A stretch of 64,000 bases of DNA from contig NZ_CP017014.1 in NCBI RefSeq assembly GCF_001767395.1, positions 3,108,501 to 3,172,500 on the forward strand, in the 5' to 3' direction. This document shows, piece by piece, positions 1 to 64,000 of the stretch. Source of the stretch: Rhodococcus sp. WMMA185 (GTDB lineage: Bacteria; Actinomycetota; Actinomycetes; Mycobacteriales; Mycobacteriaceae). The notes under the pieces are model-generated. The model did not search any database and had not been told where the DNA came from. It was given only the letters and a program-made list of their open reading frames with translations. Each line of letters begins with the position of its first letter. The stretch's first letter is position 1. Both the position numbers and the translations under genes were made by a program.

Positions 1-834
1 GCGGAGGACGCGGTGCAGGAGTCGTGGCTCCGACTCCATGGTGCGGATGCCGGGAGTATCCGCGACCTTGCAGGCTGGCTCACCACAGTGGTCGGCAGGA
101 TCTGCCTGGACCGGTTGCGTTCGGCCGCGGCGCGGCGGGAACAGTATGTCGGCCAATGGCTTCCGGAGCCGATCGTCACATCGTTGTCTCCGTCCCGCGA
201 ACCCGATCCATTGGAATCCGTTGTCCAGGAGGAAGACAACCGTTTGGCGGCCCTGATCGTGCTCGACACGCTCACTCCGCAGCAGCGGGTCTCGTTCGTC
301 TTGCACGACGGGTTCGGCGTGCCCTTCGACGAAGTGGCGAGCATCCTCGGTGTCGAAGTACCTACTGCGCGACAGCTCGCCTCGAGAGCACGCAAGGCCG
401 CTGCTGAAGCCGCCCCTGCCGTTTCCGACCAAGAACATGCCCTCGCCGTGCAACGTCTACTCGACGCCATCTCTGGCGGGGACGTCGACGCCGTAGTCGC
501 AGCGCTGCACCCAGATGCCCTGGTCATCGGCGATGCCAACGGCACCACCAGCACCACCAGCACCGCGATCAACATAATCCGTGGTGCAGACAAGACCGCG
601 CGCTTCTTCCTCGGCCTCGCCCGGCTCTACGGGCCGGAGTGGTTCACGACCATCCGGCCCGTCCTGGTGAACGGCCAGCTCGGCGGCTTACACAAGGGAA
701 TCACCGGTGAAGGAACTCGCCGAAGTTCGCCACCACGAGTCAGCGCGTTCACCGTCAGGGACGGTGTCGTCTACGCCGCCTACGACATTGCGAATCCGGA
801 AAAGTTCGGCGGGATCAGGCTGGGCCCTTCATGA
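1..834 (+). CDS. ECF41-type RNA polymerase sigma factor (SigJ-like), 5' end outside window
   Basis: The open frame runs in from base 1 (AEDAVQESWLRL, the end of sigma region 2), so the start lies upstream of the window. It continues through sigma region 4 (TLTPQQRVSFVLHDGFGVPFDEVASILG) into a C-terminal SnoaL-like extension. The ECF41 hallmark WLPEP is present (QWLPEPI), and the terminal NPDKL-like motif reads NPEKF. The linker motif usually written DGGGK is replaced by DANGTTSTTST, encoded by a short trinucleotide-like repeat. In the known family the C-terminal extension tunes sigma activity in place of a separate anti-sigma factor. The gene converges with and overlaps by 3 bases a carboxymuconolactone-decarboxylase-like gene, the usual ECF41 partner and target. 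The family call is firm; the exact orthologue is not known. Confidence 0.88.
   Translation, partial: AEDAVQESWLRLHGADAGSIRDLAGWLTTVVGRICLDRLRSAAARREQYVGQWLPEPIVTSLSPSREPDPLESVVQEEDNRLAALIVLDTLTPQQRVSFVLHDGFGVPFDEVASILGVEVPTARQLASRARKAAAEAAPAVSDQEHALAVQRLLDAISGGDVDAVVAALHPDALVIGDANGTTSTTSTAINIIRGADKTARFFLGLARLYGPEWFTTIRPVLVNGQLGGLHKGITGEGTRRSSPPRVSAFTVRDGVVYAAYDIANPEKFGGIRLGPS
544..564 (+). repeat. Short in-frame tandem repeat in the ECF41 linker
   Basis: The nine-base unit ACCACCAGC occurs twice, followed by ACC. It encodes part of the Thr/Ser stretch that stands where ECF41 sigma factors usually carry the DGGGK motif. Confidence 0.75.
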
Positions 835-1440
835 CCCCGGCCCCTTCATGACCGTGGCGTCGCCGTCCGCCCACGGCACGCGGCACGAATCGGTACTGAA
901 TCCCTGCTCCGTGATGCCCAGGGCCGAGTACATTCGGGCCCGCATGTTCTCCAACCCGATCTGATAGGAAAGCTCGATTACGCCGTCGCGCCCGAACCGG
1001 CGCTCGAGATCCTCGACCTGCTCGTCGGTGACCTCTGTGGGTGTCGCGGTCATTGCATCGGCATATGCGATGGCCGCGCGCTCATCGTCGCTGTACGCGG
1101 GCGAGTCCGCGTAGTCTGCGATGTGCTCGAGTCGCTCGACGTCCAATCCCTCGAGACGTTGCAGCATCGTGCCGAAGTCCACGCACCACGAGCAGCCGAT
1201 GGTCCAGGCAACACGGTAGATGGCGATCTCACGCACGTGCGCAGGGAGCACGGTCGACGCCTTCTGGACCGCCATCTCGTGGCGAGCTGACGCGACGAAC
1301 AGCTTGCGGTGGTGGGCGAGCACGGTGAACGGCTCGGGCACCTCGTCGAACTTGTGGGCCGCGTACTTGTACGCGACCTTGACCAACGGGCCGGCGTCGG
1401 CCGGGGCCATTGCGGGAATGCGCGGCATTGTGTCCTCCAT
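829..1440 (-). CDS. Carboxymuconolactone decarboxylase / AhpD-like protein (COE-type ECF41 partner)
   Basis: 203 residues. An AhpD-like core holds a CxxC redox pair (GCSWCVDFG, residues about 103-111) followed by helical segments (YSDDERAAIAYADAMT), typical of carboxymuconolactone-decarboxylase-fold proteins. This family supplies one of the carboxymuconolactone decarboxylase/oxidoreductase/epimerase (COE) genes usually controlled by ECF41 sigma factors, and here it converges with one. The likely role is oxidative or electrophile stress rather than aromatic degradation, since no protocatechuate genes are near. The ATG at 1440 is used; MPRIPAM five codons later is an alternative start. I could not find a confident TGTCACA/CGTC ECF41 promoter in the 109 bases upstream. 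Confidence 0.82.
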   Translation of the reverse strand: MEDTMPRIPAMAPADAGPLVKVAYKYAAHKFDEVPEPFTVLAHHRKLFVASARHEMAVQKASTVLPAHVREIAIYRVAWTIGCSWCVDFGTMLQRLEGLDVERLEHIADYADSPAYSDDERAAIAYADAMTATPTEVTDEQVEDLERRFGRDGVIELSYQIGLENMRARMYSALGITEQGFSTDSCRVPWADGDATVMKGPGS

Positions 1441-1537
1441 CGTCGTCGGCCGCCTTTTGCGCGCCGTCTATAGATAAGGACGAGATAGCCTCGCCGAACG
1501 TGACGCGGCCAGCTGTGCCACCCCGCATCACACCGAC

Positions 1538-1543
1538 TACGCT
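1538..1543 (+). promoter_or_regulatory. -10 box of a probable leaderless dapC transcript
   Basis: TACGCT lies six bases before the ATG at 1550 and there is no Shine-Dalgarno sequence, the arrangement of leaderless actinobacterial genes. Confidence 0.5.
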
Positions 1544-1549
1544 GCAGTA

Positions 1550-2731
1550 ATGCCCGAAACGCCGCGCAACCGCACCGCTGCGCGCTTGCAGCCGTTCACG
1601 TCCACCATCTTCGCCGAGATGACTGCGCTCGCGGTCAGCCACGACGCCATCAACCTCGGCCAGGGATTCCCGGACAGCGACGGGCCGGTGTCGATGCTCG
1701 ACACTGCACGCCAGGCCATCGCCGATGGCTTGAACCAGTACCCGCCCGGCCCGGGCATGCCGGTGCTACGTCAAGCCGTCGCCGCGGACCGGCTGACTCG
1801 ATACGGTCTCGACCATGACCCCGATTCGGAGGTGCTGATCACCGTCGGCGCCACCGAGGCAATCAGCGCCGCGATTCTCGGCCTCGTCGAGCCGGGTGAG
1901 GAAGTGGTGCTGATAGAGCCGTACTACGACTCCTACGCGGCCTCGGTCGCGCTCGCGGGTGCGGTGCGGCGCAGCGTGCCGCTGGCCCGCTCGGGCACGG
2001 AATTCGTCGTCGACCTCGACGCTCTCCGGGCCGCCATCACTCCGAAGACGAAGATGCTGGTGGTCAATACCCCGCACAACCCCACGGGAACGGTCTTCAC
2101 CCGGGAAGAGATCGGCGCCATCGCCGAGATCGCCTGCGAACACGACCTGCTTGTTCTTACCGACGAGGTGTACGAGCATCTGGTCTTCGACGGACGGACG
2201 CACACTCCCCTGGCGACACTGCCGGGGATGTACGAACGCACCGTCTCCGTCTCTAGTGCCGCGAAGACGTTCAGCGTTACCGGATGGAAGATCGGCTGGG
2301 CATGTGGTCCGGCCGAACTGGTCACGGCGGTGCGCACTGCGAAGCAATACCTGTCTTTCGTCGGCGGCGGACCGTTCCAGCCCGCCATTGCCCACGCATT
2401 GACGTACGAACAACAGTGGGTGAAGGGACTGCGGAACAGGCTGCAGGCCAAGCGCGACGTGCTCTACGACGCGCTCGCAGGAGCCGGTTTCGACGTCTTG
2501 ACGGGCGGCGGCACGTACTACCTCTGCGCCGATATCACCGCAATAGGCGAGCACGACGGTATCGATTTCTGTCGCACACTTCCCGAGCGTATCGGCGTCG
2601 CGTCCGTACCGGTCAGCGTGTTCACCGACCAATCGCAGCCGTGGAACACCCTGGTGCGCTTTGCATTCTGCAAGCAAGACCACGTACTCGAAGAGGCCGG
2701 ACGACGACTGAGAACCCTCGGGGCCTCCTGA
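1550..2731 (+). CDS. dapC: PLP-dependent aminotransferase, DapC-like (N-succinyldiaminopimelate aminotransferase)
   Basis: 393 residues, fold-type I class I/II aminotransferase. Visible marks are NLGQGFPDSDGP near the N-terminus, VGATEAISAAILGLVEPGEEV, NTPHNPTGTVFT, DEVYEHLVFDG, and the PLP-lysine region SSAAKTFSVTGWKIGW. Overall it closely resembles mycobacterial DapC (Rv0858c), which acts in the succinylase branch of lysine and meso-diaminopimelate synthesis; related enzymes also work on kynurenine or methionine, so the substrate is inferred. The ATG is preceded by TACGCT and no ribosome site, suggesting a leaderless mRNA. An AraC-type regulator starts two bases after the stop codon, so the two are probably co-transcribed. 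Confidence 0.85.
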   Translation: MPETPRNRTAARLQPFTSTIFAEMTALAVSHDAINLGQGFPDSDGPVSMLDTARQAIADGLNQYPPGPGMPVLRQAVAADRLTRYGLDHDPDSEVLITVGATEAISAAILGLVEPGEEVVLIEPYYDSYAASVALAGAVRRSVPLARSGTEFVVDLDALRAAITPKTKMLVVNTPHNPTGTVFTREEIGAIAEIACEHDLLVLTDEVYEHLVFDGRTHTPLATLPGMYERTVSVSSAAKTFSVTGWKIGWACGPAELVTAVRTAKQYLSFVGGGPFQPAIAHALTYEQQWVKGLRNRLQAKRDVLYDALAGAGFDVLTGGGTYYLCADITAIGEHDGIDFCRTLPERIGVASVPVSVFTDQSQPWNTLVRFAFCKQDHVLEEAGRRLRTLGAS

Positions 2732-2733
2732 TC

Positions 2734-3762
2734 GTGACCGCACGCACCATCCCCGCCGATTTCGTGCAGCGCGCGCTCGAAATGTCCTCGCGCAGCGGGC
2801 TGGACCTGTCGCCCGCGCTCTCTGCGGCGGGCCTCACGACAGCCTCCCTCTCGGACCCTCTGGCCCGATTGACTCCGGCGCAGGTCACAGCCTTCACTCA
2901 GGCGGTCTGGCAGATCACCGATGACGAATTGTTCGGACTGGGCCCGGCACCCGTCCCCCGCGGCACCTTTCGGCTGGTGTGTCTCGCGCTGATTCACACC
3001 GAGAATCTGTCGGCGGCCCTCGAGCGGATGGCCGACATCCTCCACGCACTGCCGGCTCTACCCGCGTTGCACATCTCTTCCGGACCCAACGGCGGGACAC
3101 GGATGAGCATAGATATCCGCCCCGCCGCCTCGATGCAGACCGAGGATCCCGACCTGTCGCTCGAGGCCGCTCGGCTCATCACCGACTTCCTGCTGATCCT
3201 GCTCCACCGTTTCGCCGCATGGCTCGTGGGCAAGCGGGTGCCACTGCTGGCAGCAGAACTGCCGTATCCAGCTCCGGTCCCGCGTCTCGCCGAGAACTAC
3301 GATCACATCTTCGGCATCCCCGTCCACTTCGATTCCCGCATCCCCGCAATAGAATTCGACAACGCCGTGATGCGTGCACCGATCATTCAGAACGAGCAGA
3401 CACTCGAGAACTATCTCCGCGAGTCACCCACCCTCCTGATGTCCGAGCGGGACTACGACAGCTCGGCGTCGGCTCAGGTACGGCGCGTGCTCGAACTCGG
3501 GCTCAAGGGCCGCACATCCACCGCCGAGGACATCGCTCAGATGCTGTCGATCAGCGTGCCGCATCTTCGACGCCTCCTCCGTCAGGAGGGAACGTCACTC
3601 AACCAACTGAGAGAGGAAGTCCTGCGCGACGCCGCCATCGCCGGGCTCCGGCGCGGCGAGACCGTAGAGGATCTGTCGGCACGGCTCGGCTTCTCCGAGT
3701 CCAGCGCGTTCCGCCGTGCGTTCAAGCGCTGGACCGGCGGTACGCCGAGTTCCTACCGTTGA
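2734..3762 (+). CDS. AraC-family transcriptional regulator (arabinose-binding-like N-terminal domain)
   Basis: 342 residues from a GTG two bases after the aminotransferase stop; the open frame extends further upstream but that part overlaps dapC. The N-terminal ~200 residues resemble the AraC ligand-binding/dimerisation domain (FRLVCLALIHTENLSAALERMADIL). The C-terminus carries the double helix-turn-helix of the family: TAEDIAQMLSISVPHLRRLL, then ETVEDLSARLGFSESSAFRRAFKRWTGGTPSSYR. Ligand and targets are unknown. Its position directly behind dapC suggests co-expression and possibly feedback on its own operon. Confidence 0.85.
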   Translation: MTARTIPADFVQRALEMSSRSGLDLSPALSAAGLTTASLSDPLARLTPAQVTAFTQAVWQITDDELFGLGPAPVPRGTFRLVCLALIHTENLSAALERMADILHALPALPALHISSGPNGGTRMSIDIRPAASMQTEDPDLSLEAARLITDFLLILLHRFAAWLVGKRVPLLAAELPYPAPVPRLAENYDHIFGIPVHFDSRIPAIEFDNAVMRAPIIQNEQTLENYLRESPTLLMSERDYDSSASAQVRRVLELGLKGRTSTAEDIAQMLSISVPHLRRLLRQEGTSLNQLREEVLRDAAIAGLRRGETVEDLSARLGFSESSAFRRAFKRWTGGTPSSYR

Positions 3763-3833
3763 CGCACCCGGCCGACACACGCATCCGGAGTAGCTGACGC
3801 CCGCGCGTAGCACCGACCCATCGCAGCTCCCAG

Positions 3834-3839
3834 TATGCT
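3834..3839 (+). promoter_or_regulatory. -10 box, probable leaderless start of the small membrane protein gene
   Basis: TATGCT is six bases before the GTG at 3846, with no Shine-Dalgarno sequence. Confidence 0.55.
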
Positions 3840-3845
3840 GTCCCG

Positions 3846-4424
3846 GTGATTGCGCAGCCCCCAGTCGTGGCGCCGACGCGCGGGATCTTCGGGGGTAGTG
3901 CCGCACGGCTACGCGGAGCCTTCGTCGGCGGCACGTCGGGCGCGGTGAGTATCGCAGCGCATGCGGCGGGCGGAGGCCACACGTCCATCGGTCAGGGACC
4001 GCTGGCCCTACTTCTGTTCGCTTGCTCGGCTGTCGGTGTGCTCGGCGCAACAGTTCGCACCACACGACGCCCGCTGCTGGCCTTGATGGCAGTTCTCGTC
4101 GCAGGCCAGGTCGTCGGGCACTCGGCGCTCGCCGCGGCATCTGCCCATCCACTGAGCCTGCCGACCGCGCCGATGACCGGCGCACACGCGGGCGCGGTCC
4201 TGATCACCGCCCTGCTGATTCGAGCGGCCGAACGCGGATTCTCGATAGCGACCTCCGTCGTCAGGCGTGTGACGCGGGTGCTGTTGGTGGCGGTCGACGA
4301 CGGCGCGGATCGGTCGACGGCGCAGCCGGTCGCCTACCACGCACGGGTCGTTCTTCGTCTACTCGCCTCTTCGGGCATCGGAACCCGAGGACCTCCAAGA
4401 CCTTTCGCACAACTCCTCTCGTAG
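3846..4424 (+). CDS. Small multi-pass membrane protein of unknown function
   Basis: 192 residues, not matched to a named family. About four hydrophobic stretches can be seen: a Gly/Ala-rich N-terminus, GPLALLLFACSAVGVLGA, PLLALMAVLVAGQVVGHSAL and GAHAGAVLITALLIRAA. The conserved-looking histidines lie at membrane edges (AAHAAGGGHTS, VGHSALAAASAHP, GAHAG). The GTG start has TATGCT six bases upstream, so it is probably leaderless. It lies 67 bases before a PepSY membrane protein in the same orientation. Small His-rich membrane proteins beside PepSY proteins often belong to metal or redox homeostasis loci, but this is inference from position only. Confidence 0.65.
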   Translation: MIAQPPVVAPTRGIFGGSAARLRGAFVGGTSGAVSIAAHAAGGGHTSIGQGPLALLLFACSAVGVLGATVRTTRRPLLALMAVLVAGQVVGHSALAAASAHPLSLPTAPMTGAHAGAVLITALLIRAAERGFSIATSVVRRVTRVLLVAVDDGADRSTAQPVAYHARVVLRLLASSGIGTRGPPRPFAQLLS

Positions 4425-4491
4425 CGACGCACACCGGCAGGTGGGCGCCGCTGCGCTACCCCCTGTCCGCTGAGGCGAAACGAGATCTTTC

Positions 4492-5934
4492 ATGTCCATT
4501 TCCATGCCCAAACGCGCGCCGTCACGCGCGCCTGACCCGGCCGGCTCATCCGGAACCGGTTCCCCATTCCGCGCACTGATGCTGCGACTGCACTTCTATG
4601 CGGGGATCCTCGTGGCACCGTTCATCCTCATCGCCACGATCAGCGGCGGCCTCTACGCGGCCGCGCCGACCATCGAACAGTTCGTCTACCGCGATTATCT
4701 GCGAGTGGAATCCGGTGGCGATCCGATACCGGTGGCAGAGCAGATCGCGTCCGCTCAGCGGGAACGACCGGATCTGGCCCTCGCCGCCGTCCGTCCGGCG
4801 CCCGCACCGGGAGACTCGACGAAAGTTCTGTTCACCGACCCGACGCTGGGCGACGGGAAACACCTCGCCGTGTTCGTCGACCCTGGCACCGGAGCCACGC
4901 TGGGTGAGGCCGCCGTCTACGGCAGGGATGCGCTGCCGCTGCGGACGTGGATCAGCCAGTTGCACCGCGACCTGCACCTCGGCGAGCCGGGCCGCCTCTA
5001 CAGCGAACTGGCGGCGTCGTGGCTGTGGGTCATCGCACTGGGCGGAATCTACCTCTGGGTCGGCCGATACCTGCGCGCCCGCCGCTCGAACTCCTCCGCG
5101 GCACGACTGCTGACCCCCGACCTGAACGCGAAGGGGCGGCGACGCACGCTCAGCTGGCACGGAGTGGTCGGTCTCTGGATCGGCGTAGGCCTTCTCTTTC
5201 TCTCGGCAACCGGGCTGACTTGGTCGACCTACGCCGGGGAGAACGTCGGTGCAATGCGTGAGGCGCTCAGGTGGACGACGCCCACGCTCACCACGTCGCT
5301 CTCGTCCGCCACGCCTTCCGACGGCGACAACCACTCCAGCCACGGAAGCGACGCGGGTGAGTCATTCTCCGAAGTCGACGACCGGACGGGAGTCGCGGGG
5401 ATCGATTCGATTCTGGCGATCGCACAACACCATGGACTCGACGGGGCCGTCGAGGTCAGATTCCCGGCGACCACCGACACCGCCTATACCGTCACCGAGG
5501 TTCGGACGCCTTGGGTGTTCGGTACCGATTCGATCGCGGTCGACGGACAGACCGGGACGGTGACCGACACACTGCGTTTCGCCGACTGGCCTCTTGCCGC
5601 CAAGCTGACCTCCTGGGGAATCGCACTGCACATGGGTCTGCTGTTCGGCCTCGCGAACCAGTTGGCCCTACTCGCACTGGCCGTCGCGCTCACTACCGTG
5701 ATCGTGCGCGGATACCTCATGTGGTGGCGCAGACGCCCGACACGCGGTTCACAGTGGTCCGTCGGACGCCCACCGCCCCGAGGGTCGATTCGACGCCTGC
5801 CCGCATGGCGCGTCGCGGCCGGGGTCGCCGTTGCCGTCGCTGTCGGATGGTTCGTTCCGCTCCTCGGAGTGAGCCTGCTCGGTTTCGTGTTGATCGATGC
5901 CATGATCGGGGCATACCAGCGATCCCGCGCATAG
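4492..5934 (+). CDS. PepSY-associated membrane protein
   Basis: 480 residues with the PepSY-associated helix architecture. A first membrane segment follows LRLHFYAGILVAPFILIATISGGLYA, and the LHRDLHLGEPGRLYSELAASW stretch comes before the next helix (WLWVIALGGIYLWV). A third helix sits near HGVVGLWIGVGLLFLSATGLTWS, a PepSY-type extracytoplasmic stretch about residues 300-360 (DSILAIAQHHGLDG through DTLRFADWPL), and then further helices up to a basic C-terminus. A His/Ser-rich loop (GDNHSSHGSD) could bind metal. Family members act in iron, siderophore or copper handling or as peptidase inhibitors; the role here is not known. Probable operon with the upstream small membrane protein. Confidence 0.83.
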   Translation: MSISMPKRAPSRAPDPAGSSGTGSPFRALMLRLHFYAGILVAPFILIATISGGLYAAAPTIEQFVYRDYLRVESGGDPIPVAEQIASAQRERPDLALAAVRPAPAPGDSTKVLFTDPTLGDGKHLAVFVDPGTGATLGEAAVYGRDALPLRTWISQLHRDLHLGEPGRLYSELAASWLWVIALGGIYLWVGRYLRARRSNSSAARLLTPDLNAKGRRRTLSWHGVVGLWIGVGLLFLSATGLTWSTYAGENVGAMREALRWTTPTLTTSLSSATPSDGDNHSSHGSDAGESFSEVDDRTGVAGIDSILAIAQHHGLDGAVEVRFPATTDTAYTVTEVRTPWVFGTDSIAVDGQTGTVTDTLRFADWPLAAKLTSWGIALHMGLLFGLANQLALLALAVALTTVIVRGYLMWWRRRPTRGSQWSVGRPPPRGSIRRLPAWRVAAGVAVAVAVGWFVPLLGVSLLGFVLIDAMIGAYQRSRA

Positions 5935-5943
5935 GCGTAGGGT

Positions 5944-5982
5944 CGGCCGGTCGGGCAGCTTGCGCAGCAGCCCGACCGGCCG
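5944..5982 (+). terminator. Hairpin after the PepSY gene
   Basis: Perfect 13-base arms CGGCCGGTCGGGC and GCCCGACCGGCCG enclose a 13-base loop just after the stop codon, between convergent genes. Confidence 0.75.
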
Positions 5983-6021
5983 CTTCATATCCGAAGAGCT
6001 TCCGCGCCCATCAGAGCGTGC

Positions 6022-6660
6022 TCAATCGATTGCCAAATGGACGGCGAGACCGCCGAGAACTGTGCCCATCAACATCTTCTGGGCACGAGCCCACGTCGGC
6101 CGATCAGACAGGAAGACCGCGACGGATCCTGCCAGACAGACAAGCACCGCGTTCAAGGTCAGTGCGACGGTGATCTGCACACCGCCGAGCAACAGGCTCT
6201 GCAACCATACTGACCCTGACTCGGGGTGGACAAACTGCGGAATCAGGGCCAAATACATCACGGCAATCTTGGGATTGAGAAGGTTCGTGGTCGCACCCAT
6301 GAGAAAGAGCTTGCGGGAGGAATCGCTTCGCACCGCTCCGGACTTCGACTGGGCTGGGGCGAAGATCGCCGTGCTACCTGGCCTCAATGCCTGCCAAGCG
6401 AGCCACCCCAAATAGCACGCGCCTGCGAGCTTCAGCGCCGTGTACGCCTGGGGAACCGCTGAGAACACCGCTGAGATCCCCAGAATCGCAGCGGCCAGAT
6501 AGCACAGGAACCCGAAAGCGACACCGGCCAACGAGATCAAGCCTGCCCTCCGCCCCTGAGTAATGCTGCGCGAGACCAGATACAACATGTTGGGGCCTGG
6601 GGTGATCACCAAACCGAGTGAGATCGCCGCCACACCGAGTACTGCCGTCGTGTCAACCAT
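6022..6660 (-). CDS. LysE/RhtB-family amino acid exporter
   Basis: 212 residues, the usual size of the family. The signature near the N-terminus reads LGLVITPGPNMLYLVSRSITQGRRAGLISLAGVAFG, and the second family motif is LLNPKIAVMYLALIPQF. Six membrane segments can be drawn. The start chosen is ATG 6660 (MVDTTAVLG), which gives a normal-length protein; the frame stays open for 47 more codons upstream but that part looks non-coding. It is transcribed away from ectD with 144 bases between starts, so the two may share a regulatory region. Substrate unknown; export of an amino acid or amino-acid-like solute is the family role. Confidence 0.82.
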   Translation of the reverse strand: MVDTTAVLGVAAISLGLVITPGPNMLYLVSRSITQGRRAGLISLAGVAFGFLCYLAAAILGISAVFSAVPQAYTALKLAGACYLGWLAWQALRPGSTAIFAPAQSKSGAVRSDSSRKLFLMGATTNLLNPKIAVMYLALIPQFVHPESGSVWLQSLLLGGVQITVALTLNAVLVCLAGSVAVFLSDRPTWARAQKMLMGTVLGGLAVHLAID

Positions 6661-6804
6661 GACGGGGAGAATCTCACCGCGACGCCTCGCCGTCGCGGTC
6701 CAGTCCAGCTTCGGTGGACCTGTGTCCGGTTGCATTCGCCGACGACCAGTGGGAACGTCGGGAGAGTAGACCGTTGTCAAATCCGAAAGGGTGAAACACA
6801 AGCT

Positions 6805-7716
6805 ATGCGTACAGCCGTCGCTGACAGTTACCCCACGAGGGACCGCAACGAATGCACGCTCTTGCTACGAGAGGATCCGGTCACTTGGTTCGATCCCCTT
6901 ACGGGTGATCCGAAGCCCGGACCTCTCTCCGCAGCCCAGCTAGAGGACTACGACAGGCGCGGATACCACTGCGCCGACAAGATCATTCCTCCGCAGGACG
7001 TATTCGATCTCCTGGACGAGATGACGCGCCTAGCGGAGACCGACACCCTCCAGGGTGATGCCCGCGTCGTGAGGGAGAACGGCAACGGCGACGTCCGTTC
7101 CATCTTCGACGTCCACCGCCTCAGCGATGTCGTCGACGAGATCGTCCGCCGCCCAGAAGTCGTCGGCATCGCCAGGCAGATCCTCGGTTCCGAGGTGTAC
7201 ATCCACCAGTCTCGGCTGAACTTCAAGCCCGGCTTCACCGGTGGGCCGTTCTACTGGCACTCCGACTTCGAGACCTGGCATGCCGAAGACGGAATGCCCA
7301 GGCCCCGCGCCGCGAGTATCTCTATCGCGCTGACCGAGAACTACGGGCACAACGGCGGCCTGATGATAATGCCCGGTTCGCATCGCGCCTTCGTCTCGTG
7401 TGCAGGCGAGACCCCGGAGGACTACTACAAGGAATCGCTGGTCAGCTACACCCCGCCGACCGGATCGCCCGATCGCCCCACCCTCACGCGGATGGCCAAC
7501 GAGTACGGAATCGACGTAATGACCGGTGCAGCAGGCTCCGCCACGGTATTCGATTCGAACTGCATGCACGGCTCGAACGGCAACATCACACCGTTCTCGC
7601 GCTCCAACCTCTTCATCGTGTTCAACAGCGTGGAGAACACGCTGACGGAACCGTTTGCCGCTCCGGCGCCGCGCCCCGATTATCTCGGTAGCCGGGATTT
7701 CACACCCTTGCGGTAA
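6805..7716 (+). CDS. ectD: Ectoine 5-hydroxylase EctD
   Basis: 303 residues, normal EctD length. It is a non-haem Fe(II)/2-oxoglutarate dioxygenase of the PhyH superfamily that turns ectoine into 5-hydroxyectoine. The EctD signature region FYWHSDFETWHAEDGMPRPR (about residues 149-168) contains the HxD iron ligands. The distal iron-binding histidine lies in FDSNCMHGSNGN, and SRSNLFIVFNSVEN supplies the 2-oxoglutarate-contacting region. The start ATG 6805 has GAAAGGG upstream. The ectABC biosynthesis genes are not in this window, so EctD may use imported ectoine or genes elsewhere; the divergent neighbour is a LysE-type exporter. Confidence 0.93.
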   Translation: MRTAVADSYPTRDRNECTLLLREDPVTWFDPLTGDPKPGPLSAAQLEDYDRRGYHCADKIIPPQDVFDLLDEMTRLAETDTLQGDARVVRENGNGDVRSIFDVHRLSDVVDEIVRRPEVVGIARQILGSEVYIHQSRLNFKPGFTGGPFYWHSDFETWHAEDGMPRPRAASISIALTENYGHNGGLMIMPGSHRAFVSCAGETPEDYYKESLVSYTPPTGSPDRPTLTRMANEYGIDVMTGAAGSATVFDSNCMHGSNGNITPFSRSNLFIVFNSVENTLTEPFAAPAPRPDYLGSRDFTPLR

Positions 7717-7733
7717 CGAACTACCACGGCCCG

Positions 7734-7767
7734 CGGCCCGAGCCCGCGTGACGTGTTGCTCGGGCCG
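7734..7767 (+). terminator. Hairpin after ectD
   Basis: Perfect 10-base arms CGGCCCGAGC and GCTCGGGCCG, 18 bases after the ectD stop codon. Confidence 0.65.
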
Positions 7768-7887
7768 TGAGGAATGGACTGACGTTCATTCACACCCTTT
7801 TCAAACCCCTGACATGCGACGATAGCGGGGCAGTGTGCGGCCACCCCGCTCGGGCGGTCGAACCTCCGTCGCCTGGTAGGGGGAAGG

Positions 7888-10056
7888 ATGTTTGCCTACA
7901 TCGCTCGCACAGTCGTCGCCCATCCGTGGCGGGTCATCTCGGCATGGGTGATCGCCGCAGTCGCCGTCGTCGTATTCTCGCCCAGTCTCGACGACTTCAC
8001 CACCGGGAACCAACAGTCGTTCCTACCCAGCTCCTTTGAATCCTCCGAGGCGCAGAACATCGGGAACGAGTATTTCCCCAGCCTGTCCGGCGCGACCGGC
8101 AGTGTGGTGGTTACCCGCGCGGACGGCGCCGCCTTGTCTTCCACCGATCAGCAAACCGCGTTGAACCTCGCTACCACGCTTCAAAATTCGGCGATACCGG
8201 GTGTGGTGAGTGTGCAGGGTTCGCAGGAATCCTTCTCGGCCGACGGGAAAGCTGCCGCTCTTCAGGTGGTGTTCGACGGGCAACCGGGCGACGAGGTGGC
8301 AGATTCCGCTGTTCCGATCGTCCGCGATGATGCGCAGAAGGGGCTGGAAGGCACCGGACTCGTCAGCGGGTTGACGGGGAACGCAGCCATTCAGGTAGAC
8401 ACCACCAACGCGTACAACAATGCGGACAGGGTCATCACGATCGCCACGATCGTCATCATCCTTTCCCTGCTCAGCCTGATCTTCCGCAGTCCGATCATCG
8501 CAGTGTTGCCGGTAGTCGTGATCGGAGCGGTATTGGCTGTGGTCATGGGGCTGACCGCCGTCTTGGCGGATGTGTTCGATTTCGAGGTCAGCACGACACT
8601 GCAACCTTTGCTCGTCGTCGTCCTGTTCGGCATAGGCACCGACTACCTTGTCTTCCTGCTGTTCCGCTATCGAGAGCGACTACGGCAGAACGCACGCGAC
8701 GGAAGCGCCGTCTCCGGCAACGGCCTATCCGAACATCAGGAATCGCTGATCTTTTCGGTTGGCGTCGTAGGCAGAGTAATCGCGTCGTCAGCACTGACGG
8801 TCGTCGCCGCCTTCGCCGCCCTGCTGCTGGCCCGACTCGGCTCGCTCGCCACACTCGCGCCCGGTCTCATCGTGGCGGTTTCCGTGATGCTCGTGACCGC
8901 ACTGACGCTCATCCCCGCCGTGTTCACCGTGCTCGGCCGGCACCTGTTCTGGCCGCTCGGACCGGGCAGCGACAGTCCCCGCACGCCGTTCGCCTCGATC
9001 GGATCCACCATCGGACGCCATCCAGCCGTATTCGCCGCCGCTGTCGGTGTGGTGCTGATCGCGCTTGCCGCCTTCGCTCCGGGCTACAAGTCCACGTACA
9101 ACACGCTTGGCGAATTACCTTCCGACACACCGTCACAGCAAGCGTATGACACTCTCAGCGAATCGTTCCCCGCCGGCGCACTGAGCCCGACTCTGGTGTA
9201 TGTGGTCGCCCCGGACCCACTGGACCCGAATTCTCTCACTCCCCTGGTCACATCGCTCTCGCAGGTGCAGGGAGTGTCCTCCGTGACCCCACCCCAACTC
9301 AGCCAGGACGGCCAAGCCGCTCTCATCAACGTGATCCTCGGCGACGACCCCTACACGAATTCTGCCCTCGACCTGGTCGAAGGACCGATCCGCGACACCG
9401 CTCACGGAGCCGTCCCGGGTGCACAAGTCGTTGTGGGCGGAGAGACATCCACGTTCGCCGATGTCAGAGCGCAACTCGCTGCCGACACTCGCCTCGTGTT
9501 CCCTGTTGCCGGGATCGCGATCGCCGCCATCCTCGCGCTCCTCCTCCTCGCGGTGCTGGCTCCCCTCAATCTCTTGCTCTGCGTCGCACTGACATTCGTT
9601 GCCACCCTCGGCGGCGTGGTGCTCGTGTTCCTGCACGGTTTGGGTTACGTCGGCATCGATTTCTCGATCCCGATCGTGCTCTACCTGTTCGTCGTCGCGA
9701 TCGGTACCGACTACAACATCCTGCTCGCCTCGCGGCTGCGCGAGGAGTTCCGAGGCGGCTACAACTCACGCGATGCCGCACGCATCGCCGTATCCAACGA
9801 CGCTCCCACGGTGGCTGCCGCCGGCCTGATCCTGGCCCTGACCTTCGCGTCGCTGACCCTCACCGGTCTGGACAACCTCGTCCAACTCGGATTCGGCGTG
9901 GCGACCGGTGTCGCCATCGCCGCTTTCGCGATGGCTCCGATGCTGGTACCGAGCCTGGCCGCCCTAGAGGGGCGCCCGTTCTGGTGGCCTGGCAGGCAGA
10001 GGTCGACAGGCGACAGCGACAACGGGCGCCAGTTCGAACCCACTGACGTCGGGTGA
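7888..10056 (+). CDS. MMPL/RND-superfamily membrane transporter
   Basis: 722 residues in two halves of the RND type. Each half has a first membrane helix, an extracytoplasmic domain and a five-helix bundle. The first half reads VIAAVAVVVFSPSLDDF, then helices from RVITIATIVIILSLLSLIF with the GIGTDYLVFLLFRYRE motif. The second half reads PAVFAAAVGVVLIALAAFAPGY, with the AIGTDYNILLASRLREEF motif near the end; the paired GT-D-Y motifs carry the proton-relay aspartates. Mycobacterial MmpL proteins export lipids and siderophores; short ones like this often export unknown lipids or drugs. The ATG follows a purine-rich GGGGGAAGG sequence. No clear operon partner; alkB follows with its own promoter. 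Confidence 0.88.
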   Translation: MFAYIARTVVAHPWRVISAWVIAAVAVVVFSPSLDDFTTGNQQSFLPSSFESSEAQNIGNEYFPSLSGATGSVVVTRADGAALSSTDQQTALNLATTLQNSAIPGVVSVQGSQESFSADGKAAALQVVFDGQPGDEVADSAVPIVRDDAQKGLEGTGLVSGLTGNAAIQVDTTNAYNNADRVITIATIVIILSLLSLIFRSPIIAVLPVVVIGAVLAVVMGLTAVLADVFDFEVSTTLQPLLVVVLFGIGTDYLVFLLFRYRERLRQNARDGSAVSGNGLSEHQESLIFSVGVVGRVIASSALTVVAAFAALLLARLGSLATLAPGLIVAVSVMLVTALTLIPAVFTVLGRHLFWPLGPGSDSPRTPFASIGSTIGRHPAVFAAAVGVVLIALAAFAPGYKSTYNTLGELPSDTPSQQAYDTLSESFPAGALSPTLVYVVAPDPLDPNSLTPLVTSLSQVQGVSSVTPPQLSQDGQAALINVILGDDPYTNSALDLVEGPIRDTAHGAVPGAQVVVGGETSTFADVRAQLAADTRLVFPVAGIAIAAILALLLLAVLAPLNLLLCVALTFVATLGGVVLVFLHGLGYVGIDFSIPIVLYLFVVAIGTDYNILLASRLREEFRGGYNSRDAARIAVSNDAPTVAAAGLILALTFASLTLTGLDNLVQLGFGVATGVAIAAFAMAPMLVPSLAALEGRPFWWPGRQRSTGDSDNGRQFEPTDVG

Positions 10057-10069
10057 CCGCTCCCTCGAT

Positions 10070-10085
10070 TGGAACATATGTTCGA
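10070..10085 (+). promoter_or_regulatory. LexA-like SOS box upstream of alkB
   Basis: TGGAACATATGTTCGA matches the actinobacterial SOS box TCGAAC-N4-GTTCGA at 11 of 12 defined bases. It lies 9 bases upstream of the -10 hexamer TAGACT (10095-10100), overlapping the promoter as expected for repression. Confidence 0.72.
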
Positions 10086-10106
10086 AGAACGCGTTAGACT
10101 GTGCCC

Positions 10107-10754
10107 ATGCCATCGGCCAACTCGGGATACGAGCTGCAGGCATCACTGTTCGATGACGCGTCACTGGGCATCGAACTGGGTGAGCTCGGGCACACGGTCA
10201 CCCGGCGCACACTGACGTCGGGTGCATGGGTCGACGTGCGCCCGAACTGGATGACTGGTTCGAGTCAGCTGTTTACGACGCTCGCCGAGACAGTGCCTTG
10301 GCGAGCCGAGCGCAGGCGGATGTACGACCGCGTCGTCGACGTCCCACGGCTCGTCCGTTTCTACGACGTGAACGATCCGCTCCCAGATCCGGCCCTCGAT
10401 GCGGCGCGTGGGGCCCTGAACAGTCACTATCGGGCCGAGCTCGGTGAATCGTTCGTGACGACCGGCCTGTGCTTCTACCGCGACGGCTCCGACAGCGTCG
10501 CCTGGCACGGCGACGACACCGGCCGCAGCCGCACCGAGGACACGATGGTGGCCATCCTGTCTCTCGGCACGGATCGGGCGCTGATGTTGCGTCCGCGCGG
10601 CGGCGGGCACTCGATCCGGTACTCACTGGGCCACGGCGATCTTCTGGTGATGGGCGGATCCTGCCAGCGCACCTGGGAGCATTGCGTACCGAAGAGCGCC
10701 CGCCCGCTCGGACCGCGAATCAGCGTCCAGTTCCGAACGCGGGGCGTCCGGTAG
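10107..10754 (+). CDS. alkB: AlkB-type 2-oxoglutarate-dependent dioxygenase (alkylated DNA repair)
   Basis: 215 residues. The AlkB catalytic set is visible: HGDDTG (first His and Asp iron ligands, in VAWHGDDTGRS), a distal His in WEHCVPKSARP, and the 2-oxoglutarate-binding arginine in GPRISVQFR. The enzyme oxidatively removes methyl groups such as 1-methyladenine and 3-methylcytosine from DNA. ATG 10107 lies six bases after TAGACT, so the mRNA is probably leaderless; a GTG two codons upstream is an alternative. A LexA-type palindrome overlaps the promoter, which suggests DNA-damage induction. Convergent with aroG, almost touching it. Confidence 0.85.
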   Translation: MPSANSGYELQASLFDDASLGIELGELGHTVTRRTLTSGAWVDVRPNWMTGSSQLFTTLAETVPWRAERRRMYDRVVDVPRLVRFYDVNDPLPDPALDAARGALNSHYRAELGESFVTTGLCFYRDGSDSVAWHGDDTGRSRTEDTMVAILSLGTDRALMLRPRGGGHSIRYSLGHGDLLVMGGSCQRTWEHCVPKSARPLGPRISVQFRTRGVR

Positions 10755-11843
10755 TTAACCGCGGCGCGCTGCCACCGCCTGAGCCAATCGATCCAACTGC
10801 GCCGACGTCGTGTTCCAGTCGATGCAGGCGTCGGTGATGGACTGACCGTAGGTGAGATCCTCGGCCTTCCCGAGCGTGAGATCCTGGCGGCCCGCCTCGA
10901 TGAAGCTCTCCACCATGACGCCGGCGATCCCTCGCTCCCCCGCCTGGAGACGACGTGCGATGTCGCCCAGGACGTCCACTTGCTTCTCGTGGTTCTTGCT
11001 GCTGTTGCCGTGGCTCGCGTCGATGACAACGCGCTCGGGCAGTCCCGACTTGCGCAGGCGGGCCAGGGTGTCGGACACGGTCTCCGCGTCGTAGTTGGGA
11101 CCGTCGCTTCCGCCACGCAGGATCACATGACAGTCCGGGTTCCCGGCGGTACGGATCAGGGCCGCGTGCCCGTCCAGGTCGGTGCCGGGGAATACGTGAC
11201 TCGCCGCGGCAGCCCGCGTGCCGTCGACCGCCACCTGAACGTCACCCTCGGTGGAGTTCTTGATACCTACCGGCATCGAGAGTGCGCTGCACAGCTGGCG
11301 GTGCACCTGGCTGGCTGCGGTACGCGCGCCGATCGCCCCGTAGGTGACCAGATCCGCGATGTACTGCGGCATGATCGGATCGAGGAACTCGCAACCGACG
11401 GGAAGGCCGAGCGAGGACACGTCGAGGAGGAGTTTGCGGCCCATGCGGATTCCGGTGTCGATATCGAACGTGCCGTCGAGGTTCGGATCGTTGAGCAGAC
11501 CCTTCCAGCCCAGCGTGGTGCGCGGCTTCTCGAAGTAGACCCGCATCACGATGTGCAGGTCGTCCCGCAGCTCATCCGCCTTTGCGGCCAGACGCCGCGC
11601 GTAGTCCATCGCCGCGACGGGGTCGTGCACCGAGCACGGTCCGACCACAACGAGTAGGCGGTCGTCTTCGCCATCGAGCACCTTCACGGTGTCGGCACGT
11701 CCCGTACGCACGGTCGCGGACGCTACCTCGTCGGGGGCGTACTCACTGCGCACAACGGACGGAGCCACCAATGGGCTGATGCTCACCGTGCGCTGTTCGT
11801 CGAGACGATCGCTTCGGCTGGCGGTATCGAGAGTGACAGTCAT
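10755..11843 (-). CDS. aroG: 3-deoxy-7-phosphoheptulonate synthase (DAHP synthase), class I
   Basis: 362 residues of the E. coli AroF/G/H type. Visible features are VVVGPCSVHDPVAAMDYARRL, MRVYFEKPRTTLGWKGLLNDP, the GARTAASQVHRQ motif, MPVGIKNSTEGD, and VIDASHGNSSKNH near the metal site. It condenses phosphoenolpyruvate and erythrose 4-phosphate, the first step of aromatic amino acid synthesis. The ATG is preceded by CAGGAACGACG. Upstream on the same strand is a 22-codon open frame with consecutive Tyr-Phe-Trp-Phe codons followed by a GC hairpin and T-run (11887-11918), so control by ribosome-mediated attenuation is likely. Most Rhodococcus strains also carry other DAHP synthases; this one would be the aromatic-responsive enzyme. 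Confidence 0.93.
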   Translation of the reverse strand: MTVTLDTASRSDRLDEQRTVSISPLVAPSVVRSEYAPDEVASATVRTGRADTVKVLDGEDDRLLVVVGPCSVHDPVAAMDYARRLAAKADELRDDLHIVMRVYFEKPRTTLGWKGLLNDPNLDGTFDIDTGIRMGRKLLLDVSSLGLPVGCEFLDPIMPQYIADLVTYGAIGARTAASQVHRQLCSALSMPVGIKNSTEGDVQVAVDGTRAAAASHVFPGTDLDGHAALIRTAGNPDCHVILRGGSDGPNYDAETVSDTLARLRKSGLPERVVIDASHGNSSKNHEKQVDVLGDIARRLQAGERGIAGVMVESFIEAGRQDLTLGKAEDLTYGQSITDACIDWNTTSAQLDRLAQAVAARRG

Positions 11844-11886
11844 GAATTCGTCGTTCCTGTTCTCAGGCCGACCCTCGAAGACTGTG

Positions 11887-11918
11887 AAAACCCCGGGAGC
11901 CGGTCTGTAATCCGGCTC
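11887..11918 (-). terminator. Putative attenuator hairpin between the leader peptide and aroG
   Basis: Read leftward, 7-base arms GAGCCGG and CCGGCTC (11897-11903 and 11912-11918) are followed by CCCGGGG and then TTTT (11890-11887). A CCCCGGG segment inside the leader open frame is complementary to the CCCGGGG, giving a possible competing antiterminator pairing. Confidence 0.6.
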
Positions 11919-11931
11919 TGGGTGAAAGAAG

Positions 11932-12000
11932 TCAGCGCGTGGTCACGCCGACCGACCCACCCGGGGCCGGCCTGCTAAACCAAAAATATGCGCACTGCAT
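11932..12000 (-). CDS. Aromatic leader peptide upstream of aroG (AroR-like)
   Basis: A 22-codon frame begins MQCAYFWFSR and ends VGVTTR, 88 bases before the aroG start. Tyr, Phe, Trp and Phe are encoded consecutively, which is very unlikely by chance and is what an attenuation leader needs to sense aromatic aminoacyl-tRNA. A TACTGT -10-like sequence ends seven bases before the ATG, suggesting leaderless translation. Corynebacterium glutamicum has a comparable leader open frame (aroR) with clustered aromatic codons before its DAHP synthase gene. The peptide itself probably has no function beyond regulation. Confidence 0.68.
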   Translation of the reverse strand: MQCAYFWFSRPAPGGSVGVTTR

Positions 12001-12151
12001 GGCAGACACAGTAGCGGCTTCGCTCTCGGATCGCCACACCCACCCTCTCCGGTCTGCGCCACCCACGCCGCATATGCAACCATTGAGTGATCCACACCAC
12101 AACGCAGGCGGTACCCCGGCAGCTGGAAGTCCATAGCATGCGGAGGAACTC

Positions 12152-14419
12152 GTGACATCCACCTTCACAGCGACCGTACTGGGCTCACCTCGGATCGGTC
12201 CCAACCGCGAACTCAAGAAGGCCGTGGAGTCCTATTGGGCCGGCGGCTTGGATGCAGAAGCACTCGACTCGGTGGCGAGGGACCTACGACGACAGACTTG
12301 GATCGGTCTGCGCAATGCAGGGGTCGACTCCGTGCCCGTCAACACGTTTTCCTACTACGATCACGTCCTCGATACCGCAGCCATGCTCGGCGCCCTGCCT
12401 GAACGCGTCGCCGAAATCGGGGACGACCTCCACCGCTATTTCGCCGCCGCCCGAGGCAACGCCACGGTCCCGCCGCTCGAAATGACCAAGTGGTTCGACA
12501 CCAATTATCACTACCTGGTCCCCGAGATCTCCCCCTCCACCATGTTCGCCCTCAACCCGTCAAAGGTGCTCCGCGAGCTCGAAGAGGCTTTGGCCCTGGG
12601 TATTCCGGCCCGCCCGGTCGTGGTGGGCCCAGTGACGTTCCTGCTTCTGTCGAAGTCGGTCGGCTCGGACGCTCCGCTGCTCGAGCGTCTCGACGAGATC
12701 GTCCCACTATATGCAGACCTGCTCGCTCTCCTCGCCGACGCCGGTGCCGAATGGGTCCAGATCGACGAGCCCGCACTCGTCGCAGACCGCACGGAAGACG
12801 AAATCGCCTCCACCAAGCGCGCTTACGATCAGTTGTCCGCGATTCAAGCACGTCCCGCGATCCTCGTTGCGTCTTACTTCGGGAGCCTGGGTGAGGTGCT
12901 TCCGGCACTTGCATCCTCCGACGTCGACGGGCTGGCTGTCGACCTGGTAGCCGGATCCGATTCGCTCGCTTCGGTTCCCGGGCTCGAACGCAAGCATGTT
13001 GTCGCAGGCATCGTCGACGGGCGCAACATCTGGCGCACCGATCTCGACCGGGCGTCGACCGAGCTTGCCGCCCTCGCCGGACACGTCGGATCGCTCGCCG
13101 TGTCCACCTCATGCTCCCTGCTGCACGTCCCATACACCCTGGACGGTGAGACCGACCTCGACGACACGCTGCGGTCGTGGCTGGCCTTCGGCGCCGAGAA
13201 GGTCCTCGAAGTAGTGGTTCTCGGTAGAGCCATGACCGGCGGCGACGAATCGGTCACCGACGAGTTCACATCGGCCCGCGCAGCGGCGGCTACCCGCAAC
13301 ACCGACCCGCGTCTGCGCGACACCGCTGTCCGCTCCCGATTGGAGGCTCTTACCGCTTCCGACCCGGGCCGCGGCCCGGCGGCGCAGCGGCGGGAAGCAC
13401 AATCGGCGTTGGCGCTGCCGCTCCTCCCCACGACGACCTTGGGGTCGTATCCACAGACCAGTCGAATCCGCCTGGCCCGCGCGGCGCTGCGCAAGGGTGA
13501 GATCGACGAGACCGACTACGTGAACCGGATGCGCGCCGAAATCTCCGACGTCGTGGCATTGCAGGAGAAGTTGGATCTCGATGTGCTCGTACACGGCGAA
13601 CCCGAACGCAACGACATGGTGCAGTACTTCGCCGAGCAGCTCGACGGCTTCGTAGCAACCACCAATGGCTGGGTGCAGTCGTACGGCACTCGCTGCGTGC
13701 GGCCGCCGATCCTCTACGGCGACGTGCGGCGACCGAACCCCATGACGATCGAGTGGATCACATTCGCCCAGTCATTGACTCGGCGTCCGGTCAAGGGAAT
13801 GCTCACCGGCCCCGTCACGATTCTCGCATGGTCGTTCGTACGCGACGACCAGCCACTGGCGGATTCGGCCAACCAGGTCGCGCTGGCGATCCGCGACGAA
13901 ACGGTGGACCTACAGCAAGCGGGCATTCGGATCATTCAGGTGGACGAACCCGCGCTACGCGAGCTGCTGCCCCTGCGGTCGGCCGATCAGCAGGCCTATC
14001 TCGACTGGGCGGTCGGCGCGTTCCGGCTCGCGACGTCGGGTGTAGCCGACTCGACGCAGATCCATACGCACCTCTGCTACTCGGAGTTCGGCGACGTCAT
14101 CGAGGCCATAGCCAATCTCGACGCCGACGTGACGTCCATCGAGGCGGCGCGCTCGCACATGGAGGTCCTGGGCGACCTCAACGCGGTGGGCTTCGATCTC
14201 GGAGTCGGCCCCGGGGTGTACGACATCCACTCGCCGCGCGTGCCCGGCGTCGAAGAGATCACCGGTCTATTGACCGAAGCGTTGAACGCTGTTCCCGCCG
14301 AAAGGCTCTGGGTCAATCCCGACTGCGGTCTGAAGACCCGCACCCCGTCTGAGGTCGAGGCCTCGCTCGGCAATCTCGTCCAAGCGGCGAAACTGATGCG
14401 CGCAAAGTTGCAGAAGTAG
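12152..14419 (+). CDS. metE: Cobalamin-independent methionine synthase MetE
   Basis: 755 residues, the normal MetE length. The N-terminal half starts [25 protein letters not shown]. The catalytic C-terminal half begins near [17 protein letters not shown], with zinc-ligand and substrate motifs [17 protein letters not shown] (His), [26 protein letters not shown] (His and Cys) and [11 protein letters not shown] (Cys). It methylates homocysteine from 5-methyltetrahydrofolate triglutamate. GTG 12152 follows GGAGGAACTC. The gene is divergent from the aroG leader, with 151 bases between starts. I looked for the B12-box sequence typical of mycobacterial metE riboswitches and did not see it. Confidence 0.95.
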
Positions 14420-14466
14420 ATCGATGGGACCTTGCCCCGAGCTACGACGTCAGCTAAGGATGATTT

Positions 14467-15720
14467 ATGGATTCCGCCGACACCATTGCCCCCCTCGACG
14501 GGGTGCGGGTACTCGAACTGGGTAACTACATCGCCGCGCCGACCGCGGGGCGCATTCTCGCCGATTTCGGCGCCGAGGTCATCAAGGTCGAGCGCCCGAG
14601 GACCGGTGACGAACTACGCAACTGGCGCCTCTATTCGGGCGACACTTCGATGCTGTATCGCACGATCAATCGCAACAAGAAATCGATCGTCCTGGACCTG
14701 CGCACCGAGGAGGGCCGCCGACTCGTCCTCGACCTTGCCGCCGAGTGCGACGTTCTGCTCGAGAACTTCCGGCCCGGCACCCTCGAGAAATGGGGTATCG
14801 GACCGGACGCGCTCGCGGAAGTCAACCCCGAACTGGTGATCACCCGAGTCTCCGCGTTCGGGCAGACAGGCCCGATGTCGCAGCGACCCGGATTCGCAGC
14901 AGTTGCCGAGGCCGCGGGTGGGTTCCGTGAACTCGTGGGCGACCCCGACCGTCCCCCGGTGCGAGTGGGTGTGTCCATCGGCGACTCCATTGCCGGGCTT
15001 TACGCGGCCTTCGGTGCCGTTATGGCACTGTTCCAGCGGGAAGCGGCGAAGGTTGCCGAAGTGGCGGGCCCGCCACTGCCACATCGGATTATCGACGTCG
15101 CCCTCAACGAATCGATCCTGTCGATGATGGAATCACTCATCCCCGACTATCTCGCCTACGGCATCAAACGCGAACGCGTCGGCGGACGCATGGAGGGCAT
15201 CGCCCCGTCCAATGCCTATACCTGCAAAGACGGCAACAGCATCATCATTGCCGGCAACGGTGACGCCATCTTCGCGCGCTATATGGACACCATCGGCCGT
15301 CCCGACCTCGGCGCCGATCCGGAGCTGTCGACCAACGCGGGCCGGTGGGCCCGCCGCGACGAACTCGACGCCGCGATCGGCGAGTGGACAGCCCGGCACT
15401 CCCGCGACGAAGCGCTGAAGATCCTCGACGACGCGGAGGTGCCGTCCGGCCCGATCAGCACCGCCGCCGACATCTGCAACGACGAGCAGTACGCGGCCCG
15501 GAACATGATCCAGCGCTTCACCGTCGATACCGGCGAAGCCCGGCCGAAGCAGGTCGGATTTCCCGGGATCGTCCCGGTGATAGGAGGCCAATCGCTGCCC
15601 ATCCGCAATGTCGGGCCCGACCTCGGCGAGCACACCCGGGAAGTCCTCGAAACAGTGCTCGGCAAGACCCCGGATCAGATCGACGCCATCATCGGCCGCA
15701 CCGAAGGCGGGACGGCATGA
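14467..15720 (+). CDS. Family III (CaiB/BaiF) CoA-transferase
   Basis: 417 residues of the CaiB/BaiF fold. Characteristic segments are PLDGVRVLELGNYIAAPTAGRILADFGAEVIKVERP at the N-terminus, NRNKKSIVLDLRTEEGR, the catalytic-aspartate region DVLLENFRPGTLEKWG, and RVSAFGQTGPMSQRPGF. These enzymes move CoA between carboxylic acids. The stop overlaps the start of an HMG-CoA-lyase gene (ATGA), so the two are translationally coupled. That suggests the transferase makes the CoA thioester which the lyase cleaves, for example 3-hydroxy-3-methylglutarate or a related branched 3-hydroxy acid. AAGGATGA precedes the ATG. Confidence 0.88.
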   Translation: MDSADTIAPLDGVRVLELGNYIAAPTAGRILADFGAEVIKVERPRTGDELRNWRLYSGDTSMLYRTINRNKKSIVLDLRTEEGRRLVLDLAAECDVLLENFRPGTLEKWGIGPDALAEVNPELVITRVSAFGQTGPMSQRPGFAAVAEAAGGFRELVGDPDRPPVRVGVSIGDSIAGLYAAFGAVMALFQREAAKVAEVAGPPLPHRIIDVALNESILSMMESLIPDYLAYGIKRERVGGRMEGIAPSNAYTCKDGNSIIIAGNGDAIFARYMDTIGRPDLGADPELSTNAGRWARRDELDAAIGEWTARHSRDEALKILDDAEVPSGPISTAADICNDEQYAARNMIQRFTVDTGEARPKQVGFPGIVPVIGGQSLPIRNVGPDLGEHTREVLETVLGKTPDQIDAIIGRTEGGTA

Positions 15721-16649
15721 CTCTCACCTTCGAATCACGTGCGCTTCTGCGCGATGTCACCCTCCGCGACGGCCTGCAGTTGACCGGCAAGATGCTGCCG
15801 ACCGGCCGCAAACTCGAGATCGCGCGGCGTCTTCTCGAACTCGGCGTTCCCGCCCTGGAAGTGGGATCGATGGCCCGCCCCGACCTCGTCCCGCCGATGG
15901 CCAACACTGTCGAGGTGATCACCGAACTCACACCGGACGAACTCGACCACTGCTGGGTATGGGTTGCCACTCCACGGCACGTCGAGAAGGCTGCCGCAGC
16001 CGGTGCCAAGCATTTTCAGTACTGCTTCTCCGCATCGGATTCGCACAACCAGGCCAACATCGGACGGTCCACCGAGGACAGCCTCGCCGCGATGCCCGCC
16101 GCGATCGAACTCGCGCAAGAGATCGGCGGCAGCATTCAACTGTGCATCGCGACCTCCTTCACGTGCCCGTTCGAGGGCCGAGTCCCGCTGCGGCGAGTGA
16201 TCGACATCGCCAACGATCCGCGCGCGCACGGCGCCGTCGACATCGTCATTTGTGACACGCTCGGCCAGGCGATCCCCGCAGAGGTGAGCTCACTGGTGTC
16301 CCGTGTGCGATGGGAAACTCCTCATCGCAGCATCGTCTTTCACGGCCACGACACCTGGGGACTCGGTGTGGCAAACAACCTGGCCGCCATCGCGGCCGGC
16401 GCGATGACCGTCGACGGCGCTCTCGGAGGGCTCGGCGGCTGCCCGTTCGCCCCCGGGGCCAGCGGCAACACGTCGAGCGAAGACCTGCTCTTCGCCACCC
16501 GTCCCGACTGGCTCACCCCGGACACGTTCCGGTCTGTGGTGGAACTGTCCGAGGCGACACTCGCAGAACTGGGCGAGGAAAACCACTCGAAGGCCGCCCA
16601 GGGTGCCCGATCGAAGGCCAACACCTTCGAGTGGGTCATCGACGAATGA
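15717..16649 (+). CDS. Hydroxymethylglutaryl-CoA lyase-family protein
   Basis: 310 residues from the ATG that overlaps the CoA-transferase stop; the frame is open further upstream but that part lies inside the previous gene. It is a TIM-barrel HMGL-like enzyme: RDVTLRDGLQ at strand 1 (metal ligand Asp and catalytic Arg), HGHDTWGLGVANNLAA with metal-binding His residues, and the HMG-CoA-lyase signature LGGCPFAPGASGN with the mobile-loop cysteine. It splits a 3-hydroxy-acyl-CoA into acetyl-CoA and a ketone or ketoacid. Pairing with a CoA-transferase instead of leucine-degradation genes points to uptake and breakdown of a free dicarboxylic acid. Confidence 0.87.
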   Translation: MTLTFESRALLRDVTLRDGLQLTGKMLPTGRKLEIARRLLELGVPALEVGSMARPDLVPPMANTVEVITELTPDELDHCWVWVATPRHVEKAAAAGAKHFQYCFSASDSHNQANIGRSTEDSLAAMPAAIELAQEIGGSIQLCIATSFTCPFEGRVPLRRVIDIANDPRAHGAVDIVICDTLGQAIPAEVSSLVSRVRWETPHRSIVFHGHDTWGLGVANNLAAIAAGAMTVDGALGGLGGCPFAPGASGNTSSEDLLFATRPDWLTPDTFRSVVELSEATLAELGEENHSKAAQGARSKANTFEWVIDE

Positions 16650-16896
16650 GCGCAATTCGGCTGTCGCTAAACGAGCAGCGATGTGGTACTTGTTGAGAAT
16701 GCAAAATCTCGACTCGACGAAAGGCGCATGAGCGCCCCCCAAGATTTCTCTCCACGACGATGGTCTGGGGAATTCACCCACGAGGTCGACACACTTCGCT
16801 CTGCACTCGACCCAATTCGCTCCGCACCCACCCGGTGCCGTGACCCTTCTTCCCCGTTCGTGATGTCCTACAACGAATTCAGGAAAGGAGGTACGT
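16650..16896. other. Short intergenic region, no gene supported
   Basis: 247 bases between the lyase and the DIP1984-family gene. A 75-codon frame spans it but has no ribosome site and overlaps the next gene, so it is not called. The region ends with AGGAAAGGAGGT, the ribosome site of the next gene. Confidence 0.5.
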
Positions 16897-17364
16897 ATGA
16901 AGTTGGCTGAGGCACTGGCTGAGCGGGGCGATCTGACGCGACGCGTGGAGCAACTTCAGTCACGCATTCTGACGAATGCACGACATCAGGAGGGTGAGTC
17001 GCCCGCCGAGGACGCTGCATCGCTGCTCCTCGAACTCGAGGAGGCCCTGGACCGGACGGAGGTTCTCGTCCGAAGGATCAATCGGACGAACGCCGCTGCG
17101 CCACTGGGTGATGCGAGTATCACGGATGCGCTGGCCCGGCGGGACGTGCTACGAATTCGGCATCGAGTGGTGTCCGCAGCGGCGGATGCTGCCTCCGGGC
17201 GTGAGCAGGATCGATATGGTAGACAGCTTCGGTCCGAACTCGTCTTCGTCGCGGCGTTGCCCGTCCGGGATCTGCGGCGGACGGCAGACGATCTCGCAGG
17301 GCAGATCCGCGAGATCGATATGCAAGTGCAGAAGGCGAATTGGGAAGTCGAGTTGCTCGACTGA
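16897..17364 (+). CDS. DIP1984/septicolysin-like family protein
   Basis: 155 residues, highly helical and charged: MKLAEALAERGDLTRRVEQLQSRIL, an acidic helix (DAASLLLELEEALDRTEVLVRRIN), NAAAPLGDASITDALARRDVLR, and a C-terminal helix ending DMQVQKANWEVELLD. This matches the DIP1984 (septicolysin-like) family. The biochemical role is not known; members are small cytosolic proteins predicted to form helical bundles. A strong ribosome site (AAAGGAGGT) precedes the ATG. No operon partner is evident: a ~400-base region with an inverted repeat follows. Confidence 0.82.
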   Translation: MKLAEALAERGDLTRRVEQLQSRILTNARHQEGESPAEDAASLLLELEEALDRTEVLVRRINRTNAAAPLGDASITDALARRDVLRIRHRVVSAAADAASGREQDRYGRQLRSELVFVAALPVRDLRRTADDLAGQIREIDMQVQKANWEVELLD

Positions 17365-17574
17365 CCGCCGTGAGTAGTAGGTAGCCGTTCCAGAGGCGAG
17401 CACATACCGCGGTCGGCGGGAATCCGACCCCACCTCTTGCGCGGAGGGCAGCGCACCCCGGTACACCCGGATCACAGTGCAGCCCTGCACAACGCACAGG
17501 TGACGAAGTACACCGCACATCTCAACACCGAGTGCTGATCGGGAACGGCGAGGGCGGGTAAGGGGCTCCTCACA

Positions 17575-17621
17575 CACGTGAGTGGCGAAGGACGCTGTGA
17601 GCACACTTCGCCACTCACGTG
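17575..17621. repeat. Perfect 16-base inverted repeat
   Basis: Arms CACGTGAGTGGCGAAG (17575-17590) and CTTCGCCACTCACGTG (17606-17621) enclose a 15-base loop. It lies in the 401-base region between the DIP1984 gene and the broken MFS gene and could be a terminator or a dispersed hairpin repeat; another GTGGC-type hairpin lies at 18850-18881. Confidence 0.85.
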
Positions 17622-17626
17622 GGGCT

Positions 17627-17769
17627 GGCTCGACAATGGAGGTTCAGCGGTAAACGAGTTTCTCTACGACCAAGCCGTCGCCCACGCGGCATGGGTCGAC
17701 CGTCAATACGATCCTGGTAGGCATCAGTTGAGTTCGATCGCGACTGACATCGTCGAGGCCCTGGTATGA
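17627..17769 (+). pseudogene. Possible 3' remnant of a gene upstream of the MFS pseudogene
   Basis: The frame ending TGA at 17767-17769 reads WLDNGGSAVNEFLYDQAV and ends SSIATDIVEALV. It has codon use like real genes here and overlaps the MFS start codon as ATGA, the pattern of coupled genes. No start codon with a ribosome site precedes it; the only in-frame start lies inside the inverted repeat at 17575. I read it as the tail of a deleted gene, with low certainty. Confidence 0.3.
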
Positions 17770-18805
17770 GAGTTGCACAGCAGGACGGGGCCGCATCGGT
17801 ACTGCGTGACCCAGTGTTCTTACGTCTGGCGATAATTCAGGCATTGAACATGATCGGCGACGGCCTGATCGCTGCCGGCGTGCCGATACTGCTCGTGAGC
17901 AGGCAATCCGGTGGCAGCGATATCGCGGCATTCGTTGCCGCGTCGGGTGTGGGCGGCCTGGTTGTGCTCGCCGCCGCGACCCTGCTGCTCGACGCGTTCT
18001 CGCGGCGCACCATTCTGATCGTGTCGGATATCGCGCGCTTGGGCGTGGTCGGCCTTCTCACGCTCTACCTCTCCACCGACAGTCTTGTCTCTCTCATCGC
18101 GGCAGGGGCGATCGCCGGGGCTGGTGTCGGCGTGTTCCGGCCCGCATACAGCACGTACATAGGTGAGGTAGTTGATCCGCGCCTGCGAAGGCCCGCAAAT
18201 GCGTTGAGGTCGCTGAGTTCGAAGGTCGCTGCCGTCGTCGCGCCCGGACTGATCAGTGTCGTCGCACTCACCGGCGCGATCGAGAATGTCCTCCCGATCG
18301 CCGCGGTGGTTGCGACTGCATCCATCATCGTCCTACTGGGCTGCCCACCTTCCAAGCTCAGTGGAGAAGCGGACCCGGAAGCATCAAGGATTTTCGAGGG
18401 TCTCCGAACGGTCGCCCGCACGCCTTGGATCCTCGCGGTGATGTGTCAGGGCGCCGTCCAGGTCGGTCTCGTCATGGCGCCACTTGCCGTACTCGTTCCG
18501 GTATGGCTCGAGGCGCGATCGGCGCAGGCCCAGTACGGCTTCCTACTCGCCGTCGAGGCCCTCGATGCGATCTGTGGCGCGATTGTCGCCCTGCGCGTGA
18601 AGACCGCTCGGGTAGGGGTTGTCGCGGTTCTCGCGCTCTTGCTCCAAGGCTTGGTCCCGGTGTCGCTGATCCTCAACGGGCCGATGTGGGTCGCGTATGT
18701 GGGATTCTGCGCTGCCGGTATCGGATCGGGGTATCGGTACTTCTCGCTTCGGTTTTGCTGTCCCTGCTCGTACCTGGCGTGCGCCGGTTCGGTGCAACCG
18801 AGTGA
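17766..18805 (+). pseudogene. Broken MFS transporter gene (internal deletion and frameshift)
   Basis: The first ~320 codons encode a normal MFS protein: FLRLAIIQALNMIGDGLIAAGVPILLVS, further helices, then MWVAYVGFCAAGIGSG. At about 18725 the reading frame becomes non-sensical (YRYFSLRFCCPCSY), while the next frame reads a plausible final MFS helix and tail, GVSVLLASVLLSLLVPGV then RRFGATE and stop at 18805. The 60-80 residues of helices expected between these parts are missing. The in-phase frame runs on to 19391 only because it overlaps clpC antisense. An internal deletion that also shifted frame explains this; the product is unlikely to transport. Confidence 0.72.
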
Positions 18806-18849
18806 TGAGTGGAACTACACGGAGGCCATGCAGTCGAGCGAACCCGCAG

Positions 18850-18881
18850 GTGGCACAGTGCGCCGGAGCGCACTGTGCCAC
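18850..18881. terminator. 14-base-pair hairpin between convergent genes
   Basis: Perfect arms GTGGCACAGTGCGC and GCGCACTGTGCCAC around a CGGA loop, placed between the MFS remnant and the clpC-like gene. Likely a bidirectional terminator. Confidence 0.75.
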
Positions 18882-18892
18882 TCGTACCTCGC

Positions 18893-21313
<2,421 letters not shown>

Positions 21314-21333
21314 TCCGAAGCCTCCTGTAAGAA

Positions 21334-21354
21334 GTTGAGCGTTTCTCACTCAAC
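21334..21354 (-). promoter_or_regulatory. HAIR-type inverted repeat (HspR operator) upstream of the clpC-like gene
   Basis: GTTGAGC and ACTCAAC are separated by seven bases, matching the HspR HAIR consensus CTTGAGT-N7-ACTCAAG at 11 of 14 positions. It starts 21 bases upstream of the start codon. Confidence 0.72.
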
Positions 21355-21408
21355 TAACGTGCCAGCTCCTAGTTCAATTCCCAAATCAATGGAAAATTCT
21401 GGTAAAGG

Positions 21409-22701
21409 TCACTCCCCGGGTCCTCGCAGATGGTCACGCAGCGTATTCGTCTCATACCGGGAGCGGAACAGTTTCCGCTTCTGTAGGACTGGGATCACTT
21501 CGTCGACGAAGTCGGCCAAGCCGCTCGGATACAGCGGAGGCATCAGGTTGAAGCCGTCGGCTCCGCCGCGGCGGAACCACAGTTCTATCTCGTCGGCAAT
21601 CGACTCCGGAGTGCCGATCATCGTGCAGTGACCGCCGCCGGCCGCCAGCGTGCCCAGCAGTGCGCGCACGGTGGGTCGGTCCTTCTCGATAATCCGCAGG
21701 ATCGTCTCGTACCGGCCGTGCGGTCCCGTGAATTGAGCCAACGGCGGCACCGGCGGAACCGGCGCATCCAGTTCCCAGTCACTGCAGTCTTGCTCGACGA
21801 ACATCGACAACTGCGCCAGCGACTGCGAGGTGGGCAGCAGCGCGTCGAGTTCCGCCTTCTTGCGCCTGGCCTCCTCGGTGGTCGATCCCACGTAGGTGAC
21901 CAATCCGGGCATCACGACGACCTCGTCCGAGTTGCGGCCCGCCTGCCGAACGCGCTTCTTGACGTCGTCGTAGTAGCTCTGTGCGGCCGGGAGATCGTAA
22001 GCGACGGCGTAGATGCCCTCCGCATACCGAGCGGCAAGGTCGCGCCCCTGATCGGACGCGCCCGCCTGGAACAGCACGGGGCGGCCCTGCGGCGAGTGCG
22101 GCACGGTCAGCGGTCCGTCGACCAGAAAATGGCTCCCCCGATGGTGGATCGGATTCACCTTGGCCGGATCCGCGAACATCCCTCCACGGTCCAGGACGAG
22201 TGCGTCCGGTTCCCACGAATCCCACAGGGCCAGCGCGACGTCGACGAATTCTGCGGCACGCGCATAGCGCTCATCGTGCGGGGGCATCTCCTCGAGGCCG
22301 TGGTTGCGTGCCTCGGCGTCGAACATCGACGTCACGACGTTCCAGCCGACGCGGCCCCTGCTGATGTGGTCGAGCGAGGCCAGCATCCGGGCGGCGTGGA
22401 ACGGCGTGTAAAACGTGGTGGACACCGTGCTCACCAGCCCGACCCGCTCGGTGGCGCGTGCCATCGCCGACAGCGCGGTGAGCGGCTCGAGGAACCACCA
22501 CGAGCCGGAGGCGGGGTTGCGCACCGAGTGGCCGTCGGCAAAAAAGACCGCGTCAAGGCAACCGCGTTCGGCGATCTGCGCCAGTTCCTCGTAGTAGGTG
22601 ATGTCGCCGAGTCGGTCAACCGACGATTCCGGGTGCCGCCAGGACGCTCCGTGGTGGCCGCACCCGAACAAGAACGCGTTGAAGTGCAGTTGACTTCCCA
22701 T
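21409..22701 (-). CDS. NtaA/SnaA/DszA-family FMN-dependent monooxygenase (LLM class)
   Basis: 430 residues of the bacterial luciferase-like fold. Typical segments are FLFGCGHHGASWRHPES, EELAQIAERGCLDAVFFAD, LEPLTALSAMARATERVGLVSTVSTTFYTPFHAARMLASLDHIS, RGRVGWNVVTS (the hallmark of the NtaA/SnaA/DszA subgroup), GRPVLFQAGASDQGRDLAARYAEG and GGADGFNLMPP. These enzymes use FMNH2 from a separate reductase to oxidise sulfur, nitrogen or xenobiotic substrates. The gene follows an SDR gene on the same strand with 26 bases between them, so they form a likely two-gene operon; substrate unknown. Confidence 0.88.
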   Translation of the reverse strand: MGSQLHFNAFLFGCGHHGASWRHPESSVDRLGDITYYEELAQIAERGCLDAVFFADGHSVRNPASGSWWFLEPLTALSAMARATERVGLVSTVSTTFYTPFHAARMLASLDHISRGRVGWNVVTSMFDAEARNHGLEEMPPHDERYARAAEFVDVALALWDSWEPDALVLDRGGMFADPAKVNPIHHRGSHFLVDGPLTVPHSPQGRPVLFQAGASDQGRDLAARYAEGIYAVAYDLPAAQSYYDDVKKRVRQAGRNSDEVVVMPGLVTYVGSTTEEARRKKAELDALLPTSQSLAQLSMFVEQDCSDWELDAPVPPVPPLAQFTGPHGRYETILRIIEKDRPTVRALLGTLAAGGGHCTMIGTPESIADEIELWFRRGGADGFNLMPPLYPSGLADFVDEVIPVLQKRKLFRSRYETNTLRDHLRGPGE

Positions 22702-22727
22702 CTCGATCCTCGACCAGGCCGTTCAGG

Positions 22728-23492
22728 TCAGTCCTTGACCAGGCCGCCGTCGACGACGAGGTTCTGGCCGGTCACCGCGCGTGACCACGGGGAAGCGAAG
22801 AACAGGACCGCATCAGCGAATTCGTCCGGAGTAGTGACGCTTCGGAGCGGTGTGCTGGAGGCGATCAGATCGAATACCTCGTCCGGCGTAGCAGCGCTCG
22901 CGTCCGTGGTCCGCAACAGGCCACCTGACACCATGTTCACGGTGATGCCATCGGGACCGAGGTCGGCAGCGAGTGTGCGAGTCAACGACAACACCGCCGC
23001 CTTGGCCGCCGTGTAATCGTGATACGGAACGACCGGGTTCTGGAACAGGTTGGTTCCGACGTTCACGATCCGGCCGAACCCGAGCGAGCGCATGCCCGGC
23101 AGCGCGGCTTGGGTCGTGTTCAGCGCCGCCTGGACGCTTCCCCGAAACTGGGTGTCGAACGCCTCCCACGCGATGGTGTCCGGCTTGTCGCGGGCGTCGC
23201 CGTTGAAGGAGAAATCGGCGAGAGCGTTGTTGATCACCGTGGTCACCGGCGACCCGAAATGTTCCTCGGCCGCGGCAAACAGGCCACCCACCTGCCCCGC
23301 CTCGGTGACGTCGGCCTGCAAGGCGATTGCGTTGCGTGCGCCGAGGGACGACACGAGTTCTGCGGCCGCGTCCCGACTGTTGCGGTAGTTGACGATCACG
23401 CGCGCACCCTGCCGCGCGAACGACCGCACGATCGAGGCGCCGAGGCCCCGACCCCCACCGGTCACCAGGACGACTTGCTTGTCGAGCTGCAT
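22728..23492 (-). CDS. Short-chain dehydrogenase/reductase (FabG-like)
   Basis: 254 residues of the classical SDR type. The NAD(P)-binding motif is TGGGRGLG (VVLVTGGGRGLGASIVRSFA), with NNA as INNALADFSF. The catalytic Tyr-Lys is in YHDYTAAKAAVLSLTRTLA, and VDGGLVKD ends the protein. ATG 23492 is used because AAGGTGAG lies just before it; the frame continues upstream but into the ohrR regulatory region. First gene of a leftward pair with the flavin monooxygenase, divergent from ohrR. The palindrome at 23561-23587 lies 69 bases upstream, so peroxide-responsive control is possible. Confidence 0.86.
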   Translation of the reverse strand: MQLDKQVVLVTGGGRGLGASIVRSFARQGARVIVNYRNSRDAAAELVSSLGARNAIALQADVTEAGQVGGLFAAAEEHFGSPVTTVINNALADFSFNGDARDKPDTIAWEAFDTQFRGSVQAALNTTQAALPGMRSLGFGRIVNVGTNLFQNPVVPYHDYTAAKAAVLSLTRTLAADLGPDGITVNMVSGGLLRTTDASAATPDEVFDLIASSTPLRSVTTPDEFADAVLFFASPWSRAVTGQNLVVDGGLVKD

Positions 23493-23560
23493 GCTCTCAC
23501 CTTCCGTTTCGCCGGCGACGAGACATCGGATAGGCCACAGTGTAGGCCTCACCCAAATGG

Positions 23561-23587
23561 GTTGCACACAATTAAGTTGTGTGCAAC
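23561..23587 (+). promoter_or_regulatory. OhrR operator overlapping the ohrR promoter
   Basis: Perfect 11-base arms GTTGCACACAA and TTGTGTGCAAC flank TTAAG. The -35 TTGCAC (23562-23567) and -10 AACTAT (23585-23590) are 17 bases apart and sit within or touch the palindrome, as expected for autorepression. The core ACAATTAAGTTGT resembles known OhrR sites. Confidence 0.75.
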
Positions 23588-23596
23588 TATTTTGCG

Positions 23597-24055
23597 GTGA
23601 CCAACGCTCTCGAGCTCGACCGGCAAGTGTGCTTCGCGCTGTACTCGGCTTCCAGGGCGATGACGGCCACCTACCGGCCGCTGCTGGAAAAGCTTGGCGT
23701 GACCTACCCGCAGTACTTGGTGTTGCTAGCACTCTGGGAGCACGATGGACGCGGCGTGAGCGAACTGTGCGACGCCCTCGCTCTCGACACCGGCACACTG
23801 TCGCCGCTACTCAAGCGACTTGAAGTTCTGGGCCTGCTCGAACGCCGACGTTCACCGGCCGACGAACGTCGGGTCAGCATCCACCTGACCGAATCGGGCG
23901 CCGCGCTCCGCGAGGAGGCCATTGGTATTCCGGCAGAACTGACCCGCTCGACGGGTATGGACGTCGACGAGCTAGCAGCCCTGCGCGACACCCTGACCCG
24001 CCTCACCGAATCGCTTCACCGTCATAGCACTACCACCCCCACGAGAAAGAAGTAG
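23597..24055 (+). CDS. ohrR: Organic-peroxide sensor OhrR (MarR family)
   Basis: 152 residues. The N-terminus carries the reactive cysteine in the usual OhrR context (LDRQVCFALYSASRAMTATYRPLLEKLGVTYPQYLVLLALWE). The winged helix follows: VSELCDALALDTGTLSPLLKRLEVLGLLERRRSPADERRV. Oxidation of the cysteine by organic hydroperoxides would release the operator. GTG 23597 is chosen because it lies six bases after the -10 AACTAT, giving a leaderless mRNA. The GTG six codons earlier lies inside the operator palindrome. Three bases after its stop codon comes ohr, so both are one operon. Confidence 0.9.
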   Translation: MTNALELDRQVCFALYSASRAMTATYRPLLEKLGVTYPQYLVLLALWEHDGRGVSELCDALALDTGTLSPLLKRLEVLGLLERRRSPADERRVSIHLTESGAALREEAIGIPAELTRSTGMDVDELAALRDTLTRLTESLHRHSTTTPTRKK

Positions 24056-24058
24056 TCC

Positions 24059-24481
24059 ATGAACGTCCTCTACACCGCAGAAGCCCTCGCGACCGGAGAA
24101 GGCCGCAACGGCCACGCCCGCACATCGGACGGACGGCTCGACCTGAACCTCGCCATTCCCGCCGAAATGGGGGGATCGGGAGACGGGACCAACCCGGAGC
24201 AGTTGTTCGCAGCCGGATACGCGGCTTGCTTCCACTCGGCACTGCAGTTGATCGCCCGCCAAGTCAAGGCCGATGTCACCGACTCGGCTGTCGGCGCCCG
24301 CGTCGGGATCGGCCCGATCGACGGTGGCGGATTCGGCCTCGCCGTCACCCTCGAGGTTTCACTGCCGCACCTGCCGCGCCAGGAAGCGCTCGACCTGACC
24401 GAGAAGGCGCACCAGGTCTGCCCGTACTCCAACGCCACCCGCGGCAACATCGACGTCACCCTCGAGGTCTCCGAAGACTAG
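24059..24481 (+). CDS. ohr: Organic hydroperoxide resistance protein Ohr
   Basis: 140 residues of the Ohr/OsmC fold. It is a thiol peroxidase that reduces fatty-acid and other organic hydroperoxides. The two catalytic cysteines are visible in the usual contexts: [13 protein letters not shown] (peroxidatic) and [17 protein letters not shown] (resolving), plus [15 protein letters not shown]. It lies directly downstream of ohrR in an operon, and will be derepressed together with it under organic-peroxide stress. Confidence 0.95.
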
Positions 24482-24520
24482 GTCACTGAACACTAGGGAA
24501 CAGGCTCGGCGGGCGTCGAA

Positions 24521-25399
24521 TCAGGTGAACTTGTACTCGACGCCCGTCAAGTCTTCCGACAGCGACCACAGGGCAGCTGCGGTTCGCTCGTCCTGCGACT
24601 TCTTGCTGGAACCGACCACCTTCGGGTATCCGCGTTGCTCGAACGGTCCGTCCGGCCCGATGTAGCTGCCACCGAACACTTCAGGGGCCGCGGCCGCATA
24701 GAGCATCGGCAATGCCCCCATCTCCGCCGACTGCGCGACGATCGCGTTGCCGATCCCCATCACCTTGTCGAGAATCGACTCGGTGTGCGACTGCAGATTC
24801 GTCGACGCGTAACCCGGATGTGCGGCCACCGCCTTGAGCGGCGAACCGGCCGCATTCAGTCGACGCTGCAACTCGTAGGTGAACAGAAGGTTCGCGAGCT
24901 TCGACTGCCCGTATGCCGCCCATCGGCTGTACCTGCGGGATTCCCAGTTGAGATCTTCCAGATCGATGGTGCCGATCTGATGCGCCGTGCTCGACATCGT
25001 GGCAACGCGATCGGTGATCTTGTCCAGGAGTAGTCCGGTCAGTGCGAAATGCCCCAGATGATTTGTGCCGATCTGCATTTCGAATCCATCGGCAGTCCTG
25101 CCCTTCGGCACTGCCATCACGCCGGCGTTGTTCACCAGCACGTCAAGGGAGTCGATTCCGGCGGCGAACTCGCGTACGGACTTCAGATCCGACAGATCGA
25201 GGCGGCGGACTTCCGCGTTGTCCCCGATCGATCGCGCAACCGCTTCCCCCTTCCCGGTGTTGCGGCAAGCCAGCACAACGTGCGCTCCGGCCCTACCCAG
25301 AGCTCGCGCTGCCACCGCGCCCAAACCACTATTGGCGCCGGTGACGACGAACGTGCGGCCATCCTGATCGGCGATGTCGGAATCTGTCCATTTGGTCAT
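24521..25399 (-). CDS. SDR oxidoreductase (retinol-dehydrogenase-like)
   Basis: 292 residues. The cofactor motif is TGANSGLG (RTFVVTGANSGLGAVAARAL), followed by ARNTGKGEA, DLSDLKSVREFA and NNAGVM. The active-site Tyr-Lys is in WAAYGQSKLANLLFTYELQRRL, and AAHPGYASTNLQ follows. It belongs to the SDR group close to mammalian retinol dehydrogenases and several mycobacterial short-chain dehydrogenases. Substrate unknown. Monocistronic, convergent with ohr and followed on the same strand by nothing until its stop at 24521. Confidence 0.87.
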   Translation of the reverse strand: MTKWTDSDIADQDGRTFVVTGANSGLGAVAARALGRAGAHVVLACRNTGKGEAVARSIGDNAEVRRLDLSDLKSVREFAAGIDSLDVLVNNAGVMAVPKGRTADGFEMQIGTNHLGHFALTGLLLDKITDRVATMSSTAHQIGTIDLEDLNWESRRYSRWAAYGQSKLANLLFTYELQRRLNAAGSPLKAVAAHPGYASTNLQSHTESILDKVMGIGNAIVAQSAEMGALPMLYAAAAPEVFGGSYIGPDGPFEQRGYPKVVGSSKKSQDERTAAALWSLSEDLTGVEYKFT

Positions 25400-25439
25400 G
25401 GGTTCAAGACTACGGATGACGGCACCACCGCGTCACCCG

Positions 25440-27479
25440 TCACCACGCCTGCGTCCGTACCAGAGGAAGATTGACGAAACTGGGCCGGTCCGGGGCGAGT
25501 TGAAGGTGCTGTGGCTTCAACTGACTGTCGGCGAGTATCGGTCCGATGGGCAGGTACCGGGGAACGCTACTCGCGTATACGTCGACGCGTAGCCGATGCC
25601 CCGGCGCGAGAACCGCATCCGTGGGCACGAGGTTGATATCGATAGGTGTCACCTCACCCGGAACCTGGGGCTGACGAGTATCCAGAGTCAGAAAGTGTTC
25701 AGGCTCAGCGTAATCCCCATTCGCCGACTTCGTACTCCGTGAGTCGTCCACGGCTCGGAACGATGCGGTGAGCGCTCCGTTGGTGAGAACGGTCGATGTG
25801 CCGTCGGGGGCGACGTCGTTGAGCGTGACTGCCCAGAATCCGTCCGTGGCGTCGAGCACCGTCTCGAGGTGCAGGTTGACCGGTCCCGACAGTTCGGTCG
25901 GTCGCTCGACCGGGGCGCTGGTGAATGTCAATCCCTCGACCTCCTGAAATCGGGAGTCCTTGCTGCACATCGGCCCGAGGACGACGGTCACCCCCGCCGT
26001 CCCCTCGACCGAGTCGCGCGAGCAGAAACCTCGCAGGCCGGGCGAGACGGTGAGCCGGGCCGAGTCGGTGGGCTCCGACGCGATCAGGCTGCCGTCGTAT
26101 GCGGCGTGGCCGGCAGTTCCGCTCGGAGCCCCGGAAAGGTACATCCGCTGGTAGTCGACACCCGCACGCGGGAACTGATCGGTGGTCGTCCAACCGTTGC
26201 CCTGCTGATAGAGGGTGACCGGACCGTATTCTTCGATTCCGTTGTCAATGCCCTTGAGCCACTTGTCGAGCCATGCGCGCTCGAGTACGTCGAGCCGTGG
26301 AGGCGCACCGGGTTCTCCAAAGCCGCTCCCGACCGTGATGTGGTAGGCGTCGCTCATGATCAGTTGTTTCCGACCGGCGGGAAGCCGGATCTCGTTGTAG
26401 AGCCTCGGCTCACTGTTGGCGAATATGTCGTGCCAGGCGCCGTAGAGCATGGTCGGTACTTCGATTTTGTCCGTTTGCGTTTCTCGCTCCTCGTAGAACG
26501 GCCCGTCCTGCACCACCTCTAGCGTGCCGGGGGCAAGGTCGCTCCATTCCTGTGTCGTCAGCGCATCGGTCAGAGCGGGAAAGAGCGTCAGTGGATCGCG
26601 CAACCGATCTTGCAACCACTGCTCGTCGAAGCGCCCCTGCGCGAGATCCTGCAGGTTGGGAATGAGCTTGAGTCCGTTGACCAACGCCAGCCACGGCGGC
26701 ATGAAACCGACTCCCAGACCGCCACCCGTACCGACGATGTCGCGAAGCAGATCGTCGCCCGGCTCCATGGGAAAGATCGCTTTCAACGCGGGCGGCTGAT
26801 GTCCGGCGGCCTGCAGTGAGTTGATGGCCGAGTAGGACACTCCCACCATCGCGACCTTGCCATCGGACCAACTCTGTTTGCTCATCCAATCGATGACCTC
26901 GACCGAATCCCGCTGCTCGACGGGTCCGAGCGCCTGCCATTCGCCTTGCGAGAAGCCGGTGCCGCGGGTATCGACCACCACCTGGGTGTAACCATTCTGC
27001 ACAAGGTCACGGTTGACCGCGAAGACCCGCATGCCGCCCCCGGTCAGCAGTCCCATCAGCTCGTCCACTCCCTCGAGTGGCGTTCCGGCCAAGTTGTACG
27101 AATTCACCAGGTTGACGACAGTGTCCTGATAGCCGGGTATCGCGAGCACGGAGTCGACGATGCTACTGATCAACTTCGTGTAGGGGGTGATGTTCAAGAC
27201 CGACGGCATCTTGGTCTCGATCGGGTTGCCTGACGCATCAGCCGGTCGGTAAACGTTGGCCTTCAAAACCGTTCCGTCACTCATGGTGATGGGCACGTCC
27301 CAGTCGATGGCGATCAGGGGGTAAGCGGGCGGCGCCTCGACCGCGGCTGTCCACCGCGCACCCGCGACCCCGCCGGTCGGATCGGCCGATGCCGTCGCGC
27401 TCGAAACTGCCGTGAGCCCCAGGGCCATCACGAGAGAGATCGCTGCCGTACCCGGTCGAAACGCCCGCTGCCGCACCAT
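25440..27479 (-). CDS. Secreted CocE/NonD-type hydrolase (X-Pro dipeptidyl-peptidase S15 fold)
   Basis: About 679 residues. The N-terminus (VRQRAFRPGTAAISLVMALGL then TAVSSATASADP) is a typical signal peptide. The S15 alpha/beta-hydrolase core has WDVPITMSDGTVLKANVYRP, VVVDTRGTGFSQGEW, the nucleophile elbow VGVSYSAINSLQAAGH, and a C-terminal jelly-roll-like domain (LSGPVNLHLETVLDATDGFWAVTLNDV). Such enzymes hydrolyse esters or X-Pro peptides; cocaine esterase is a rhodococcal example. Starts TTG 27485, GTG 27482 and ATG 27479 are all possible; ATG is preferred with GAGAGG upstream. Monocistronic; targets are presumably outside the cell membrane. Confidence 0.85.
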   Translation of the reverse strand: MVRQRAFRPGTAAISLVMALGLTAVSSATASADPTGGVAGARWTAAVEAPPAYPLIAIDWDVPITMSDGTVLKANVYRPADASGNPIETKMPSVLNITPYTKLISSIVDSVLAIPGYQDTVVNLVNSYNLAGTPLEGVDELMGLLTGGGMRVFAVNRDLVQNGYTQVVVDTRGTGFSQGEWQALGPVEQRDSVEVIDWMSKQSWSDGKVAMVGVSYSAINSLQAAGHQPPALKAIFPMEPGDDLLRDIVGTGGGLGVGFMPPWLALVNGLKLIPNLQDLAQGRFDEQWLQDRLRDPLTLFPALTDALTTQEWSDLAPGTLEVVQDGPFYEERETQTDKIEVPTMLYGAWHDIFANSEPRLYNEIRLPAGRKQLIMSDAYHITVGSGFGEPGAPPRLDVLERAWLDKWLKGIDNGIEEYGPVTLYQQGNGWTTTDQFPRAGVDYQRMYLSGAPSGTAGHAAYDGSLIASEPTDSARLTVSPGLRGFCSRDSVEGTAGVTVVLGPMCSKDSRFQEVEGLTFTSAPVERPTELSGPVNLHLETVLDATDGFWAVTLNDVAPDGTSTVLTNGALTASFRAVDDSRSTKSANGDYAEPEHFLTLDTRQPQVPGEVTPIDINLVPTDAVLAPGHRLRVDVYASSVPRYLPIGPILADSQLKPQHLQLAPDRPSFVNLPLVRTQAW

Positions 27480-27628
27480 CACCAAGACCTCTCGCGAGTT
27501 GTTCCGATGACGTGCCCACTCGATCGGTCAGCAGTGGCCCACGCCACAAGTTATGACAAATTTACCGGATGCCGCCACGACTGTCTGCCAGGTGAACGGC
27601 GAATCAGGGCCTCGACTACCGTGGCAGG

Positions 27629-30118
27629 GTGCCCGACGCTCCACTTCCCGTCCGCCACGGCCTCAACCCGACCCGACTGAGGATGCCGGATGACGGCGCG
27701 TGGTCCACGATCCTCGAATACCTCGTCGCACGATTTCCGAACGACGAGATCCGGCTTCGAGAGAAGGTGGCGGCCAAGGAAGTAGTGGACGAGCGCGGCC
27801 TGCCGATCACCGAATCCACCCAGTTCACGCCCCGCAAGTTCGTCTACCTGTACCGGGATCCGCCAGTCGAGAGCCGGGTGCCCTTCGAGATAGAAATCCT
27901 TCACCGCGACGAGAACCTCCTCGTCGTCGACAAGCCCCACTTCCTGGCCAGCACACCGCGGGGCGCTTACGTTGCCGAGTCAGCGCTGGTCCGGTTGCGG
28001 CGCGCTCTCGATCTTCCCGACCTGACACCGGCACACCGGTTGGATCGGCTGACCGCTGGGGTTCTGATCTTCACGGTGCGCCGTGAAGTCAGGCGCGACT
28101 ACCAGTTGCTGTTCGAGCGGCGTCAGGTGACGAAGGAGTACGAGGCGCTTGCCCGCTATGATTCCGGCCTCGAATTGCCCACCACTGTCCGAAGCCGGAT
28201 CGTCAAGGATCGTGGCGTCTTGAAGGCATATGAGGTGGACGGGCCGGCCAACAGCGAGAGTCGCATCGAACTCCTCGAGACCCGTGGCGAGGCTGCCCGC
28301 TACCTCCTGGTGCCCCACACCGGCAAGACGCATCAGTTGCGTGTCCACATGAGTTCACTCGGCATTCCGATATTTGGCGACAACTTCTACCCGGACTTTT
28401 ATGATGTTGCCGCTGAGGACTATTCGACACCCCTGAGCCTGCTGGCGCGATCCGTGGAATTCCGCGACCCCTACTCTGGCGCGCTGCGGCGTTTCGAGAG
28501 CCGGGCCAGCCTCGACTGGCCGGACGACACCTCGCTTCCCATTCGTGTGCCGAGGCAGAATGATAATGAGATGACTACAGCAACGCCTGAGGCCGTCTCC
28601 GAGGTGGAGCGGAAGTACGAGGCCGGAGCAGAGCAGCAAATTCCGAGCCTCTCCGGACTGCCCGGCGTAGAGGGGGAACCGCGGATCGACTCGATTCGGC
28701 TTTCCGCCCTCTACTACGACACCAGCGACCTACGGCTCCTGACCGCCGGAATCACCCTCCGGCGTAGAGAGGGTGGCGAAGACGCGGGATGGCACCTGAA
28801 GCTGCCCGCGGGAGCGGACGCGCGCACCGAACTACAACTACCGCCCGAAGCCGCGGAGCCGGACATCGAGGTCCCCACCCCATACACGGATCTGCTCACC
28901 GCCATCACCCGCGGAGCTGCGGTGAACCCGGTCGCGCTGATCAGCACTGACCGCGAGCGTCACCGTTTGCTGGATTCGTCGGGAACGGCGCTGGCGGAAG
29001 TCGTCTCGGACGTCGTGATCGCAGCGGTCCCCGATGGATCCGCGGGTCCGGACGAGCGAGTGTGGCGCGAGATCGAGGTGGAGCAGGGCGCAGGCGGCCA
29101 GAAACTGTTGGACGCCATTGACTCTCGCCTGCGCGATTGCGGGATGGTGCGCTCGGAGAACCCCTCCAAGCTTCGGCGCGCGCTCGGCGACACCGTCGTG
29201 GAGCCATTACCTCCCCGCCTCACGAAGGGGGCGAACAAGAAGCTCCACCCGCGACGCCTGCTGAGGGAATACCTCGATGAACAGGTTCACGCGCTCACCC
29301 GAGCCGATATCGAAGTCCGTCGGGACACAGAGGATTCCGTCCACGCCCTCAGGGTTGCGGCGAGACGTATCCGCAGCGTGTTGCAAGTGTATGGGGCCCA
29401 CCTGGGCGAACGAGAAACCGCCGAAGACCTTGTCGGCGAACTACGGTGGTTGGGGCAGAGCCTCGGCGGTGCACGCGACGCGCAGGTTCAGTGGAGCAGG
29501 CTCGTGGCCGCGCTCGACGAGATTCCCGAGATGCCCGACCGAGAGATCGTCCGCGCACGGATTGACGAGTACTTCTCGGGCCTCTTCGCCGCTGCTCGAC
29601 CCGAGGCACTCGCAACCCTGGATTCGGATCGCTATCTCGCGCTTCTGTCTGCCCTGGACGGGTTCGTCGACGGCATCGAGTCCGGCACGGGCTCACCTTC
29701 CGTCAAGCAAGTCGCGGCCACACTGCGGAAGCTGACACGCTCCGTCGAGCGTCGGGTGAGGCGGGCGCGAAAGGCCGAGACACGAGCGGATCGCGACGTG
29801 CTCATGCACCAGGCACGCAAGCGCTCCAAACAGATGCGCTACGCGATCGAAGCCACGCAGCAACTCAGCCCGGGCAGGTCGGAGCGTGCCCTCGACGCTT
29901 TCAAAGAATTCCAGGATCTCCTCGGCGACTATCAGGACGCGGTGATGTCACGACAGCATCTTCTCCGCATGGCGGCCGAAGACCAGCACCCGGCCCGGTC
30001 AAGTCTGGGTTGCGGGATGCTCTTCCACAGAAACCTAGTGATCGGCGATTCCCTCGCTGCGCAGCTGAAGGCCGACTGGAAGTCGGTAAGAAAGTCGGCA
30101 AGAAAAATCTTGAAGTAG
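27629..30118 (+). CDS. Fusion of an RluA-type pseudouridine synthase with a CYTH-CHAD protein
   Basis: 829 residues in one open frame. Residues 1-~305 are an RluA-family pseudouridine synthase: LLVVDKPHFLAST, catalytic Asp in PAHRLDRLTAGVLIF, and LLVPHTGKTHQLRVHMSSLGIPIFGD, ending near SRASLDW. From about residue 315 (MTTATPEAVSEVERKYE) a CYTH domain begins with its EVERK signature, followed from ~540 by a CHAD domain (VHALRVAARRIRSVLQVY; MHQARKRSKQMRYAIE). CYTH-CHAD proteins bind polyphosphate; pseudouridine synthases modify RNA. They are normally separate genes. Three stop codons TGA-TAA-TGA occur at 28561-28569 in another frame exactly at the junction, so the fusion may come from a one-base indel or an assembly error. 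Confidence 0.8.
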   Translation: MPDAPLPVRHGLNPTRLRMPDDGAWSTILEYLVARFPNDEIRLREKVAAKEVVDERGLPITESTQFTPRKFVYLYRDPPVESRVPFEIEILHRDENLLVVDKPHFLASTPRGAYVAESALVRLRRALDLPDLTPAHRLDRLTAGVLIFTVRREVRRDYQLLFERRQVTKEYEALARYDSGLELPTTVRSRIVKDRGVLKAYEVDGPANSESRIELLETRGEAARYLLVPHTGKTHQLRVHMSSLGIPIFGDNFYPDFYDVAAEDYSTPLSLLARSVEFRDPYSGALRRFESRASLDWPDDTSLPIRVPRQNDNEMTTATPEAVSEVERKYEAGAEQQIPSLSGLPGVEGEPRIDSIRLSALYYDTSDLRLLTAGITLRRREGGEDAGWHLKLPAGADARTELQLPPEAAEPDIEVPTPYTDLLTAITRGAAVNPVALISTDRERHRLLDSSGTALAEVVSDVVIAAVPDGSAGPDERVWREIEVEQGAGGQKLLDAIDSRLRDCGMVRSENPSKLRRALGDTVVEPLPPRLTKGANKKLHPRRLLREYLDEQVHALTRADIEVRRDTEDSVHALRVAARRIRSVLQVYGAHLGERETAEDLVGELRWLGQSLGGARDAQVQWSRLVAALDEIPEMPDREIVRARIDEYFSGLFAAARPEALATLDSDRYLALLSALDGFVDGIESGTGSPSVKQVAATLRKLTRSVERRVRRARKAETRADRDVLMHQARKRSKQMRYAIEATQQLSPGRSERALDAFKEFQDLLGDYQDAVMSRQHLLRMAAEDQHPARSSLGCGMLFHRNLVIGDSLAAQLKADWKSVRKSARKILK

Positions 30119-30150
30119 GAAAAGTCGTCAAGAAAATTCTTGAAGTAGGG
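30091..30150 (+). repeat. 30-base tandem duplication at the end of the CYTH-CHAD gene
   Basis: 30091-30120 and 30121-30150 match at 27 of 30 positions. The first copy encodes the protein's last residues and stop codon; the second lies just downstream and contains an AAGAAAATTCTT palindrome. A more diverged copy of the TCAAGAAA...GAAGTAG part recurs before the second Usp gene (31114-31133). Confidence 0.85.
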
Positions 30151-30218
30151 ACTAGTTGAAGGGCAGTGTGGAGCGAGGAACGGTCGGAAGCGCACTAGCG
30201 CCAGCAAAGGGAGCCACT

Positions 30219-31049
30219 ATGAGCACACCCCACGGTCACTCCGTTGTCGTCGGACTGGACGGTTCCGACGCCTCCACCAGAGCAGCGATGTGGGGCGCGG
30301 CAGTCGCGTCCAAGTGGGGTGAGCCATTGTCCCTGGCCCACGCGGGCCGGCGTGAAAGCTCACCGGACGGCAAAGCCATCTTCGACACGGCGCGGACCAT
30401 GCTGGGGCAGCACTTTCCCGATCTCAAAGTCGAGACCACCGTCAAACAAGGTTCAGCAGACACCGTCTTGCTCGAGACCACGGAACGGGCCAGGCTGGTT
30501 GTGCTCGGGTCGACTGGCGCGGAGACGGTCCGTTCCGCGCTCATCGGTTCGACCGCACTCCACGTCGCCAACCGCGCAAAGTGCCCGGTCGTTGTCATCC
30601 GCGGAGACGGTGCCCCACCGGACCAGCGCCCGGTGATCGTCGGCCTCGACGGAAGCGAGCTCAGCCGCGAGGCGGCGAACCACGCCTTCGAGTTCGCGTC
30701 ATTCTTCGGTGCACCGCTGGTCGCCGTACACACGTGGCAGGGCTCCCCCGCACTCAAGAGCGGTTCGCGAAAGATGCTCATGGACTGGGATGCGATGAAA
30801 GAGGAGGAGGTCGCGCTCCTGTCCGAGGCTCTTGCCGGCGAGTCGGAACGATACCCGGATGTATCGGTGACCAGGGTTGCCGAGCAAAGGGCCCCGGCAA
30901 CTGCGATGATGGAACACGCGGAGGACGGACAGTTGATCGTCGTCGGCAGCCACGGCCGAGGACGGGTGCTCGGTGCGTTGATCGGCTCGACAAGCCAGCA
31001 TCTGCTCCATCACGCGAATTGTCCGGTAATGATCTGTCGAGAAAGATGA
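30219..31049 (+). CDS. Universal stress protein with two UspA domains
   Basis: 276 residues. Domain 1 starts VVVGLDGSDASTRAAMWGAAVA and carries the ATP-binding motif LGSTGAETVRSALIGSTALHVANRAKCPVVVIRG. Domain 2 starts VIVGLDGSELSREAANHAFEFA and has VVGSHGRGRVLGALIGSTSQHLLHHANCPVMI. Both have the G-2x-G-9x-G(S/T) ATP loop of ATP-binding UspA proteins. ATG 30219 follows AAAGGGAG. A second very similar gene lies 158 bases downstream. Roles in dormancy and hypoxia are known for related mycobacterial proteins; I did not find a clear DosR box. Confidence 0.9.
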   Translation: MSTPHGHSVVVGLDGSDASTRAAMWGAAVASKWGEPLSLAHAGRRESSPDGKAIFDTARTMLGQHFPDLKVETTVKQGSADTVLLETTERARLVVLGSTGAETVRSALIGSTALHVANRAKCPVVVIRGDGAPPDQRPVIVGLDGSELSREAANHAFEFASFFGAPLVAVHTWQGSPALKSGSRKMLMDWDAMKEEEVALLSEALAGESERYPDVSVTRVAEQRAPATAMMEHAEDGQLIVVGSHGRGRVLGALIGSTSQHLLHHANCPVMICRER

Positions 31050-31207
31050 CAGACGCCTGAACTCGTGCACCCCCGAATTCGTGCACATTGAGTGGAAAGG
31101 CTCGAGAGGTCATTCAAGAAACAACTGGAAGTAGACACTCGGTGTAAGGCACCGTGGAAGCACAGCAACTTGCTGTCGTGGACCGGTGTCACCGAAGGGA
31201 GCCCCCG

Positions 31208-32092
31208 TTGAGTGCACGCACAGGCTATTGCGTCGTCGTCGGCGTGGACGGATCCGACACCTCCACCAGAGCAGCGCTGTGGGGCGCCGCAGTTGCGTCC
31301 AAATGGGATGCTCCGCTGTCCCTCGTGCATGCGCTCCCTCAGGACGGCCCGCTGTACAGCCCGGCAGCGGTCATGTTGGAGTCGCGGTTCCTCGATCAGG
31401 TACGAGAGGACGGCGAAGCCATCATCGATGCGGCCCAGACGCTGGTGAGAAAGCGTTTTCCACGTCTCGCGGTCGAGACCACCATCAGTCCGGGTCCCGG
31501 ACGTACCGCCCTACTCGAAGCCTCCGACCGAGCCAGGATGATTGTGCTCGGGTCCACGGGCGCAGGAGCCTTCCGATCGGTGTTCGTCGGCTCGACCGCA
31601 CTCCACGTCGCCAACCGCGCACCGTGCCCGGTCGTCATCCTGCGCGGGGAGGGTGCTCCACCGGACCAACGTCCGGTAGTCGTCGGCGTTGACGGAAGCG
31701 ATCTCAGCCGAGATGCAGTGAGACACGCATTCGAGTTCGCGTCGTTCTTCGACGCACCGCTGGTCGGCGTCCACACGTGGCAGGGCTCCCCCGCAAGTGG
31801 TGGCAAGACGCGCGGCTTGCTTGTGGACTGGGACGCAGTGCGGCAAGAGGAAGAGGCCCTTCTCGCGGAAGGCCTCGCCGGCGAGGCGGAAATCTTCCCG
31901 GATGTAGCCGTAAAGCAAGTTGCCGAGCAGGGCTCCGCGGCAGACGCAATAATGAAGTATGCGGACGACGCCCAGTTGATCGTCGTCGGTAGTCATGGCC
32001 GAGGAGCGGTGCTCGGCGCGTTAATGGGGTCGACAAGCCAGAATCTGCTCCATCACGCAAATTGCGCGATAATGATCTGCCGAAGCCAGTGA
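31208..32092 (+). CDS. Universal stress protein with two UspA domains (paralogue of the upstream gene)
   Basis: 294 residues from TTG 31208, chosen because GAAGGGAGC lies just upstream exactly as AAAGGGAGC does in the sister gene. Domain 1: VVVGVDGSDTSTRAALWGAAVA, LGSTGAGAFRSVFVGSTALHVANRAPCPVVIL. Domain 2: VVVGVDGSDLSRDAVRHAFEFASFFDAPLVGVHTWQGSP, VVGSHGRGAVLGALMGSTSQNLLHHANCAIMI. It has a longer first linker (ALPQDGPLYSPAAVMLESRFL) than the sister protein. Tandem duplication including promoter is clear. Two copies of GAAYTCGTGCAC (31059-31070, 31075-31086) upstream may be a regulator site. Confidence 0.9.
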   Translation: MSARTGYCVVVGVDGSDTSTRAALWGAAVASKWDAPLSLVHALPQDGPLYSPAAVMLESRFLDQVREDGEAIIDAAQTLVRKRFPRLAVETTISPGPGRTALLEASDRARMIVLGSTGAGAFRSVFVGSTALHVANRAPCPVVILRGEGAPPDQRPVVVGVDGSDLSRDAVRHAFEFASFFDAPLVGVHTWQGSPASGGKTRGLLVDWDAVRQEEEALLAEGLAGEAEIFPDVAVKQVAEQGSAADAIMKYADDAQLIVVGSHGRGAVLGALMGSTSQNLLHHANCAIMICRSQ

Positions 32093-32333
32093 CCCTCACC
32101 CGCGACGACAGCAGACCCGTGCCCACCAGTCTGCCTACCGCGTAGGTCACGCTCATCGCGAGTGCGCCGCCCAACTCGCAGTACCGCTCGGGCGCGTGGG
32201 GCATGTCCGAGAGTCGCACTCACCGTCCCCGTCAAACCCAGAGCGCCTCCACTGCGCCACGCTCACCAGACCGAGAACGAGATGACCACGGCGGGTATAC
32301 GGTGTAATCACCTGCCACGCGTAATGGACACAT

Positions 32334-33392
32334 ATGACCAACGCCGAAGACAATCACCCCAAGCCGCGGAGACGGCGGGTCGAATGGGTGATCGGTGGCG
32401 TGCTCGTCGTGGTGCTCACGGTCGAGCTGATCCTCATCTGGCCGGATCTGTCCGACAGCGTCCGCAACCTCGGCGACCTCCAATGGGGTTGGGTGGCTGC
32501 AGCCATCGTCGCCGCAATGGCATCGATGTCCAGCTTTGCAAGTGTCCAGCGGTGCCTGCTCGGTGTGGCGGGCGTGCGCGTCCAGCAGCGGCAATCGTTG
32601 GCGGTCATCCTCGCTGCGAATTCGATGAGCGCGACGCTTCCGGGTGGTCCGGTGCTGGCGGCAACGTTCACCTACCGGCAGACCCGGACCTGGGGCGCGA
32701 CACCGGTCGTGGCCACCTGGCAGCTCGTGATGGCCGGCGCTCTCCAAGCTGTCGGACTGGCACTCCTCGGCCTGACGGGCGCTCTGCTCGTCGGAGCCAC
32801 GACCAACCCGTTCTCGCTGATCTTCACATTCGGCGGCCTGTGCGCCTTTCTCATCCTGGCCCAGTACGCGGCGTCGAGACCAAACGCACTCGAAGGCGTA
32901 GGCATCACGGCGCTGAGGGCCTTCAACACGCTCCGAAAGAAGCCGCCGCTGACCGGGGTTCGCCAGTGGAAGCACATCGTGAGCCAAATGAGCGCGGTAC
33001 GGATGGGTCGTGCCGACACTGCACGCGCATTCGGTTGGTCGCTGTTCAACTGGATCGCCGACGTTTCTTGTCTCGCGTTCGCCTGCTACGCGATCGGGGG
33101 ACACCCGGGCATTGCCGGACTCGCCGTCGCGTACGCGGCGGGCAAAGCGGCCGGGTCGGCGATCCCGCTCCTTCCCGGGGGTCTCGGGGTAATGGACGCG
33201 GTTCTGGTTCCAGCGCTTACCGCTAGCGGAATGACCGGTGCCGAAGCGGTGTCCGCGATCGTCGTCTACCGGATTGTGAGCTTCTTGCTCGTGGCCGCCG
33301 TCGGTTGGATCGTGTTCGCACTGAGATATCGAGGACGGCAGCAAGACGGCGAGGGCCCCGACCTCGAACCGCTGTGGCGCGGCGGAAGGTAG
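32334..33392 (+). CDS. YbhN/UPF0104 (lysylphosphatidylglycerol-synthase-type TM) family membrane protein
   Basis: 352 residues, about eight membrane helices: VIGGVLVVVLTVELILIW, WVAAAIVAAMASMSSFASVQRCLL and others. The family features are ANSMSATLPGGPVLAATFTYRQTRTWGATP in the first half and AYAAGKAAGSAIPLLPGGLGVMDAVLVPAL near the end. The latter matches the LPGGLGxxE-type motif of flippase-like integral membrane proteins. Such proteins are thought to move lipids or glycolipids across the membrane; the substrate is unknown. A GGGTAT sequence upstream (about 32293) resembles the -10 of SigB/SigF-type stress promoters, but no matching -35 was seen. Confidence 0.82.
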   Translation: MTNAEDNHPKPRRRRVEWVIGGVLVVVLTVELILIWPDLSDSVRNLGDLQWGWVAAAIVAAMASMSSFASVQRCLLGVAGVRVQQRQSLAVILAANSMSATLPGGPVLAATFTYRQTRTWGATPVVATWQLVMAGALQAVGLALLGLTGALLVGATTNPFSLIFTFGGLCAFLILAQYAASRPNALEGVGITALRAFNTLRKKPPLTGVRQWKHIVSQMSAVRMGRADTARAFGWSLFNWIADVSCLAFACYAIGGHPGIAGLAVAYAAGKAAGSAIPLLPGGLGVMDAVLVPALTASGMTGAEAVSAIVVYRIVSFLLVAAVGWIVFALRYRGRQQDGEGPDLEPLWRGGR

Positions 33393-33408
33393 GGCCCCCA
33401 CTCACGAG

Positions 33409-34062
33409 CTATCCGCCCAGCCTCCGAAAGACCAGCCGGACGGCGAGAGCGAGGTGGGCCATCACCTCGTCGACGGAAATGCGACCGGCCACCCATGACA
33501 CGAGGCTCGACATCCACACGTCGCCAATCACGCGGATCGCGTTGAGTTGATCGTCGGAGACCTCGTCGACACCGATGCTCTTGGCGAACATCTCGGTCAT
33601 CAAAGCCCCGAACGCGTCCAGCTCTGCCGTCGCGGACGCATCCGCAAACATGAAGGCCCGCACCATGGCCTCATACTTCAGCCGGTCCTTCTCGAGTACT
33701 TCCGTGTTCTTCCGCAGGACGAACAGAATTCGCTCGGACGGTGTCTCACCAGGGATCTCGACGTCTTCGAATCGTTCGCGCAACCCGTCGAACACCATCA
33801 AGAGCCCCATCACCAGCATGTGGTTCTTGGAGGGGAAATACCGATACACCGTTCCGAGGGCAACCTGGGCCCGGTCGGCGATCGCCCGCATCTGCACCGC
33901 CTCGTACCCGCCTTCGGAGGCGAGCTCCATCGCGGCGGCGACGACGCGTTGGTAGCGTTCGCGCTGTGGCGCCTTGGCCCCACGCGAGGGTAGTTGCCCA
34001 TCGCGAAGCAACGTCAGCAGTCCGTCGCCGCCCGCCACCAAGGGCTCTCCTGCACTGTTCAT
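33409..34062 (-). CDS. TetR-family regulator, KstR-like
   Basis: 217 residues. The DNA-binding domain AMELASEGGYEAVQMRAIADRAQVALGTVYRYFPSKNHMLVM is very close to mycobacterial KstR, which represses cholesterol catabolism. The C-terminal part also follows KstR (AFMFADASATAELD, DVWMSSLVSWVAGRISVDEVMAHLALAVRLVF). Rhodococci have several KstR paralogues; no steroid gene is in the window, so the ligand may be another CoA thioester or sterol derivative. ATG 34062 is chosen: TAGGCT ends seven bases upstream, suggesting a leaderless transcript, whereas the upstream extension looks non-coding. Confidence 0.82.
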   Translation of the reverse strand: MNSAGEPLVAGGDGLLTLLRDGQLPSRGAKAPQRERYQRVVAAAMELASEGGYEAVQMRAIADRAQVALGTVYRYFPSKNHMLVMGLLMVFDGLRERFEDVEIPGETPSERILFVLRKNTEVLEKDRLKYEAMVRAFMFADASATAELDAFGALMTEMFAKSIGVDEVSDDQLNAIRVIGDVWMSSLVSWVAGRISVDEVMAHLALAVRLVFRRLGG

Positions 34063-34167
34063 GAAGGTCAGCCTAGCCAACCGTGAACTCCGCCGATCGG
34101 GTCGCTCTCTGCGCCCAAAGAAAAACTCCGCTGCCGGATTGCTCGGCAACGGAGTCTCGAATACTCA

Positions 34168-34244
34168 TGGTGGCCAGGGCCGGGATCGAACCGGCGACCT
34201 TCCGCTTTTCAGGCGGACGCTCGTACCAACTGAGCTACCTGGCC
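34168..34244 (-). tRNA. tRNA-Phe (GAA)
   Basis: Leftward cloverleaf: acceptor GGCCAGG/CCTGGCC, anticodon stem-loop CCGCC-TGAAAAG-CGG with GAA anticodon, T arm GCCGGTTCGATCCCGGC, encoded 3' CCA. Confidence 0.95.
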
Positions 34245-34310
34245 GGACGGCACCCGAACCGAATGCCAATCGCAATGTGCCGCCAGCAACGAATGCTGGC
34301 ACCACTCTTG

Positions 34311-34384
34311 CGACCCTGACGGGACTCGAACCCGCGACCTCCGCCGTGACAGGGCGGCGCGCTAACCAACTGCGCCACAGGGCC
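34311..34384 (-). tRNA. tRNA-Asp (GTC)
   Basis: Leftward cloverleaf: acceptor GGCCCTG/CAGGGTC, anticodon loop CTGTCAC (GTC), T arm with GGTTCGAGTCC; CCA not encoded. Confidence 0.95.
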
Positions 34385-34485
34385 TTGCTTTTCCTGCTGT
34401 GCTTCACAACGAAAGCTGTAAAGCGATCCTACTTGTCACATTTGCTGCTGCCGAACCATACCGCATGCTCGACACCGGTCAAACG

Positions 34486-34558
34486 TACCCCCTACGGGAT
34501 TCGAACCCGCGCTACCGCCTTGAAAGGGCGGCGTCCTAGGCCGCTAGACGAAGGGGGC
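34486..34558 (-). tRNA. tRNA-Glu (TTC)
   Basis: Leftward cloverleaf: acceptor GCCCCCT/AGGGGGT, anticodon loop CTTTCAA (TTC), T arm GCGGGTTCGAATCCCGT; CCA not encoded. The 1-72 pair is a G-U wobble. Confidence 0.93.
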
Positions 34559-34656
34559 CCGTCGGATTTCTCCGAACCAGTACCTCAACGGCGTTCCGTT
34601 GGGAGCTTGGATAGCTTAGGACACGAAGGGAGAAATCCCCAAATCGGCAGGTCAGG

Positions 34657-35313
34657 CTATAAATCGGGCAGTTCCGAGCCGCAATCCGGCCATCCTTGCT
34701 CCGCAAACTTCTCGAGCCATTCTTGCGACGCCATCGCAGCGAGAACCACCTCGAGCGATTCCTCGAAGCGCGTATCGAGGTCGCCTTCTAGCGCCAGCAT
34801 GTCCGACATGTATCTCTGGCCGGCGATGGACGCCGCGAGCACGCGGGTGAATTTCTCGGGGTCGGCGCCCGCGCGCAACAATCCCTCACCCTCGGCGCGG
34901 CATGCGAACTCACGCGCCGTGCGACCCCATACCTGCGCGCCACCGGCGAGTACGTCGGAATAGAACTCGGGTTCTACGATCAACCGAAACTCGGCCCGGA
35001 CAATCACAGACGAGTGGAACAACCTCGCCAGATCGACTACCAGGCCGTGGAGCGCCTCGAAAGGCCCGACATCCGTGCGATGTTTCCAACGATCAGTCAG
35101 AGCGACGAACTGTTCGACACCGGCCTGGAGGACGGCGCGAGCCAGGTCTTCCTTGGACTGGAAGTGGAAGTACATAGCCCCCTTGGTGGCGTTCGAGCCC
35201 TCCAAGATCGTGTTGACCGACGCGGCCGCATACCCGCGCTTCGCGAACTCGATCGCAGCTGACTCCACCAGCGCTGCGCGGGTGCGACGCGCACGCTCCT
35301 GTTGACGTGCCAT
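34657..35313 (-). CDS. TetR-family regulator of the gamma-butyrolactone-receptor (ArpA/ScbR/GblR) type
   Basis: 218 residues. The DNA-binding part RTRAALVESAAIEFAKRGYAAASVNTILEGSNATKGAMYFHFQSKEDLARAVLQ is the typical signature of gamma-butyrolactone autoregulator receptors. A conserved tryptophan for ligand contact may lie in GAQVWGRTAREFACRAEGEG. ATG 35313 is supported by GAAGGA upstream. Such receptors repress secondary-metabolite or conjugation genes and usually their own gene, and release DNA on binding a butyrolactone signal. Rhodococcus jostii is known to use such signals. No gblA/afsA-type synthase is in this window. The AT-rich upstream region holds operator-like sequences. Confidence 0.82.
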   Translation of the reverse strand: MARQQERARRTRAALVESAAIEFAKRGYAAASVNTILEGSNATKGAMYFHFQSKEDLARAVLQAGVEQFVALTDRWKHRTDVGPFEALHGLVVDLARLFHSSVIVRAEFRLIVEPEFYSDVLAGGAQVWGRTAREFACRAEGEGLLRAGADPEKFTRVLAASIAGQRYMSDMLALEGDLDTRFEESLEVVLAAMASQEWLEKFAEQGWPDCGSELPDL

Positions 35314-35379
35314 GGCAGTGAATCCTTCTTCCAGGTGTGACACTCCCTGCCATCGCCCACCCGGGACGAGACCGGTGCC

Positions 35380-35470
35380 ATCGCATAACAGTATCCCTGT
35401 TTTGAAAAAACCAACAAACCAGTCTTCAAGTCTTGTATTCGATCACAAAACAGACTTGGAAAACATGAGG
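35380..35470. promoter_or_regulatory. AT-rich operator-like region upstream of the butyrolactone-receptor-type gene
   Basis: A markedly AT-rich segment holds several related motifs: CCTGTTTTGAAAAAAC, ACAAACCAGTCTTCAAGTC, and CAAAACAGACTTGG. CAAGTCT (35427-35433) and AGACTTG (35452-35458) form an inverted repeat. These resemble autoregulatory elements bound by ScbR-type receptors; this is inferred from position and sequence style only. Confidence 0.45.
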
Positions 35471-35517
35471 CGGTTGAACATGCCGTGGGTTTGACCGCCA
35501 TCAAAAACACACCGGAT

Positions 35518-35569
35518 GGTATAGTTTTGCTCGGCTCGGGTGCACTGCAGGGGGTGCGCACCCGAGCCG
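35518..35569 (+). other. Orphan promoter-hairpin element
   Basis: An extended -10 (TGGTATAGT) is followed six bases after by a perfect 12-base hairpin, CGGCTCGGGTGC (35532-35543) and GCACCCGAGCCG (35558-35569), with no gene in between. The tRNA-Lys gene 83 bases downstream has its own -10 (TAGACT, 35636-35641). It could be a short non-coding RNA, a butyrolactone-receptor-region transcript with early termination, or a simple terminator. Confidence 0.4.
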
Positions 35570-35651
35570 ACTTCTATATCCCTCGGCTCAACACGCCGTG
35601 TGGGGGTGCGGTGCCGACCGTCGCCGTCGGCAGTTTAGACTCTGACCCCGC

Positions 35652-35727
35652 GCCCCTATAGCTCAGTTGGTAGAGCTACGGACTTTTAATCCGCAGGTCG
35701 TAGGTTCGAGTCCTACTGGGGGCACCA
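35652..35727 (+). tRNA. tRNA-Lys (TTT)
   Basis: Cloverleaf with acceptor GCCCCTA/TGGGGGC, D arm GCTCAGTTGGTAGAGC, anticodon loop CTTTTAA (TTT), T arm GTAGGTTCGAGTCCTAC and encoded CCA. TAGACT 10 bases upstream is a likely -10 box. Confidence 0.97.
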
Positions 35728-35850
35728 CACCTAGGCTGCGCTGCAACATTGCCTGGTTCAGACGGAAGTAGATCACACGAGACCTTCACCGGCACCCCGG
35801 AACAGAACAACCTTGCCGACCCGATCACGGTTCCGACGAAAACGAAACGA

Positions 35851-35887
35851 CCGTCGCAACATTCCCACATCGAGAGTGTTGCGACGG
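35851..35887 (-). terminator. Terminator hairpin of the pentapeptide-repeat gene
   Basis: 11-base arms CCGTCGCAACA and TGTTGCGACGG, 42 bases after the stop codon in the leftward direction. The hairpin and its flanks are homologous to the terminator at 38881-38934 behind the divergent partner gene. Confidence 0.8.
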
Positions 35888-35929
35888 CCGCATTAGTCCG
35901 CCGTAGGCGGGGCCTTCGGCGTTGCCGGG

Positions 35930-37174
35930 TCAGCCAGTGACTCCGGTGAGGCCGGCGAGCGCCAGTCCGCCCGCGACGAGGCCGCCGACTACAAGGCCCC
36001 CGACGACCAGGCTGCCGGTGTCGATGTCCGAGCTGCCGTTGCCGCCTTCGCCGTCGTCGACGTCAAGAGTCATCTCCAAGGTGTCTTCCCCCGCGATGTT
36101 GGTAGCGGTAATGGTGATCGGAAATGATCCTGCTTCCGTAGGTGTCCCGGAGAGGACGCCTTCTTCAGACAGAGTCAGCCCCGCCGGTAGTTCGCTCGTG
36201 GTGGTGACGGTCGGAGTCGGGAATCCCCCGGTCTCGAACCAGACGAAGAAGCTGTCCCCGACCGTCGCGGAGTAATGGTCCCCGTCCGAGCCATCCTCGG
36301 GGGCCCCAATCCATGGGAAAGACGGATGCCGCACAGTAACTGTGAACGTGCCCACTCCCTGACCCGCGCTGGTGCTGACGGTGCAACGCACCGTTGTAGT
36401 CCCCATCGGAAAGCTGCTGCCCGATGCACGATCACAGTTTTCGAAGGTGGTTCCGGTCAGGCTCGGAGGCGTGGGCCAGGTGACCGTTGCGTTACCGGAC
36501 TCCCCCACCGCCACAGTCGTGTCGGAAGGAATCAGCACCGTGCCAGTCAGGTCCGCATGGTCCAGATCGGCCCCGGTCAGGTTTATCCCACTGAGCTCGG
36601 CACCGGCCAGTTCCATGTTGCTCAGGTCCGCGTCGGTCAAGTTGGCGTCGGTGAAATTCGCCCTTGCTTCGCCATTGATAATGTTCTTGCGCAGGTATGC
36701 GTAAGTCAGGTTGGCGCCGGTCAGGTTGGCGTTGTTGAAGTTCGCATCGAATATTCTCGCAAACTTCAAGCTGGCGCCGGTCAGGTCGGCGCCAGCCAGA
36801 TCCGAACTGAGTAGTCTTGCGAAATCCATTTCCGCGTCGGTCAGGTTCGCGCCGATGAACTTAGTGCGGCTGAGGTCCGCATCCTCCAGGGTCGCGCCAC
36901 TGAGGTCTGCATACGAAAAGTCGAGGCCTTTCAGATCTGAGCCGGTGAGGTCCACCCCGGGGCAGACGGTGTGATTCTCGGGATTGGGGTTGTCAACGAT
37001 GGTGCAGTCACCGATGACGATCTCAGCGTTGGCGACCGGGGTCACAGTCACCATGGCGGCTGTCGCCAGTCCCACGCTGAGAGCCGCCGCTCCACCCCTG
37101 CGCGCCCATGTGCGTCGCGAGTAATAAGCGACGTCGGAGCCCGTGCTAGGGGAAGTTCGTCTCAGCAGCGTCAT
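35930..37174 (-). CDS. Secreted pentapeptide-repeat protein with HYR/Ig-like domains and a glycine-zipper C-terminal tail
   Basis: 414 residues from ATG 37174, supported by GGGAGGATGG upstream. An N-terminal signal peptide (GGAAALSVGLATAAMVTVTP then VANAEI) is followed by ~30 pentapeptide repeats of the A(D/N)LxX type (VDLTGSDLKGLDFSYADLSG to LDHADLTGTVL), a right-handed beta-helix of about 160 residues. Then comes a HYR-like domain (TTVAVGESGNATVTWPTPPS, FPMGTTTVRCTVS) and an Ig-like putative cadherin/He_PIG domain (LPAGLTLSEEGVLSGTPTEA). It ends in VVGGLVVGGLVAGGLALAGL then TGVTG, a Gly-zipper helix with no cytoplasmic tail. Secreted pentapeptide proteins are uncommon; function unknown. The divergent gene at 37952 shares the tail and 3' UTR. 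Confidence 0.78.
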   Translation of the reverse strand: MTLLRRTSPSTGSDVAYYSRRTWARRGGAAALSVGLATAAMVTVTPVANAEIVIGDCTIVDNPNPENHTVCPGVDLTGSDLKGLDFSYADLSGATLEDADLSRTKFIGANLTDAEMDFARLLSSDLAGADLTGASLKFARIFDANFNNANLTGANLTYAYLRKNIINGEARANFTDANLTDADLSNMELAGAELSGINLTGADLDHADLTGTVLIPSDTTVAVGESGNATVTWPTPPSLTGTTFENCDRASGSSFPMGTTTVRCTVSTSAGQGVGTFTVTVRHPSFPWIGAPEDGSDGDHYSATVGDSFFVWFETGGFPTPTVTTTSELPAGLTLSEEGVLSGTPTEAGSFPITITATNIAGEDTLEMTLDVDDGEGGNGSSDIDTGSLVVGGLVVGGLVAGGLALAGLTGVTG

Positions 37175-37951
37175 TCGGTTCCATCCTCCCGTGGAGACGC
37201 GGCCGCTCGCGTCGTCATTGATGGGGTCGCCGACTAGAACTGCATCCGCCCCCGTGATTTCGAAACACCGGTGATTGTGCATGACGCGTATGACACACCA
37301 TCCACCGGGCAGATGTTCCAGACGAAGTTTCGCAGTACGCACGCCTTCGACCCACTTCGAGCGTGCCCCGGGTCGCCTGCCGTAGCGAACGGATGCGCAC
37401 GTATCACGTTGCTACGGAAAGGTTCTACTCGAGAAGGCCGAACCCGCATCGGCTATCGAGACTCCCACGCAGACAAGACCAGCCACGAGACCCACGAGGT
37501 ATCGCTCGCGTCGAAAGTGGAAACCGTTGTCGGACAGAACCATATCGCTCAACCGCCTCGACCGGTAAGACCTGTTTTGCGAGTTCACTGAATCCCAACA
37601 GCCAAGAACCGTCGACGCGACGATCTGTTGGTCGCAGCGGCGCCGAGGTTCCAGCACGGCGTTCGGCCTACCCACCGCCCTCGTCGCCACGCTGTGATGC
37701 GTCTCACATTTTCTCTTATTTGTCCAGTGCAGCAATACTTTTGACCACGGCTCAACTATTCCCATGAGGTCAACAAGTGGGTTGGTCCGCCCATCCGATC
37801 TGAGAGTCCGTGTTAACTTCAAGCCGCACAGCAGGTACGAAAGCGACCTGTTCGGGGGGATTCCGATCGGGCTCTGTGGCCAACTATCAGCCAGCCAGCT
37901 GCGCATACCCGCATGCGTTCGTGTGCGGGCCGTTTGACCGAAGGAGTACCT
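37175..37951. other. 777-base region between the two divergent secreted-protein genes; no gene supported
   Basis: Several open frames cross it but none has a ribosome site together with natural codon use. It must hold the two divergent promoters. The middle (about 37705-37745) is AT-rich. No repeat, RNA gene or family-specific operator was recognised. Confidence 0.5.
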
Positions 37952-38842
37952 ATGAAGACGTCCGTTCGCACTGCAGCGATTGGACTGCTTGCGGCCCCTA
38001 TCGCCGCTGCCTCGTTCGCAGCACCGGCCCAGGCGACCGAGCATGAGGATCTCGTCGCCCTCTCCGCCACAGTCGCCGGCAACGAACTCACCGTCAGTAT
38101 CGACAACAGCACCGAGAGCACCCTGGGCTGCGATATCTGGTACGCGCCCGATGCCGCCGACGCGAGTACGACGCGCATCGTGCGTGGGACTTCAGTCGAA
38201 CCTGACGCCCCCCTCGAGCCCGCCCCGGTTACTATCAACGAACCCGGCGACTATGTTGTCGGCTGGACCTGCTGGTCAGCCGAGGACTGGGAGCGGTGGG
38301 GAACGATCGAAGTTTCGGGTGTGGAGCCGACGGCTCAGCCGTTCCCCTTCACCATCGAGGACGCAGCCCCGGGAGACCTGACCCTCGATGTCTCGACGAA
38401 CGTGGAGATCGAAGACGGCGCCGACGTAGCGCCCGTCACCGCTACGTTCGTCAGCACCCTCACCAAGGACCCCTCCGCAACGTGCGGTTTGAAGGTGACG
38501 GACGCTGACGATGCGGACCAGGTCGTTTTCGAGAAGGCCAATAAGTACGTCCAGAAGAAGAAGACCAAGGGCGTCGACTTCGAGCTCGCGGCTGGAACCT
38601 ACACCGTGACCTGGGACTGCTTCTGGAACCGTTCGGACGGCAAGCAGTTCAAGTGGGGAACGGACGAAGGTGCCGCGCCGGTTACGATCACCGTCGCGGA
38701 GGCACCCGCTGACAATCTCTTCGGCAGCCTGACCGGCGAAAACGGCGAGGGCCTCAACCCCTGGGCCGTCGGCGGTCTGGTCGTCGGCGGTCTGGTTGCG
38801 GGCGGCCTGGCCATCGCAGGCCTCGCAGGCCTCGCTCCCTGA
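37952..38842 (+). CDS. Secreted two-repeat Cys-containing protein with a glycine-zipper C-terminal tail
   Basis: 296 residues from ATG 37952 with GAAGGAG upstream. Signal peptide MKTSVRTAAIGLLAAPIAAA then SFAAPAQA. Two similar ~100-residue beta-rich repeats each hold a cysteine pair: LGCDIWYAP...YVVGWTCWSAEDWERWG and ATCGLKVTD...YTVTWDCFWNRSDGKQFKWG. A short linker is followed by WAVGGLVVGGLVAGGLAIAG then LAGLAP, nearly identical to the tail of the divergent pentapeptide protein. The tail looks like a membrane or outer-membrane anchor or an oligomerising helix; there is no LPXTG motif or positive tail. I do not recognise the repeats. It shares a homologous terminator region with the partner. 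Confidence 0.8.
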   Translation: MKTSVRTAAIGLLAAPIAAASFAAPAQATEHEDLVALSATVAGNELTVSIDNSTESTLGCDIWYAPDAADASTTRIVRGTSVEPDAPLEPAPVTINEPGDYVVGWTCWSAEDWERWGTIEVSGVEPTAQPFPFTIEDAAPGDLTLDVSTNVEIEDGADVAPVTATFVSTLTKDPSATCGLKVTDADDADQVVFEKANKYVQKKKTKGVDFELAAGTYTVTWDCFWNRSDGKQFKWGTDEGAAPVTITVAEAPADNLFGSLTGENGEGLNPWAVGGLVVGGLVAGGLAIAGLAGLAP

Positions 38843-38880
38843 TTCAGTAGCACCGAAGGCCCCGCCTGAGGCGAAATTCG

Positions 38881-38934
38881 CACGGCCGCCGCAACACTCC
38901 CGATGTGGGAATGTTGCGGCGGCCGTGCCGTTTT
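38881..38934 (+). terminator. Terminator hairpin of the two-repeat secreted protein gene
   Basis: Perfect 16-base arms CACGGCCGCCGCAACA and TGTTGCGGCGGCCGTG, loop around CGATGTGGG, then TTTT. Homologous to the hairpin at 35851-35887. Confidence 0.88.
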
Positions 38935-38993
38935 CGGGGGACCGAGTCCAACCGGGGATCGTTCGGCAGGGTTTGGTCGATTCCGGGGCGGGA

Positions 38994-40352
38994 CTATCTC
39001 TCGGATGCGCCGTCACGATCAGTCGCGCCGCTCAGGTCCAACGCCTTGGTCTCGGGAATGCAGACGATCGTGGCTACGGTGATGGCCAACATCGCGATTG
39101 CGTACCAGATGAAGGCGCTCGCAATCCCCTTGTCCGCGAAGAATGTCTGCAGATACGGCGCCGTACCGCCGAACAACGCGACCACGAGAGAATAGGGAAC
39201 GCCGAACCCCGTCGCACGGATCGCAGTCGGGAACATTTCCGCGTACACCGCGGGCAGGATGGAGACGGTGCAAGCGATCAGGGCCATCGCGATCGTCATC
39301 GCGGTGAACAGCTGCCACGCCTGCCCCCTCACGATCGCGTTGAGCGGATGCAGCAAGACCATAAGACTCACCACACCGAAGAGCAAGACGGGTTTTCGCC
39401 CAATCTTGTCGGAAACGAATCCCCAGAACACAAGGGCAGCCAGATACACCAAGTTGGCGAAGACGCCGGCCCAGAGAGCCGCTGTCGCGGGCACGCCCCG
39501 AACGGAAATTGCGTACGCGGGTGCCGATATCGCCCACACGTAGTAGACAACCGTCACGCCGACGGTGATGCCGGCGACGCGAACCAGCAGTCCGGGGTGT
39601 TTCCATATCTTGTTCAACACCGATACATGGCCTGGCCGTGCCTTCGCCGCTGCGAGTTCCTGCGTGAAGATTTCGGTTTCAGCCATCCTGCAACGCATGT
39701 ATAGGGCGAACAGAGCGAACATGCCCCCGAGAATGAAGGGGATTCGCCAGCCGAAGTCGTACATCTGCTCGTCGGTCAGCTCCGTAGACAGAACTGCGGC
39801 CAGCAGGATGCCTGCCATCGTGCCGATCGCGCCCGAGAAGTAGAGCAGACTGGACCACAGACCTCGCTGCTGGCGCGGCGCGACCTCGCTGAGGTATGTC
39901 TGCGCCGACGGGAGCTCGCCACCCTGCGCGAGACCCTGGACCAATCGGCAAATTACCAAGATGACAGCCGCCCAGGTCCCGATGGTCGCATGAGTGGGAC
40001 TCGACCCGATCACCAAACTGCCCGCAGCTGCCACCCCGATCGTCAGGCTCATCGACAGTTGACGGCCTCTCAGGTCCGCCAACCACCCGAAGAGGAGACC
40101 GCCGAACGGGCGTGCAATAAACCCCACCGCGAACACCCCGAACGTATCGAGAATGTTGGAAATCGAACTGCCACTGTCGAAGAACTGCGGCGCAAAGAAC
40201 ACGGCGAAGGTCGCGTAGATGCCCCAGTCGAAGGACTCCATCGCATTGCCCGCGCCGATTGCGAACAACATCTGCAGGCGATGATCACCGTCGAGGCTGC
40301 GCGATACGGAGAACACGAAATCGGGTTTACCCGCGATGGGTTCACCCGGCAA
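38994..40352 (-). CDS. MHS-family (metabolite:H+ symporter) MFS transporter
   Basis: 452 residues, about 12 helices. MHS features: AIGAGNAMESFDWGIYATFAVFFAPQFF near the N-terminus, FIARPFGGLLFGWLADLRGRQ (MFS motif A), RLVQGLAQGGELPSAQTYLSEVAP, and a second-half motif GFVSDKIGRKPVLLFG. Relatives import dicarboxylates, shikimate, proline/betaine or aromatic acids; the substrate cannot be told from sequence. The TTG start lies six bases after the stop of the upstream membrane-protein gene, so the two form an operon. An ATG at MLFAIGAG would be an alternative but would drop part of the N-terminal loop. Confidence 0.86.
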   Translation of the reverse strand: MPGEPIAGKPDFVFSVSRSLDGDHRLQMLFAIGAGNAMESFDWGIYATFAVFFAPQFFDSGSSISNILDTFGVFAVGFIARPFGGLLFGWLADLRGRQLSMSLTIGVAAAGSLVIGSSPTHATIGTWAAVILVICRLVQGLAQGGELPSAQTYLSEVAPRQQRGLWSSLLYFSGAIGTMAGILLAAVLSTELTDEQMYDFGWRIPFILGGMFALFALYMRCRMAETEIFTQELAAAKARPGHVSVLNKIWKHPGLLVRVAGITVGVTVVYYVWAISAPAYAISVRGVPATAALWAGVFANLVYLAALVFWGFVSDKIGRKPVLLFGVVSLMVLLHPLNAIVRGQAWQLFTAMTIAMALIACTVSILPAVYAEMFPTAIRATGFGVPYSLVVALFGGTAPYLQTFFADKGIASAFIWYAIAMLAITVATIVCIPETKALDLSGATDRDGASER

Positions 40353-40358
40353 CTGGCC

Positions 40359-40910
40359 CTATTTGTCGCTCGCGTCCTTCCGAATCTGGGCGAGGTCCTC
40401 GCCCCTCTTGCGATAGGTGTAGGCGAGGGCGAGCCCACCCAGGAATAGAACGACCGCGATGATCGCTCCAGCCAGAGAGGCACCTCTGAATCCGGGCGCG
40501 TCTACATCCATGATCCGCTCCCCCGCGTGTGCGGCACTGTTGCTGCCGAGCACCACACTCAGCGTCAAGATGTTGGGAATCAGCACCAAGAACCCGACAA
40601 TCACCAACACGATCTGCATCGGCTTGAAGCGATGTCGCCTCAGCAACCTGAAAGCCCAGTAGAACAGCAGCAACGGAAAGAGCGTGCAGACGAAACCGAA
40701 TAACAGCCCCCACAAGATTCCGCCCGCAAAGCTCCCGTCAGCCAGACCGCCTACATTCTGAGCCCACGCTCGCGGAAGATACGCAGCGAGGACGAGGTAG
40801 GCAACAACCAGAACCGCCAGAAGAATGGCGGCGACAATGGCCCTCTTTGCCCAGGACGGCAGCCTTGACTTCGCCACTGCAGGGGTGGATTCACTGTCTC
40901 CAGCCGTCAT
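40359..40910 (-). CDS. Four-helix membrane protein of unknown function
   Basis: 183 residues. Helices at about 25-47 (AIVAAILLAVLVVAYLVLAA), 65-90 (GILWGLLFGFVCTLFPLLLF), 98-120 (MQIVLVIVGFLVLIPNILTLSV) and 145-168 (ASLAGAIIAVVLFLGGLALAY). The C-terminus is charged (RKRGEDLAQIRKDASDK). No family recognised. The MHS transporter gene starts six bases downstream, so they are very probably co-transcribed; it may be an accessory or simply a coupled permease-associated protein. ATG 40910 has GGAGAAGATC just upstream. Confidence 0.7.
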   Translation of the reverse strand: MTAGDSESTPAVAKSRLPSWAKRAIVAAILLAVLVVAYLVLAAYLPRAWAQNVGGLADGSFAGGILWGLLFGFVCTLFPLLLFYWAFRLLRRHRFKPMQIVLVIVGFLVLIPNILTLSVVLGSNSAAHAGERIMDVDAPGFRGASLAGAIIAVVLFLGGLALAYTYRKRGEDLAQIRKDASDK

Positions 40911-41256
40911 GATCTTCTCCCTACGTCGGCGACGCTTCTCGATCCAAGCACCTAGGAAAGCTGGATAACCATCTCATTGTTCGACGTCCGCCCGGACAGC
41001 TTCGGGCAATTCGGCAGCGATTCTTTCCCATCCACTCAGGTTGTCGCCATATAACGATTGTCTGCAGCAATGCAGAAGACTGCAACCGGATGCTCGAGCG
41101 CTTCGGTGCCGACGATACAAAGCAGGAACACCAGTCCGACAGCATATTCGGAACACGCAGGTGCATAACCACATCCGATGCGCTGTGTGCACTTTGCTCC
41201 CGACCCCTACGGTGGATCGACCGAAACGGCGGTCGCCCAAGTCGCACACAACTAGC
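40911..41256. other. 346-base divergent intergenic region; no gene supported
   Basis: Lies between the leftward membrane-protein gene and the rightward urea-transporter-family gene. An ATATAA-containing stretch near 41050 could hold promoters. The rightward open frame extends through most of it, but its N-terminal part (72 codons) lacks family similarity and natural codon use. Confidence 0.45.
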
Positions 41257-42267
41257 ATGCGGTTAATGAGGCAACCCGTTGATCTCATTTTCCCCCCCGT
41301 CGAAGACGACCGAGTTCCCTACTACCGCCTGGTGTTACGCGGTTGCTCTCAGCTTTGCTTTCAATCGAACGAACTGACTGCACTATTCTTCTTGGCCGCC
41401 GTCCTCGTGGAATCACCCATAGCGGCTGCCTATCTGCTGGTGGCCGCGATCATCGCTCCCGGTGGACGCATGTTGCTGGGCGAACGGGGGGCCGCCCTTG
41501 CGGCCGGGTTTGCCGGCCTCAATCCCTGTCTGATCGCACTCGCACTGCCCACATTTCTCCAAACCGATTGGACGAATCTCGGGATGTGGGTCGTGCTGCT
41601 CGTTTGCGTCGTGGTCGCGGTCGTTATGGTGCACCTCTTGGTCAGGATTTTGCCGTTTCCCATTCTGGTACTGCCGTTCTTGATCATTCTGTGGACGCTC
41701 TTCGCCCTGGCGCCGCATCTCGGCGTTCTCGAGCCGGTCACCTTCGATAGTTCACAGTCGACGGTGTTCACTCCCGTCATCGCTGTGTTGTCCAGCTTGG
41801 GCGAAGCAGTTCTTTCTCCAAACATCTGGTCGGGTTCGTTGTTTCTCGTCGGCGTCCTGTTGAGCAACTGGCGGCATGGAGTAGTTGCCTTGGTCGGGGC
41901 CATCATCGGCACTGCGGTCTCGTACTACTACCGGGATGTCGACCCGACGAGCGTCGACCTCGGCCTTTATGGATTCAACGCGGTACTGGCAGCAGTCGGC
42001 GTCTATGTGCTCTGCGGAAACAAGCTCAGGCTAGCCATTTTGGCTGCTCTCATCGCAACGATCACCATGCCGGCGTTCAACAGCCTCAGCGTGCCGGCGG
42101 CGTCAGCGCCGTTCGTGTCTGCGGTGTGGCTCGTGCTCGCTCTCGGCTGGATAGAGCGAAAGTGGTTGTCTCCTGCAGAAGGAGTTGAATCGGCTGCTGA
42201 GATCACGAAAACGGGTTCCGACCCTGGCATCGATGGGCAGAATCAAGTAGGAGATCAGAACCCTTGA
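41257..42267 (+). CDS. Urea transporter (UT) family membrane channel
   Basis: 336 residues from ATG 41257; ATG 41266 is also possible and neither has a strong ribosome site. UT-family features appear in two homologous halves: GFAGLNPCLIALALPTFL in the first and LYGFNAVLAAVGVYVLCGNK in the second, with LPFPILVLPFLIILWTLFAL and SNWRHGVVALVGAIIGTAVSYYY. These match the pore-lining motifs of bacterial urea channels (PF03253). No urease genes are in the window. A low-GC DUF1116 gene follows 72 bases downstream on the same strand, suggesting a joint role in urea-related or carbamoyl metabolism. Confidence 0.82.
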   Translation: MRLMRQPVDLIFPPVEDDRVPYYRLVLRGCSQLCFQSNELTALFFLAAVLVESPIAAAYLLVAAIIAPGGRMLLGERGAALAAGFAGLNPCLIALALPTFLQTDWTNLGMWVVLLVCVVVAVVMVHLLVRILPFPILVLPFLIILWTLFALAPHLGVLEPVTFDSSQSTVFTPVIAVLSSLGEAVLSPNIWSGSLFLVGVLLSNWRHGVVALVGAIIGTAVSYYYRDVDPTSVDLGLYGFNAVLAAVGVYVLCGNKLRLAILAALIATITMPAFNSLSVPAASAPFVSAVWLVLALGWIERKWLSPAEGVESAAEITKTGSDPGIDGQNQVGDQNP

Positions 42268-42339
42268 GCTAGACCGTCGGAAAGCGGCGTCTTACAGGAG
42301 TAGCAGCGCCCACCGCTACCTACGCTACGAGGAGCGACC

Positions 42340-43641
42340 GTGAACTCTCCAGATTTTGTCAGGCCGAGCATTGATGAAGTCCTGCAGAAGGTTCAGAATC
42401 GTCCAAAACACATGGACGTGATCCGACAAGCCAATGCCGAGGCCATCAAGCGCATGAAGCAGGCCAATCCCACATTAGTCGGAATCGGAAAGGCCAAAGA
42501 GCATATCCCGGAAATGCGTGAAAACCTGATCCTCCATGCAGGCCCTCCAATCACATGGGCCAGAGCTTCCGGCCCTTTGAAGGGTGCAATTATTGGTGGT
42601 CTGCTGTTCGAGGGTCTGGCTAAGAACGAAGAAGAAGCGGCTCGGATGGTGATTGACGGGGAAGTGGATTTAGAGCCCTGTCACGACCACAGGGCTGTAG
42701 GCCCGATGGCCGGCATCATTACGTCTTCCATGTCTGTTTATATTGTCGAAGACCAATCGTCCGGCCAAAGGGTGTATTCCAATATCAGCGATGATCTGGG
42801 CGACTTTCTTGGCAGTTCGGTTCGATTCGGTGTCTTCGAGAAACCTGCGATTGATCACCTTCATTGGATAGAGAGCACACTGGCTCCCCTGCTTGGCCAG
42901 GCGATCGAGGAGGCCGGACACATCGATCTGCTCCCTATAATCGGCAGAAGCTTGCTGATGGGAGACGATTGCCATGTCACCATGGACGCTGCAACTCCCC
43001 TTTTCTTGAGAACGTTGATGCCTGGCCTGCTCAAAGCATGCGGCGATCGAGAGACACTCACGAAGATCATCAACTTGATCTACAACGATGGTTTATTCGC
43101 CCTGAACCCCATTATGGCAACCTGTAAAGCGATCACCCTTGCGGGCAACAATGTGAACCACAGCAGCATTGTGACCGTAATGGCACGCAACGGTACCGAA
43201 TTCGGCATCAAAGTATCAGGATTGGGTGATCAATGGTTTACCGGGCTCGCGGAAATTGGTCGCGGCCAATTGATGCCGGGACTGTCGCCATCGGATGTCA
43301 ATCGCGATATGGGCGATAGTGCGATTACCGAGACCCTGGGCCTGGGAGGTACTGCCAGGTCGATATCGGGTTCGCGCCAGGACGCGACAAACATCACATT
43401 GCAGCTGTATGGCATCACCGAGGCGGAAAGCGATGCCTTCGAAATTCCTGCGCTGGATGGCCGCGGATCACCCATGGGTTTCGATATCTTGAAGATCGTC
43501 GAAAAGAACATTCGACCAGCAGTCAATTCTGGGCTTGCCCACAAGCACATGAATCATCCGTCAGCTGGTGTCGGGTTCCTCCACCCCCCGATGGAGGCGT
43601 TCGTTGATGCCGCGATCGGGTTCGGCGACCTGGAAATTTAG
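42340..43641 (+). CDS. DUF1116 (YlbE/AllG/YahG-type) protein, stand-alone
   Basis: 433 residues, typical length. Family marks: LILHAGPPITWARASGPLKGAIIGGLLFEGLA, LEPCHDHRAVGPMAGIITSSMSVYIV, IGRSLLMGDDCHVTMDAATPLFL, NDGLFALNPIMATCKAITLAG and VTVMARNGTEFGIKVSGLGDQWFTG. In enterobacteria the DUF1116 protein AllG (YlbE) works with AllF (FdrA) and AllH as oxamate carbamoyltransferase in allantoin breakdown. Neither partner nor a carbamate kinase is present here. GC content is visibly below the neighbours, with AT-ending codons frequent, which suggests horizontal transfer. The GTG start follows GAGGAGCGACC. Probably co-transcribed with the urea-transporter gene. Confidence 0.83.
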   Translation: MNSPDFVRPSIDEVLQKVQNRPKHMDVIRQANAEAIKRMKQANPTLVGIGKAKEHIPEMRENLILHAGPPITWARASGPLKGAIIGGLLFEGLAKNEEEAARMVIDGEVDLEPCHDHRAVGPMAGIITSSMSVYIVEDQSSGQRVYSNISDDLGDFLGSSVRFGVFEKPAIDHLHWIESTLAPLLGQAIEEAGHIDLLPIIGRSLLMGDDCHVTMDAATPLFLRTLMPGLLKACGDRETLTKIINLIYNDGLFALNPIMATCKAITLAGNNVNHSSIVTVMARNGTEFGIKVSGLGDQWFTGLAEIGRGQLMPGLSPSDVNRDMGDSAITETLGLGGTARSISGSRQDATNITLQLYGITEAESDAFEIPALDGRGSPMGFDILKIVEKNIRPAVNSGLAHKHMNHPSAGVGFLHPPMEAFVDAAIGFGDLEI

Positions 43642-43998
43642 AATCGCTCCGGCACTCGAAGCAATCGCAGCAGCAGCAAACCCACGGTCGCAGGCAGTCC
43701 GGTGGCCACGAACCGAAAGGCCGGACAAACCCTCCGCGAGTCGGGCGCGCAGATATCTCCAGACTTGCCTACGCTGGGCACTGCGAACACACACAGACTT
43801 CGCGCAGAGCGTCGGAAGAGTGGGCACAGTTGGACCCGTCACGGTCGACCCCGGACGACTCGACTGACGACTCGGCTAGGGCAGTTCCGACGGATTTCCC
43901 AGGGCTCCGAAAGCGTTTACCAACCTACTTACGGTGCCGTAGGCTGAGCAAAGTCAACGCGGGCTGAAGTCGAATCAAGCTACCTGGAGGCATCTCAC
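43642..43998. other. 357-base intergenic region; desA promoter region
   Basis: Short frames here lack ribosome sites. CCTAC and GTAGG (43922-43941 region, 10-base spacing) form a small inverted repeat over a TAGGCT -10-like box. The desaturase gene follows with CTGGAGGC as ribosome site. Confidence 0.4.
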
Positions 43999-44955
43999 AT
44001 GGCGAGGGATCTGACCCAACTCGAACTGCTCCGCGAGCTTTCTCCCGCAGCAGAAGAGAACGTCAACCGCCACCTCTCCATGGCAAAAGAGTGGCACCCC
44101 CACGACTACATCCCGTGGGACGAAGGGCGCAACTTCGCTGAGTTGGGCGGCGTCGACTGGGACCCTGAGCAATCCCGGCTCGACGAGGTCGCCAAGGCCG
44201 CGATGATCACCAATCTCCTCACCGAGGACAACTTGCCCTCATACCACCGTGAGATCGCCGAGAACTTTTCGCGTGACGGGGCCTGGGGCACGTGGGTCGG
44301 TCGCTGGACCGCCGAGGAAAACCGGCACGGCATCGTGATGCGCGACTACCTAGTCGTGACGCGCGCCGTCGACCCCGTCGAACTCGAACGCTTCCGCATG
44401 GAGCACATGACGAACGGGTTCGCATCCCCCTCCGGCGTCGAAGCGGGCTTCCTCCATTCCGTCGCCTACGTCACCTTCCAGGAACTCGCCACCCGGGTCA
44501 GCCACCGCAACACCGGCAAGGCCTGCAATGACCCGATCGCCGACAAGATGCTCCAGCGCATCGCCGCGGACGAGAACCTGCACATGATCTTCTACCGAAA
44601 CATGTGCGGTGCGGCTCTCGACCTCGCGCCCGATCAAGCGCTCGAGGCCATCGACATGGTCGTCGAACACTTCCATATGCCCGGCGCCGGCATGCCGAAC
44701 TTCCGGCGCAACGGGGTGCTGATGGCCAAGCACGGCATCTACGATCTCCGCCAGCATCTCGAGGAGGTCGTCATGCCCGTCCTCCGCAAGTGGAACGTCT
44801 TCGAGCGGGACGACTTCACCGCCCGAGGCGAGGAGATTCGTGAGCGCCTGGGCAAGTTCCTGGAGAACCTCGATGCCCAAGCCACCAGGTTCGAGGAGCA
44901 GCGTGACCGCATGCTGGCGCGTGAGGCTGAAAAGCGCGAACAAAGGATCTCGTAG
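43999..44955 (+). CDS. desA1: Acyl-ACP desaturase, DesA1-like
   Basis: 318 residues of the soluble di-iron acyl-ACP desaturase family. Iron-ligand motifs EENRHG (WTAEENRHGIVMRDYLVVTR) and DENLHM (IAADENLHMIFYRNM) are present, with LTEDNLPSYHREIAENF supplying the first Glu. The protein is close to mycobacterial DesA1 (Rv0824c), which makes a double bond in mycolic-acid precursors. It stands before dusB, lcp and phoU, the same neighbourhood as in M. tuberculosis. Start ATG 43999 has CCTGGAGGC. A terminator follows. Whether it corresponds to DesA1 or DesA2 activity is judged mainly by context. Confidence 0.88.
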   Translation: MARDLTQLELLRELSPAAEENVNRHLSMAKEWHPHDYIPWDEGRNFAELGGVDWDPEQSRLDEVAKAAMITNLLTEDNLPSYHREIAENFSRDGAWGTWVGRWTAEENRHGIVMRDYLVVTRAVDPVELERFRMEHMTNGFASPSGVEAGFLHSVAYVTFQELATRVSHRNTGKACNDPIADKMLQRIAADENLHMIFYRNMCGAALDLAPDQALEAIDMVVEHFHMPGAGMPNFRRNGVLMAKHGIYDLRQHLEEVVMPVLRKWNVFERDDFTARGEEIRERLGKFLENLDAQATRFEEQRDRMLAREAEKREQRIS

Positions 44956-44973
44956 CGCAACCAGCTATCCTGA

Positions 44974-45011
44974 GCCCGGTACCGGATTCGGTGCCGGGCA
45001 CATTTTCTTTT
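44974..45011 (+). terminator. Intrinsic terminator after desA1
   Basis: Arms GCCCGGTACC and GGTGCCGGGC (one G-U pair) followed by ACATTTTCTTTT. Confidence 0.85.
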
Positions 45012-45031
45012 CCAGTTTCCAGAGGTTGTCA

Positions 45032-46174
45032 ATGTCATCGCTTCGAATCGGATCACTCGAGCTGCGCAGCCCGGTGGTTCTGGCCCCTATGGCCGGCATC
45101 ACCAATGTCGCGTTCCGCACGCTGTGTCGTGAGCTCGAGACGGAGCGCGCGGGCAGCACGTCCGGCCTGTACGTCTGCGAGATGGTGACGGCACGTGCGC
45201 TTGTCGAGCGTCAGCCCGCAACCCTGCACATGACCACGTTCGGCCCTACGGAAACACCGCGGTCGCTGCAGTTGTACACCGTCGACCCCGACACCACCTA
45301 TGCGGCGGCCAAGATGATCGTGGATGAAAACATGGCCGATCACATCGACATGAACTTCGGCTGCCCAGTCCCGAAGGTGACGCGAAAGGGTGGGGGCGCA
45401 GCACTGCCATATAAGCGCGCCCTGTTCGGTCGGATCGTCGCGGCCGCCGTGAAGGCTACCGAGGGCACCGACATCCCTGTCACCGTGAAGTTCCGCGTCG
45501 GAATCGATGCGGAACACCACACCCATCTCGACGCCGGGCGGATTGCCGCCGACGAGGGCGCGGCCGCAATCGCGCTCCACGCGCGCACCGCCGCGCAGCG
45601 GTACTCCGGCACGGCCGACTGGAACGAGATCACCCGCCTCAAAGAGCACGTCACCGACGTGCCTGTTCTCGGCAACGGCGACATCTTTGCCGCCGAAGAT
45701 GCGGCGCGGATGATGGCGCAGACCGGTTGTGACGGTGTCGTAGTAGGCCGCGGCTGCCTCGGACGACCGTGGCTGTTCGCCGAGTTGAGCGCCGCGCTCA
45801 ACGGCAACCCGATACCTACCCCTCCCACCCTCGGCGAAGTCTCCGCCATCATCCGCCGGCACGCCGAACTTCTTGCCGCCCACCACGGTGAGGACAAGGG
45901 CCTCCGAGAGCTTCGTAAGCACGTGTCCTGGTACCTACGCGGCTTCCCCGCAGGGTCCGAACTGCGAGTCGCGATGGCGCTGGTGAGCACCCTGACCGAA
46001 CTCGACAGTCTCCTCGAGCAACTCGACCCCACCGTCCCGTTCCCCAAGGACGCCGAGGGACCGCGCGGACGTCAGGGATCACCAGGTACCGTCGCGCTGC
46101 CCGAGGGCTGGCTCGACGACCCCGAGGACTGTCTGGTCCCTGCTGGCGCCGACATGCTTCATTCCGGCGGCTAG
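45032..46174 (+). CDS. dusB: tRNA-dihydrouridine synthase DusB
   Basis: 380 residues, FMN-binding TIM barrel. It reduces uridines in the tRNA D-loop. Motifs: SPVVLAPMAGITNVAFRTLCRE, IDMNFGCPVPKVTRKGGGAAL with the catalytic Cys, VTVKFRVGID, HARTAAQRYSGTADW, VPVLGNGDIFAAEDA and GVVVGRGCLGRPWLF. ATG 45032 is used (AGAGGTTG upstream); the frame is open into desA1 but that part is not coding. Orthologous position to Rv0823c. Separated from desA1 by a terminator, so it has its own promoter. Confidence 0.93.
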   Translation: MSSLRIGSLELRSPVVLAPMAGITNVAFRTLCRELETERAGSTSGLYVCEMVTARALVERQPATLHMTTFGPTETPRSLQLYTVDPDTTYAAAKMIVDENMADHIDMNFGCPVPKVTRKGGGAALPYKRALFGRIVAAAVKATEGTDIPVTVKFRVGIDAEHHTHLDAGRIAADEGAAAIALHARTAAQRYSGTADWNEITRLKEHVTDVPVLGNGDIFAAEDAARMMAQTGCDGVVVGRGCLGRPWLFAELSAALNGNPIPTPPTLGEVSAIIRRHAELLAAHHGEDKGLRELRKHVSWYLRGFPAGSELRVAMALVSTLTELDSLLEQLDPTVPFPKDAEGPRGRQGSPGTVALPEGWLDDPEDCLVPAGADMLHSGG

Positions 46175-46234
46175 TAGATAAAGAAGATATCTCACACCGC
46201 TTCATTTGCGAGGCCTCGAGCTTCACTAAGTATC

Positions 46235-48238
46235 ATGACTGGATCGTCAGGGCCGACGAACGATCGAGTGGGCAAGAAGGGGCAGGTTGAATCGGTGGGT
46301 GATGGTCACAGTTCGGAGCCACCGCAGCCCGGATCCCGCGCTCCCTGGGAGCGTCAACTCGCGGACCGGAGCTTTCGAGAAGCTCAGCTCCGGAAGCAAC
46401 GCCCGGTTCCGCCGCGACAGTCTCCTCCCGAAGGCCACGCCCCAAGCGAGCCTTCCCAGTTCAGACCAACCGAGCCACCCAACCAGGACGGTGGCCGAGT
46501 AGCCCGCCGGGCCGCAGGCAAGCTGGGCGGAGTTCCCGTCGCAAATCTGGTGAACAAGGTCTCGGGGGTCGATTCGCGTAGCCCGAACGATCCGGACAAG
46601 ACCGAGTTCATTCCCGCCGTCAACGACCAACAAATTCCACCGGTCGGAACGTCGGAGCCCGCCTGGCTCTCCGACACCCCCGAGAGCGTCTCCGAGCCTC
46701 GAGCGGTCGGAAGTCCCGGAGTCACCCGGGCGGCGTTGAACAGGTCCCGTCGACGAAAACGCCTGCGCAAGGCCGGGCGCGCCATGGTTGCGATGGTGGC
46801 AGTGGGCGCGCTGGCTGGAACCGGCACAGTCTGGGGTTATCTCCAGTCGACCATGGGCAAATTCGACCAGATCGCGGCCCTCGACACGGAGTCGACGGAC
46901 ATCGTGGACGCACTCGGGCAGATGGGTGACGAGACTTATCTGATCGTCGGAACCGATACCCGAGCGGGCGCAAGTGGCGAGATCGGCGCCGGAACCGTCG
47001 CGGACGCAGAAGGCGCACGGGCCGACGTAGTGATGCTCATCAACATCCCCGCTGACCGAAGCAGGGTGGTCGGGGTGTCGTTTCCCCGTGACCTCGACGT
47101 CGAGCGCCCCGTCTGCCAGGGCTGGGACAACGACACCGGCACCTATACGGACGAAACATACCCCTCCGCCTACGGCGACAAATTGAACGCAACCTACGCG
47201 CTAGGTGGGCCGAAATGCCTGGTCAAGGTGATTCAGAAGATGTCCGGGCTGAAGATCGGACACTTCGTGGGCATGGACTTCGCCGGCTTCGAGTCGATGG
47301 TCGACGAGATCGGCGGCGTGGAGGTATGCACCCCACAACCGCTCGAGGACGGAATCCTCGGCACGGTGCTGCCGGAAGCGGGAACGCATCACTTGGACGG
47401 AAAGACCGCACTGGACTTCGTTCGCGCCCGACATGTGGCGGCGGAAGGCAACGGCGACTACGGCCGAATCAATCGCCAGCAGATATTCCTCTCCTCCCTG
47501 CTCCGCGGGGCGCTGTCGAGCCAGGTGCTGCTCAACCCCTCTAAGCTCAACGGGTTTATCAACGCGTTCACCAGTGAAACGTTCGTCGAGAACATCGACA
47601 CCGACTCACTGGTCACGCTGGGCCGCTCACTGCAGAATATGGATGCGGGCGCAGTCACCTTCCTGACAGTGCCCACCGCGGGAACGAACGAGTGGGGAAA
47701 CGAAATCCCCCGCACCGACGACATCAAGGCCATCTTCAAGGCCATCATCGACGACGACGACCTGCCCGGTGAGAAGCGGGCAGAACCGCTCCCTGAGCTC
47801 GCAGCGCAACCGGCACCACAATCCGTCCAGACCGTTGACCCGTCGAGTGTGAGCGTGCAGGTCTCGAACGCCTCGGGCGAGTCGGGGCTCGCAGCGACGG
47901 TCGCGGCCTCGCTCGAAGCCGAGGGCTTCGAAATCTACGACGTCGGCAACTACTGGGCGGGCAACACCGACGACACCGTCGTCCGGTTCTCGCCCGAGCA
48001 CGAAGCCGAAGCAGCCACCCTTGCGTCGTCATTTCCCGGTGCGATCCTTGAATCGGCCAGGGGACTCGGCACGGTCGTCGAGGTCGCACTCGGTTCTGAT
48101 TTCTCCGGTACCGTGCAGACACCTGTCGCGTCCAACACTCCGGTAAGCGTGGCGGATGTTCGCGTCGGCGAGCCGGAGGAGGTGTACATCCCGACGGACC
48201 TCGCAGTGGTCAACGCCGGCGACGTGACCTGCACGTAA
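46235..48238 (+). CDS. LytR-CpsA-Psr (LCP) family cell-wall ligase with LytR_C domain
   Basis: 667 residues. A long Pro/Arg-rich cytoplasmic tail (~170 residues) precedes one membrane helix (AMVAMVAVGALAGTGTVWGYL). The LCP catalytic domain follows, with DTYL-like ETYLIVGTDTRAG, the conserved arginines in SRVVGVSFPRDLDVE, IGHFVGMDFAGFESMVDEIGGVEVC, and LDGKTALDFVRARHVAAEGNGDYGRINRQQIFLSSL. The C-terminal ~120 residues are a LytR_C domain (SVSVQVSNASGESGLAATVAASLEAEGFE). In mycolata such proteins attach arabinogalactan to peptidoglycan. Syntenic with Rv0822c. ATG 46235 has no strong ribosome site. Confidence 0.9.
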   Translation: MTGSSGPTNDRVGKKGQVESVGDGHSSEPPQPGSRAPWERQLADRSFREAQLRKQRPVPPRQSPPEGHAPSEPSQFRPTEPPNQDGGRVARRAAGKLGGVPVANLVNKVSGVDSRSPNDPDKTEFIPAVNDQQIPPVGTSEPAWLSDTPESVSEPRAVGSPGVTRAALNRSRRRKRLRKAGRAMVAMVAVGALAGTGTVWGYLQSTMGKFDQIAALDTESTDIVDALGQMGDETYLIVGTDTRAGASGEIGAGTVADAEGARADVVMLINIPADRSRVVGVSFPRDLDVERPVCQGWDNDTGTYTDETYPSAYGDKLNATYALGGPKCLVKVIQKMSGLKIGHFVGMDFAGFESMVDEIGGVEVCTPQPLEDGILGTVLPEAGTHHLDGKTALDFVRARHVAAEGNGDYGRINRQQIFLSSLLRGALSSQVLLNPSKLNGFINAFTSETFVENIDTDSLVTLGRSLQNMDAGAVTFLTVPTAGTNEWGNEIPRTDDIKAIFKAIIDDDDLPGEKRAEPLPELAAQPAPQSVQTVDPSSVSVQVSNASGESGLAATVAASLEAEGFEIYDVGNYWAGNTDDTVVRFSPEHEAEAATLASSFPGAILESARGLGTVVEVALGSDFSGTVQTPVASNTPVSVADVRVGEPEEVYIPTDLAVVNAGDVTCT

Positions 48239-48318
48239 GAGCGCAAACGGGACTGATTCACCCCGCGTTCACCGAAAAATCATGACCTGGTTTCTCGCAC
48301 ACCGTAAGGTATGACCCC

Positions 48319-49017
48319 ATGCGAGTGGCGTACACAGAACAGATGACCGAGCTGGCCGATCTGCTCGGCGAGATGGCGGGGCTTGCAGGGGCTGCTATGG
48401 AGCGAGCCACCCAGTCGTTGCTGCAGGCCGACCTCGCCCTGGCCGAGCAGGTGATCAGCGAACACGACAAGATCACCGAACTCAGCACAGTCTGCGAGGA
48501 ACGGGCGTTCGCACTGCTCGCGCTGCAATCACCGGTAGCCGGTGACCTCCGCTCGGTCGTCAGCGGGATCCAAATTGTTGCCGATATCGACCGCATGGGG
48601 GCGCTGGCGCTTCATGTCGCCAAGATCGCGCGCCGCCGGCATCCCAACCATGTGCTTCCCGAGGAGGTCAACGGCTACTTCGCCGAGATGGGGCGGATCG
48701 CCGTGTCCATCGGTGCGGCTGCCCGAGAGGTTCTCGAGACCCGCGACCCCGAAAGGGCCGCACGCCTTCGCGAGGAAGACAAGGCGATGGACGATCTCCA
48801 CCGTCACCTGTTCACCGTGCTGATGGACCGCGATTGGCAAAACGGCGTGGCTGCCGCCGTTGACGTCACCCTGCTCGGCCGCTTCTACGAGCGTTTCGCC
48901 GACCATGCCGTCGAGGTGGGTCGTCGAGTGATCTTCCTGGTCACCGGCAAACTGCCCGACGAGACGGAGACCGCCAATACCGACGCCGACAACCTCACGG
49001 CATACCCGCAACCGTAA
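48319..49017 (+). CDS. phoU: Phosphate signalling protein PhoU
   Basis: 232 residues, two three-helix bundles of the PhoU type: [31 protein letters not shown] then [34 protein letters not shown], and [23 protein letters not shown] with [22 protein letters not shown]. The paired E-x3-D-x3 metal motifs of PhoU are seen in [15 protein letters not shown] and DHAVEVGRR. It modulates the phosphate sensor kinase and Pst uptake. Orthologous place to mycobacterial phoY2. Divided from the leftward pst operon by a long palindrome. TAAGGT eight bases before the ATG may be the -10 of a short-leader transcript. Confidence 0.93.
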
Positions 49018-49034
49018 GTAGCCGCACCTCTTCA

Positions 49035-49076
49035 CGGAGAACGCCCCGACCGGATATCCGGTCGGGGCGTTCTCCG
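49035..49076. terminator. 42-base perfect palindrome between convergent phoU and pstB
   Basis: Each arm is 21 bases (GGAGAACGCCCCGACCGGAT plus a 5' C and its complement). It can fold into a loop-less long hairpin and should stop transcription in both directions. Confidence 0.9.
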
Positions 49077-49124
49077 CTGCTGCCCTGTGTCCTATTTCGA
49101 CGTCCTAATTCGACCCAGCCGGCC

Positions 49125-49901
49125 CTATCCGAACCGGCCCGAGATGTAATCCTCGGTGGCCTTTTGCGTCGGGTTGGAGAAGATCTTCTCTGTGTCGTCA
49201 ACCTCGACGAGCCGGCCGGGCATACCCGTGGCCTCGATGTTGAAGAACGCGGTCTGGTCACTGACACGAGCCGCCTGCTGCATGTTGTGCGTGACGATCA
49301 CGATTGTAAAATCCCGCTTCAGCTCGGTGATGAGGTCTTCGATCGCGAGGGTCGAAATCGGATCGAGAGCCGAACACGGCTCGTCCATCAGGAGCACGTC
49401 CGGAGAAACGGCGATCGCGCGGGCGATGCACAAACGTTGCTGCTGACCGCCGGACAGCCCTCCACCGGGCTTGTCGAGGCGGTCCTTGACCTCGTTCCAT
49501 AGATTCGCTCCGCGCAGGGAGCTCTCGGCAATCTCGTCGAGCCGCTTCTTGTTTCGCTCACCCTGCAGCTTGAGCCCAGCCACCACGTTGTCCTTGATCG
49601 ACATCGTCGGAAACGGATTGGGCCGTTGGAAAACCATGCCGATCGTCTTGCGAACACCGACCGGATCGACGCCGGAATCGTAGATGTCTTCGCCATCGAG
49701 CAGAATCGAACCTTCAACGCGCGCACCAGGAGTTACCTCGTGCATCCGGTTCAGCGACCGCAGGACAGTGGACTTGCCGCAACCGGACGGACCGATGAAG
49801 GCGGTCACATTCCTCGGGGGAACGGACAGCCGGACATCCGCAACGGCGTGAAACTTACCGTAATAGATGTTGACGTCCTTGAGATCCAGACGCTTGGCCA
49901 T
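49125..49901 (-). CDS. pstB: Phosphate ABC transporter ATP-binding protein PstB
   Basis: 258 residues, standard length. Walker [21 protein letters not shown] signature [16 protein letters not shown], Walker [14 protein letters not shown], and the switch His in [15 protein letters not shown]. The N-terminus ([19 protein letters not shown]) is typical of PstB. Last gene of the leftward pstSCAB operon, 43 bases after pstA. In M. tuberculosis the corresponding gene is phoT (Rv0820). ATG 49901 follows GGGAGCCGGTA. Confidence 0.95.
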
Positions 49902-49944
49902 TACCGGCTCCCTACTGATTGGTGTTCAAAATCGAGTGTATGTG

Positions 49945-50853
49945 TCACTTGGTACGGATCTGCGAGAAGTGGCCGACAACCTTGGCCACGACGTTGAGCA
50001 GTGCGATGAGGAGGATAAGTGTCAGCGCTGCACCCCAGATTCGGTTGGTGCCCGCATCCGTTGGGTTGTTCATCTCCGCCACCATGACGCCTGGCAGCGT
50101 GCCCATCTCACCACCGAAGAGGTCGAAGTTGATGAAGGGCGCATATCCGACGAGGATCAGCAGCGGGGCGGCCTCTCCCATCACTCGGGCGAGAGCGAGC
50201 ATCACACCGGTGATGATTCCAGGCAGTGCGGTAGGAAGCACGATCCTGACAACCGTCTTCCACTTCGGGACCCCCAGCGCGTAGGACGCCTCGCGCAGAT
50301 CCTGCGGAACGACACGGAGCATCTCCTCCGTACTGCGAGCTACGACGGGAACCATCAGCAGGACCAGCGCGAGCGATACCGCGAATCCCGACTTGGGGAA
50401 ACCGAACGTCGTGATCCACAACGCGTAGATGAACAGGGCGGCAACGATGGACGGGACACCGCTGAGGATATCGATCATGAAGGTGGTCAACCTGGCCAGA
50501 TGCGACTTCCGGTCGGCGTATTCGACGAGATAGATCGCGACGAACAGTCCCAGGGGGATAGACATCGCCGCGGCCACGAGTCCCTGCATGAGCGTGCCGA
50601 CGAGGGCGTGATAGATACCACCGCCCGGATCCGAAGCCGACAACCCGCTGAGCGAGTTGGTGAACCACGTGGCCGAGGTCAGGGCGGGAAGGCCCTTCAC
50701 GATCGCGGTGAGCAGCACCCACAAGAGTGGAATCAGCGCCACTATCACCGCCAGGGTCACGAGTGCGGTGGCCACGAGATCGGTGATTCGCCGACGGGTA
50801 CCGACCCCTTTGAACGTCGGCGTCTTGACCGGTTTGTCGAGTGTTGTGGTCAT
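49945..50853 (-). CDS. pstA: Phosphate ABC transporter permease PstA
   Basis: 302 residues, six predicted helices. Permease EAA-type loop: RSTEEMLRVVPQDLREASYALGVPKWKTVVRIVLPTALPGIITG. Typical PstA segments GIYHALVGTLMQGLVAAAMSIPLGLFVAIYLVEYA and VPSIVAALFIYALWI are present. Start is three bases after the pstC stop, so translation is coupled. Forms the membrane channel together with PstC. Confidence 0.94.
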   Translation of the reverse strand: MTTTLDKPVKTPTFKGVGTRRRITDLVATALVTLAVIVALIPLLWVLLTAIVKGLPALTSATWFTNSLSGLSASDPGGGIYHALVGTLMQGLVAAAMSIPLGLFVAIYLVEYADRKSHLARLTTFMIDILSGVPSIVAALFIYALWITTFGFPKSGFAVSLALVLLMVPVVARSTEEMLRVVPQDLREASYALGVPKWKTVVRIVLPTALPGIITGVMLALARVMGEAAPLLILVGYAPFINFDLFGGEMGTLPGVMVAEMNNPTDAGTNRIWGAALTLILLIALLNVVAKVVGHFSQIRTK

Positions 50854-50856
50854 CGG

Positions 50857-51960
50857 TCAGCCCTTCTTTCCGGTGATCACAGCACGCGCAGCGGCATTCA
50901 CGGCGAACGTGAGCACGAAGAGCACCAGACCGGCCGCGATATAGGCACCTGCTTGAATGTCGTTGTTGAACTCTGCGTAGCCGAGGGCGATCTTGGAAGC
51001 GATGGTGGCACCTCCATCGAACAACGACCACCCGAAGGCCTGCGAAGTGGTGCGCAGAATGAGGTACAGCGCCATGGTCTCACCCAGGGCGCGCCCCAGG
51101 CCGAGCATCGAACCGCTGATGTAAGCGGACTTACCGAACGGAATGATCGTGGTGCGCACCACTTCCCACCGGGTGGCACCCAGGGCGAGCGCCGCCTCGA
51201 TGTGGGAGGTGGGTGTCTGCACGAACACCTCACGGGTCACCGCGGTGATGATGGGCAGGATCATTACCGCGAGCACGATGCCCGCGGTGAAGATGGTGCC
51301 GCCGCCGGTAATCGAAGTGGTGCCTGTCGCGAACAGCGGGAACCAGCCGAGGTTCTCGTTCAACCAGACGGCGACCGGCTGAATCACCGGTTCCAACACC
51401 AGCAGGCCCCACAATCCGTACACAACGGAAGGCACTGCGGCCAGCAGGTCGACCACGTACGCCAGCGGGCGCTTGAGCCACTGCGGCGAATACGCGGCAA
51501 GGAAGATCGCGATACCAAGCGCGACTGGCATGGCCAGAACCAGGGCGAACAGCGAGACCATCACAGTGACCTGGAACAGGTCGAGGACGCCGAACGCCAT
51601 GTCGTTGATGTCGACGGTGAACCACTCATGGCTGGTGAGGAAGTTCGCCTGGTTGCGGCTCAACGCAGGGACTGCGCGCCAGATGAGGAACACGCCGATA
51701 GCGGCGATGAGCACGGAGATGAAGATGGCCGCACTCGATGCGGCCCCAGAAAAGACACGGTCCCCAAGACGGGTGGCCGACTTCCCACGCGACGCTGTCT
51801 TAGGCCCCGGCGTCTGGGTCTGGATCTCAGGGGAACTCAACTCGGCCTCCGGGTGCCGTTCGGACCGCTCACCTCCGGCCCCACGAGAAGCAGGGCCGGA
51901 GGTGCGAGGTACTGATTCGATAGGCGCGTCTTTCGTCCGCGCGCTGGCATTCTCTCTCAT
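50857..51960 (-). CDS. pstC: Phosphate ABC transporter permease PstC
   Basis: 367 residues. A long Ser/Pro/Arg-rich cytoplasmic N-terminus (~75 residues) precedes six helices. The EAA-type loop is TREVFVQTPTSHIEAALALGATRWEVVRTTIIPFGKSAYISGSMLG; VVDLLAAVPSVVYGLWGLLVL is a typical PstC segment, and the GRALGETMALYLIL motif follows. It sits between pstS and pstA. A 682-codon open frame on the opposite strand across pstC and pstA is a codon-bias shadow. Confidence 0.94.
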   Translation of the reverse strand: MRENASARTKDAPIESVPRTSGPASRGAGGERSERHPEAELSSPEIQTQTPGPKTASRGKSATRLGDRVFSGAASSAAIFISVLIAAIGVFLIWRAVPALSRNQANFLTSHEWFTVDINDMAFGVLDLFQVTVMVSLFALVLAMPVALGIAIFLAAYSPQWLKRPLAYVVDLLAAVPSVVYGLWGLLVLEPVIQPVAVWLNENLGWFPLFATGTTSITGGGTIFTAGIVLAVMILPIITAVTREVFVQTPTSHIEAALALGATRWEVVRTTIIPFGKSAYISGSMLGLGRALGETMALYLILRTTSQAFGWSLFDGGATIASKIALGYAEFNNDIQAGAYIAAGLVLFVLTFAVNAAARAVITGKKG

Positions 51961-52003
51961 CAGAGTATCTGGGGACCGGGGGACCCGAGCCGACGGTCGG
52001 CGA

Positions 52004-53122
52004 TCAGCCGATCGCGTCGATCGACTCGGTCAGCTTCGCCTGCATACCCTCAGGAAGCGGGACATAACCCAGCTCTGCGAGGTTGCTCTGCCCTTCGTGC
52101 GCAGCACTCGTCAGGAAGGACTTCACCGCGGCGGCGGTGTCGGCCGGGTAGCCGTCCGAGCAGACGATCTCGTAGGTGGCGAGCACCAGAGGGTAGGCCC
52201 CGGGTTCACTGGTTCCGTAGATCGTGCTGAGGTCGAGAGTCAGGTCGCCGCCGTCCGCATTCACGAACTGTGCATCCTCGATGGACTTGGATGCGGTCTC
52301 GGTGGTCAACTCGACGGGGCCGGAGCCGTTGTCGATCTGCGCGATCGACAAGTTGTTCTGGTCCGCGAAGGACTTCTCCACGTACGTGATCGAGCCGGTG
52401 TCGGAGGCGACAGCCTGAGCGACACCCGCCGAGCCCCTGGCTCCTTCGCCGGTCCCGCCGGTGAAGTCGGAACCCGCTCCGGAGGTCCACGCCCCGTTGG
52501 AGGCGGCTTCCAGGTACAGCTGGAAGTTGTCCGTCGTGCCCGAGGAATCGGAGCGGATGACCGGGGTGATGGTCTGGTCCGGCAGAGTGACGCCCTCGTT
52601 GAGTGCGGCGATGGCCGGGTCGTTCCAGTTGGTGATGGTTCCGTTGAAGATGTTGGCGATGACTTCGCCGTTCAACACCAGGTTGTCGACACCGTCGAGG
52701 TTGTATGCCATGGCGACGGGCCCGAAGACCAGAGGAAGGTTCCATGCCTCTCCGCCGACGCAACGTTCTGTCGCCAGCTGCGCCTGCTCACCCTCAATCG
52801 GAGAGTCGGATCCGCTGAAGTCGGTCTGGCCGGCAATGAACTGGGTGCGTCCGTCTCCCGAACCACTCGGGTTGTACGCGACGTTGACCTGCTTGCCCTT
52901 CTCCTGGCAAACGGAGATGTAGGTGGACACGAACTGGTCCATAGCATTCTTCTGTGCCGTGGAACCTGCGGCAGAGAGGTTCTCTTTTCCATCACACGTT
53001 GCGCTCGACGCGGAGGCGTCGACGCCGCTCACCGTGGCGTTGTTGTCGCTGCCACACGCGGCCAAGGTCAGTGCTCCCACGGCCACTGCACCGAATACGG
53101 TTCCGCTGCGCTTGAAATTCAC
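52004..53122 (-). CDS. pstS: Phosphate-binding lipoprotein PstS
   Basis: 372 residues. A lipoprotein signal peptide with lipobox LTLAAC (TVFGAVAVGALTLAACGSDN) directs membrane anchoring. Phosphate-binding motifs: GSTAQKNAMDQFV, SGSGDGRTQFIAGQTDFSGSDSPI, LPLVFGPVAMAYNLDGV, and VIRSDSSGTTDNFQLYL with the Ser/Asp/Thr contacts. GTG 53122 follows GGAGGACTAG. The first gene of the pstSCAB operon; a PHO-box-like direct repeat lies 138 bases upstream, so induction under phosphate starvation is expected. Confidence 0.95.
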   Translation of the reverse strand: MNFKRSGTVFGAVAVGALTLAACGSDNNATVSGVDASASSATCDGKENLSAAGSTAQKNAMDQFVSTYISVCQEKGKQVNVAYNPSGSGDGRTQFIAGQTDFSGSDSPIEGEQAQLATERCVGGEAWNLPLVFGPVAMAYNLDGVDNLVLNGEVIANIFNGTITNWNDPAIAALNEGVTLPDQTITPVIRSDSSGTTDNFQLYLEAASNGAWTSGAGSDFTGGTGEGARGSAGVAQAVASDTGSITYVEKSFADQNNLSIAQIDNGSGPVELTTETASKSIEDAQFVNADGGDLTLDLSTIYGTSEPGAYPLVLATYEIVCSDGYPADTAAAVKSFLTSAAHEGQSNLAELGYVPLPEGMQAKLTESIDAIG

Positions 53123-53259
53123 CTAGTCCTCCGGAAATACCGTCACGCCCGGGAGCGGGCGGCGACTTGGGGCGCGGCACAAGACACTCCGGCGCCGGGC
53201 AACACGGCGTTGCCCACGAAGAAAAATAGAGGTGGTCGATTACCAGATGGACCACGACT

Positions 53260-53277
53260 GGTGAACGGAAAGTGAAC
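53260..53277 (-). promoter_or_regulatory. PHO-box-like direct repeat upstream of pstS
   Basis: Read leftward: GTTCAC-TTTCC-GTTCACC, two GTTCAC units with 11-base period. This matches the PhoP/RegX3-type PHO box of actinobacteria. Confidence 0.7.
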
Positions 53278-53354
53278 AGAGTAAGTCTCAATTCACGCTT
53301 CCGAGACGAACGCCTGGTCCGACCTCGAGAACGGTCTCGTTGCCGTGCGCAGCG

Positions 53355-54275
53355 TCACACACGCGCATACGCCACGTCGACATGGAACTTCTCGAACCCG
53401 AGACGGTTGTACGTGCGCAGTGCGGAAGTGTTGTCGCCCTCCACATAGAGCAGCACCGCGCCGAGCCCGCGGTCGCGGAGATAGTGCAATCCGGCGAGTG
53501 TCAACAACCGGCCGAGGCCCCGCCCCTGCGCTTCGGGTCCGATGGCCACGACGTAGACCTCACCGATTGCCGGGTCATCACCTTGTTTCGGGTGCACCTT
53601 GGTCCAGTGGAACCCGAGGAGCCGATCCTCGTTCGTGGTGGAAAATGCCATGAACAATCCCGCGGGATCGAACCACGCTTCCGCGCGGCGCTCCGCCAAC
53701 TCACGCTCGGTCCACGACCCCTGCTCCGGGTGCCAGGCGAATGCGGCGCCATTGACGCGCAGCACTTCGGAATCGTCCTCGATACCGCGGTAGATCCGAA
53801 GTGAAATGCCCTCCGGTACAACAAGTTCCGGCAGGCTTGTGTCGGCGAGCGGGCGTCGCAACTGCAGAAGTTCGCGCGCGCAAACGAGCTCGAGTCGCCG
53901 TGCTACCGCCTGCGCTGCCGGCAAATTCCCGTGCGCCCAGACCCTCGCATCCGGCCCTCCCTCGGAGAGTGCCTCGGTCACGAGCCTGCCGCCGATCCCC
54001 CGACCGCGGGCCTCGGGGTCCACCACCACTTCGGCCATGGCGGGATGATCCCCGTGCCCCGGCTGCAACTGTGCGTATCCGACGATCCTGTCGGCATCGG
54101 CCCAAACCAGGTGACGCACACCAGTTGTGCCGCCGAAGCCGGACACGGCGTGGACTCCCTGCTCCGATACGGGGGAAGTACCGTCGACCGCCGTCGCGCG
54201 GTCCAGGAGAGCGGATACACCGGCCACCTGACGGGGTTCGAGTCGCGCCGACCAGGACTGCCCGGGAATGTCCAT
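53355..54275 (-). CDS. mshD: Mycothiol synthase MshD
   Basis: 306 residues with two GNAT acetyltransferase domains, normal for MshD. The acetyl-CoA loop of the first half reads VVVDPEARGRGIGGRLVTEAL; the second reads VVAIGPEAQGRGLGRLLTLAGLHYL. FAWHPEQGSWTERELAER and AWFDPAGLFMAF are MshD-like. The enzyme adds the acetyl group in the last step of mycothiol synthesis. The ATG overlaps the glnR stop codon (ATGA), so translation is coupled to glnR, as in mycobacteria (Rv0818-Rv0819). Confidence 0.95.
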   Translation of the reverse strand: MDIPGQSWSARLEPRQVAGVSALLDRATAVDGTSPVSEQGVHAVSGFGGTTGVRHLVWADADRIVGYAQLQPGHGDHPAMAEVVVDPEARGRGIGGRLVTEALSEGGPDARVWAHGNLPAAQAVARRLELVCARELLQLRRPLADTSLPELVVPEGISLRIYRGIEDDSEVLRVNGAAFAWHPEQGSWTERELAERRAEAWFDPAGLFMAFSTTNEDRLLGFHWTKVHPKQGDDPAIGEVYVVAIGPEAQGRGLGRLLTLAGLHYLRDRGLGAVLLYVEGDNTSALRTYNRLGFEKFHVDVAYARV

Positions 54276-55048
54276 CAGATCCCTTCCGCGGATTCGAATT
54301 CGGCGCCTTCGTCGTCGGCGCCTTGGTCGTCGAGTTCATCGCCGGATGCCGCCGAATTGCCGGATGCGCCCGACTTGGTGCGTGCGGGACGAACCGCCTT
54401 GTAGCCGACATTGCGCACGGTGCCGATCAACGATTCGTACTCGCTGCCGAGTTTGGCACGTAGACGACGCACGTGAACGTCGACCGTCCGGGTACCGCCG
54501 AAGAAGTCGTATCCCCACACCTCCTGCAGCAACTGTGCACGGGTGAAGACCCGGCCCGCATGTTGTGCAAGGTATTTGAGGAGTTCGAACTCCTTATACG
54601 TGAGATCGAGGGGACGTCCGCGAAGTCGGGCCGTGTAAGTGCCCTCGTCGATCACCAACTCGCCGAGAGTGATCGTGCCGGAGGACTCCGGGCTCATACC
54701 GCCACCACTGCGTCCTACCAGTAGGCGGAGACGGGCATCGACCTCGGCGGGCCCGGTGTCCGGGAGCAGTATGTCGTCGAGTCCCCAATCGGAGTTGACG
54801 GCCACCAGACCGCCCTCCGTCAGTACCGCCACCACCGGAACTGCCGAACCAGTGCTCCCCAACAGCCTGCAGAGCCCGCGAGCCGCCGCGAGGTCGACGC
54901 GCGCGTCGACCAGAGCAACGTCGGCCGAATGCGCCTCGAGGAGCGAGGAGACCTCCTTCGAGGCCGGCCGCACCGAATGCGCCAGGAGCGCCAAGGCAGG
55001 CAAGACCACCTCAGGATTGGGGTCGGAGGTAAGAAGCAGTAACTCCAC
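54275..55048 (-). CDS. glnR: Nitrogen regulator GlnR (OmpR-type winged-helix)
   Basis: 257 residues from GTG 55048, chosen because GGGAGG lies five bases upstream and the protein then starts like known GlnR ([22 protein letters not shown]). The receiver-like N-terminus ([22 protein letters not shown]) lacks the usual phosphorylation pocket. The winged helix is highly conserved: [51 protein letters not shown]. It controls ammonium and nitrate assimilation genes. An acidic tail ends the protein. Operon glnR-mshD, divergent from lmeA. Confidence 0.93.
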
Positions 55049-55185
55049 ACGACCTCCCATCGCGACAGTTTTGTCGGTGACAGAGTAGCGCGCCGCAGGG
55101 GAAGTTCGGTGCGCCGAACCCCAGCGACCCATCTAAAGCACGTAGCGCCGACATTCCACCCGAGGGTGTCGGCCAGAATGGGTCC

Positions 55186-55965
55186 GTGCGGAAACTCATC
55201 ATTGGAATCGTATTCCTCGTCGCTCTCGGTCTCGTCGTCGACTTCGGTTCGGCGGCGTATGCGGAATACCGGGTGTCCCGGGAACTGAGGGCCGGCGCGT
55301 CACTCACAGCAGACCCCGAGGTCACTGTGCACGGTTTCCCGTTTCTCACCCAGGCATGGGAAGGAAAGTACAACGATATCGAGATTCGCGCGCGTGGGGT
55401 CCAAAGTAGTGAGGTAGGTGAGGTGACGATCGAGTCCACGCTACAGGGTGTCACTGCTCCGCTGTCCGAATTGGTGGACGGCACCGTGGCGACCGTTCCC
55501 GTCGATCACCTTTCCGGCAGGATGCTCATCGATGCCACCGAATTGGGCCAGTTCCTCGGTATCGCGGACCTTCAAGTGTCGGCCCCACCGGCCAACAGGT
55601 CGGACGGCACCGGCGGTTCCGGCGGTTCGGGCACGCCCACCGCAGGCGGAGTGGTCCTCACAGGTACGGTCCCGGTCGGGCCGATCGAGACGACGGTCAG
55701 CGTCCATGCCGACCTGGTGCTCGACAACGGCCAGGTGAAGATCGTCGCCAGCGACTTCAACTTCGGGCCGAACGGCAGCACCGACTACAGCATCCCTGAT
55801 CCGCTGGCCCCCGTGATTCTCGGACTCTTCACCCAGACGATCGATCCCCGGGAACTCCCGTTCGGGGTGCAGCCGACCGAGGTATACGCGAGGGGATCTC
55901 AGATCGTCATCGAAGGCGTGGGGAACAACGTCACGATCACCCTCGACGGGTTGCAGAGAAGATAA
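55186..55965 (+). CDS. lmeA: LmeA-like phospholipid-binding protein (DUF2993)
   Basis: 259 residues. One N-terminal hydrophobic segment (LIIGIVFLVALGLVVDFGSAAYA) acts as signal peptide or anchor. DUF2993 features follow: VTVHGFPFLTQAWEGKYNDIEIRARGV, LSELVDGTVATVPVDHLSGRMLIDATELGQFLG, a Gly/Ser linker (DGTGGSGGSGTPT), and DPRELPFGVQPTEVYARGSQIVIEG. In mycobacteria LmeA (Rv0817c) is a periplasmic phosphatidylinositol-binding protein needed for normal lipoglycan mannan length. Position divergent from glnR-mshD is conserved. GTG 55186 lies six bases after CAGAAT, so it may be leaderless. Confidence 0.85.
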   Translation: MRKLIIGIVFLVALGLVVDFGSAAYAEYRVSRELRAGASLTADPEVTVHGFPFLTQAWEGKYNDIEIRARGVQSSEVGEVTIESTLQGVTAPLSELVDGTVATVPVDHLSGRMLIDATELGQFLGIADLQVSAPPANRSDGTGGSGGSGTPTAGGVVLTGTVPVGPIETTVSVHADLVLDNGQVKIVASDFNFGPNGSTDYSIPDPLAPVILGLFTQTIDPRELPFGVQPTEVYARGSQIVIEGVGNNVTITLDGLQRR

Positions 55966-55976
55966 GCCACGACCCG

Positions 55977-56011
55977 GTAGCGGAAGCGAGCGTCGACGCC
56001 CCTTCCGCTAC
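55977..56011 (+). terminator. Hairpin after lmeA
   Basis: 10-base arms GTAGCGGAAG and CTTCCGCTAC a few bases after the stop codon. Confidence 0.7.
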
Positions 56012-56069
56012 GCGGAACTGCCAGAAATCTCACACCCGGCCCCCGGCTTCGGATTCATGGAAAACCGGG

Positions 56070-56075
56070 TAAACT
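56070..56075 (+). promoter_or_regulatory. -10 box of the cysteine leader/cysA2 transcript
   Basis: TAAACT ends seven bases before GTG 56083, consistent with a leaderless leader-peptide mRNA. Confidence 0.55.
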
Positions 56076-56082
56076 GGCCGCC

Positions 56083-56169
56083 GTGCAATCCAGCCAGGAG
56101 CTCATGCTCACCCGACGCCGCACGGTTGACCTGTGTCGCCTCGGGGCCTGTGACTGTATCTGCCGCTGA
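56083..56169 (+). CDS. Cysteine-rich leader peptide upstream of cysA2
   Basis: 28 codons from GTG 56083 (or 21 from ATG 56104, which has AGGAG upstream). The end reads DLCRLGACDCICR and stop: four cysteine codons in the last 11. It lies 249 bases before cysA2. Mycobacteria have cysteine-rich upstream open frames that attenuate cysteine-supply operons, including the cysA2/sseC locus. Stalling at Cys codons under cysteine shortage would open the downstream genes. The intervening 250 bases have no other gene. Confidence 0.7.
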   Translation: MQSSQELMLTRRRTVDLCRLGACDCICR

Positions 56170-56418
56170 TCACCAGGGCTGTCGTTTCCTGCTGACGCCG
56201 CAGACTTCATGCACGTGATCGAGACTTGCGATGACGACATCTTCCATCGTTCCTCGGCGCCCAGCCTGTATTGCGGACCTACGCAGAAGCGCTTCATCTA
56301 TCCACCTCACTCGACGCCCTGAAGGTCGGCATCCGTGACCGGACATTCCGCGTTGCCGGTCACGACCACCCGAACCGGGTAAGCACACACCGAGTAGCAC
56401 ACCATCGAAAGGAACACC

Positions 56419-57255
56419 ATGGCTCGCTCCGATGTCCTAGTCTCCGCCGACTGGGCCGAGCAGAACCTCAAAGCCCCCAAGACCGTTTTCGTAGAGGTCG
56501 ACGAGGACACCAGCGCATACGACGGAGGCCACATCGAAGGTGCCATCCGCCTCGACTGGCGCAAGGATCTGCAGGACGGAGTCCGCCGCGACTTCCTCAA
56601 CCAGCAGCAGTTCTCCGACCTCCTGTCCGCCAAGGGCGTCGCCAACGACGACACCGTCGTTCTCTACGGTGGCAACAACAACTGGTTCGCCGCCTATGCG
56701 TACTGGTACTTCAAGCTGTACGGCCACCAGGACGTCAAGCTGATCGACGGTGGCCGCAAGAAGTGGGAACTCGACGGTCGCCCCCTCTCACGCGAGACGG
56801 TCACCCGCGAGGCCACCCAGTACCAGGCCAAGACGCCCGACCTGTCGATCCGCGCATTCCGCGACGAGGTCATCGCCGCCATCGGAAACAAGAACCTTAT
56901 CGACGTCCGTTCGCCCGACGAGTTCTCCGGCAAGATTCTCGCGCCGGCGCACCTGCCGCAGGAACAGGCTCAGCAGCGTGGGCACGTCCCCGGTGCGATC
57001 AACATCCCGTGGAGCACTACCGCCAACGAGGACGGCACCTTCAAGTCGGACGAAGCCCTCGAGGAGCTGTACGCGGAGAAGGGCTACGACGAGTCCAAGC
57101 CCACGATCGCGTACTGCCGAATCGGTGAACGCTCGAGCCACACCTGGTTCGTGCTCAAGGAAATCCTCGGCAAGTCCGATGTCAAGAATTACGACGGCAG
57201 CTGGGTCGAATACGGCTCACTCGTCGGCGCACCAATCGAGTTGGAGGTTCACTGA
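56419..57255 (+). CDS. cysA2: Thiosulfate sulfurtransferase (rhodanese) CysA2
   Basis: 278 residues, two rhodanese domains. The inactive first domain has TVFVEVDEDTSAYDGGHIEGAIRLDW. The active second domain has LIDVRSPDEFSGKI, GHVPGAINIPW and the catalytic loop IAYCRIGERSSHTWF with the sulfur-carrying cysteine. It transfers sulfane sulfur from thiosulfate. Orthologue of Rv0815c. sseC follows after three bases, so they form one operon, and a cysteine-codon leader precedes it. ATG 56419 has GAAAGGAACACC as ribosome site. Confidence 0.95.
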   Translation: MARSDVLVSADWAEQNLKAPKTVFVEVDEDTSAYDGGHIEGAIRLDWRKDLQDGVRRDFLNQQQFSDLLSAKGVANDDTVVLYGGNNNWFAAYAYWYFKLYGHQDVKLIDGGRKKWELDGRPLSRETVTREATQYQAKTPDLSIRAFRDEVIAAIGNKNLIDVRSPDEFSGKILAPAHLPQEQAQQRGHVPGAINIPWSTTANEDGTFKSDEALEELYAEKGYDESKPTIAYCRIGERSSHTWFVLKEILGKSDVKNYDGSWVEYGSLVGAPIELEVH

Positions 57256-57258
57256 ATC

Positions 57259-57564
57259 ATGTGCGGAGCACCAGTACAGACCCAGACCCTGCCCGCAGGC
57301 GTGGATGTAGAGAAGGAAACCGTCATCACCGGCCGCGTGCTCGCGGCTGACGGTCAGCCGATCGGTGGGGCGTTCGTGCGCCTCCTCGACGGCGGCGGAG
57401 AGTTCACCGCCGAGGTCGTCGCCTCGGGAACCGGCGACTTCCGCTTCTTCGCAGCCCCCGGCAACTGGACCGTGCGGGCACTGTCCAGCTCAGGCAACGG
57501 CACCTCCACGGTGAGCCCGACCGGAGCCGGCGTCGTCAACGTCGACGTCACGGTCGGCGAGTAG
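57259..57564 (+). CDS. sseC: SseC (DUF1416) sulfur-metabolism-associated protein
   Basis: 101 residues, small beta-sandwich. MCGAPVQTQTLPAGVD at the N-terminus holds the only cysteine, followed by ITGRVLAADGQPIGGAFVRLLDGGGEFTAEVV and GDFRFFAAPGNWTVRALS, carboxypeptidase-regulatory-like. Always found next to cysA2 in mycolata; exact function is unknown. Three bases after the cysA2 stop. A strong terminator follows. Confidence 0.92.
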   Translation: MCGAPVQTQTLPAGVDVEKETVITGRVLAADGQPIGGAFVRLLDGGGEFTAEVVASGTGDFRFFAAPGNWTVRALSSSGNGTSTVSPTGAGVVNVDVTVGE

Positions 57565-57584
57565 ATCACTCAGCGACACACCGG

Positions 57585-57615
57585 AAGGGCCCGCTCCGAT
57601 TCGGAGCGGGCCCTT
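57585..57615 (+). terminator. Terminator after cysA2-sseC
   Basis: Perfect 14-base arms AAGGGCCCGCTCCG and CGGAGCGGGCCCTT with an ATT loop. Confidence 0.9.
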
Positions 57616-57697
57616 CTGGCATGCGAGCGCCGAACTTGGCACAGCTGCGGCCTCCGGCAAACTTCTCTCCCGTTTCGACCGCTCGGCGACCTCGGTT

Positions 57698-57703
57698 TAT
57701 GAT
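57698..57703 (+). promoter_or_regulatory. -10 box of the small membrane peptide gene
   Basis: TATGAT, a near-consensus -10, six bases before GTG 57710; no ribosome site, so probably leaderless. Confidence 0.6.
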
Positions 57704-57709
57704 GTCACC

Positions 57710-57802
57710 GTGGTTGTCTTCTTCGAGGTACTTCTTGTCCTTGCCGCCGTGTTGATCACGTGGTTCTCCGTGTACACGATCTACCGCCTGATCACCGACT
57801 AA
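57710..57802 (+). CDS. 30-residue single-pass membrane peptide
   Basis: Reads [19 protein letters not shown] then [11 protein letters not shown] and stop: one membrane helix with a short C-terminal tail. It is too short for usual gene finders. TATGAT lies six bases before the GTG, giving a leaderless start, and the next gene (nitrobindin-like) starts two bases after its stop. So it is probably the first cistron of that operon. No family recognised; the context suggests a membrane tether or regulator, but that is a guess. Confidence 0.6.
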
Positions 57803-57804
57803 TC

Positions 57805-58527
57805 GTGAGTCACACCCCGGACGCAGGAGCGGATCCCTCCTCCGAGCACCCGAGCACCGATGCTTCGGCCGGGGACACCCCTGGCGTGCGGCGCGGTAGT
57901 GGCGATGCGGCCGTCGCCGATGCCATCGAGCGTTCAAAGACGACGGCATCGCGAAACATATCTCAGCTTCCCGGCCTTCCGCTGCCCGAGGACACCGCCA
58001 ATCTCCGCCTCGGCCCGGATCTGGACAACGACCTTCTGGCAGTACTGCCCCTGGTCGGTGTGTGGCGCGGTGAAGGAGAGGGCCACGACCCCGACACGGG
58101 CGACTACCGCTTCGGCCAGCAGATCATCGTCTCCCACGATGGCGGCAACTACCTCAGCTGGGAATCGCGGTCCTGGGTCCTCGACGACGAAGGCGAATAC
58201 GTACGCCCCGACCTTCGCGAGTCCGGCTTCTGGCGAATCAGCGGAGACGGGATCCCGGGGAGCGCCGACGAAGAAGTCGTCGAACTTCTCCTCACCCATA
58301 GTTCCGGCGTAGTCGAATTGTTCTACGGCCGTGCCCTTACCCAGTCGTCGTGGGAACTCGCGACCGATGTCGTGATTCGCAGCTCCTCCGGCGCCCTGGT
58401 CGGCGGCGCCAAACGTCTCTACGGCATTGTCGAGGGCGGCGACCTGGCCTACGTCGAGGAGCGCGTCATCGCCGACGGAGAACTCCTCCCCCGCCTCTCC
58501 GCGCGACTTTCCCGCTACATCGGCTGA
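57805..58527 (+). CDS. Nitrobindin-like / FABP-like haem beta-barrel protein
   Basis: 240 residues from GTG 57805, two bases after the small peptide stop. A ~70-residue disordered, Ser/Thr/Asp-rich N-terminus precedes a beta-barrel (THAP4/nitrobindin type): [29 protein letters not shown] holds the GxWxGxG signature, followed by [29 protein letters not shown]. The haem-ligand His at the C-terminus of plant nitrobindins is not obvious here. Syntenic with Rv0813c, a FABP-like protein. The ligand could be haem, nitric oxide or a fatty acid. Confidence 0.85.
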
Positions 58528-58622
58528 CCCTGCAGGGCGCTGACTCACACAGGGAATTTCGCTGCCCAAGGATCGGGTCGCCGCACTGGTTTCCTCGGCT
58601 TCAGGAGAGCACCCTTGACGAC

Positions 58623-59204
58623 TCACGGATGACCGCCGGTCGGCATCAGCTCTTCCGGAGTCCACGTGGGCCAGGTGATTTCGCCGACCGCGTCACCGTC
58701 GACAAACCGTGCGACGATCCGTGTAACGTCCGCGGCGGTGTTGTCGTAGACGGTCGCGTGGTCGACTCGGTCAATCGCGTCGACCACCAGCGCCCACAGG
58801 CGCTTGAATCGCTCGCGGATCTTCTCCTCGGGCACCGAATGCCCGCCCTCGAGGACCCGCTCCGCAACACGCGCGACCGCCAACTCGACTGGCACCAGGA
58901 CCACGTGCAGCACGACGACATACCCGGCTTGCCGCGCCCGGTCGATCAGTTCCAATTTCGATGGGTGCGAAAACACGGTCTCGGCAATGAACGACTCGCC
59001 CTGCTCAATCAGGGCGTCCCGGATGGTCGCTGCGATCCGCGCGGCCTCGTAGGAGTGCTCCTCCGTTGCGTCGGGCCAGCGGTCCTTGGCGATCACGTCG
59101 GCGTTGACCAATACGCTTGCGGGCAGCAGCGGCGCGAGGCGTTGCTCGACGAAGGCCGACTTGCCGGCGCCGTTCGGCCCGACCACTAGATCGAGACGTC
59201 TCAC
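58623..59204 (-). CDS. Zeta-toxin-like P-loop kinase
   Basis: 193 residues. Walker A is at the very N-terminus (LDLVVGPNGAGKSAFVEQRL), followed by VLVNADVIAKDRWPDATEEHSYEAARIAATIRDALIEQGESFIAETVFSHPSKLELIDRARQAG. The NAD-like AxxxA/ETVFS region is typical of zeta-toxin-family kinases, which phosphorylate UDP-N-acetylglucosamine. The start GTG overlaps the stop of the upstream ParD-like antitoxin gene (GTGA). So it is the toxin or P-loop partner of a two-gene module. Divergent from typical zeta by being shorter. Confidence 0.82.
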   Translation of the reverse strand: MRRLDLVVGPNGAGKSAFVEQRLAPLLPASVLVNADVIAKDRWPDATEEHSYEAARIAATIRDALIEQGESFIAETVFSHPSKLELIDRARQAGYVVVLHVVLVPVELAVARVAERVLEGGHSVPEEKIRERFKRLWALVVDAIDRVDHATVYDNTAADVTRIVARFVDGDAVGEITWPTWTPEELMPTGGHP

Positions 59205-59578
59205 AGGAGGATCTGGGTGCCGTCAGGTAGGTGCTTGACGACGCGGCCCTGTTCGTCGAGCGAGACCGTCGCGCGGCCCTGCGCGGCGCGGTCGGCGACA
59301 TGGTTGCCGGTTGCGAGTGATTCTTCGAGTGTTGCCGCTATCTCGGCGTTGAACACCGCGCCTTCCTCGGCGGACAGTGCACGCAGTGGCATCCGGCCGG
59401 CCAGAGCGGCCTCGACGCGCCGGCGGGCGATCTGTCGCTGGTTCGACACCTCGCGACCCACCCGGGCCCAGTGTTCGAGCTGCTGACGTGCCGAACGGTG
59501 CTCGCGCTTACCCTCGGCTGCCGCCGCATCGACGAGTTCCGACGCAATCCTGGTGACCTTATCGACGCCAGCCGTCAT
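59201..59578 (-). CDS. ParD-like antitoxin
   Basis: 125 residues from ATG 59578 with AAGGAGGAG upstream; the longer frame from 59641 runs through the operator palindrome. KVTRIASELVDAAAAEGKREHRSARQQLEHWARVGREV is the typical N-terminal (DNA-binding) segment of ParD-like antitoxins. The C-terminus (DEQGRVVKHLPDGTQILL) would bind the toxin. Translational overlap with the zeta-like gene indicates a toxin-antitoxin operon with antitoxin first. Confidence 0.8.
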   Translation of the reverse strand: MTAGVDKVTRIASELVDAAAAEGKREHRSARQQLEHWARVGREVSNQRQIARRRVEAALAGRMPLRALSAEEGAVFNAEIAATLEESLATGNHVADRAAQGRATVSLDEQGRVVKHLPDGTQILL

Positions 59579-59611
59579 GACTCCTCCTTCGGGCGACACC
59601 ACCAAGCTATT

Positions 59612-59626
59612 GTAGCAATCTGCTAC
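59612..59626 (-). promoter_or_regulatory. Operator-like inverted repeat upstream of the toxin-antitoxin operon
   Basis: GTAGCA-ATC-TGCTAC, perfect 6-base arms, 34 bases before the antitoxin start codon; likely autorepression site. Confidence 0.55.
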
Positions 59627-59687
59627 GAGGGGCATTTGCACTGTTCACAGCTCACTGCGATTCCTTTGCACATTGTGGACGCAGAAC

Positions 59688-59754
59688 GGCCCCCGAGCCG
59701 TCCGGTGCTGTAGCACCGGTCCCGATCTGGACAAAGACCGGGGGCTCGAGGGCC
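59688..59754. other. Highly structured intergenic element downstream of cydC
   Basis: Outer arms GGCCCCCGAGCC (59688-59699) and GGGCTCGAGGGCC region (59743-59754) pair at 11 of 12 positions. Inside, CCGGTGCT and AGCACCGG form a hairpin, while CCGGTC (59716-59721) can alternatively pair with GACCGG (59736-59741). Might be the cydC terminator or an RNA element. Confidence 0.5.
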
Positions 59755-59901
59755 GGGTAGCTGCCTGGGATTCGCTAGCCGCTCGCGCGGTCAGTGAATT
59801 CCGCCGGCGGTAGCGGCTAGCCTGCAGCCACCTCACGTGTCCGTTTGTCATTCAACTTCAGACCACCTCCTTCCTCGTGTACAGAAGAAAGTACGCCGAG
59901 C

Positions 59902-61581
59902 TCACGGAGTCAGCAACGTATTTTCGTGCCCCGTTTTCTCCACGTGTACCACCAGGTCGGCGCCGGTACTTTCGGGCAGCTGGTGGGTGACGACCACGAC
60001 GGTGCGCTGCGGCGACACCAGTCCGCCGTCGCGGGCGAGCAGTCTTCGAAGCAGGTCCGCACCCTCGACTGCATCGAGATGTTCGGTCGGTTCATCGAGC
60101 AACAGCACCCGCGCGGGCGACAGGAGAGCCCGAGCCAGCAGCAATCGCCGCCGCTGCCCGCCCGAAACTGCCCTGGCGCCGCCTGCGAGCGTCGTGTTCA
60201 AGCCCTCAGGTAACCCGGACACCCAGTCCCCGAGTCCGACGGCACCTAACACCTCGAGTGCCTCCGCTTCCTGGATATCGCCGCGGGCCACCCGCAGATT
60301 CTCGAGCACCGTCGTGTCGAACAAATGCGCATCCTCGGCGAAGAAACCGACGTCATGGCGTAGAGCGCCGGACCTCACGTCGCGAAGATCCGTGCCGTCG
60401 ACTTGGACGGTCCCCGAGATCGGTGGAAGCAGTCCGGCAAGCGTCATCAAAGTGGCAGTCTTTCCTGAGCCACTGCGCCCAACCACGGCGACGCGGGCGC
60501 CCGGTGGGAGGTCGAGGTCGAGAGGTGCCGTCGCAGAGCCGGCCGGCCACCCACATCGCAGCGCTTCCGCGACAATCCCGATCGGACCATCCAGATCCCG
60601 GTTCCCGATGCGTCGATCGGCGGTCGCTGCGTCCAGGACGGCGAGGATGCGACGTGAAGCGATCCTGGCCCGAGTGAGCGCCACCGCCGCCGCCGGTAGG
60701 GCGGAGGTAGCTTCGAAAGCCGAAAGCGGCAGCAACACAAGAATCCCCATCGCCATCGGAGTCATCGTTCCGGACGAGTAGAGGTTCATGCCGATGAGCA
60801 GTGAAGCGACCACGCTCACGCCGGTTGCGAGGGGCGTGGCCGCGTCGGCGAAAGCGATCGGTACGGCAGCACGGTCAGTCCCGGCCACGGCTGCACGGTC
60901 GGCGGCGACCGCCCGGGACACCGTCTGGTCGAGCCGACCAGCTACGCGGAGTTCGCCGGCGTGATCGAGCGCAGTCACGGCGCTCTCGCTCAGCCGCGCC
61001 CTCGCCTGCGCACCGGCATCCTCGGCCGCGCGCGAGGCACGCGCAGACAACCACGGCGCCGCAACCCCGGACACCACAAGCGCAAGCGCGAGCACCAATG
61101 CTGCTGCGGGCGAGATGAATGCAAGAATGCCGACGGCTGCGACGGCCAGTACGCCGGCAACAGCGATGGGGACGAGCGCACGCACCACGACGTCACCGAG
61201 AGTATCGACGTCCTCTCCCGTGCGTGAGAGGAGTTCACCACGACGCAGTCCCGCCGCGGCAGCAGGTTCACCATCAGCGAGTCTCTGGTACAGCTGCGCA
61301 CGGGCGGAGGTGGTCCCGCGCAACGCGGTGTCATGGGTGGCCAACCGTTCGAGGTAGCGGAACACGCCGCGGGAGATGCCGAGTGCCCGCACCGCCACGA
61401 CGGCCACGCTGAGGTCCAGGACCGGTGGCATCTGCCACGCCCGTGTGATCAACCACGCCGAAAGTGCTGCGAGCGCCAGCGCACTGCCCAAGGTGACGAC
61501 TCCGGCGGCAACTGCGCGCAATACCCGCCCGGGTCTCAGTTCGAGAAGCGGCAACGCCCGCATCAACGGGTCACCCGACAT
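59902..61581 (-). CDS. cydC: Thiol reductant ABC exporter subunit CydC
   Basis: 559 residues: six-helix transmembrane domain (VLRAVAAGVVTLGSALALAALSAWLITRAW with CydC-like RALGISRGVFRYLERLATHD), then the ATPase with Walker A VVGRSGSGKTATLMTLAGLLPP, signature VSGGQRRRLLLARALL, Walker B VLLLDEPTEHLD. With CydD it exports cysteine/glutathione-type thiols needed for cytochrome bd assembly; here probably for a low-molecular-weight thiol such as mycothiol precursor or haem, which is unproven. ATG 61581 overlaps the cydD end by 11 bases. Last gene of cydAB-DC. Confidence 0.93.
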   Translation of the reverse strand: MSGDPLMRALPLLELRPGRVLRAVAAGVVTLGSALALAALSAWLITRAWQMPPVLDLSVAVVAVRALGISRGVFRYLERLATHDTALRGTTSARAQLYQRLADGEPAAAAGLRRGELLSRTGEDVDTLGDVVVRALVPIAVAGVLAVAAVGILAFISPAAALVLALALVVSGVAAPWLSARASRAAEDAGAQARARLSESAVTALDHAGELRVAGRLDQTVSRAVAADRAAVAGTDRAAVPIAFADAATPLATGVSVVASLLIGMNLYSSGTMTPMAMGILVLLPLSAFEATSALPAAAVALTRARIASRRILAVLDAATADRRIGNRDLDGPIGIVAEALRCGWPAGSATAPLDLDLPPGARVAVVGRSGSGKTATLMTLAGLLPPISGTVQVDGTDLRDVRSGALRHDVGFFAEDAHLFDTTVLENLRVARGDIQEAEALEVLGAVGLGDWVSGLPEGLNTTLAGGARAVSGGQRRRLLLARALLSPARVLLLDEPTEHLDAVEGADLLRRLLARDGGLVSPQRTVVVVTHQLPESTGADLVVHVEKTGHENTLLTP

Positions 61582-63274
61582 CGGCACTCACCTTGATCAC
61601 TTGATCTGCGGACTCGAGAAGGCTCGGCCGATGCCCTACGACCACGACGGTCCGCCCCGCGGCGGCCAAGCGCCGTAGCGAGTCGAGCACGGACCGTTCT
61701 GAGCTGTCGTCGAGGTGCGCGGTGGGTTCGTCGAGCACCAGAACGGGACGTCGGGTCGCGAGAACTCGGGTCAGAGCGAGACGCTGACGCTGGCCGAGCG
61801 AGAGCCCCACTCCCCCAGCGCCGACCCGCGTACCCCAACCGTCTGGGAGTTCGGCAAGAACTGCATCGAACCCTGTTGCTGCGCAGGCCTGGTCGAGATC
61901 AACCACGTCACCGATCAGATGAAGGTTCTCGGCCAGGGTTCCGGGGACGAGGACGGGATGCTGTGGGAGCCATGCCACCTGCGCCCACCACGAGGACCGG
62001 TCCAGTGCCTCCACGGACGTTCCTGCGACCCGCACCTCCCCGTGGTCCACATCGATGAGCCCGAGAAGGGCTTGCACCGCAGTCGACTTCCCGGATCCGT
62101 TCGGTCCGGTCAACACCGACACAGTTCCGGGTTCGAGGACGCCGGTCAAGTCCCGAGGCGCATGGCCGTGTCGGGAACGAATGCCCACCTTCTCGAATTC
62201 GATGCGTGCCCCCACTGCCTCGACGATTTCGCTGCCGCCGTCGGAATCGGGCCGGTCGCTGTCGATGACCGCGAAGGCTCTACTCGCCGCGGTCATTCCG
62301 TCCTCGGCCGCGTGGAACTGGGTGCCCACCATCCGCAGAGGAAGGTACACCTCGGGCGCGAGGATCAGCGCCACGATCCCCGCTTCGAGCGTCATGTCTC
62401 CGTACACCAACCGCAGGCCGATGCTGACCGCAACGAGTGCCACGCACAGGGTCGCCAGCAATTCGAGCACCATCGAGGACAGGAACGCGATCCGCAACGA
62501 CGACATCGCTGTACGCCGGTGGGCGTCGCCGAGTTCCCGTATCCGCGTTGCCGGTCCCTGCTCACGGCCGAGTGCGCGAAGTGTCGGTAACCCAGCCAGG
62601 AGATCGAGCAACTGCGAAGACAACGCGGTCATTGCAGTCAGGGTCTGTGCGGCCTTCCCCTTGGTGAGCAGGCCGATGAGGATCATGAAGATCGGGATCA
62701 GCGGTAGCGTGACGAAGATTATCGCCGCCGACGTCATATCCTGAAAGGCGATGACCACCAACGTTGCCGGGGTGAGCGTGGCCGCGAGTACCAGTGCCGG
62801 CAGATAGCCGGTGAGGTACGGCAGCAGGCCGTCGATTCCGCGAGTGAGGACGGTCGCGATCTCGTCACGCCGCGGATCGAGGTCGCGCACCGGCATCCGA
62901 GTGGCGACACCGAGCACCTCGCCCCTCAGTTCCGCGACGACACGCGTGGCGGACCGGTGTGCGAACCGGGACTGCAACCACGTGCCGGCCACCCGAACAA
63001 CCACCGCGATCGCGAGGGTCACCAACTCGGCGGACCACCGTCCGAAGTCGGTGGCGCCATCGACAATCACGCCACCGAGCACCCGGCCGATCATGAGCGC
63101 CGACACGATCACCATCGCGACATTGACTACCGAGAGGCCTACCGTGAGAACGAGATACCCACGGGCAGCTGCCGAGTAGCGCCACAGGCGCGGATCGACG
63201 GGGCGCCGGGAGGCACGCTCCGCGCCGGGACTTACCTGTTCCGGTGCGGGAGCGTCGCCTACCTCTGTGGTCAT
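61571..63274 (-). CDS. cydD: Thiol reductant ABC exporter subunit CydD
   Basis: 567 residues from ATG 63274, which overlaps the cydB stop as ATGA; the frame is open further upstream but inside cydB. N-terminal transmembrane domain (YLVLTVGLSVVNVAMVIVSALMIGRVLGG); ATPase with Walker A LTGPNGSGKSTAVQALLGL, signature LSLGQRQRLALTRVLA, Walker B VLVLDEPTAHLDD and switch VVVVGHRPSLL. Forms the heterodimer with CydC. Translationally coupled on both sides. Confidence 0.93.
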   Translation of the reverse strand: MTTEVGDAPAPEQVSPGAERASRRPVDPRLWRYSAAARGYLVLTVGLSVVNVAMVIVSALMIGRVLGGVIVDGATDFGRWSAELVTLAIAVVVRVAGTWLQSRFAHRSATRVVAELRGEVLGVATRMPVRDLDPRRDEIATVLTRGIDGLLPYLTGYLPALVLAATLTPATLVVIAFQDMTSAAIIFVTLPLIPIFMILIGLLTKGKAAQTLTAMTALSSQLLDLLAGLPTLRALGREQGPATRIRELGDAHRRTAMSSLRIAFLSSMVLELLATLCVALVAVSIGLRLVYGDMTLEAGIVALILAPEVYLPLRMVGTQFHAAEDGMTAASRAFAVIDSDRPDSDGGSEIVEAVGARIEFEKVGIRSRHGHAPRDLTGVLEPGTVSVLTGPNGSGKSTAVQALLGLIDVDHGEVRVAGTSVEALDRSSWWAQVAWLPQHPVLVPGTLAENLHLIGDVVDLDQACAATGFDAVLAELPDGWGTRVGAGGVGLSLGQRQRLALTRVLATRRPVLVLDEPTAHLDDSSERSVLDSLRRLAAAGRTVVVVGHRPSLLESADQVIKVSADVG

Positions 63275-64000
63275 GTGCGCTTCGACGGGAGCCCGATAGA
63301 CGGCGGGATGTGCTTGGTCGAAATCCTTTGACGGAACACCCAATACGTCCAACCCTGGTAGATCAGCACCACCGGGGTGAGGAATGCCGCGGCCCACGTC
63401 ATCACAGTCAACGTGTAGTGACTCGACGAGGCGTTGTAGATCGTCAGGTTGTAAGCGGCATCGATCGTGGACGGCATGACGTTGGGGAACAACGAACCGA
63501 ACAGCAGGGCAACCGCACCGACGACGGCGACCGACGTGAGCAGGAAGGCCCATCCCTCACGCTCGGCGCGAGTGAACGCGACGACCCCGAGGAGCGCAGC
63601 GGCGGCGGCCAAGACCAGAATCCAGGTCCAGCCCTTGCCGTAGGCCAACTGGGTCCACAACACGAATCCCCCCGCGACCGGGACGGCGGGCACAGCCAAC
63701 CGCGATGCCAGCGTGACAGCATCCGCTCGTACATCGTCCGCCGTCTTCAGGGCCAGGAACACCGCACCGTGCAACGCGAAGACGAGAGCCGTCGTGAGAC
63801 CGCCCAGCAGTGCGTAGGGGTTGAGCAGATCGAGGAAGCTCGAGGTGACCTGCTTGTCGGCGTCGATCTCAACGCCCCGCACGATGTTCGCGAATGCGAC
63901 GCCCCACAGCACGGCGGGCACCCACGAACCGAAGACGATGCCCCAGTCGCAACGTCGTCGCCACGTGTCGTCGTCGATCTTGCCGCGGTACTCGATGGCG
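63271..64000 (-). CDS. cydB: Cytochrome bd ubiquinol oxidase subunit II (CydB), 5' end outside window
   Basis: The frame is open from the right-hand edge (AIEYRGKIDDDTWRRRCDWG then IVFGSWVPAVLWGVAFANIVRGV) to the stop at 63271, about 242 residues. It shows the CydB segments PYALLGGLTTALVFALHGAVFLALKT, FLTSVAVVGAVALLFGSLFPNVMPSTI and VVLIYQGWTYWVFRQRI. It is the second subunit of the high-affinity oxygen reductase used at low oxygen. cydA should lie just beyond the window. Confidence 0.95.
   Translation of the reverse strand, partial: AIEYRGKIDDDTWRRRCDWGIVFGSWVPAVLWGVAFANIVRGVEIDADKQVTSSFLDLLNPYALLGGLTTALVFALHGAVFLALKTADDVRADAVTLASRLAVPAVPVAGGFVLWTQLAYGKGWTWILVLAAAAALLGVVAFTRAEREGWAFLLTSVAVVGAVALLFGSLFPNVMPSTIDAAYNLTIYNASSSHYTLTVMTWAAAFLTPVVLIYQGWTYWVFRQRISTKHIPPSIGLPSKRT

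Follow-up and report, generated by a model that had tools for sequence, protein, structure and literature searches.

Two divergent genes of Rhodococcus sp. WMMA185, P0001 and P0002, encode proteins with unrelated bodies and near-identical hydrophobic C-terminal tails, and these tails look like the minor form of a class that mostly reads TGSLGSxFGS* and recurs behind unrelated bodies in Rhodococcus. We somewhat favour the explanation that the pair carries the hydrophobic form of this tail class, that the tails serve in envelope anchoring and that P0001 took over its 3' end from another gene. The bodies and the recurrent tails were established at the level of sequence; from them we infer the anchoring, where it takes place and the exchange of the 3' end. 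Within the window (the whole stretch of DNA analysed, 64,000 nucleotides), the genes have the strands and ends reported in the earlier note:

35930..37174, minus strand: P0001, 414 amino acids; signal peptide, pentapeptide-repeat region, HYR/Ig-like region, hydrophobic tail
37952..38842, plus strand: P0002, 296 amino acids; signal peptide, Ig-like domain 1, weaker domain 2, hydrophobic tail
35948..36004, minus strand: tail core of P0001, VGGLVVGGLVAGGLALAGL, hydrophobic Gly-zipper
38768..38824, plus strand: tail core of P0002, VGGLVVGGLVAGGLAIAGL, hydrophobic Gly-zipper

By inspection, the signal peptides span about residues 1-50 of P0001 and 1-28 of P0002. P0001 belongs to the pentapeptide-repeat family (PF00805, E 8.9e-31, 105.5 bits against a Pfam gathering score of 20.2); its HYR match lay under the cut-off for that family, and it scored far under the thresholds set in NCBIfam for Qnr, MfpA and comparable pentapeptide-repeat proteins. 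The body of P0002 had been described as two repeats. Domain 1 (about residues 31-140) held up, with an all-beta AlphaFold model in which the ten-residue blocks of 31-140 reached pLDDT 81-96, whereas domain 2 is a weaker repeat; it scored 27.2 bits against CopC in Pfam (cut-off 23.3) but 13.8 bits in NCBIfam (CopC cut-off 95). P0002 fits a secreted Ig-like family with the pattern C..WxC..WGT, having the signal peptide and the Cys/Trp pattern in common with it. This family gave 10 matches in the Rhodococcus sp. WMMA185 genome, and its tails are variable, mostly Gly-Ser-Leu-rich (GSL) with Ser as the last residue. Searching solved structures with the Ig-family profile revealed no convincing match (best E 0.036). 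Against plasmids, P0002 gave 0 matches and P0001 matched 38 records, three of them from Rhodococcus, of which two, from R. erythropolis and R. opacus, were read; Bifidobacterium and Actinomadura, examined by annotation, were also among the plasmid matches to P0001.

The near-identity of the two tails, the starting point of the earlier note, was borne out, 18 of the 19 core residues being equal. The maximal Kyte-Doolittle value over 19 residues (KD19) was 2.26 for P0001 and 2.15 for P0002, and the last 29 and 30 residues, respectively, carry no charge. No LPXTG-like motif was found in either protein, in agreement with the view that the tail is not a sortase signal. The form shared by the pair comprises 20-25 uncharged residues with small-xxx-small spacing and without a terminal Ser, the TGSL entry being kept in P0001. 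In the AlphaFold model the tail of P0002 had pLDDT below 50, which gives no confirmation of a membrane helix.

Among 28 genomes of the genus, the hydrophobic tail was found in P0001 and P0002 alone. Ten further weak rows of this search (E<=0.1) were all read and none was a C-terminal tail of the hydrophobic type; some were inner-membrane helices with charged or additional sequence after them, the others non-coding-looking frames or internal repeats. Confinement of the tail to these two proteins was nevertheless ruled out by kindred tails in R. xishaensis and R. spongiicola, which stand behind an Ig-like domain and mark the tail as modular. In three of the six genomes of the wider tail search (G256, G291, G301) the matching frames were judged not to encode exported tail proteins. 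A broader search gave matches in 29 of 401 genomes; those in G000, G127 and G139 were read, besides loci seen before.

The common form, TGSLGSxFGS*, follows bodies of various sorts in Rhodococcus, among them pentapeptide repeats, beta-propellers and Big_3_5 Ig repeats, and these bodies fall into several unrelated clusters. Export of these unrelated bodies with the same C-terminal sequence is predicted from signal peptides, judged by eye and by a heuristic that is permissive (it passed 86 of the 289 baseline genes); in the body comparison it was called by the heuristic only. The TGSLGSxFGS profile itself contains no stop codon, and 17 of the 21 loci returned at E<=0.1 lay within three codons of a stop, compared with 1 of 9 at E>0.1 (30 loci, some of them orthologous to each other). 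Three of the remaining loci were not C-terminal by this test, two of which end four codons before the stop, and one was unreadable. Matches at E<=0.1 were present in 12 of 28 genomes of the genus and in 1 of 29 others from a class-wide sample, with up to 24 matches per genome at E<=1. Matches were dense in G015, G021 and G023, and 7 of the 28 genus genomes, G008-G011 among them, had none at E<=1. At E<=0.001 the strict FGS form was limited to 11 of 401 genomes, from 4 of 31 genera, and is therefore not a general mycolata code.

The GSL tails vary highly in length and repeat number, and KD19 of three measured GSL/FGS tails was 0.18-0.86. Two proteins found by their bodies end in TGSLGSPFGS* (R. 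erythropolis WP_046380215.1) and GEGSSLFGS* (R. opacus WP_183102315.1); the annotated start of the latter lies within the repeats, without a signal peptide. Five tail queries (one of them approximate) against NCBIfam yielded no family at E<=10, and ten tail-bearing proteins matched no NCBIfam tail model at E<=0.01. Searches of the open-access literature, PMC11927696 and PMC9233653 included, revealed no account of the tails.

Proteins in the fetched stretches, which are fewer than all profile rows, were grouped by body. Redundant members (63 reduced to 50 for the Ig type, 23 to 21 for the pentapeptide type) and Ig hits spanning just the signal peptide were removed beforehand. A terminal Ser was present in 33/50 Ig-type and 14/21 pentapeptide-type proteins, compared with 27/289 baseline genes (Fisher 2.5e-17 and 3.4e-9, values overstated because family members are not independent). 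Without L188, a pentapeptide-type locus fetched for its tail, the count was 13/20 (p 1.7e-8); some hydrophobic-tail loci of the Ig set had also been fetched for their tails. A separate tail set had been chosen by its terminal Ser, and its counts were kept out of the evidence; L237, L142 at 1397, L109 at 2654 and L128 were dropped from it as frames judged not to be genuine tails. Terminal Ser was absent from all five tails at KD19>=2.0 and present in 47 of the 66 others (p 0.003, with the 2.0 cut set post hoc). Intermediate tails with a terminal Ser were also found, three with KD19 1.77-1.85 in L107 and another three with 1.5-1.8 among the clusters of R. spongiicola and R. xishaensis, so that the hydrophobic and Gly/Ser forms merge gradually.

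Past both stop codons, the common sequence that had been noted was recovered as 15 identical bases (CCGAAGGCCCCGCCT) and a 59-nt hairpin region 86% alike. The features on this side are:

35906..35916, minus strand: AAGGCCCCGCC motif 3' of the P0001 stop
38856..38866, plus strand: AAGGCCCCGCC motif 3' of the P0002 stop
35848..35890, minus strand: P0001 3' hairpin, probable terminator
38882..38927, plus strand: P0002 3' hairpin, probable terminator
35832..36008, no strand: left inverted repeat, tail and hairpin
38764..38941, no strand: right inverted repeat, tail and hairpin

Some of the Ig-family genes also have the AAGGCCCCGCC motif 3' of their stop codon. Compared with shuffled sequences, the 3' regions of P0001 and P0002 form much more stable folds (z -6.7 and -5.5), and by inspection the main-stem differences between the two hairpins preserve pairing. 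The hairpin of the proposed terminator is present in both copies, but a mechanical scan at the locus found no canonical intrinsic terminator (four T follow the stem), for which reason we call the hairpins probable terminators. Tail and hairpin together form inverted repeats on both sides of the divergent pair, in matches of 110 nt (75%) and 59 nt (86%). When the right-hand copy was searched against the 4.44-Mb genome, the left-hand copy was returned at E 1.3e-30, the sole extra row being the hairpin against its own other arm. The hairpin core (<=3 mismatches) was found in the 28 genus genomes at these two sites alone.

The earlier note had regarded tail and terminator as a mobile or gene-converted cassette. 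A change of the 3' end of P0001 finds support in its relatives: the R. marinonascens orthologue (62% identity) and a paralogue in the same genome have the same body with a GSL-type tail and a different 3' sequence, and the Ig-family motif AAGGYYYCG lies 3' of the stop in P0001 alone among 21 pentapeptide-type genes. The GSL tails of its nearest relatives suggest that P0001 exchanged its 3' end. The donor was probably an Ig-family gene and perhaps the neighbour P0002. That tail and terminator were copied between the neighbours in a single event, by gene conversion or as a transposed cassette, is in our view a possible but less likely account of the origin, with which an anchoring function would be compatible. 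The inverted repeats around the pair and the restriction of the hairpin core to it argue for such an event, as do the 19-codon cores, which are mutually nearest (46/57 bases equal between P0001 and P0002, 41/57 between P0001 and R. xishaensis, and 39-44/57 over the comparisons with R. xishaensis or R. spongiicola). Over 31 codons including the linker, however, the sequence closest to P0001 is that of R. xishaensis (67/87), ahead of P0002 (62/93), an order that the gap-free 19-codon comparison reverses. Moreover, the codons of P0001 and P0002 differ at 10 of the 18 identical core residues, so any copying of the tail would be old.

The sequence ahead of P0002 was also found to be conserved:

37483..37951, plus strand: P0002 upstream region, conserved ahead of relatives' hydrophobic-tail genes
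37693..37708, plus strand: palindrome TGTGATGCGTCTCACA, CRP/GlxR-like, inside the upstream region

This region has 71-74% identity to sequence 5' of the hydrophobic-tail genes of R. xishaensis and R. spongiicola, in which both half-sites of the CRP/GlxR-like palindrome are conserved. A riboswitch in the leader was considered and rejected, as no Rfam family matched (a single row at E 8.8 represents chance), and three single leaders folded no better than shuffles. In the leader alignment (13 rows), both partners of 6 of the 19 predicted pairs are altered in one or more sequences, chiefly in a small hairpin 5' of the ribosome-binding site and in one other helix.

According to the explanation that we favour, short C-terminal tails have been placed behind many unrelated exported bodies in Rhodococcus and would keep these bodies in the cell envelope, probably in the mycomembrane. 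The common form, predicted to be flexible, rich in Gly, Ser and Leu, often with TGSL at its start and Ser at its end, may hold the protein by a modification or a receptor at its serines, and the hydrophobic form may hold it by self-insertion. P0001 would have acquired, not recently, its tail and stop-proximal motif from a gene of the Ig family, which may have been P0002. A more specific version, which we regard as a tentative minority view, is that a mycoloyltransferase of the MytC/Cmt1 type attaches mycolic acid in ester linkage to the GSL/FGS serines, fixing the protein in the mycomembrane, and that in the hydrophobic tails of the pair protein takes the place of lipid. The Gly/Ser-rich, Ser-terminated character of the tails and the lack of a terminal Ser in the five most hydrophobic ones fit this O-mycoloylation, although more Ser by itself partly lowers the hydropathy value and Ser is retained in the intermediate tails. 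Moreover, mycoloyltransferases are expected in mycolata generally, whereas the strict tail occurs in few genera. The tails also fit the site rules published for C. glutamicum: the modified residues are for the most part serines, lie in flexible segments with a slight excess of Gly, Ala and Ser, and often occur in groups, without a strict consensus (PMC11066868). The near-terminal sites described there, Ser56 of the 57 residues of PorH and the penultimate Ser of ProtX (PMC5310785), are penultimate, whereas the tail Ser is usually last. The still broader proposal, that TGSLGSxFGS* is a mycomembrane sorting and lipidation code whose serines an O-mycoloyltransferase would modify, with the zipper tails as a lipid-free equivalent exchangeable by 3'-end recombination, appears doubtful.

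That the tails are ordinary C-terminal transmembrane anchors of the cytoplasmic membrane is unlikely in our judgement. The KD19 values of the pair would suffice for a membrane span, but no basic residue follows it, unlike in tripartite sorting signals (PMC3237569), and the three measured GSL/FGS tails are too polar, yet occupy the same position on P0001-type bodies. Distinctly improbable is a low-complexity end of little function, drifting and spreading by recombination; the wide differences in length and repeat number among GSL tails would suit it, but of the 71 proteins sorted by their bodies 47 have Ser as the last residue though the adjoining residues vary, and a single tail type stands behind several unrelated bodies. 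A glycine-zipper helix for pore formation or oligomerisation had been raised on account of the small-xxx-small spacing; P0001 and P0002 would then make up a two-component channel, and the same tail is present on two adjacent genes. Nothing found supported a pore, which we hold to be very improbable: the bodies are unrelated, and relatives with the same body carry a polar Gly/Ser tail, a swap that a pore segment should not allow.

Envelope anchoring by exchangeable tails would bear on what directs exported proteins to the mycomembrane. A short tail recurs on some twenty proteins, predicted to be exported and of unrelated kinds, in some Rhodococcus genomes, and since a natural hydrophobic substitute exists on the same bodies, this targeting becomes a question of tail swaps. 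In practice, the tail might serve to predict surface proteins and, in Rhodococcus, as a tag for display. If the TGSLGSxFGS* code were true, it would be the first sequence-readable outer-membrane address label in mycolic-acid bacteria; we know of no earlier one.

Comparison with known systems revealed both shared and distinct properties. P0001 clearly passes the PF00805 cut-off, but differs from ordinary pentapeptide-repeat proteins in its predicted export, its extra Ig-like regions and its C-terminal tail. The Rhodococcus tail is also carried by the kinds of bodies known from choice_anch_I beta-propellers (NCBIfam), under whose cut-off the Rhodococcus propellers fall, and from Big_3_5 Ig-repeat surface proteins (Pfam). 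Choice-of-anchor and Ig-repeat surface proteins of other bacteria are anchored by other C-terminal signals.

The O-mycoloylated proteins of C. glutamicum (PorA, PorH, ProtX, PorB, PorC and the O-mycoloylome) resemble the tails in having flexible segments rich in Gly and Ser that contain several serines (PMC5310785 and PMC11066868); two of the known sites adjoin the C-terminus, and both organisms have a mycolic-acid envelope. They differ in their bodies and in that no strict consensus is known for their sites, whereas the Rhodococcus proteins have a recurrent C-terminal sequence. GlyGly-CTERM/rhombosortase, LPXTG and PEP-CTERM likewise place a C-terminal homology region on unrelated proteins; according to PMC3237569, GlyGly-CTERM reaches up to 13 copies per genome, compared with up to 24 matches to the Rhodococcus tail profile at E<=1, and its body families, like those studied here, bear another tail elsewhere. 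These signals are tripartite, with a motif, a transmembrane helix and a basic cluster (PMC3237569), whereas neither form of the Rhodococcus tail has a basic end and the three measured tails of the common form proved too polar to make such a helix.

The exported pentapeptide-repeat protein P0001 and the secreted Ig-like family protein P0002 are encoded by divergent neighbouring genes (genes were called from open frames, and signal peptides were judged by heuristic or by eye):

35930-37174, minus strand, P0001, 414 aa
37952-38842, plus strand, P0002, 296 aa

Both proteins close in a near-identical hydrophobic C-terminal end (18/19 core residues identical), and CCGAAGGCCCCGCCT and a long hairpin lie 3' of both stop codons, which confirmed the shared tail and common 3' segment described in the earlier note. 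Tail and hairpin make up the inverted repeats around the pair (110 nt at 75%; 59 nt at 86%, the likeness of the hairpins). No further copy of this repeat was found in the 4.44-Mb genome, nor any further site of the hairpin core, with up to 3 mismatches, in 28 genus genomes. Both 3' regions fold much more strongly than shuffled sequences. A clear U-run 3' of the hairpin was not found, so that the element is called here a putative terminator. Four tRNA genes (34168-35727; Phe, Asp and Glu on the minus strand, Lys on the plus strand) are located just past the 3' end of P0001.

A Gly/Ser/Leu-rich C-terminal form ending in Ser recurs in the genus. A profile built from seven TGSLGSxFGS ends, containing no stop codon, matched 21 of 28 genus genomes at E<=1; the sampled genomes G015, G021 and G023 gave 20, 22 and 24 matches, respectively. 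Among the matches listed (30 loci), 17 of the 21 with E<=0.1 lay within 3 codons of a stop, three lay beyond (two by one codon) and one was unreadable; at E>0.1 this held for 1/9, two being unreadable. At E<=0.1 the profile matched 12/28 genus genomes versus 1/29 others of a class-wide sample. Since the strict form was rare across the family (E<=0.001; 11/401 genomes, 4/31 genera), it is mainly a Rhodococcus feature; genomes were sampled one per species, and family members are not independent of one another. Pfam and NCBIfam matches were to bodies only, and neither database yielded a model of the tail.

When 108 candidate tail-bearing frames were clustered on their bodies with tails removed, the largest cluster comprised pentapeptide and beta-propeller bodies (n=33), presumably grouped via common Ig-like linkers, followed by the Ig-like family (n=32) and Big_3_5 Ig repeats (n=24). 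Other bodies made up three pairs, one of them WxLIP-like, and a further 13 frames stayed single; some of these singles are false or truncated. The body of P0001, which itself lacks an FGS tail, also retrieved FGS-tailed proteins of R. erythropolis (WP_046380215.1) and R. opacus (WP_183102315.1; gene between transposases, annotated without signal peptide). Related proteins at L191:2090-3037 and L224:828-1805 both carry a GSLGS...FGS tail; the L191 protein, the one of the pair tested, gave a sub-threshold match to a WxL-interacting-protein peptidoglycan-binding domain. The own-genome stretch L202 (21000-25000) contains four consecutive stop-to-stop frames that read the same way, each with an xxFGS-type end, and the one tested consists of Big_3_5 Ig repeats. 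Pentapeptide-type proteins of another genus, g22 (L127, L129, L131), end in a different recurring unit, PLIGSAVTGSTNISG or similar, in two copies per protein, which may be a counterpart of the tail specific to that lineage.

Proteins from the fetched stretches were sorted by body into a non-redundant set of 50 Ig-type and 21 pentapeptide-type members, and 289 predicted genes from the window and 14 evenly spaced 20-kb genome stretches served as baseline. Ser was the last residue in 33/50 Ig-type proteins, 14/21 pentapeptide-type proteins (13/20 after dropping the protein fetched for its tail) and 27/289 baseline genes; an FGS-type tail occurred in 2/289 of the latter, two adjacent beta-propeller genes. 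Among these 71 proteins, which include relatives, terminal Ser was found in 0/5 tails with a maximum Kyte-Doolittle hydropathy over 19 residues of at least 2.0, a cut set after the data were seen, and in 47/66 other tails (p 0.003). The two forms grade into one another, because several tails of intermediate hydropathy (1.5-1.85) retain Ser at the end.

P0002 as query returned 14 rows at E<=1 from its own genome, itself counted. Ten of the 13 non-self rows start with its signal peptide or have its Ig-like domain (pattern C..WxC..WGT); the remaining three comprised the tail of P0001 and two weak matches. The domain profile identified 10 places in this genome, including P0002; at E<=1e-6 it found the family in 57/401 genomes of the family-level sample, from 11/31 genera. 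In the AlphaFold model, domain 1 is all-beta (residues 31-140; pLDDT 81-96 in ten-residue blocks), domain 2 is of lower certainty and the tail falls below 50. Sequence comparison gave no convincing solved structure resembling the Ig-like domain, and domain 2 matched Pfam CopC barely over the cut-off, without NCBIfam support.

Read to the stop, Ig-family ends are diverse, with GSL repeats closing in FGS, GSS or GFS, and CFGSxC endings in some genomes. A GS core between two cysteines (CFGSxCLPPG, CIFGSACI or CTGSACLP) was seen in Ig-family members of some further genomes (L050, L058, L063, L065 and L067). Looked for beyond the window pair, as the earlier note proposed, hydrophobic tails resembling those of P0001 and P0002 were found on Ig-family members of R. 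spongiicola and R. xishaensis, in runs of consecutive secreted genes with such tails. The secreted-gene clusters L102 (R. spongiicola) and L103 (R. xishaensis) contain GSL repeats as well as hydrophobic tails, and in many of their genes a GAAGGCCCCGCC...GGCGGGGCCTTCGG hairpin follows.

About 480 nt 5' of P0002 share 71-74% identity with the regions upstream of hydrophobic-tail genes in these two species, which places P0002, tail type included, in their lineage. The P0002 leader (37483-37951), for which no Rfam family was found, aligns with the leaders of 12 further Ig/GSL-family genes (at L041, L102, L103, L040, L012, L011, L009, L115); about half of these show the blocks CAGCAGGTACGAAA...GACCTGTTCGGGGGGATTCCGATC most strongly, and a covarying hairpin precedes the ribosome-binding site. 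The window has a single exact TGTGA-N6-TCACA site (0.04 expected), the perfect palindrome TGTGATGCGTCTCACA (37693-37708), which we take to be CRP/GlxR-like; both of its half-sites are preserved in R. xishaensis and R. spongiicola.

The nearest body relatives of P0001 are an R. marinonascens orthologue, at 62% identity, and a paralogue of 755 aa encoded in the same genome as P0001. Both match P0001 to one common point and then end in TGSLGSGSLRSGSLGSGSVEGVSGS and DTGSLDTGSLGTGSLGTESLESLSGS, respectively, whereas P0001 continues with DTGSLVVGGLVVGG..., retaining the TGSL entry and differing in the remainder. The motif AAGGYYYCG, which follows the stop in 9/50 Ig-type genes, occurs within 45 nt of the stop in P0001 only among 21 pentapeptide-type genes. 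Because the relatives' ends differ after TGSL and this Ig-type motif is present, we infer that the 3' end of P0001 was replaced by one of Ig-family type. Across the 344 kb sampled, the exact 11-mer AAGGCCCCGCC has three copies, two of which belong to the window pair. The earlier proposal of a mobile or gene-converted cassette behind two different extracellular domains would be one possible route of this replacement. The exchange is not recent, as different codons are used at 10 of the 18 identical tail residues. As to P0002 as donor, the comparisons disagree; in the 19-codon core, compared without gaps, the closest sequence to P0001 is that of P0002 (46/57 bases; R. xishaensis 41/57, R. spongiicola 39/57), but over 31 codons including the linker it is that of R. 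xishaensis (67/87 versus 62/93 to P0002). The hairpin may have been copied along with the tail and preserved through pairing, or swapped separately.

Both tail forms occupy one position on identical body types, and the simplest account would be an envelope tail that is either flexible, made of Gly/Ser and closed by Ser, or hydrophobic with no Ser at its end. Neither form has the basic end that PMC3237569 describes for LPXTG, PEP-CTERM and GlyGly-CTERM signals. For the serines of the Gly/Ser form, O-mycoloylation would be the obvious candidate modification by analogy; openly accessible literature yielded no site data for Rhodococcus. The mapped C. glutamicum sites covered in PMC11066868 are for the most part serines; they lie within flexible segments that show slight enrichment in Gly, Ala and Ser, are frequently grouped, and follow no strict consensus. 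In PorH and ProtX, as treated in PMC5310785, the modification adjoins the C-terminus.
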